Below are positions 1 through 26,030 of a DNA stretch of 26,030 nt, piece by piece. A model generated the notes under the pieces. The model was not told where the DNA came from. It did no database searches and saw only the letters and a program-made list of their open reading frames with translations. A program made the position numbers and the translations under genes. This DNA is from a virus, in the IMG/VR virus record IMGVR_UViG_3300042887_000181, positions 1 through 26,030 of that record. One strand, 5' to 3'. Positions within the stretch are counted from its first letter, which is position 1, and every line of letters starts with the position of its first letter.

Positions 1-2
1 AG

Positions 3-62
3 CCAGAGCAGCATGTATCAATCGTGGTAGCCAATATGTCGTTTGGCGGTTCAACCCTTTGA
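3..62 (+). CDS. 3' end of an unidentified upstream gene (partial)
   Basis: One plus-strand frame is open from the window edge and ends at TGA 60-62, giving the C-terminal residues P-E-Q-H-V-S-I-V-V-A-N-M-S-F-G-G-S-T-L. The next gene starts 18 bases later on the same strand, so this is probably the end of the preceding late gene. Too little is visible to name it. Its place before the lysis genes suggests a virion protein, but that is inference from position only. Confidence 0.45.
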   Translation, partial: PEQHVSIVVANMSFGGSTL

Positions 63-80
63 GGCAAAGAACAGTGAGAT

Positions 81-533
81 ATGTCAGACGAACTCGGATT
101 GGGCGCTGGTGCCAAGGGGATCAGCGAGGGGTTTAAGACTGGTCGAGAGGCTGGCAAAGAAATTGGTAAGAACATCGAGGATGTTCAAAAGGAGGCAATA
201 GATCTAGCAAGGCAGAAGGCGCAAGCAAAGATACGAGAGCGCAGGGAAGCTGAGCTAAAGAAGTCCAGAGCAATATATAAAGCCCTTGAAGAGTACCGTC
301 ACAAAAAGAAAATAAGTGACGAAGAGTACAAGCTGAGGGTTGATTTTATTAAGCAGCACGGCACCAAAGAGTGGCAAAAGGTGCTAGACATCAAGACCGA
401 GATTGAGCGGCTTGAGAAAGAAGATCAGAAGTATTTTGATGCAGAGTTGGCAAAGGTTAAATGGGTGCAGTTTTGGTGCTTTTTAGTAGCAGCCTGGATT
501 GCTTATTACGTTGTATGGGGGAGTAAAAAATAA
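81..533 (+). CDS. Coiled-coil protein with C-terminal membrane anchor, next to lysis genes
   Basis: This 150-residue protein has a Gly-rich N-terminus, then a long, highly charged Lys/Glu/Arg helix (about residues 25-125) that should form coiled coil. A single hydrophobic segment (about 128-145, rich in Trp, Phe, Val and Ala) ends in a short basic tail. That layout predicts a tail-anchored inner-membrane protein with its bulk in the cytoplasm. Its TAA overlaps the ATG of the holin gene (TAATG), so the two are probably translationally coupled. A lysis or lysis-control role is inferred from position. It is not a typical i-spanin, whose anchor is N-terminal, and I do not recognise the family. 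The ATG at 81 is preceded only by a weak GTGAG-type ribosome site. Confidence 0.82.
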   Translation: MSDELGLGAGAKGISEGFKTGREAGKEIGKNIEDVQKEAIDLARQKAQAKIRERREAELKKSRAIYKALEEYRHKKKISDEEYKLRVDFIKQHGTKEWQKVLDIKTEIERLEKEDQKYFDAELAKVKWVQFWCFLVAAWIAYYVVWGSKK

Positions 534-1018
534 TGCTTACACTAATATCCACAGCGCTGTCCTTCCTGATGGGGGGCCTGCCTAAACTACTGGACTTTTT
601 CCAAGATAAAGGCGACAAAAAGCATGAGCTAGCCATGGCTGCCATGCAGATGGAGCGGGAACTAAAACTTATGGAGGCTGGTTATGCAGCCCAAGCCCGT
701 GTAGAAGAGATCCGTACCGAGCAAGTATCGATGGAAACTCAAGCTCAAGAACGCACGGCTATGTACAACCACGACATCGAGATTGGTAAGGGTGCGTCCC
801 AGTGGGTTATTAATCTACGTGCCTCGGTGCGCCCGATGGTGACTTATCTGTTTGTAATTCTCCTAATCATCGTAGACATCGCCTCGATCTGGTGGGCGTG
901 GTCTTCTGGAGCTTCATTTGTAGAGTCTATGGACAAAATTTTTGATAGCGATGAGATGCAAATTTTGTCTTCCATTATTGCGTTTTGGTTTGGGACTCAG
1001 GCATTTTCTAAGAAATGA
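533..1018 (+). CDS. Holin, three-TM gene-transfer-agent type
   Basis: This 161-residue protein has an N-terminal hydrophobic stretch, a charged helical middle (about 25-85) and two further membrane segments at about 103-122 and 143-158. The motif R-A-S-V-R-P-M-V-T-Y before the second segment and the ending I-I-A-F-W-F-G-T-Q-A-F-S-K-K are typical of the holin_3TM / GTA-holin family. Such holins make inner-membrane lesions that let endolysin reach the peptidoglycan. The gene sits directly before a GH24 endolysin and overlaps it by 4 bases (ATGA), the classic lysis-cassette arrangement. The family call rests on motif resemblance. The alternative would be another small membrane protein of the lysis cassette. 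Confidence 0.85.
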   Translation: MLTLISTALSFLMGGLPKLLDFFQDKGDKKHELAMAAMQMERELKLMEAGYAAQARVEEIRTEQVSMETQAQERTAMYNHDIEIGKGASQWVINLRASVRPMVTYLFVILLIIVDIASIWWAWSSGASFVESMDKIFDSDEMQILSSIIAFWFGTQAFSKK

Positions 1019-1491
1019 AAGTAAGCGATAAAGCCATCAAGATGATTAAGCACCACGAAGGCGTGCGCCAAAAGCCGTATCGTTGCCCAGCAAAACTATG
1101 GACGATTGGGGTGGGCCATGTACTCTATCCACGCCAAGGTGCTCTAAAGATAGATGAGCGGGATGCTTACCCACTAGAAGAACGGGATAACCGCACCTTT
1201 TCAATGGAGGAAGTAGATGACATTCTTCGAGACGATCTTAATCGCTTTGAACGAGGTGTTGAACGCTACTGTCCCGTTAAGCTCACTCAAGGTCAGTTCG
1301 ATGCTCTTGTTAGCTTTAGCTTTAACGTTGGGCTTGGAACACTACAGCGCTCAACCCTCCGTCAGAAGGTTCTGCGTGGGGATATGGAAGGCGCTGCGGA
1401 AGAGTTCTTGAAATACACGCTCGCTGGCGGTAAAGTACTAAAAGGCTTAGTTACTCGTAGAAACGATGAACGAGCATTATTTTTATCCTAG
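1015..1491 (+). CDS. Endolysin, GH24 (T4/P22-type) lysozyme
   Basis: This 158-residue phage lysozyme would hydrolyse the MurNAc-GlcNAc bond of peptidoglycan. The catalytic pattern E-(8)-D/C-(5)-T is present as Glu15, Cys24 and Thr30, in H-E-G-V-R-Q-K-P-Y-R-C and W-T-I-G-V-G-H. The second position carries Cys rather than Asp, an accepted variant in this family. The helical region L-T-Q-G-Q-F-D-A-L-V-S-F-S-F-N-V-G is also typical. There is an insertion of about 20 residues after GHV compared with T4 lysozyme. No signal peptide or SAR anchor is visible at the N-terminus, so release should depend on the holin. The start codon overlaps the holin stop (ATGA). Confidence 0.95.
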   Translation: MKVSDKAIKMIKHHEGVRQKPYRCPAKLWTIGVGHVLYPRQGALKIDERDAYPLEERDNRTFSMEEVDDILRDDLNRFERGVERYCPVKLTQGQFDALVSFSFNVGLGTLQRSTLRQKVLRGDMEGAAEEFLKYTLAGGKVLKGLVTRRNDERALFLS

Positions 1492-1502
1492 GGTAAACCA
1501 GT

Positions 1503-3725
1503 ATGCCATTACAAAAACTCCAATTTAGACCAGGGATTAACCGAGAAGGTACGGACTATTCCAACGAAGGTGGTTGGTATGCTTGTGACAAAGTGCGGTT
1601 TCGCTCAGGTTTTCCTGAAAAGATTGGTGGTTGGATTCGGCTATCTAATGAAACCTTTTTAGGTATTGCCCGTGCGCTGTGGAACTGGGTAACTCTTGCT
1701 GGCGCAAATTTATTAGGTGTTGGCACAAACCTAAAGTACTACATTGAATTAGGCGGTGACTACAACGACATAACGCCAATCCGAGTTACTTTTACAGCAA
1801 ACTCATCCCCAAACACAGTGAATTGCATTGCTACGACCAATGGCTCTAATGTAGTAACTGTAACTTTAGTCGGTTACGGAGGCTTAACAAATGATTTTGT
1901 AACGGTTTCTGGTGCTAACGCAATTGGGTCAATTACTGCCGCAGATTTAAATAAAGAACACCAAATTACTTATATTGATACATCACGCTTTTCTTTTGTG
2001 GTTGCAAATACCGCTAATACAACGGTTACGGCTGGCGGTGGAAATACAATCAGCATGGCGTTTCAAATACAGACTGGCTTAGATACTTTTGTTGTAGGTA
2101 CTGGCTGGGGCGCAGGAACTTGGCCTTCTTATATTACAAGCACTTTAACAGACCCTTTTACTTGCACAAGCCCTGGTACTACCGTCACTGTAACGCAAAC
2201 TGCTCATGGGCTTTCTAACGGTAACTATGTGGCGTTCAACAGCATTTCTGGTAATGTTTGCGGTATAGCTTCTGCCCCGTTTATTAAGGCACTGCCGATT
2301 ACGGTGGTCAATGCAAATGCTTATACTTTCTCAACGATTATTGGATCTAATACATACACCACCTCAGATAACGGCCCAACTGGCGGCACGGTTGTAGTTT
2401 CTACGCCTGTAGCTCCTGTGCGTGGTTGGGGTGCTGCAGCTGATGTGGGTATTGGTCAACAGCTTCGTTTATGGACTAATGACAACTTTGGTGAAGACTT
2501 AATTATTGCCCCTCGTGGTGGCGCTATTTATTACTGGGATGCAACCCTTGGCGTAACCGTTCGGGCGGTAGAATTAAGCACACTAGCTTCTTCTAGTACC
2601 GTTCCTAACACGTCTTACACCTATCAAGACTTTGTGCCAAATCAAACCAATCAAATTATTGGCTCTGCTATTCAGCGTTTTGTTATTGCGTTCGGTGCAA
2701 ATCCATACGACCCAACCAACCCAACCACTACATTTGACCCACTATTAGTTCGTTGGTCAGACCAAGAAGACCCATTTACGTGGGTTCCAGACGCTACTAA
2801 TCAATCGGGTGAGTACCGCCTTAATATTGGTTCTTTTATCATGTGCGCAGAATCTACCCGCCAAGAGATTTTGGTTTGGTCAGACGCTGCTATTTATTCC
2901 ATGCAGTATCTTGGACCACCCTACGTTTGGGGTTTCCAGTTGTTACAAGACAATATTTCCATCATGGGACCAAACGCTGCAATTACAATTAATAACGTAA
3001 CTTACTGGATGGGAACGGATAAGTTTTTTGTCTATTCAGGTCGAGTTGAAACCCTACCTTGCTCGCTGTGGCAATACATTTTTGACGATATTAATAAAGA
3101 TCAAGCTTTCCAAGTTTTTGCTGGTTCTAATGAAAGCTACAGTGAAGTTTGGTGGTTCTACTGTTCAAATGGCAGTAATATAATTGATAAGTATGTAATC
3201 TATAACTACCTAGAGCGTGTTTGGTACTACGGTTCTATGAGTCGTACGGCATGGTTAGATTCACCATTACGGCGGTACCCAATGGCAGCGGATACTACTA
3301 ACTATCGTATTCTGTATCACGAAGCTGCGGTTGACGATGTATCAGGATTAACCCCAGTGCCTATCAATGCGTACGTCCAATCTTCTGACTTTGATATTGG
3401 GGATGGTCATAACTTTGGGTTTGTATGGCGTATTCTGCCCGATATTAACTTTAACGGCTCTAACGTCAATAACCCTTATGTAACAATGCAAGTTAAACCC
3501 CGTAGGAACTCAGGAACGCCTTATGGCGCATCGGATGACCCTCAAGTAACAAGCGCAGATGATTTTTCGGGTGCGCCAACATACAACATTCAAGAGTTTA
3601 CAGGTCAGGTCTATACCCGGTTAAGAGGACGTCAGTTAGCTTTTAGAATTGAATCAGACAGTCTAGGGGTATCTTGGCAGTTAGGTAGCCCCCGAATCGA
3701 CATTCGTAATGATGGAAGACGTTAA
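1503..3725 (+). CDS. Large tail / DNA-stabilisation-type virion protein
   Basis: This 740-residue protein opens with a conserved block (L-Q-F-R-P-G-I-N-R-E-G-T, then G-G-W-Y-A-C-D-K-V-R-F-R-S-G) that I associate with podovirus tail or packaged-DNA stabilisation proteins (P22 gp10-like, or acting in place of T7 gp12). The rest is beta-rich with many Trp, Tyr and Gly-Asp turns, as in a propeller-like tail-tube or nozzle protein. Two beta modules at about residues 106-180 and 216-293 follow a V-T-V-T...H-G-L...G pattern that resembles the E1-FCCH-like modules found in phage structural proteins. The gene starts 11 bases after the endolysin with a weak ribosome site, and its TAA overlaps the next ATG. 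The exact tail role is inference. Confidence 0.75.
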   Translation: MPLQKLQFRPGINREGTDYSNEGGWYACDKVRFRSGFPEKIGGWIRLSNETFLGIARALWNWVTLAGANLLGVGTNLKYYIELGGDYNDITPIRVTFTANSSPNTVNCIATTNGSNVVTVTLVGYGGLTNDFVTVSGANAIGSITAADLNKEHQITYIDTSRFSFVVANTANTTVTAGGGNTISMAFQIQTGLDTFVVGTGWGAGTWPSYITSTLTDPFTCTSPGTTVTVTQTAHGLSNGNYVAFNSISGNVCGIASAPFIKALPITVVNANAYTFSTIIGSNTYTTSDNGPTGGTVVVSTPVAPVRGWGAAADVGIGQQLRLWTNDNFGEDLIIAPRGGAIYYWDATLGVTVRAVELSTLASSSTVPNTSYTYQDFVPNQTNQIIGSAIQRFVIAFGANPYDPTNPTTTFDPLLVRWSDQEDPFTWVPDATNQSGEYRLNIGSFIMCAESTRQEILVWSDAAIYSMQYLGPPYVWGFQLLQDNISIMGPNAAITINNVTYWMGTDKFFVYSGRVETLPCSLWQYIFDDINKDQAFQVFAGSNESYSEVWWFYCSNGSNIIDKYVIYNYLERVWYYGSMSRTAWLDSPLRRYPMAADTTNYRILYHEAAVDDVSGLTPVPINAYVQSSDFDIGDGHNFGFVWRILPDINFNGSNVNNPYVTMQVKPRRNSGTPYGASDDPQVTSADDFSGAPTYNIQEFTGQVYTRLRGRQLAFRIESDSLGVSWQLGSPRIDIRNDGRR

Positions 3726-4417
3726 TGGCTGACCTAAACCTACGCCCGTCAAAAGCACCTAACCTGCTAATTGCGCCGGTTCAGTATGCGCAAATATATC
3801 AAGATCAGCTAAATAACGCTTTACGCCTTTACTTTAACCAAGTCGATAATTTTAGCGGTACATTACTTAGTCCAAACGGTGGGCATTATCTTGAGTTTCC
3901 CCATATCGCTGCGTCCGATAACACAGACCAGCTTGCCACTGCCTCAGATACCCCTACAGTAGTTGCATGGAATACGTTAAATAGTGGTAGCGGATTTACT
4001 TTAGCCGCCCCTGGCACCGCCACCGCTGAAGTATCTGGGATATACAAAATTGCGTACGGGTTACAGTTAGCTAATACCGATAACGCTGCCCACGATGCAG
4101 CAGTGTGGCTAAAGATAGACACGGGTTCTGGGTTTGTAGACGTACCTAACTCTGCAATTATTTTTACTTTGCCACCTCGTAAAAGCGCTGGAGTTCCTTC
4201 ATATTTACTTGCGTTTTCAGAAATAGTGTTTTCAATAAATGCTGGAGATAAAATAGAATTGTACTGGGCGACTAATCAAGCCTACGATACCTCTCCTGCA
4301 ACAGATGGGGTTTATATAGAACATTTGCCTGCGCAAACGGTACCTTACGCCAGACCAGCCATACCATCTGCAGTTGGCTCAATAACCTTTGTTTCTAGGC
4401 TTCCAACTACGGCGTAA
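3725..4417 (+). CDS. Jelly-roll (C1q/TNF-like) structural protein
   Basis: This protein has 230 residues. The N-terminal 45 residues are helical, with Y-Q-D-Q-L-N-N-A-L-R-L-Y-F-N-Q, a segment conserved in small podovirus virion proteins. From about residue 80 the pattern is a beta sandwich: S-G-I-Y-K-I-A-Y-G-L-Q, the alternating strand A-V-W-L-K-I-D-T, then I-N-A-G-D-K-I-E-L-Y-W. This resembles the C1q/TNF jelly roll used by phages in tail spikes, fibres and capsid decorations. It overlaps the stop of the preceding tail gene by one base (TAATG), so it is probably a partner in the same structure. Receptor binding is possible but not shown. Confidence 0.65.
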   Translation: MADLNLRPSKAPNLLIAPVQYAQIYQDQLNNALRLYFNQVDNFSGTLLSPNGGHYLEFPHIAASDNTDQLATASDTPTVVAWNTLNSGSGFTLAAPGTATAEVSGIYKIAYGLQLANTDNAAHDAAVWLKIDTGSGFVDVPNSAIIFTLPPRKSAGVPSYLLAFSEIVFSINAGDKIELYWATNQAYDTSPATDGVYIEHLPAQTVPYARPAIPSAVGSITFVSRLPTTA

Positions 4418-4456
4418 GAATGATAAAGTACTGTTTAAATTAGGCGAGGTATATCT

Positions 4457-5809
4457 ATGGGAACCGGTGTAGGCGAGGCAATGTTAATTGGTGCCGCTGT
4501 CGGAGCGACGGCAGGTGGTGCTGGTGCGGCTATTCAGGGGGGAGACCCACTTAAAGGTGCTCTGATGGGCGGTGCTACTGGCGCTATTGGCGGGGGTCTT
4601 GGTAGTGCTTTTGGCGCTACGGCTGGTGCTACTTCTGGGGCTACTTCTGGGGCTACTACTGGCGCAGGTACGGGTGCGGCTACTGGGGCTGGTACGGGTG
4701 CGGCTACTGGGGCTACTACTGGCGCAGCAACGGGTGCTGGTACGGGTGCTGCTACTACTTTTGTTCCATCTAGCACCGGGTTGATGGCGCTTCCTGGGGA
4801 AGCCGGTATTGCTGCATTACCTTCTGCTTCCAGTGCTGGGGTTTCTCCATTTGTAACTTCTAGTACTGGCCTTTCTGTATTGCCAGGCGAAGCCGGAACT
4901 GCTGCTCTTACATCTACTACTCCATCTCCCACAGCAAACATTTTTGGCTACATGCCGGGGGAACAAGGCTATTTATCTAATACCCAATTAGGGATGATTG
5001 GTGGTACTTCCGCTCTTGGTAGCATGATGCAAGCTGAGCGCAATCGGTTTGGCGTGCCTGGGCAAGAAGATTATGTAAGTTCTTTTGATCCAACTAAATT
5101 TAGACGCTCTGAACCTACTTATGCTCCTGAAAGCGTATATCGCCCAGAGTACAGAGACTATAGAACTGCGGCTGAAGGTGGCATTATGCGGCTAGCTAAT
5201 GGCGGTCCAGTTGAGCGTATGTCAATGATGAATACGGCTATGAACCCACAGGGGGGCTTGTACCCACAGGGTATGATTGATAAAACCCAATACGCTACCC
5301 CTACTCAGCGCCCTGTAAGTTCTGAATTAATGGAGACTGCACCAGCCTATCAACGGTCCAATCCCATGCTAATGGCAGAAGGCGGCATTGCACAGATTTT
5401 AGAATCCGCTAAAGCTCAGGGTTTAAGCCCAGAAATGTATCAAAACATTTACGGTCGTGGAAATGCCATTATCGAGATGGAAAAACGCCTAAAAGAAGGC
5501 AAACCAATGACAATGGCAGGTGGCGGTATTTCTTCTCTAGGAGGGTACTCAGATGGTGGCAGGATGCTTAAAGGTCCTGGCGATGGGATGTCTGACTCTA
5601 TACCTGGCGTTATTGGTGGAAAACAACCTGCTCGTTTGGCTGATGGAGAGTTTGTGGTCCCAGCGGATGTAGTTAGTCATTTAGGCAACGGCTCTACGGA
5701 TGCTGGTGCTAAGCAGCTCTATTCTATGATGGATAAGGTTCGTAAGGCTCGTACAGGTAAGAAGGCGCAAGGTAAACAGATTAACCCACGTAAGTACGTA
5801 CCTGCATGA
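4457..5809 (+). CDS. Gly-zipper ejection (internal virion) protein with tetrapeptide repeats
   Basis: This 450-residue protein begins with a glycine-zipper-like, membrane-active segment (residues 1-52). Twelve uninterrupted Gly-Ala-x-x tetrads follow at residues 53-100. After them come two imperfect copies of S-S-T-G-L..L-P-G-E-A-G..A-A-L (about 104-150). The C-terminal half carries several G-G-I / G-G turns and ends with L-A-D-G-E-F-V-V-P-A-D-V-V-S-H-L-G-N-G, a motif I recognise from phage tape-measure and ejection proteins. A GAGG ribosome site lies 7 bases before the ATG. The Gly-zipper region and the downstream gp13-like and transglycosylase genes point to ejection or membrane penetration, which is inference. 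I cannot assign it to a named T7 protein. Confidence 0.7.
   Translation: MGTGVGEAMLIGAAVGATAGGAGAAIQGGDPLKGALMGGATGAIGGGLGSAFGATAGATSGATSGATTGAGTGAATGAGTGAATGATTGAATGAGTGAATTFVPSSTGLMALPGEAGIAALPSASSAGVSPFVTSSTGLSVLPGEAGTAALTSTTPSPTANIFGYMPGEQGYLSNTQLGMIGGTSALGSMMQAERNRFGVPGQEDYVSSFDPTKFRRSEPTYAPESVYRPEYRDYRTAAEGGIMRLANGGPVERMSMMNTAMNPQGGLYPQGMIDKTQYATPTQRPVSSELMETAPAYQRSNPMLMAEGGIAQILESAKAQGLSPEMYQNIYGRGNAIIEMEKRLKEGKPMTMAGGGISSLGGYSDGGRMLKGPGDGMSDSIPGVIGGKQPARLADGEFVVPADVVSHLGNGSTDAGAKQLYSMMDKVRKARTGKKAQGKQINPRKYVPA
4613..4756 (+). repeat. Twelve tandem 12-base units coding Gly-Ala-x-x
   Basis: The stretch reads as twelve consecutive tetrads of the type Gly-Ala-(Thr/Gly/Ala)-(Ala/Ser/Thr). 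Within it, two 24-base copies at 4667-4690 and 4691-4714 are identical. The regular 12-base period makes the region prone to slippage, which would change length by whole tetrads without breaking the frame. It also produces long spurious frames on both strands. Confidence 0.9.
4760..4909 (+). repeat. Imperfect internal duplication in the Gly-zipper protein gene
   Basis: Two segments of about 60 bases (about 4760-4819 and 4850-4909) encode F-V-x-S-S-T-G-L, then L-P-G-E-A-G-x-A-A-L. The bases differ at many third positions although the residues match, which points to an old duplication kept by selection on the protein. Confidence 0.75.
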
Positions 5810-6237
5810 ATTTAAAAGTTCAGCCAGTCGGTATTGATTACATCGTACAGACTTGGCCTTTTGTAGAAACATATTTGAAGGAGGCGTTAGAAAAAGGAGA
5901 ACCGGTACCCGAGTGGAGTGATAACTACGACCTTTCCCATGTTCAAGGTTTTTTGACTTCGGGCTTATGGACGTTGTTAGTTGCTACAGATGATAGTAAC
6001 CAGATTCATGGTGCTGCAACGGTATCGTTTGCTAATTATCCTAAAAATAGGGTAGCTTTTATAACGCTTATTGGTGGAAAATTAATATCAAATCAGGACA
6101 CATTTGCGCAGTTATGCAACATATTAAGACATGCTGGAGCAACAAAGATTCAAGGAATGGCTCGTCCCGCTATAGCCAGATTGTGGAAGCGGTATGGGTT
6201 TGAAGAACGCACTACTTTAGTGGAAGTAAAACTATGA
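5806..6237 (+). CDS. T7 gp13-like internal virion protein, GNAT fold
   Basis: This 143-residue protein has an acyltransferase-like (GNAT) layout. A helical N-terminus is followed by the central strands W-T-L-L-V-A-T-D and I-H-G-A-A-T-V-S-F. The C-terminal signature K-I-Q-G-M-A-R-P-A-I-A-R-L-W-K-R-Y-G-F-E-E-R resembles the closing helix and strand of GNAT proteins and the T7 gp13 / former DUF2833 family. In T7, gp13 is an internal virion protein needed for infectivity. A clear acetyl-CoA loop (Q/R-x-x-G-x-G/A) is not seen, so a structural role is more likely than catalysis. It overlaps both neighbours by 4 bases (ATGA), placing it firmly within the ejection-protein operon. Confidence 0.78.
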   Translation: MNLKVQPVGIDYIVQTWPFVETYLKEALEKGEPVPEWSDNYDLSHVQGFLTSGLWTLLVATDDSNQIHGAATVSFANYPKNRVAFITLIGGKLISNQDTFAQLCNILRHAGATKIQGMARPAIARLWKRYGFEERTTLVEVKL

Positions 6238-7754
6238 GCATATTAAGATCAAAACACAGCGGGTGGACCTGGGAAGGTAGACGTACTCCTTTTGGTGGTG
6301 GCTCAGGTGGTGGCGGGGGTCCAACCCAAAGCACTACGGTTACTTCAAACATTCCAGAATATGCCCGCCCTTATGTAGAAACCATGTTGGGCGCTGCTCA
6401 AAAGCAGGCTTATAAGTATGATGATGCTGGCAATATCGTAGGTTTTCAACCTTATATTCCATACGGCGCAACGGTAGGCCCAGGTGGGCAAATTACTAAT
6501 ACCGCTCAAGAACAAGCTGCTGCTGCGGTGGCTGGGTTTTCTCCAATGCAGGAACAAGCTTTTAGACAAGTAGCTAATTTGCAAGTTCCAGGTCAATTTG
6601 CTTTGGGTACTGGTTATCAAACACTAGGCGGAATAGGGGCATTACAAGCCGCCCAAGGCGCACAACCCTTAATGGGAGAAGCTCTTGGATATGGGGCTAC
6701 TGGCGCTCAGTATGGGGGTATTGGTGCTCAACAAGCTTTACAAAGAGCCCAGCAAACTGCACGACAAGCTGGCATGTACGGACGCATGGGTGCTGGTTAT
6801 GGCGCTCGTGGGGTGCAGGCAGCTGAACAAGGTTTTGGTGCTGGAGAAGCTTTTGCTCGTCAAGCTACTGATCCGTATGCAACTCAAGCCTATATGTCCC
6901 CATACATGCAAAATGTGGTGGATGTTCAAAAACAAGAGGCCATGCGTGACTACGCAAAACAAATACCTGGTCTGCAGGCACAAGCAACTAGAGTTGGGGC
7001 GTTTGGTGGGTCTCGTTCTGCTATTGAAGCCGCTGAAGCTCGCCGTAATTTAGGTACACAGTTAGGACAAATTCAAGCTGTAGGTACACAAAAAGCATTT
7101 GAAGATGCACAACGCCAGCAACAGTTTGGTGCAAACTTAGGGTTACAAGGACTACAAGCTGGTTACGGTGGTCTTGGATTAGGCATGCAAGGTGCAGGTG
7201 TAGGTTTATCTGGGGTTGGGCAACAATTAGCTGCAGGCCAATTAGGATTAGCTGGAACAGGTCAGGGTATTCAAGGAGCGCAAACAGGATTACAAGGTAT
7301 TGGTCAAGCTATAGGTGCCGGTCAATACGGGCTGTCAGGTCTAGGAGCTGCTACCCAAGCAGGTAGTGCATTAGGTCAAATGGGCACTCAACAATTAGCG
7401 GCTCAGCAAGGTATTATTGGGTTACAGTCTCAGGCTGGCGCTCAGCAACAAGCGCTTGAGCAACAACGTATTAATCAGGCTATCCAGAACTACGCCCTAC
7501 AACAACAATACCCACAGCTGCAGCTGTCCACAATGAGCAGTTTGCTGCGTGGTCTACCGTTACAACAGGCTACAACTCAACAGTATCAGGCGCCTCCAAG
7601 CGCTATTTCTCAATTTGCTGGTTTAGGTACCGCTGGTGTAGGTGCCTATGGCTTAGGACGTGCAGCAGGTATATTTAAGAAGGGCGGTAAGGTTAAAGCT
7701 TCAGATGGCTTGGCTGAACTAGGTCTCTATAACGCTATGAGCAAGGCAGGTTAA
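6234..7754 (+). CDS. Gln/Gly/Ala-rich ejection protein
   Basis: This 506-residue protein has a Gly-rich N-terminal linker (about residues 20-30) and then the conserved-looking block I-P-E-Y-A-R-P-Y-V-E-T-M-L-G-A-A. A long Gln/Ala/Gly-rich helical region follows, with degenerate repeats such as G-L-Q-G-L-Q-A-G and G-I-Q-G-A-Q-T-G-L-Q-G-I-G (about 300-380). The block at about 215-275, with S-P-Y-M-Q-N-V-V-D-V-Q-K-Q-E-A, is the best conserved-looking part. The C-terminus ends with a F-K-K-G-G-K-V-K-A-S-D-G hairpin-like motif. Position and composition suggest an internal virion protein analogous to T7 gp14 or gp15, but sequence alone does not prove this. The next gene starts one base after the stop. 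Confidence 0.7.
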   Translation: MSILRSKHSGWTWEGRRTPFGGGSGGGGGPTQSTTVTSNIPEYARPYVETMLGAAQKQAYKYDDAGNIVGFQPYIPYGATVGPGGQITNTAQEQAAAAVAGFSPMQEQAFRQVANLQVPGQFALGTGYQTLGGIGALQAAQGAQPLMGEALGYGATGAQYGGIGAQQALQRAQQTARQAGMYGRMGAGYGARGVQAAEQGFGAGEAFARQATDPYATQAYMSPYMQNVVDVQKQEAMRDYAKQIPGLQAQATRVGAFGGSRSAIEAAEARRNLGTQLGQIQAVGTQKAFEDAQRQQQFGANLGLQGLQAGYGGLGLGMQGAGVGLSGVGQQLAAGQLGLAGTGQGIQGAQTGLQGIGQAIGAGQYGLSGLGAATQAGSALGQMGTQQLAAQQGIIGLQSQAGAQQQALEQQRINQAIQNYALQQQYPQLQLSTMSSLLRGLPLQQATTQQYQAPPSAISQFAGLGTAGVGAYGLGRAAGIFKKGGKVKASDGLAELGLYNAMSKAG

Positions 7755-7755
7755 T

Positions 7756-9507
7756 ATGATTGGTAGCTTAATGAGCCGGATGGCGGATGCCGAGAAATTA
7801 TCCGTAGCGCAGTTAAATCAAGCGGTCAAGAATGGCACAATCCCAGCCTATGTAGGTGTGCCCTTAATTCAAGAAAAGTTAAAAGCAGAACAAGCTGCCA
7901 AAGCCATGGTAGCTCAAACCCAAGCCCAGCCCCCGATTGCCCGTCAGGTTATGGAGCAAGCAGACGTTATGTCTGGCTTAGAGAAGCTACGCTCTAATCT
8001 CCCTGAAGAAGGTTTTGCAGGTGGTGGCATTGTTGCTTTTGCTGACGGTGGTGAATTAGACCTTGAGGACGAGGACGAAGAAAAAAATCTAATGGGTCGC
8101 CTAATGGCAGGAATTACTAGCCTTAAGTCTGCTATGCCAGAAAGCTATGAAGCAGAGCTTGCTAAAAAAGGTCAGACCCCAGCTAGTGCCCGCAAGTTGA
8201 TGATTGATGGCCCTAAGAAGGGCGACTATGTCATGCCCCCACTAGATAGCCAAAGACCTGGTCCAAGTCGAGGTGGGCATAAATACGAAGATATGGTTGT
8301 TGCAGAAGCGCAGCGTATTGGGCTTGATCCTGGCATGGCACTGCACGTCCTCTATAAAGAGACTGGTAATTTAAAGAATCCTGAGTCTGCTCGTTCTAAG
8401 GCAGGTGCTTTGGGTGTAATGCAGTTAATGCCTAAGACTGCCAAGAGTCTTGGTGTAGACCCGCTCAACCCAGAAGAAAACATCCGTGGTGGGGTAATGT
8501 ACCTCAAGCAGATGTATGACAAATACCAAGATCCAACACTAGCCTTTGCTGCTTATAACGCAGGACCTGGGCGGGTCGATAAAGCCTTAAAAAGTGGTCA
8601 GGGTATTACTTCGTTGCCTCGTGAAACACAAAATTATGTAATGGCTTCTAACCGCATGGCTGGTGGCGGTATTGTTGCTTTTCAAAACACTGGTTTGGTA
8701 GATACTGACTATGAGAATATGGATCCTCTAGCTGGTATTGGATTTGGATATGCAGACCGCACTAGAGCCGCCGAAATGATGGCGTTAGACGAAATACGTC
8801 GTGAAGAAGCTCTAAAGAAAAAAGAAGGAGCTGCAGTTGCCCCCGCACCAACGGCGCAAACTACTCCACAAAAAGAAGCTCCCGCACCAACCCCATTGTC
8901 TGCTCCAGAGCCATACAAAGAACCTCCTGCGGATAGTGGGTTGGCAGATATTAAGAACTTGCTTAAACAGCGTATGGAAGAGTCTGGCAAGCAAAAACGT
9001 ATCGATGCTTACTTATCTTTACTCCAAGCTGGTCTTGGCATGATGGGCGGCACTTCGCCGTTTGCTGCTGCTAATATTGGTCAAGGTGCGGCTCAAGGTG
9101 TTGCTGCTCAGATGGCTGCTCGCAAGTCTCAGGTTGCTGATGAGAACGCAATCCTTACAGGTCAGCTTGGTCTATCTCGTGCAGAACTCTATGAAAAGAT
9201 GCGTCGTGATGCATTGAAGCAACAGTATGAAAAAAATGTAGCCGAGAGAGGTTTAGCTGAAAGACGTTTGGGTGTACAGCAGCAAGCCCAGAATATTCGT
9301 TTAGGTGACCTACGACGTAAAGCCGCTGACGATTGGGAAAATAGCCCCCGTAAAGCGCAACTTGAAGCTGACCTTGCTAAACAAAAGAAAAACTGGCGTC
9401 AGGATCCTAAACTTCTTGGTCAGTTTGAATCGGCACGTGGTAGATTTATTAACGAATTTGTTAATGTCGGGCAAGCGGATAATATACTAAGCTCTTCTCA
9501 GCTATAA
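7756..9507 (+). CDS. Virion protein with lytic transglycosylase (SLT) domain
   Basis: This 583-residue protein carries a soluble-lytic-transglycosylase domain at about residues 180-300. The catalytic Glu is probably E202 in V-L-Y-K-E-T-G-N. It is followed by A-G-A-L-G-V-M-Q-L-M-P-K-T-A and by A-A-Y-N-A-G-P-G (265-272), all family landmarks. The enzyme would open peptidoglycan locally as DNA is injected, the role of the N-terminal domain of T7 gp16. The SLT domain is bracketed by two nearly identical A-G-G-G-I-V-A-F motifs (near residues 88 and 301). An acidic stretch (E-D-E-D-E-E) follows the first. The C-terminal third is predicted coiled coil. No signal peptide is seen, which fits a virion protein rather than an endolysin. 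Confidence 0.88.
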   Translation: MIGSLMSRMADAEKLSVAQLNQAVKNGTIPAYVGVPLIQEKLKAEQAAKAMVAQTQAQPPIARQVMEQADVMSGLEKLRSNLPEEGFAGGGIVAFADGGELDLEDEDEEKNLMGRLMAGITSLKSAMPESYEAELAKKGQTPASARKLMIDGPKKGDYVMPPLDSQRPGPSRGGHKYEDMVVAEAQRIGLDPGMALHVLYKETGNLKNPESARSKAGALGVMQLMPKTAKSLGVDPLNPEENIRGGVMYLKQMYDKYQDPTLAFAAYNAGPGRVDKALKSGQGITSLPRETQNYVMASNRMAGGGIVAFQNTGLVDTDYENMDPLAGIGFGYADRTRAAEMMALDEIRREEALKKKEGAAVAPAPTAQTTPQKEAPAPTPLSAPEPYKEPPADSGLADIKNLLKQRMEESGKQKRIDAYLSLLQAGLGMMGGTSPFAAANIGQGAAQGVAAQMAARKSQVADENAILTGQLGLSRAELYEKMRRDALKQQYEKNVAERGLAERRLGVQQQAQNIRLGDLRRKAADDWENSPRKAQLEADLAKQKKNWRQDPKLLGQFESARGRFINEFVNVGQADNILSSSQL

Positions 9508-9516
9508 GGAATCTAC

Positions 9517-12500
9517 ATGATCCTTGATTTACCCAAACTTGGGGCAGTTAGATTTGACGATAATCTAACCCCAGAACAGTTAAATGCTGAACTAGATCGG
9601 CTTGCCAAGAAGTATGACTTTGAACTACCCCAAGCTGAGATGGGTTTTGGGGAAATGGCAAGCAAAGCTCTTACTCGAGGTACCAAGCGTCTAGGCACTA
9701 CCTTTGGAGACGTCATCCCTGCTATGGGGGCAAAAGCCCTTGGGTTTGATGAATACGCTAAAAAGCAGTTAGAAGAAGCCAAGGCTACCGAAGAGGAAAT
9801 AGCCAAGTACTATGCCCCCCAGTATCCAGAATTAGGTAAAGTCAAAGGTATATCGGACATCCCAGGCTTTGCGCTTGAGACCATTGTTGAGCAGATTCCT
9901 AATATCGCCACCTCATTAGTTCCTGGTGTTGGTGCAGGTGCTATTGCCGCACGTACTGGATTAACTTCACTCGGTAAGAGCCTCATGGTTCAGGGTGCTG
10001 AGCGTGGTTTGGCTGGGCGGGAACTTACTGAGTTTGTAGCGCAAGGGATGGCGCAAGGGGCCGCAACCCGTCAGGCAGTGGGTCAAGGCGCTGGTGTGTT
10101 CTTAGGTTCTTATGCTCAGAACGCCCCTGAGATATTCCAAAACATCTACCAAGAAACTGGTCAGATGGATGTGCCTGCCTCCTTGCTGTTTGGTGCTGGC
10201 TCTGCCGCCTTAGATTCTGTTCTACCAGCACAGTTGGCTCGCTCCCTTACTGGTCCTGTCAAGGTAGGTATTGTTGAGAAAGTCCTTGAGAAGTCAGGCA
10301 TGGACAAAGGCATCCTCCGTTCTATTACGGCTGGCGCACTCAAAGGTATGGGTGCAGAAGGTCTGACTGAGGGTGCCCAAGAAGCCATAAGTATTTATGC
10401 AGAGAACTTTGTAGCTAACAATCCCCAAGTATTTGACAGTGCGGACTGGAACCGCATCATGGAGTCTAGCGTCCGTGGCGCTATCGCTGGTTCTGCTTTT
10501 GGTGGCGCAGGTGGTGTTGGGGCTCGAGTTCAAGAAAAACGTGAAGAGTTTGCGCAGCAGCAAGCCCAGTTAGCAGAACAACAACGTCAAGAACTAGCCC
10601 GTCAAGTACAAGAGGCTGGTTTAACTATAGACGAGTACAACGCCCTACAGAAACAAGGGCAACTCCCCGGCATGGAGCTTGGTGCCTATACCCAGCTTTT
10701 AGAACCCAAAGCCAAAGAAGAAGCTCAGAAGGAACTTAAAGGTAAGCAGTTATCTTTATTTGACGAGCAAGGACTGCCATCTAAAGCTGCCGAAACCGCC
10801 AAAGCCAAGGGCGACAAAGCCGAAGCTAACCGTCTACGTCAATTACAGCAGCAACAAGCTGCCGAGTTAAAAGCGTCTCAAGCAAAACTTAAAAAGTTTC
10901 TAGGTGCTAAACAAGGCGAACTCACTTTAGAAGAAGCACCCCCAGCAGCAGGTGTGACGGTAGAAGGACAACCTGATCTATTTGGCGCCCCGCCAGCCGC
11001 ACCCATTACGCCTGTTGCGGAACCATCGGTAATAAGTAAGCCAGTTAAGCTCACACCAAAAGAAGTTGGTACAAAGGTTGACGATAGCGTCCTTGACGCT
11101 TTAGGTATTGGTCGTACCGCACTTTTACGCAAAAACAACTTGTTAGATGGCAAGGACATATCTAACCCTGCCGACGCAGCCGAAGTAAAACGGGTACTGG
11201 AGGCATACGCCGACCGCAAGAACTTAAGCACAAGCATTCGTGAGAAGGTTGAAGAGTATCTTAGCCGTCCAGAATTTCAACAGGAGGTAACAAGTGAACC
11301 TATTTCAGAACCTGCCGGACCTGTCGGAGGAGCAGTACAGCCAAGCCTTCCAAGCGATCAGCAGCAACCTACCTTTACACCAGCTCCCGAGCTCATTGAA
11401 GAACCTGTCCAAGGAGGAGTGGCTACTGCTGGACCAACTGTTGTTCCTGCTGCTGGAGGAGAAGAAGGAGTCGGTGCTCCATTAACTAAACGGGATCAAA
11501 ACGATTTAGAGAAAGCGCAAAAGCGGCTAAAGCCTGGTATTAATGAAGAACGAAAGTTTATTGTCGATACAGACAAACGAATCCTGAATTTTATTAGAAC
11601 TGGCATGGCTGATATAAAAGGGTTAAGAAAAACCGATGCTTTTAAGTTAATGCGTATCGCCCCTTTGACTCAAGAATATGTGCGTCTTAAAGAAGTAACT
11701 GAGCAGATTGCAGATGCTAAGCAACGTAAAAAGAACATGCGTCAGTTGGAGATTCTTCGTGGTGCGTTAGCCAAATCGTCTCCTGAAGCCGTAGTTTTAG
11801 CAGAACGTCAAAATAGCAACACAATTACAGATTTTGTTAGCCGTATAAATGAAATGGCTAGGGCAGAATTGGCTATAGAACAAGAAGCCCGTGCTGCAGC
11901 GCCGCAAGTCACGCAAGAGCAGATGACTGAGCAAGAGCGTTTAGATGCGGAAGAATTAGAAAATGAAGCTTTGGCTGCTCAAATGGCAGAGGATTTTGTT
12001 AACTCTAACATAGCCAAAGCTATCCAACGAGGTCAGTTTGATAACGCTTTAGATGAGCTAATTGAAGTTGAAAATAACCCAGACGTCAAAAAGATCTTAC
12101 AAAAGATCAAAGGCATGGGGCTAAAAACGGCTATCAGAGTAGGTAAGATCCAGCCTAAACCTGGCAAGATGAACATCTATGACTTTGCTGAGTTTGATCC
12201 TGCTACCAACACAATTACCTACGATCTAGCGTACCTAAATAAAAACACCACAATCCATGAGATAGTGCATGCCGCTATTTCCAAGATACTGCTTGATCCT
12301 AACCACCCACTAACCAAAGAGCTAACCAAGCTATATGAGGGCGTTTATAACCAGCTAGGTAGCAGCTACGGTGCATTAGACATCCATGAGTTTGCTGCCG
12401 AATTAATAAGCAATCCTGAGTTCCAAGCTACGCTCAAGGCAATCAAAGCCCCACGTGGCGGCAATATGTTCCAGCGCATGATGCAGGCTATTGCAGAGTT

Positions 12501-15225
12501 CTTTGGCTTCCGTAAGGGTACATCGGCTTATGACAAGGGTCTTCGCACCATCAGCGACATCATCGACCTATCTGGCGACGTAGAAGCTAATAATGCAGAC
12601 AAAATGTATCACGGTGTTGGTTCTAGCGTAAATAGTGCGTTTAAGGCGGTAGGTGAAATTGGTCAGAATATGCCTGCTCTTGCAGGTCGCACAGTAGAAC
12701 AAACCAAAAATTTGTTTAGCAACATCCAAGACTATGGCTTGTTAAAAGCTGGTATGGGCTTACTCCGTTTGGATAACCTTAACACCATTTATGGTAGGGA
12801 ACTCCCTTCCATACAAACCCTTATCGACGCCCTTGAGAAACGTAATGGTCAGCAAGAGCAAGAGATTAAGAAGATCAACGATAACTACAAGCGGTTTAGC
12901 AAAGCAGTTCAAGATAATCCTAAAGCTGCTGAGCGCATGAATGAAATGGCGGTGGATGCCCGTCTTGCACAAGTAGACCCGCTTGACCCTAACTTTAAAC
13001 CTACAGCTGCTAATGCCGCAGAGTATCGCAGATTACGTTCTGTATATACAAACCTACCGAAAGAACTACAAGAAACGTATAAAGACATACGTGCATCCTA
13101 CGAAGGGGCACTAAAACGGTATGAAGATTTGCTGCTACGCAACGCATCGCCAACTATGCGAGATAAACTGCGCCTTGAGTTTGAGGCACGGAAGAAGCTT
13201 GTAGCCTATATCCCGTTCTTGCGCCGTGGCGATTTCTGGGTAGAGTATGCAGATCCTAAGACTGGCGAGCGTGCTGTTCAAGCTTTTGAATCTTCTCGTG
13301 AGCGTGATAACTTTATTGCCAAAGACCTGCCCCCAAACACTAAAGTTCGTAAGTACCGTAACTTGCATGAGGCTCGTTTTGTAGCTAGTGAGGTGCCACC
13401 TACTACGTTTATTGGTAGTGTTATTCAAGACCTAAAAAAACAAGGTGCTACTGACGCAATGGTTGATAGTGTATATCAGTCCTACTTAGCTTTGATGCCT
13501 GCTGAGTCTATCTCTAAGCGCTTTATGAAGTCTGAAGATGTGCTTGGTATGGAGAAAGATATTGTCCGTGGATACGGCGATACGATGATTAAGTGGACTC
13601 GTAAGCTAGCCGATTCAGAATATGCACCGCAGATTGACCGTGCTATTACAGGTATTAAGAACGAAGCCGCCGCTAATGGGGGTAATGACGTAGCTGCTGT
13701 ATCCGACACGATTAATGAGCAGTCTTCCTTCTTCCATAATCCCACCTACGGCAAAGTAGTTAGCGGGCTAACTTCGTTTAGCTACTTTGAATATATTGCA
13801 GGTAATATCTCATCTGCTTTAATTAACTTAAGCACCTTGCCAATGTTCTCTTGGCCTATCCTAGGCGGTAAGTTTGGTTACGACAAAGCAAGTTCTGCCA
13901 TGCTTGCTGCTGGTAGAGTAGTGGCTAACGGTATTGAAAAGAATCCCAAATACAAAGCCCTATATCAGTCTTTAATGGATCATGGGCAGTTAGAACACAC
14001 CATGGCTCGTGAAGTTCTTGAAGCTCGCCGCATGGCAACTAGTGATTACACAGGGCTAAAAGCTAGGATTCTTGATGGTTTGTCATACCCATTCTCTGCT
14101 ACAGAACGCTACAACCGTGGGGTTACTGCCGTAGCCGCATTTGACTTAGCCCGTGCTCAGGGTATGAGTGAGGCAGATGCCATTCGTTACGCAGTCAATA
14201 CAGTCAAAGACATCAACACTTCAGGTATGGCGGTGACTGCACCCAAGTATATGCAGTCTGGTGTTGGTCGTGTGTTCTTTACCTTTAAGTCATTTGTATG
14301 GAATAGCGCATTTATCGTAGCCCGTGCATTCCATCAGGCATTTAAGGGGGAGAGCCCAGAAGTTCGCCGCATTGCACAAAAACAACTGCTTGGTATGTAC
14401 GGCATGGCTGGTGCGTTTGCTGGAGTTAAGGGCTTACCCTTCTTTGGTCTGGCAGAAACTATTGCTCAGATGCTCAATGCCCTGTTTGGTGACGATGACG
14501 AGCCATTTAACTTTGACGAAGAGATGCGTGACTTCTTTGGTGAGTTAATTTACAAGGGTCCTACAAACTTCTTGACCAATCTTGAGATAGCTAACCGTAC
14601 CGGTGTGGCTCAAGACCTAATTTTCCGTGATGACCCCCGTGGTATTGCCGAGCATGGCTATGTGTTGTCTGCCATGAAGAACGCTTTTGGTCCTGCTGGC
14701 TCTTACTTAATAGGTGCTGAACGTGGTATCAAGGCTATGAACGAAGGTCAGGTTGAGCGTGGTATTGAGTCGCTTGTACCTAGCTGGCTACGTAACGGCA
14801 TGAAGGGTATGCGGTATATGTCTGAAGGCGCCTTGACTCTGAAAGGAGATCCAGTTGAAGAAGATATTGGTGTGTATAACGGGCTCATGCAGATTATTGG
14901 CTTCTCTCCCGCTTCTCTGTCTTCTACTTATGAAAAAACATCTGCTGCAAAGGGCTATGAAAGAGAAGTAGCCACCCGTCGTCAACGTCTGCTTAACAAG
15001 TACGATATGGCACGCACAGCAGGTGATTCTGATCTTATGGAAGAAGCTAGAGAAGATATTGCAAACTTTAACTCTAAACACCCCAACAACAGAATTACTG
15101 GTGAGACCCTGTCTAGATCACAGAAAGCTCGTCAAGCTGCTGAAAAGAACATGATTAATGGGGTAACTTTCAACCGCAAGATGAAGGCTGAGATCCAAGA
15201 GAAGTTCTTTGAAGATGAAGACTGA
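9517..15225 (+). CDS. Giant ejection / polyvalent protein with HExxH metallopeptidase-like domain
   Basis: This 1902-residue multidomain protein is in the T7 gp16 position. It opens with L-G-A-V-R-F-D-D-N-L-T-P-E-Q, a short element common at the start of such proteins. Next come Gly/Ala-rich amphipathic helices (about 105-335), a Gln-rich coiled coil (338-460) and a Pro/Gly/Glu-rich linker (590-660). A domain with H914-E-I-V-H918 and a downstream H-E-F-A-A-E (957-962) matches zinc metallopeptidases. More coiled coil follows, then a C-terminal region (about 1580-1710) that resembles the LPD38-type domain of phage polyvalent proteins. It probably enters the host with the DNA and may act on host proteins, which is inference. 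AAGGA lies 6 bases before the ATG and overlaps the previous stop. An alternate-frame gene lies in the linker. Confidence 0.85.
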   Translation: MILDLPKLGAVRFDDNLTPEQLNAELDRLAKKYDFELPQAEMGFGEMASKALTRGTKRLGTTFGDVIPAMGAKALGFDEYAKKQLEEAKATEEEIAKYYAPQYPELGKVKGISDIPGFALETIVEQIPNIATSLVPGVGAGAIAARTGLTSLGKSLMVQGAERGLAGRELTEFVAQGMAQGAATRQAVGQGAGVFLGSYAQNAPEIFQNIYQETGQMDVPASLLFGAGSAALDSVLPAQLARSLTGPVKVGIVEKVLEKSGMDKGILRSITAGALKGMGAEGLTEGAQEAISIYAENFVANNPQVFDSADWNRIMESSVRGAIAGSAFGGAGGVGARVQEKREEFAQQQAQLAEQQRQELARQVQEAGLTIDEYNALQKQGQLPGMELGAYTQLLEPKAKEEAQKELKGKQLSLFDEQGLPSKAAETAKAKGDKAEANRLRQLQQQQAAELKASQAKLKKFLGAKQGELTLEEAPPAAGVTVEGQPDLFGAPPAAPITPVAEPSVISKPVKLTPKEVGTKVDDSVLDALGIGRTALLRKNNLLDGKDISNPADAAEVKRVLEAYADRKNLSTSIREKVEEYLSRPEFQQEVTSEPISEPAGPVGGAVQPSLPSDQQQPTFTPAPELIEEPVQGGVATAGPTVVPAAGGEEGVGAPLTKRDQNDLEKAQKRLKPGINEERKFIVDTDKRILNFIRTGMADIKGLRKTDAFKLMRIAPLTQEYVRLKEVTEQIADAKQRKKNMRQLEILRGALAKSSPEAVVLAERQNSNTITDFVSRINEMARAELAIEQEARAAAPQVTQEQMTEQERLDAEELENEALAAQMAEDFVNSNIAKAIQRGQFDNALDELIEVENNPDVKKILQKIKGMGLKTAIRVGKIQPKPGKMNIYDFAEFDPATNTITYDLAYLNKNTTIHEIVHAAISKILLDPNHPLTKELTKLYEGVYNQLGSSYGALDIHEFAAELISNPEFQATLKAIKAPRGGNMFQRMMQAIAEFFGFRKGTSAYDKGLRTISDIIDLSGDVEANNADKMYHGVGSSVNSAFKAVGEIGQNMPALAGRTVEQTKNLFSNIQDYGLLKAGMGLLRLDNLNTIYGRELPSIQTLIDALEKRNGQQEQEIKKINDNYKRFSKAVQDNPKAAERMNEMAVDARLAQVDPLDPNFKPTAANAAEYRRLRSVYTNLPKELQETYKDIRASYEGALKRYEDLLLRNASPTMRDKLRLEFEARKKLVAYIPFLRRGDFWVEYADPKTGERAVQAFESSRERDNFIAKDLPPNTKVRKYRNLHEARFVASEVPPTTFIGSVIQDLKKQGATDAMVDSVYQSYLALMPAESISKRFMKSEDVLGMEKDIVRGYGDTMIKWTRKLADSEYAPQIDRAITGIKNEAAANGGNDVAAVSDTINEQSSFFHNPTYGKVVSGLTSFSYFEYIAGNISSALINLSTLPMFSWPILGGKFGYDKASSAMLAAGRVVANGIEKNPKYKALYQSLMDHGQLEHTMAREVLEARRMATSDYTGLKARILDGLSYPFSATERYNRGVTAVAAFDLARAQGMSEADAIRYAVNTVKDINTSGMAVTAPKYMQSGVGRVFFTFKSFVWNSAFIVARAFHQAFKGESPEVRRIAQKQLLGMYGMAGAFAGVKGLPFFGLAETIAQMLNALFGDDDEPFNFDEEMRDFFGELIYKGPTNFLTNLEIANRTGVAQDLIFRDDPRGIAEHGYVLSAMKNAFGPAGSYLIGAERGIKAMNEGQVERGIESLVPSWLRNGMKGMRYMSEGALTLKGDPVEEDIGVYNGLMQIIGFSPASLSSTYEKTSAAKGYEREVATRRQRLLNKYDMARTAGDSDLMEEAREDIANFNSKHPNNRITGETLSRSQKARQAAEKNMINGVTFNRKMKAEIQEKFFEDED
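11282..11288 (+). promoter_or_regulatory. Perfect Shine-Dalgarno sequence inside the giant gene
   Basis: AGGAGGT stands 6 bases (from the end of GGAGG) before a GTG at 11294 that opens a 63-codon frame. It is stronger than the ribosome site of almost every other gene in the window, although it lies in the middle of a coding sequence. It is the main reason for calling the embedded frame a gene. Confidence 0.6.
11294..11485 (+). CDS. Candidate overlapping gene embedded in the giant ejection gene
   Basis: This 63-residue frame starts at GTG, shifted by one base from the giant gene, behind a perfect AGGAGGT. The product is Leu-rich (17 Leu) and amphipathic, with S-E-E-Q-Y-S-Q-A-F-Q, L-S-K-E-E-W-L-L-L-D-Q-L-L and a closing E-K-K-E-S-V-L-H. 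It looks like a folded small helical protein. The giant protein reads as a low-complexity Pro/Gly/Glu linker over the same bases. It uses GGA for 9 of its 10 glycines there, although GGT and GGC dominate in the parts of the giant gene I read. This is what constraint by the second frame would produce. The function is unknown. The alternative is chance: a GGAGG sequence arising from Glu/Gly codons. Confidence 0.5.
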   Translation: MNLFQNLPDLSEEQYSQAFQAISSNLPLHQLPSSLKNLSKEEWLLLDQLLFLLLEEKKESVLH

Positions 15226-15250
15226 AAAAAAGACCCCTGACTAGCAGGGG
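15226..15250 (-). terminator. Intrinsic terminator between the convergent blocks
   Basis: CCCCTG (15234-15239) and CAGGGG (15245-15250) form a 6-bp GC-rich stem with a 5-base loop. Read on the minus strand, the stem is followed by TC and six T (complement of 15226-15231), a standard intrinsic terminator for the replication operon. On the plus strand the run of A lies before the stem and only C-T-A-A-A-C-T-T-C-T-T-T follows. The hairpin is therefore a weaker terminator for the late operon, which ends directly at its edge. Confidence 0.8.
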
Positions 15251-15295
15251 CCTAAACTTCTTTATGTCCGAGGAGACAAGAGAAGAGTGCTTGCG

Positions 15296-15505
15296 TCAGA
15301 GTATATCACCAACTCTCCAGACTCGTAAACCATACTTCCCTTTCTCCACTACCTGTTTACAAAGTATATTAATTCCTAGCCGCTTAGCCTCTGCCTCCAC
15401 GAACCGCTGGGTTAGGCGTCGGTCTATGCAGGGCACGAAGAATGATGTACCGGGTTTAAACTTCTCCCACTGGATCAGCAGCGGAAGATTCAGAATTGTC
15501 AGCAT
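15296..15505 (-). CDS. Small conserved-looking protein overlapping the primase-helicase 3' end
   Basis: The product has 69 residues, with I-Q-W-E-K-F-K-P-G-T-S-F-F-V-P-C-I-D-R-R, then a helical E-A-E-A-K-R-L-G-I and a closing Y-G-L-R-V-W-R-V. The mix of hydrophobic strands and an amphipathic helix looks like a compact alpha/beta protein, similar to small phage proteins of unknown function found near replication genes. Its ATG (15505) lies 50 bases inside the end of the primase-helicase gene in another frame. No Shine-Dalgarno motif is visible before it, so it probably relies on coupling, or on a start inside the overlap. It is the last gene before the terminator. The function is unknown. Confidence 0.65.
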   Translation of the reverse strand: MLTILNLPLLIQWEKFKPGTSFFVPCIDRRLTQRFVEAEAKRLGINILCKQVVEKGKYGLRVWRVGDIL

Positions 15506-18377
15506 TTAAAAGCACGTTCTCATTAAAGAAATCTAGTTTTGTTGTGTCAAACCACAGGGCATTTACGGCTGCTTGGGTATTGGCTACAGTGCCTGCAGTC
15601 ATGCGTTTCTTCTTAGTTCCAACCAATGCACCGCTCTTACGATAAGGGATTAAGGATTCCTCAAAGTTGGCAAAGTTCTTGGCGGCATCGTCTCGGTAAC
15701 TCTTAACCACGATGTATAAAAGTTTGGTATCAGGCTCGTAGCGGATTGTAAGGGCGCCCCTTGGCTCACGAATTGGACCATGCTCCAGACCAGTACGACC
15801 ATCACGATTGCCGTTAATAACCAAAGTCTCGCTAAAGTGACGTTGTAAGAACCCACCCAAATAGTCATCGCTATCAAACATGTATTCACGGTTGCGGGTA
15901 CGGGTGTCCTTAATAAGGTTAACGGCATAGTTAAATATAGGCTGTACCTTAATATCGTGTAGTCCAAGGGTCTTGGCTACTGTGCCCCCCGTAATAGCAA
16001 TAGTCGCCATGGCAGACCAATACCGTTCGGTACTTCTAATCTCAGCATGCGCATCGACTTTGGCTTGGATTTCCGCCATCTTTGCTAGAACCATAGGCAA
16101 CTGCCCTACTAAAGCTTGAGCATACGGCTCAATAGCGTGTCCGTAGTTATTCATCAATCGACCAAAGTGTTGCTTAGACCAAGTGGGGTCGTCAAACGAA
16201 TCAGGCTTTACATGGGGTTCCAAAATACGCATCAACTCGCCTTCTGGAAAGCTCTTTATAGATAGCAGCGAATCGGTTACGGACCTGTTGGATGAACTTA
16301 CTACACCCAAAGACCACTTGGCATGGTTCAACCGCTCGGCATTTTCTTGGGACTTCATACGGTTCTTGCCCCGACCAGACGTAACGTCATATACCTGATT
16401 AGACATTTGCTCAGGAGGCATATTGGTTATCTCGTCTAGCGTTGCGCACAAGCTTTGCATGGTGCCTAGTCGTTGCATCCTAAAGTTGTAAGTGTCTTTA
16501 GGTGACATGAGTAATTCCTTTGGGCGACCATATATGGAATTAATTGCGTGTAAGACGGTGGTTTTGCCACTACCGCTTTCCCTACTAAGTAGATTAAGGA
16601 GAAAACCGTCAAGATTAGTAAAGCGCATAAGAAGAGACCCGAAACCCATGAAAAAAGCAAAAGCCCTAGCTTCCATGCCTTCTCTCGAGTAAGCGTTGAT
16701 AACATCCTTCCAAACATGAAAATCTCCTTTTGGCTGAAACAAAGGTATTAAAGGCAGTGTCGGTGCAGATGGTGGGCTATATGCAATTTCTGTGGCACGG
16801 ATCTCACGGTCTCCGACAATGATGCCGCTTTCATTTTCTAGCCAACCAAACTGTTTGTGGGCTTGCTCTGCCCCTGATGTAAGTTGTAGTTCCTCAACCC
16901 ACTTAGTTACATATGACATAAGTTCATCCTGTTTTTTACCTAATACAGTTATGCCGTACGAGGCAACTGTGTCTCTAAATTTCTCCTTAGCCAGCACCGC
17001 AGTTAACGGCATGATGAACTCACGCACCCCGTCTTTAGGTAGGTGCAGTCTAAGTAGTATTGTTTCCCCATGGTCAGGGTCAGACATGCGCTTGACCACA
17101 TAAAAGTCGTAGGGGTACACAAGGTCATCAAACTCCTCGTCGTCTTCCTTGGCTTTCTTGTGCACAAAGATACCGCCTGATTTGCCCCTGAAGAACGGGT
17201 ATGGATACTTGGGTATGGTGTAGGTCTTGAGTTCCTTGGTTATTGGCTCAATCTCCATAACCGACTCTTCTTCCTCGGCTTCCATGACTTCTTTACCCAA
17301 CTGGATTGGAGATGTAAATTTATGTAGACATCCCTCACACCCGCTAGGATTTAGCTTCTTAAAGGTCTCGCAGGTATAAGGACCTTTGGTCTCGTTAGCC
17401 TTCCTGTCGGTATCCGCAGAGTTATATTCGGGGTGATTCTTGGATATGTGGTGGATCGCTTTGTCCCTGTCCACACATTGTTGGGCAATAGATAGCCCTG
17501 CTCGCCAAAGAGGTTCTTCTATCGTAGTTTGATTCTCATAGATATTCAAGATCTGATTACACCCCGTGCCTTCCATGGATTTAATCAGGATGGTCTTGAA
17601 CCTAGATTGACTACTACCAATTAGCGCCATTGTTACGGCATCCATGGGGCGCTTGAACTCAGACTTCTGAATACTTTTTAGGATGTCATCTGTCGGGGTA
17701 AGAATTGTCTCTATATCACTGAGTGCTATAGGCTGTGCTGCGTGCAGAATCTGAACGGGTAAAGGATTGGTTACGTCCTTCAAATGCATCGTTTCAGGAA
17801 TCCGTAAAATTCGGGCTGGGTCAGCAGGTACCGCAGCGTCAATGTGGAAGTTATGTTCTACGCACAAAGCCTTGAGTCGCTCTGCGTAGGGCTTCCATTC
17901 TTGCCGTGTTATAGCGTTATTTAGAATCCAATATACGTGCGCACCACGTCCCGACTGGATGATGGTAGGTCTTGGCAACCCAACATCTTTACAGAACTGC
18001 TTTAATGCTACCAGGCCGTCGGCTAGTGTAGCGTATGGTTTGTCTTCTCCACAATCTAAGTCAATGAAAAAAGACTTTAGTTCTAATGCGTTAGCCGCAT
18101 ACCGACCTTGATCGGCTGGACCAAACTTAGCCAGTGCAAAGAATGCGTTGTAGTTTTCTTCTAGAAGCTTGTCTGCTCTAGCGCTTAATTCTTCAATACT
18201 GCTAACAAACTTCTGTCTTATATTGCCCTGTGCGTCGTTGCCCCAGATGCAGTAATTTTCCCCTTCCTGTAGGGGTGGTAATACCAAAGATAGAAACTCT
18301 GTCCTCGAAAGCATAGCCGTCCTATATGAGCCGTCGTTGTTATAAAAAGGAATGGGCAGGGGTGTGACGGCATACAC
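15456..18377 (-). CDS. Primase-helicase fusion (AEP primase-like plus DUF927-type helicase)
   Basis: This 973-residue replication protein has two parts. The N-terminal part carries archaeo-eukaryotic primase/primpol landmarks: F-I-D-L-D (Asp106, Asp108), S-G-R-G-A-H-V-Y-W (142-150) and D-P-A-R-I-L-R (186-192). A cysteine cluster follows (C336, C347, C350, H352) and may bind zinc. The C-terminal half resembles DUF927 helicases, with Walker A E-S-G-S-G-K-T-T (600-607) and Walker B-like L-C-A-T-L-D-E (643-649). It would prime and unwind DNA at the phage fork. The farthest in-frame start is GTG at 18377 with almost no spacing to a ribosome site. The ATG at 18314 (residue 22) has AGGA 5 bases upstream and is the more likely start. 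Confidence 0.87.
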   Translation of the reverse strand: MYAVTPLPIPFYNNDGSYRTAMLSRTEFLSLVLPPLQEGENYCIWGNDAQGNIRQKFVSSIEELSARADKLLEENYNAFFALAKFGPADQGRYAANALELKSFFIDLDCGEDKPYATLADGLVALKQFCKDVGLPRPTIIQSGRGAHVYWILNNAITRQEWKPYAERLKALCVEHNFHIDAAVPADPARILRIPETMHLKDVTNPLPVQILHAAQPIALSDIETILTPTDDILKSIQKSEFKRPMDAVTMALIGSSQSRFKTILIKSMEGTGCNQILNIYENQTTIEEPLWRAGLSIAQQCVDRDKAIHHISKNHPEYNSADTDRKANETKGPYTCETFKKLNPSGCEGCLHKFTSPIQLGKEVMEAEEEESVMEIEPITKELKTYTIPKYPYPFFRGKSGGIFVHKKAKEDDEEFDDLVYPYDFYVVKRMSDPDHGETILLRLHLPKDGVREFIMPLTAVLAKEKFRDTVASYGITVLGKKQDELMSYVTKWVEELQLTSGAEQAHKQFGWLENESGIIVGDREIRATEIAYSPPSAPTLPLIPLFQPKGDFHVWKDVINAYSREGMEARAFAFFMGFGSLLMRFTNLDGFLLNLLSRESGSGKTTVLHAINSIYGRPKELLMSPKDTYNFRMQRLGTMQSLCATLDEITNMPPEQMSNQVYDVTSGRGKNRMKSQENAERLNHAKWSLGVVSSSNRSVTDSLLSIKSFPEGELMRILEPHVKPDSFDDPTWSKQHFGRLMNNYGHAIEPYAQALVGQLPMVLAKMAEIQAKVDAHAEIRSTERYWSAMATIAITGGTVAKTLGLHDIKVQPIFNYAVNLIKDTRTRNREYMFDSDDYLGGFLQRHFSETLVINGNRDGRTGLEHGPIREPRGALTIRYEPDTKLLYIVVKSYRDDAAKNFANFEESLIPYRKSGALVGTKKKRMTAGTVANTQAAVNALWFDTTKLDFFNENVLLNADNSESSAADPVGEV

Positions 18378-18412
18378 CCTTTTCGGTAGCTAACCTAGCC
18401 CCCCTCATAAGC

Positions 18413-18643
18413 TTATTTCAATTTATCAACCAGTTTTTGCATCTTCTCAGCGTGTTTGCCGGAGACTATAGATTTACCTCGAAACCATGAATATACAGTC
18501 ATTCGGCTTACTCCAAAGAAACTCGCCACGTCAGATACGGGTATATCCTTATTAAGACAAACCCTACCTAGTTGAACCCCTAGTAGTTGCTGATTAGCGG
18601 ACTTGATTTCATCCGCCATCAGTAGCGAGTAGCCTTTAGGCAT
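18413..18643 (-). CDS. Small helix-turn-helix DNA-binding protein
   Basis: The protein has 76 residues. Residues 36-57 (V-S-D-V-A-S-F-F-G-V-S-R-M-T-V-Y-S-W-F-R-G-K) form a clear helix-turn-helix with the A-x-x-x-G-V-S pattern of XRE/Cro-like or excisionase-like regulators. The rest is helical with a basic C-terminus. Its ATG overlaps the stop of the preceding gene by one base (TAATG), so it is made with the putative SSB and before the primase-helicase. It is a reasonable candidate regulator of the two matching promoters at 20121-20148 and 21948-21975, or an origin-binding accessory. Both roles are inference. Confidence 0.8.
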   Translation of the reverse strand: MPKGYSLLMADEIKSANQQLLGVQLGRVCLNKDIPVSDVASFFGVSRMTVYSWFRGKSIVSGKHAEKMQKLVDKLK

Positions 18644-19530
18644 TATGCATCATCCCATTCGGTTAAAAGCTTTGAAATATCCTTCTTAGGAGCAGGCGCC
18701 TCTTCCTTCTTAGCCGTGCGCTTAGTAGGTTCTTCAACCGCCTCTACCTCTACTTCCACAGATTCGACTTTTGCCGTTGCTTTAGCTTCTAGCTTAGGGG
18801 CTGGCTTGGCATTGTCTACCTCTGCAACCGTCATGGTAATTGCTGATTTAGCGGCGGCAGTCTGTCCTTGTTGGATTGCAGTTGCATGCTCGTCTGCATC
18901 TAATACACGCATTGGTTTGAACGTAAGTTTTGGAGTAGCACTGTCCGTATCAAAACGCATTTCAGTAACAACCGCAGTGATGGGCACACCCTTGCTACCA
19001 ATCATCTTGGCATATGTTTGCAAAGGCCATTTGCCGGGTTCGCCTGCACCAAAGATTGACGAGGCAGGTAGGGTTAATTGCAGAATCTCACCACCGATGT
19101 CGTTAGCTAGTACGACTGCTAAACGCTGGCTATAACGGCAAGCACGGCTATCACCTTGTCCTGAACCTTTGGTGTTCTGTGGGCAGTCTACGCAACGTTT
19201 GGCTTGTGGGCTTTCTGCCTTGGGGCTTGGCACTTCGCCATCAGCGGACCAGCAATCAGGTGCGGCTACCTCACCCTCGACGTAAGTCTTGGCATAGAAC
19301 GTACGGGATACTTTTGGTGAAGCGGCTACGATAACTACATTCATCGAACGGTCTTCGTTCTTGGCAACCTCTTTGCCGTTGACCATCATGCGCCATACAC
19401 CGCCTTTGATAGAGATACGCTTTAAGCCACCGCCACCACCGCCCATCAGGGCTTTAGTAGTATCGTCTAACTCAGCTTCTTTCAAATAGCTTGGTAAACC
19501 AGTACCTAATACAGATAATTCATTACTCAT
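18643..19530 (-). CDS. Candidate single-stranded DNA-binding protein with four-Cys site
   Basis: This 295-residue protein has a Gly-rich loop (30-35) followed by beta strands (L-K-R-I-S-I-K-G-G-V-W-R-M-M-V). Four cysteines (C93, C113, C116, C131) could hold zinc. A Pro/Ala/Glu/Lys-rich flexible region (about 230-285) leads to a short acidic tip, L-L-T-E-W-D-D-A. A beta core, a linker and an acidic tail is the architecture of phage single-stranded DNA-binding proteins such as T7 gp2.5 and T4 gp32, the latter also binding zinc. The location between recombination genes and the primase-helicase supports this. No close family was recognised, so the function is inference. GAGGAG lies 8 bases before the ATG. 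Confidence 0.6.
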   Translation of the reverse strand: MSNELSVLGTGLPSYLKEAELDDTTKALMGGGGGGLKRISIKGGVWRMMVNGKEVAKNEDRSMNVVIVAASPKVSRTFYAKTYVEGEVAAPDCWSADGEVPSPKAESPQAKRCVDCPQNTKGSGQGDSRACRYSQRLAVVLANDIGGEILQLTLPASSIFGAGEPGKWPLQTYAKMIGSKGVPITAVVTEMRFDTDSATPKLTFKPMRVLDADEHATAIQQGQTAAAKSAITMTVAEVDNAKPAPKLEAKATAKVESVEVEVEAVEEPTKRTAKKEEAPAPKKDISKLLTEWDDA

Positions 19531-19547
19531 TTATTGCTCCTCTTAAA

Positions 19548-19703
19548 TTAAAAACAAGTTGTATTGCAGTTACCCCATTGGTCGCAACATACTGTGCATA
19601 CGATGAACCTACCATCCGCAGTGGTAATAGTTTGCGTACGACAATTTGCATAGACCGCTGTAGCAAAAGCAAGCGTGGTAAGTCCTACTAGCACTCTCTT
19701 CAT
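19548..19703 (-). CDS. 51-residue secreted Cys-rich peptide
   Basis: A short gene fits exactly between its neighbours. The N-terminus M-K-R-V-L-V-G-L-T-T-L-A-F-A-T-A-V-Y-A is a textbook Sec signal peptide with an A-x-A-like V-Y-A cleavage site after residue 19. The mature part, about 32 residues, holds six cysteines (21, 36, 39, 40, 46, 50), enough for three disulfides in the periplasm. AGGAG stands 6 bases before the ATG, and the next gene's ribosome site begins just after the stop. An exported peptide inside a replication operon is unexpected. Possible roles are superinfection exclusion, an envelope effect or lysis timing, none shown by the sequence. Confidence 0.75.
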   Translation of the reverse strand: MKRVLVGLTTLAFATAVYANCRTQTITTADGRFIVCTVCCDQWGNCNTTCF

Positions 19704-19711
19704 ATATGCTC

Positions 19712-20092
19712 CTATCGCTTAGTGATTGCAACGGTTTGTGTAGCGTCCGCATTTAGCCCCGGCGGATGCAGATCGGGGTTTTCTTCTAAGAACTGATTCA
19801 TATTTGTAGTGTTGATACGTTGATGTAACAACGCAAACGCATCATGCTCTTTGATGAAGTCGTACATGGACTGCCAGTCGCTAGTCCAGTATCTCTTTGA
19901 TGTGCGCAGTGAAATCGTACCGTATTCCGTACGCATGGTCTGCACACCCTGTTCCTTACATAGCTTTACTATTTCCTCGGCTACCATATCTTGTTGCTCT
20001 TGCAACGCAGATACTTCTTTCTCTAGTTCAAGACGCTTGGCACGGATTTTTGTGTAAATCTTAGCCAGCCTTTCGGCATTTATATCACTCAT
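19712..20092 (-). CDS. Conserved-looking phage protein, N-terminal coiled coil, function unknown
   Basis: Residues 5-50 of this 126-residue protein form a coiled coil. A compact domain follows, with R-T-E-Y-G-T-I-S, R-Y-W-T-S-D-W-Q-S-M-Y-D-F-I-K-E-H and F-L-E-E-N-P-D-L-H-P-P-G-L-N. These blocks look like those of a family I associate with phage replication/recombination clusters, without a known activity. It is the first gene after promoter B: AAGGAG lies 7 bases before the ATG and the predicted leader is only about 20 bases. Being promoter-proximal to the SSB and primase-helicase genes, it probably helps replication, which is inference. Confidence 0.75.
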   Translation of the reverse strand: MSDINAERLAKIYTKIRAKRLELEKEVSALQEQQDMVAEEIVKLCKEQGVQTMRTEYGTISLRTSKRYWTSDWQSMYDFIKEHDAFALLHQRINTTNMNQFLEENPDLHPPGLNADATQTVAITKR

Positions 20093-20120
20093 TAAGCACT
20101 CCTTTATATTTATAACTACT

Positions 20121-20148
20121 ATATTAATACTACTTTGTACTTTGTCAA
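20121..20148 (-). promoter_or_regulatory. Promoter B (sigma70-like) for the SSB / primase-helicase operon
   Basis: On the minus strand, TTGACA (20148-20143) is a perfect -35 and TAATAT (20126-20121) a 4-of-6 -10, with a 16-base spacer. The spacer contains A-A-A-G-T-A-C-A-A-A-G-T-A-G-T-A, including a tandem 7-base repeat ACAAAGT ACAAAGT with the -35. The stop codon TGA of the helicase gene is inside the -35. The expected transcript starts near 20113 and reaches the ATG at 20092. Confidence 0.72.
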
Positions 20149-21686
20149 GTACCTTCTACAACATTTTTATAAAGATCAATTAACCTCGAATGTATATCTA
20201 CTTTTTCTGACAACATCTTGTAGATTTTTTTCTCAACTGCACTGCCTTGTATATGCACCACCGTGCATGGATTACGTTGACCAGCTCTATGCACACGAGC
20301 GTTCGCCTGCAAATATGTTTCTATGGATGTGATCGGACCCCACCAAACCACGACGTTAGCCGCATGTAGCGTAACTCCATGAGCCGCCGCTTGGGGTTGT
20401 ATTACAAGGACTTGCGGATTGTCTTCAGTTTGAAACTTAGCAAATATATCTGTGCGTTTAGTTGCTGACACACCGCCATGAATAATCTCTGTGCTAATGC
20501 CTTGATTCTTAAGTTCTTCTGCAATTATTTCTATGGCGTGTTTGAACGGAGCAAACACAATTACTTTATGGCTTGCCTCTTCGATGACTTCTAGCAACGC
20601 TGACATTCTAGACTTAGCATCAAACGCTACGATCTCACCACTATCCGAATATACTGCACCGCAAGATAACTGTAGTAGTTTATTTAAATTAGCGGCAGCA
20701 TTGACTGTTGTGATCTCTTCACCTGCCGCAACCACCAACATGTTTTTACGTATGTTCTCGTAGTATTTCTGCTGTTGTGATGTAAGTGGTACTTCACGAG
20801 TTACGTAGGTCATTTCAGGTAAATCAAGACATTCTTCTTTGGTAAAGCGTATTGCTGGTTGAAGTACGTCATGCACGACACGCTCTGAACTGACTTTGGG
20901 TATCCACTTAAAAGTTGTAATGCGTTGCATTACCATGTCCCTAAAAGCACCGAAGAACTTTGGCACACCCGATGGGTTAATAATTTTGGCTAGTCCGTAC
21001 GCATCAGTAGGCGACTGAGAAGCAGGTGTACCTGTTAGCATCCATACCCACATGTCGGGGCGCAAGGCGCTATTCAAAGTTTTCCATCGCTTAGTGCCTA
21101 CATTCTTATATGCATTAGCCTCGTCAATCACAATCAAGTCAAAGTTCTTGACGCAGTCTTTGATAATCTCCATGCCATCGTAGTTGCAGATGACAAACTC
21201 AGCCGTGCTATTAGCCGCTTCAATCCGCTTTTCTTTGGAATAACTATGGGCTATGGCGCAACTGCGGTGCATGGCAAATTTAAATAGGTCGTTCTCCCAT
21301 GCTGATTGCATGATGGATAGTGGGCAAAGCACCAAGACCCGCTTGATAACACCGATGTCCATCAAATAGTCGGCAGCCCAAATTACGGATGATGTCTTGC
21401 CTGTGCCTTGCTCGTTAAAACAAAAGGCTCTCCGGTGTAATGTTAAGAAAGACGCAGTAACACGTTGGTGTGTGAACGGTTTATACAGTCCGGGCCAATC
21501 GTAGTGTGCCTCTATTGGAGAAGGAACATTTTTAATGCGCAGATTTTTAAGCACTTGCGCTTCTTCCAAACCCCACCTAACAAGCACCTCGCCCGAGTCC
21601 AGTATTTTGGACTTAGGTATGACGGTTGTAATGCGTTGTGGCTCCTTGATTTTTAACAGGAGCGCTTTGTTATCAATTATTTGCAT
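20145..21686 (-). CDS. SNF2-family (SF2) DNA helicase/translocase
   Basis: This 513-residue ATPase has the two RecA-like domains of SNF2 proteins. Motif I is N-E-Q-G-T-G-K-T (91-98), motif II is D-E-A-N (188-191, in place of the usual DEAH), motif III is L-T-G-T-P (217-221) and motif VI is Q-A-N-A-R-V-H-R-A-G-Q (460-470). The Q-motif region G-L-Y-K-P-F-T-H-Q is also present. At this length there is no extra nuclease or chromatin-reader domain. Phage proteins of this type act in replication restart or recombination by moving on double-stranded DNA. The gene overlaps the preceding small gene by 14 bases, has a poor ribosome site of its own, and its TGA lies within promoter B. Confidence 0.92.
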   Translation of the reverse strand: MQIIDNKALLLKIKEPQRITTVIPKSKILDSGEVLVRWGLEEAQVLKNLRIKNVPSPIEAHYDWPGLYKPFTHQRVTASFLTLHRRAFCFNEQGTGKTSSVIWAADYLMDIGVIKRVLVLCPLSIMQSAWENDLFKFAMHRSCAIAHSYSKEKRIEAANSTAEFVICNYDGMEIIKDCVKNFDLIVIDEANAYKNVGTKRWKTLNSALRPDMWVWMLTGTPASQSPTDAYGLAKIINPSGVPKFFGAFRDMVMQRITTFKWIPKVSSERVVHDVLQPAIRFTKEECLDLPEMTYVTREVPLTSQQQKYYENIRKNMLVVAAGEEITTVNAAANLNKLLQLSCGAVYSDSGEIVAFDAKSRMSALLEVIEEASHKVIVFAPFKHAIEIIAEELKNQGISTEIIHGGVSATKRTDIFAKFQTEDNPQVLVIQPQAAAHGVTLHAANVVVWWGPITSIETYLQANARVHRAGQRNPCTVVHIQGSAVEKKIYKMLSEKVDIHSRLIDLYKNVVEGT

Positions 21687-21891
21687 TCTTATAATACTTT
21701 TTTATTAAGTCCTGCACCGCATCTCTTCTTCGTTTTTTAAACTCACCGCTCATAACGGTTTTAAAAAACCCCTCGTTTATGTCAGCCATGTACCCTTTTT
21801 CGGTAACACCCCCGACGGTCTTTACTGCTTCGGCTATATCTAATTGCTTGCCTTCTATGGCGAGCAAAGCCACAAATTCTTTTTCTGTCAT
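21673..21891 (-). CDS. Small basic protein of unknown function
   Basis: From the ATG at 21891 the product is 72 residues. It begins M-T-E-K-E-F-V-A-L-L-A, has a G-G-V-T-E-K-G-Y-M-A turn and ends with a strongly basic helix, K-K-R-R-R-D-A-V-Q-D-L-I-K-K-Y-Y-K. The basic helix suggests nucleic-acid or partner binding, but no family is recognised. I prefer ATG 21891 over the in-frame TTG at 21906 because GGGAAG sits just before it. It is the first gene behind promoter A and carries a UUCG hairpin in its leader. It overlaps the helicase start by 14 bases, so the two are probably coupled. Confidence 0.7.
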   Translation of the reverse strand: MTEKEFVALLAIEGKQLDIAEAVKTVGGVTEKGYMADINEGFFKTVMSGEFKKRRRDAVQDLIKKYYKNANN

Positions 21892-21916
21892 ATGCACTCT
21901 TCCCAAATGGGGTGTA

Positions 21917-21938
21917 GACCAAAACCGAAGTTTTGATC
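21917..21938 (-). promoter_or_regulatory. 5'-leader hairpin with UUCG tetraloop
   Basis: Transcribed leftwards, arms GATCAAAAC and GTTTTGGTC pair over 9 bp (one G-U) around a TTCG loop closed by C-G, the unusually stable cUUCGg form. It begins about 3 bases after the predicted start of the promoter A transcript and ends 25 bases before the ATG at 21891, leaving the ribosome site free. A role in protecting the mRNA 5' end is plausible. No T tract follows, so it is not a terminator. Confidence 0.6.
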
Positions 21939-21947
21939 CACGTTTTT

Positions 21948-21975
21948 ATTCTAGTACTACTTAAGACTTTGTCAA
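21948..21975 (-). promoter_or_regulatory. Promoter A (sigma70-like) for the SNF2 helicase genes
   Basis: On the minus strand, TTGACA (21975-21970) and TAGAAT (21953-21948, 5 of 6 to consensus) are separated by 16 bases. The -35 contains the TGA stop of the HNH-like gene in the same register as in promoter B. The spacer shares A-A-G-T at its start and A-A-G-T-A-G-T-A towards its end with promoter B. The predicted start is near 21941. Confidence 0.78.
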
Positions 21976-22271
21976 GCCTTTTTGCGTTCCCGCTTGCTTA
22001 CTTCTGATACTAAATTCTTTTTTGCATCTCGTTTAAACGAACGATTTGTAGATGCAGATACCGCCTTCAATCCATCTTTGTTGCTACCGCCTTTGTCCAT
22101 AGCTTTGACATGATGCACATCTTTGCCATCCCCTTTTGCTACCTTGCCATCCTTCATTAAAGTGGCACGGGCTTTGTTGCGTTGAGCACGATTTTTAATC
22201 TGTTCGGGTTTTCCCTGATATGTTTCGTATTCCCGTTTGTAGTTACGGTCTTCCTTGTTTTTGTAAGGCAT
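21972..22271 (-). CDS. HNH-endonuclease-like small basic protein
   Basis: This very basic 99-residue protein has a C-terminal D-V-H-H-V-K-A-M-D-K-G-G-S-N-K-D-G-L-K-A-V-S, followed by T-N-R-S-F-K-R. The H-H pair, the G-G-S-N loop and the closing Asn/His-like segment fit the beta-beta-alpha-metal core of small phage HNH endonucleases. The zinc CxxC pairs of larger HNH proteins are absent. Such proteins nick or cut phage DNA in packaging or recombination, or act as homing nucleases. Overlap with the Cas4-like nuclease (TAATG) suggests a joint DNA-processing role rather than a selfish insertion. Its stop is inside promoter A. Confidence 0.72.
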   Translation of the reverse strand: MPYKNKEDRNYKREYETYQGKPEQIKNRAQRNKARATLMKDGKVAKGDGKDVHHVKAMDKGGSNKDGLKAVSASTNRSFKRDAKKNLVSEVSKRERKKA

Positions 22272-22945
22272 TATCGATAACTCCCTTTACCGTTATGGAT
22301 GCAGTCTTTTACCACGCACCATGCTTTGCAACTAAAGTTTGGCTTGGGGTTCCAAACATCCAACTCGTAAGCCTTCTCTAAACGGTGCGTATCTTCCAAC
22401 CATTTTACCCACGTTTGTTCGTGTTCGGAACGGGTATATTTAGTCTTGATAAAGTCGTTTGCTACTACAAATAGTAGCCCTGCCTTGATGAAGTTGACCT
22501 CGGGGAAGTGTTTGAATATAGCTAGGGCAAGTAAGTCCAACTGTTTAGTATCCGCATACTTAGCGCTTTTGCCTGTCTTGTAGTCAAGCAGGGTAGCCTT
22601 CTCTCCATCAATAGCTAAAAAGTCAGGGATGCCACGCCACCAAACATCTTTCCCAAAGAACTCACAAGGCTCCAGGGCCCGGGTCAATCCTAATCGATAC
22701 TCACAAAGATGTTTTCCTGTGATATTACGCACTGGCTCAAGTAGCTCACGCATAAATGCAAACTTCTCAGGAACGGGGGTTCCGTCTTTAATAAAATCTT
22801 CGGCGGCTTTATGAACATCCTTGCCGTAACGCATGGCATCAGACTCAGGCTCGACTACGTCTTTGGCTACCCGCAAACGGTAGTATTTATGGGGGCACTG
22901 CTTAAACAAGTCTAAGCTTGAGTAAGACCAAGTATATTCAATCAC
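22271..22945 (-). CDS. PD-(D/E)XK nuclease, Cas4/RecB-like with probable Fe-S cluster
   Basis: This 224-residue protein has Y-S-S-L-D-L-F-K-Q-C-P-H-K-Y-Y at the N-terminus, the usual opening of Cas4/AddB-type nucleases. The catalytic set is His45, Asp108 (G-I-P-D-F), Asp121-x-Lys123 (L-D-Y-K-T-G) and Gln135. Cys17 together with Cys206, Cys210 and Cys215 reproduces the one-plus-three cysteine arrangement that binds a 4Fe-4S cluster in Cas4 and AddB. It should degrade or resect DNA ends, supporting recombination-dependent replication. There is no CRISPR array or cas1/cas2 nearby, so a phage recombination exonuclease is the better reading. It overlaps both neighbours (ATGA and TAATG). Confidence 0.9.
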   Translation of the reverse strand: MIEYTWSYSSLDLFKQCPHKYYRLRVAKDVVEPESDAMRYGKDVHKAAEDFIKDGTPVPEKFAFMRELLEPVRNITGKHLCEYRLGLTRALEPCEFFGKDVWWRGIPDFLAIDGEKATLLDYKTGKSAKYADTKQLDLLALAIFKHFPEVNFIKAGLLFVVANDFIKTKYTRSEHEQTWVKWLEDTHRLEKAYELDVWNPKPNFSCKAWCVVKDCIHNGKGSYR

Positions 22946-23679
22946 TTAATCATCTCTCCATGGTCGGGATGTTGTGCAAGGTTGTTGTTACCACCTTCGG
23001 TAATCTCGTAGCCTAGGTCTTTTAAGTAAGCAAATAACTCTTTGCGTTTGGGTTCAAACCACGGTTTCCAGTTCCACGCTTCAAAGATAATTGGGGGATA
23101 GTTGTTATCCTTTATAGTTTTCCTAGCACCCTTGAGCACCTCTAGTTCGTGCCCTTCTACGTCAATCTTCATCAGCCGTATATTTCTGTGCTCCCCCTCA
23201 TCTAACGGGAACAAGGCAATATTTTCGGTTGCGCCTTGGGTTGGGCACTCGTAGTCGGGTTCTTCTCGCACTTGTTTGTCCACGCTAAACGCTCCGATAT
23301 TGGTCTCAGTTGCGTAGTCAGGTACAACTAAACACACCTGTTGTCTTTTATTCGACAGTCCAAAGTGATGACAATGGACATTATCTAACCCATTAATAAA
23401 CGTATTAGCACATAATTGATAATATATTATTCGTTGTGTTTCAAAGGAATGAAAGGTTAAGTGTGGGTTTCTCTTGGCTAGTGGGATGGTAAACGTACCC
23501 ATGTTCGCACCAATGTCAAGCACCACACCGTCTTGATGCTTTTCCAGTATCTTATGGGACAAAGCAAAGACTTCAACCTCATAGCCTTGTTGCTTGACCG
23601 CATTAGAGATTAAGTCTTTACCTTTAAATACAAGATACTGGTTGCCAAAACAGCTAACGAGTTCGCAGTTAGGTAGCAT
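22942..23679 (-). CDS. FkbM-family SAM-dependent methyltransferase
   Basis: This 245-residue Rossmann methyltransferase has the SAM loop V-L-D-I-G-A-N-M-G-T-F-T (53-64) and F-E-T-Q (79-82). The FkbM signature I-D-V-E-G-H-E-L-E-V-L-K-G-A (172-185) follows, then I-I-F-E-A-W. Family members O-methylate sugars or other small moieties. Two glycosyltransferase genes lie just upstream in the same operon, so methylation of a glycan is the likely role. The target (host surface, virion or modified DNA) cannot be told. AGGAA stands 6-7 bases before the ATG. Cysteines are frequent but form no clear metal site. Confidence 0.9.
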   Translation of the reverse strand: MLPNCELVSCFGNQYLVFKGKDLISNAVKQQGYEVEVFALSHKILEKHQDGVVLDIGANMGTFTIPLAKRNPHLTFHSFETQRIIYYQLCANTFINGLDNVHCHHFGLSNKRQQVCLVVPDYATETNIGAFSVDKQVREEPDYECPTQGATENIALFPLDEGEHRNIRLMKIDVEGHELEVLKGARKTIKDNNYPPIIFEAWNWKPWFEPKRKELFAYLKDLGYEITEGGNNNLAQHPDHGEMIK

Positions 23680-23830
23680 TTTGTTTCCTTGCTTCTATTT
23701 CTTTAGCTAACTCAAGTATTTCTTCGTCAGTAAGTGCTTTGTATAACGGGGTAAGTTCTATAGGTGCGTCAGGCTCTTTCTTAAAAAGCACTCCGCTTTT
23801 TGACATCCACGCTACTGGTTCTTTTTTCAT
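23669..23830 (-). CDS. Small protein with L-T-D-E-E-I module
   Basis: The product is 53 residues from the ATG at 23830: M-K-K-E-P-V-A-W-M-S-K-S-G-V, then T-P-L-Y-K-A-L-T-D-E-E-I-L-E-L-A-K-E-I-E-A-R-K. The P-V-A-W-M...T-P-L-Y layout is common in small phage proteins of unknown function. I prefer this ATG, with GAGG 7 bases upstream and one base after the previous stop, over a TTG at 23857 that would overlap the glycosyltransferase. The L-T-D-E-E-I ending matches the C-termini of two genes further upstream in the operon. Its stop overlaps the methyltransferase start by 11 bases. Confidence 0.72.
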   Translation of the reverse strand: MKKEPVAWMSKSGVLFKKEPDAPIELTPLYKALTDEEILELAKEIEARKQNAT

Positions 23831-23831
23831 C

Positions 23832-24623
23832 TCATGCCCTCGGTAAAGTGCCAGCAAAGTTGTATGTACCGCTATGCACTAGCGTAGCCCAAGGCGCCGC
23901 ATATACCTTAAAGCCATTCTGTCTAGCCAGTTTGCAGAAGTGATAATCCTCAGAAAGCAAACGGTTGGTTGTTTCATCGATACTTGTAGCAAAAAATTCA
24001 TGGATGATTTTCTTTACAGGGTTCTTGTCAATAATCAGGATCATGTCATTGGTGTAGGTAGGAACTTTGTCTTTGAGCGCTTCGAACACCCCACGCTTAA
24101 TCAGCATGAATCCTGTGCCACCGTTATCAATCTCCATGGGTTCGTTGATATTCCCTGTGCTTTCAGTAACACCACCCACTAGGTTTACTACAAAGGATCC
24201 TGTGTAGTTTGGTAGGTCTTTGTAGTCCACACCCTTCTTGACCGCATCGGATACTAACTGCCAGTTGATCTCTTTCTTGGGATACAGACCGCAGATGATG
24301 TCCTTATCGGCTTGAATCATTCGTACAATGTCTTCGGGTTTAAAGGTGATGTCCGCATCAATAAACATCAGATGTGTTGCGTCGGGAGTGCTTAAAAAGT
24401 CATATGCCAATCCATTACGAGCACGGGTAATCAGCGACTCATTCATCATGTATGAGTAATACATCTTGATTTGATTCTGCATAAATACTTGGGTGCAGTT
24501 TAAGATACCCATGGTGTAACCACCAACACACATACCGCCGTACATGGGGGTTGCCACAAATAAAATGGCTGGCTTTTTCGCTTCTACTGCTTGTACATTT
24601 TCTAACATTACTTTGCTCTCCAT
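23832..24623 (-). CDS. Glycosyltransferase, GT-A fold (first of two)
   Basis: This 263-residue protein has a GT-A nucleotide-sugar domain. A-I-L-F-V-A-T-P-M-Y forms the first strand, L-M-F-I-D-A-D-I (85-92) holds the metal-binding D-x-D (Asp89, Asp91), and P-E-D-I-V-R-M follows. S-E-D-Y-H-F-C-K near residue 225 supplies the E-D pair typical of the acceptor/catalytic region, and L-V-H-S-G a late His. R-N-G-L-A-Y-D-F-L marks the helix before the D-x-D strand. It should move a sugar from a nucleotide donor to an unknown acceptor. It overlaps the second glycosyltransferase gene by 16 bases, and the methyltransferase lies two genes on, forming a glycan cassette. Confidence 0.88.
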   Translation of the reverse strand: MESKVMLENVQAVEAKKPAILFVATPMYGGMCVGGYTMGILNCTQVFMQNQIKMYYSYMMNESLITRARNGLAYDFLSTPDATHLMFIDADITFKPEDIVRMIQADKDIICGLYPKKEINWQLVSDAVKKGVDYKDLPNYTGSFVVNLVGGVTESTGNINEPMEIDNGGTGFMLIKRGVFEALKDKVPTYTNDMILIIDKNPVKKIIHEFFATSIDETTNRLLSEDYHFCKLARQNGFKVYAAPWATLVHSGTYNFAGTLPRA

Positions 24624-25351
24624 GGAAAATTACCGCTATAAAGTTTATTCATAAATTCATTACCCTCTCGAAAAAATACTTCCGCATCGGGGCGCAATCT
24701 GTAGTTCACTGTGTATAGTCCTGTGCATCCGTAACTGTAATAGTCCTTTGCCGTAGACACCGCCACCCTTGATAGCAGGCGATCTGTCCAGTAGTAGTCG
24801 GTCTGCAAGGTGCTGTTGATCTTCATTAAAAATTCGGTCTTAAAACAGTAGCAATTCATGTCGACTAAATTAATATTCTTCCAGCTTGCAAAGATACCAA
24901 GGCTATCGCAGTCGTCATTAAATAAGTAGTTGTCGTTTTGATCCACGCACTTGCGTAGGCTATAAACCCACTCGTGATCTCGGCTTGGCATATTTATTAG
25001 GGTCAGCATGGTCTCCACATGGTTAGGTTCAAACCAGTTGTCCTCATCTAAAAACAATACATGCTCGGCATTGACTAGGTTGGATATACCAGCATAGACT
25101 CGGTTGCCAAAGAACTTAACACCCTCTTTCTTACTCCAGTGCGTGTGTGGTTTGCCTGTGTTTTCGGGCAGTAAGATTATCTTTTTGTTTACATAATCTC
25201 CGGCATGAAGCATGTTCGCCACCTTCTGCGCATGCTCAGCGCCATCAACCACAATCCAATGCTCGCATGGTTGCGTGTTGGTAGACTCCATCGCCTTGGC
25301 TAGAAACGGCAGTCCTGTTGTGGGGGTTATGACTACGGCAGGTGCAGTCAT
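24608..25351 (-). CDS. Glycosyltransferase, GT2-like (second of two)
   Basis: In this 247-residue protein, V-V-I-T-P-T-T-G near the start and H-W-I-V-V-D-G-A-E (31-39) are the first strands of a GT2-like GT-A domain. L-F-L-D-E-D-N-W-F-E-P (98-108) is a D-E-D variant of the D-x-D motif. A later D-Y-Y-W-T-D-R-L-L may contribute to acceptor binding. The C-terminus is aromatic-rich and ends P-W-R-A-K. There is no membrane segment, so the enzyme acts in the cytoplasm. It starts 4 bases inside the preceding gene (ATGA) and overlaps the next glycosyltransferase by 16 bases, so the pair is probably made together. Confidence 0.85.
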   Translation of the reverse strand: MTAPAVVITPTTGLPFLAKAMESTNTQPCEHWIVVDGAEHAQKVANMLHAGDYVNKKIILLPENTGKPHTHWSKKEGVKFFGNRVYAGISNLVNAEHVLFLDEDNWFEPNHVETMLTLINMPSRDHEWVYSLRKCVDQNDNYLFNDDCDSLGIFASWKNINLVDMNCYCFKTEFLMKINSTLQTDYYWTDRLLSRVAVSTAKDYYSYGCTGLYTVNYRLRPDAEVFFREGNEFMNKLYSGNFPWRAK

Positions 25352-25827
25352 TTCTCACTCGCTTTCTTTAGTATTGCTCTAGCAAATTCAATCCATCCTT
25401 CATTGGAATCAATAAGGTTTACAACTGCATTACCTATTTCAATTATTTCCTCATCACTTAACTCTTTTAATTCTTGTGTTTTTTCCAAAACGGCGATCTT
25501 CACCAGCCCCCCTAGCCATTCCCGTTTTATATAGTCCCGCTCCGCTTCTAACCCCTCAATCCGGTCTAAATACTTCTTCTCCCAGATCTCCATGTTTTTT
25601 ATTTTCTCTGCTTGTTCTTTAACTTTTAAAACCATTCTGTTAGCCATAGCCCTCACTTCTGCCAGTTCAGAATTATTAGTCCCACCCCAAGCCGTATTGA
25701 AGCCGTCTTTTAAAGCCTGTATTTCGTCTGCTTGTTGGCGGAGCATTATGTAAGCATCTTTTGTAAAAGAACCTTGACTTTCTCTGCATAATTCTTCAAG
25801 ACAATCTGCTAATTCGTATGCGTTCAT
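25348..25827 (-). CDS. Coiled-coil phage protein with L-S-D-E-E-I module
   Basis: The product has 159 residues. It opens M-N-A-Y-E-L-A-D-C-L-E-E, followed by a helical D-A-Y-I-M-L-R-Q-Q-A-D-E-I-Q-A-L-K, a long coiled coil (about 60-120) and a C-terminal module, L-S-D-E-E-I-I-E-I...E-F-A-R-A-I-L-K-K. The N-terminal half resembles small phage proteins of unknown function that are often scattered between early genes. It overlaps both neighbours by 3-4 bases (ATGA). No enzymatic motif is visible. Confidence 0.75.
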   Translation of the reverse strand: MNAYELADCLEELCRESQGSFTKDAYIMLRQQADEIQALKDGFNTAWGGTNNSELAEVRAMANRMVLKVKEQAEKIKNMEIWEKKYLDRIEGLEAERDYIKREWLGGLVKIAVLEKTQELKELSDEEIIEIGNAVVNLIDSNEGWIEFARAILKKASEK

Positions 25828-26030
25828 TTAATCCCATGCCTCCGCTCAATCGCTCTGACAAAATCTGTAGGGTCTGGATCGCTTGTTAATTCAGATAGCT
25901 CTTTTATTTCCTCATCACTCAACGGCTTACTCTTCCACAACATCTTGGCCGGATCCATGCCCCTATAAACTGGGTCTGAGCGTGGGGTAATGACGGCATC
26001 TTCATAGCCGGGGTGGTATGGTGCTTCTTC
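25824..26030 (-). CDS. Partial protein with L-S-D-E-E-I module (5' end outside the window)
   Basis: One minus-strand frame is open from the window edge to TGA at 25824-25826, giving 68 residues. It contains P-Y-H-P-G-Y-E-D-A-V-I-T-P-R-S-D, then K-P-L-S-D-E-E-I-K-E-L-S-E-L and D-F-V-R-A-I-E-R-R-H-G-I-K. The C-terminal module aligns with that of the next gene: L-S-D-E-E-I, then [DE]-F-x-R-A-I and two basic residues. It overlaps that gene by ATGA, showing that it belongs to the same operon. The function is unknown, and the true start lies beyond the window. Confidence 0.7.
   Translation of the reverse strand, partial: EEAPYHPGYEDAVITPRSDPVYRGMDPAKMLWKSKPLSDEEIKELSELTSDPDPTDFVRAIERRHGIK

Follow-up and report, generated by a model that had tools for sequence, protein, structure and literature searches.

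A small conserved gene very probably nested at +1 inside a giant polyvalent-type gene in uncultivated podovirus-like phages

To our knowledge, out-of-frame nested genes have seldom been documented in tailed phages, where they are readily missed by gene callers. In phage lambda, the small gene Rz1 lies entirely within Rz, read at +1, and the shared part of the carrier Rz is mutationally silent (PMC5295617). The carrier studied here is of a different kind and belongs with the giant polyvalent proteins, which have been proposed to enter the host along with the injected phage DNA (PMC5512222). We analysed a 26 kb IMG/VR virus record (the window below, i.e., the whole stretch of 26,030 nucleotides) representing uncultivated podovirus-like phages. 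Judging from the sequence evidence, and with translation not observed, we are highly confident that the linker of its giant gene harbours a real, internally initiated protein-coding gene nested in the +1 frame. The locus comprises the following features:

7756–9507, plus strand: gene preceding the giant, with a lytic transglycosylase/endolysin-like domain (domain match)
9517–15225, plus strand: the carrier, a giant polyvalent-type putative virion gene of 1902 aa (LPD39 match; C-terminal homology to DarB-like/PLxRFG giants)
11038–11292, plus strand: conserved giant segment just 5′ of the nested gene (...GKDISNPADAAEVKRVLEAYA...RPEF), also retained in some relatives that lack the nested gene
11282–11288, plus strand: Shine–Dalgarno (SD) sequence AGGAGGT of the nested gene, with an equivalent at 37 of 41 loci
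11293–11484, plus strand: the giant's low-complexity linker overlapping the nested gene (frame, synonymous-divergence, recoding and codon data)
11294–11485, plus strand: the predicted nested gene, GTG start, 63 aa, +1 relative to the giant (homologues in 41 loci, selection tests)
12757–13161, plus strand: LPD39 domain of the giant, residues 1081–1215 (domain match)
15456–18377, minus strand: convergent DUF927 primase/helicase-like gene, which adjoins the giant in several relatives too

The carrier passes the criterion for a polyvalent protein, being giant, multidomain and equipped with large-polyvalent-protein-associated domains: LPD39 is present in the giants of the window and of relative L028, and LPD38 in those of L019 and L021. 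Its C-terminal part is homologous to the DarB-like/PLxRFG giants of named phages (~22–30% identity). A 740-aa gene at position 1503 resembles podophage stabilisation/needle-type proteins (relatives include pelagiphages HTVC023P and HTVC027P); given this gene and the transglycosylase-like neighbour, the arrangement fits the giant being the last large gene of a putative late virion module, facing the DUF927 gene. Packaging of this giant into the virion and its injection with the DNA are inferred by analogy, from the virion-module position and the proposal made for polyvalent proteins (PMC5512222). Likewise, the labels "late in infection" and "ejection protein" in the original prediction were deduced from the gene position and the polyvalent-protein domains, without direct demonstration. 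The giant also bears an HExxH motif (window ~12256–12270; giant residues 914–918, with H914, E915 and H918), which is invariant in nine aligned giants and comparable to that of zinc metallopeptidases. On the 3′ side of the giant lies an 81-aa ORF (15264–15509) that overlaps the convergent DUF927 gene by 54 bases and has no PHROG match, and small ORFs occupy this side in several relatives as well. In L019, residues 602–651 of the giant, directly 5′ of the nested gene, match FtsK_gamma (winged-helix, DNA-binding) with only 25.4 bits, short of the 30.6 bits that Pfam requires.

The original prediction placed a GTG at 11294 behind AGGAGGT, opening a 63-codon frame, and all of these elements were found where it put them, the only nuance being that the spacer is 5 nt, with the GTG starting at the sixth base past AGGAGGT. 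The SD sequence is the sole copy of AGGAGGT on the plus strand of the window. From the GTG, the frame runs for 63 codons to a stop ending at 11485, in the +1 frame relative to the giant ORF 9517–15225 (1902 codons), and a stop in the nested frame lies one codon 5′ of the GTG (immediately 5′ in L002). In the overlapping part, the giant's sequence is SEPISEPAGPVGGAVQPSLPSDQQQPTFTPAPELIEEPVQGGVATAGPTVVPAAGGEEGVGAPL, i.e., a Pro/Gly/Glu/Ala-rich low-complexity stretch, in agreement with the idea that it is a mere linker there. The reported skew of glycine codons was exact as well: GGA makes up 9/10 of them in the overlap vs. 7/145 in the remainder of the giant gene (Fisher p = 1e-9).

The alternate-frame product was then compared among relatives, which retain the frame, the start and the SD alike. 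In the close relatives L005 and L002, the SD and the GTG are kept, and so is the nested protein, to 94% and 81%, respectively. The giants of L007 and L010 are only about half identical to that of the window; nevertheless, a homologue occupies the +1 frame at the equivalent site, where the start context is AAGGAG, 6 nt, ATG. Profile searches of IMG/VR gave further homologues, each checked one nested at +1 in a giant gene, and a scan with the giant alignment contributed 67 more giant loci. In total, the iterated HMM search placed the nested protein in 41 loci on 40 contigs, always at +1, over a low-complexity linker, and ending exactly at its own stop; L019 and L021, whose giants barely align with the window's, are among the carriers. 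The core of the 34-member alignment is LS..Q.EQA..L..P....P..L..L...EW.LL..LL..LL.EK..S.[LV]H.

In 37 of the 41 loci, an ATG or GTG is preceded, at 5–8 nt, by an SD match of 4 nt or more. Of the four exceptions, L009 is cut by the contig end, no clear start is recognisable in L039 and L092 (a single contig), and in L019 a perfect AAGGAGGT (L019:5888–5898) is followed, after 5 nt, by ATA at the nested start position: either the gene starts with ATA, or the ATA is a sequencing error, or a different start is used. The last three loci weigh against the gene. We also scanned both sense alternate frames of 81 giant genes (402 kb) for an SD of at least 6 nt, an ATG or GTG, and at least 50 open codons. 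All 29 matches were the nested gene. The locus thus satisfies, by the 37 loci and by the specificity scan, the criterion that an embedded gene should have its own ribosome-binding site and start codon.

A constrained second frame had been proposed, and the synonymous variation in the giant is indeed depressed exactly over the overlap in which relatives carry homologues. Between the window and L002/L032, the giant changed synonymously in 3 of 64 codons of the overlap vs. 0.314 per codon outside, and none of the 1714 comparison windows along the gene was as low. No window was as low, either, for L005/L030 vs. L002/L032 (1/64 codons), L021 vs. L022 (0/60) and L020 vs. L038 (2/60). The low was almost as extreme for the window vs. 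L005 (3/1714 windows as low), while L007 and L010 are too close a pair to inform (310/1873). Variation by codon position is shifted by one base, such that the giant's third positions are the least variable in the overlap and the most variable outside it. In the nested frame, simple counts for the window vs. L002 gave 7 synonymous and 12 nonsynonymous codons; so many amino-acid changes weigh against the gene, though the giant constrains the same bases too. We further recoded the giant with synonymous codons at its own usage (34 members, 4000 scored trials each). The recodings never yielded a family-like score for the nested product (z 6.2–10.7; 9.0 for the window), whereas the nested frame stayed open in 4% of them for the window and in 0.1% to 80% across members. 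We therefore rejected frame openness alone as evidence: an open frame by itself is not rare in such linkers, so the case for the gene rests on conservation at the protein level. Amino-acid-level selection on the nested frame and lowered synonymous variation in the carrier, which are the further marks of an embedded gene, are both present.

The nested protein has 55–71 residues, a median pI of 4.6 and a leucine content of 15–28%. An AF2 model comprises two long helices (12–24 and 40–61) with moderate confidence (pLDDT 76, rising to 79 with 34 sequences), which, along with the leucine content, bears out the Leu-rich helical product that had been foreseen. There is no strongly hydrophobic 19-residue stretch and no transmembrane-like segment, and cysteine is absent from most members of the family, including that of the window. 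The protein is thus acidic, helical and soluble-looking, solubility being an inference; a membrane or lysis protein is disfavoured by the hydrophobicity profile.

Searches of Pfam, PHROGs and NCBIfam returned no family match for the nested protein, the PHROG matches being at chance level only (best E 0.042). A sequence search of the PDB gave nothing, and Foldseek with the small helical model (pLDDT 79) gave no significant match in BFVD or the PDB; with VIA-align, the best Z was an uninformative 3.8. The small phage proteins to be compared included free-standing ones: tblastn with four variants against 50,697 phage records produced no credible match (the sole one had E = 7). The HMM did not find the nested protein in 14 whole named DarB-like genomes or in regions of five P22-like named phages, and a scan of genome contigs for the small protein confirmed nothing. 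All matches to the family on viral contigs are nested in giants. We found no prior description of the nested gene in the open-access literature or in the collections searched.

The distribution was mapped on a tree built on the C-terminal part of the giant; support values for the deep branches are lacking, so no branch order is claimed. In the clade of the window, the nested gene is present in all sampled members with sequence across the site, and it also occurs in the deeper branches L024, L020/L038, L028 and L099. The sister clade (~20 genomes) and the lone L108 keep the giant without the nested gene. An intact giant with the second frame and the SD lost had been named as the case that would refute the gene. 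Such a case does exist, in the form of the whole sister clade, but within the clade of the window there is no scattered decay. In L112 and L122, IDEFLARPEFQ is kept and is followed by CAAGTTGAA where relatives such as L007 have CAAGGAGTTGAA, and reading the DNA revealed that the SD-forming GGA codon is missing. The linker after IDEFLARPEFQ in these two (from ~7648 in L112 and ~3655 in L122) is a tandem repeat, NEVKNEVK and TTDQTTDQ, with many +1 stops. Since such linkers are repeat-like and interrupted in the +1 frame with the carrier intact, the giant can remain open without the nested gene. No decayed nested copies were found in the sister clade, and the alternate ORFs of at least 48 codons in its giants bear no resemblance to the nested family. 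The simplest reading is a loss in the sister clade, transfer of the nested gene being possible as well. Because ~20 relatives keep the giant without it, the giant, as far as these genomes tell, does not need the nested gene everywhere.

Could the locus be explained without a second gene, or without internal initiation? An open frame arising as a by-product of the Pro/Gly/Ala-rich linker and the codon use of the giant would be nothing unusual in itself, given that +1 openness by chance ranges from 0.1% to 80% by member, but such a by-product would not account for amino-acid conservation in the +1 frame together with an SD, a start and an exact stop, nor for a profile score that the recoding null never attained, nor for sister-clade linkers without such a frame; we consider this reading practically untenable. 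Programmed +1 frameshifting, by which ribosomes would pass from the giant into the nested frame and make a shortened giant ending in a different C-terminal tail, is only slightly less improbable. It would agree with the invariable +1 offset, and SD-like sequences can stimulate frameshifting, as in prfB. However, an SD followed at 5–8 nt by ATG or GTG in 37 of 41 loci points to initiation instead, a stop in the nested frame lies just 5′ of the start (one codon away in the window, directly adjacent in L002), and no common slippery site was seen, albeit on inspection by eye only. We thus adhere to the nested, internally initiated gene. Its reality, frame, start, SD, conservation and absence from the sister clade are shown by comparison of sequences; its translation is an inference. 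Most probably, some ribosomes would use the SD and GTG/ATG belonging to the nested gene for internal initiation and make the small acidic helical protein, while others would read on through to make the giant. Selection would be borne by the nested frame, and, as the giant presumably requires just a flexible spacer there, the composition of the linker would be set by the nested gene.

What the small protein does can only be inferred. Nesting would put it and the giant on one transcript, and it may be a dedicated partner of the giant, namely a chaperone of its assembly, packaging or ejection, or a minor ejected component. No direct evidence links it to the function of the giant, and we propose this role tentatively; it is favoured because the nested gene has only ever been found in giants of this type, even poorly alignable ones, and we count the acidic and helical character in its favour. 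Nearly as likely, the protein is real but its role is unrelated to the giant (host takeover, counter-defence or another late task), the flexible linker being a mere birthplace. Such independence is supported by an entire sister clade in which the giant is intact and the nested gene missing, by the lack of any interaction evidence and by the frequent origin of nested genes at sites where the carrier can bear them (cf. Rz1 over the mutationally silent part of Rz). Against it stand the presence of the gene in all sampled members of the clade of the window that cover the site, and its confinement, within the collections searched, to giants of this kind. The fuller picture with a partner role, in which an old, previously unannotated family is overprinted only in injected polyvalent giants, surpasses much of its carrier in conservation and acts as a dedicated packaging/ejection partner whose co-location enforces joint synthesis, is possible but falls short of being probable.

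Dozens of genomes make this a clean case of overprinting, with selection on the nested frame, a carrier that gives only a linker, and a natural control clade without the gene. The results indicate an overlooked component of the virion or of the host-takeover machinery in a group of phages that have not been cultivated; with the family profile, others can find and test the nested gene. By its domains and C-terminal homology, the carrier belongs with the DarB-like/PLxRFG and LPD38/LPD39 polyvalent giants (PMC5512222), although the 14 named DarB-like genomes and the regions of five P22-like phages checked are without the nested protein, unlike the giant of the window. As in lambda Rz/Rz1 (PMC5295617), a small gene is contained entirely, at +1, within a longer gene of a tailed phage, and the constraint is divided between the two. 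Rz1, however, is a lipoprotein for lysis that bears a signal sequence and has a lipoylated cysteine, whereas the nested product has no signal- or membrane-like hydrophobic segment and usually no cysteine; Rz1 is carried by the i-spanin gene Rz, which belongs to a lysis cassette and whose product has a single transmembrane domain, and the nested gene by a 1902-aa polyvalent gene with LPD39. An Rz1-type o-spanin identity is thus excluded by the missing lipoprotein signal and lipoylated cysteine and by the non-spanin carrier. In other words, the embedded architecture is already known, the novelty lying in the protein family and in the carrier.
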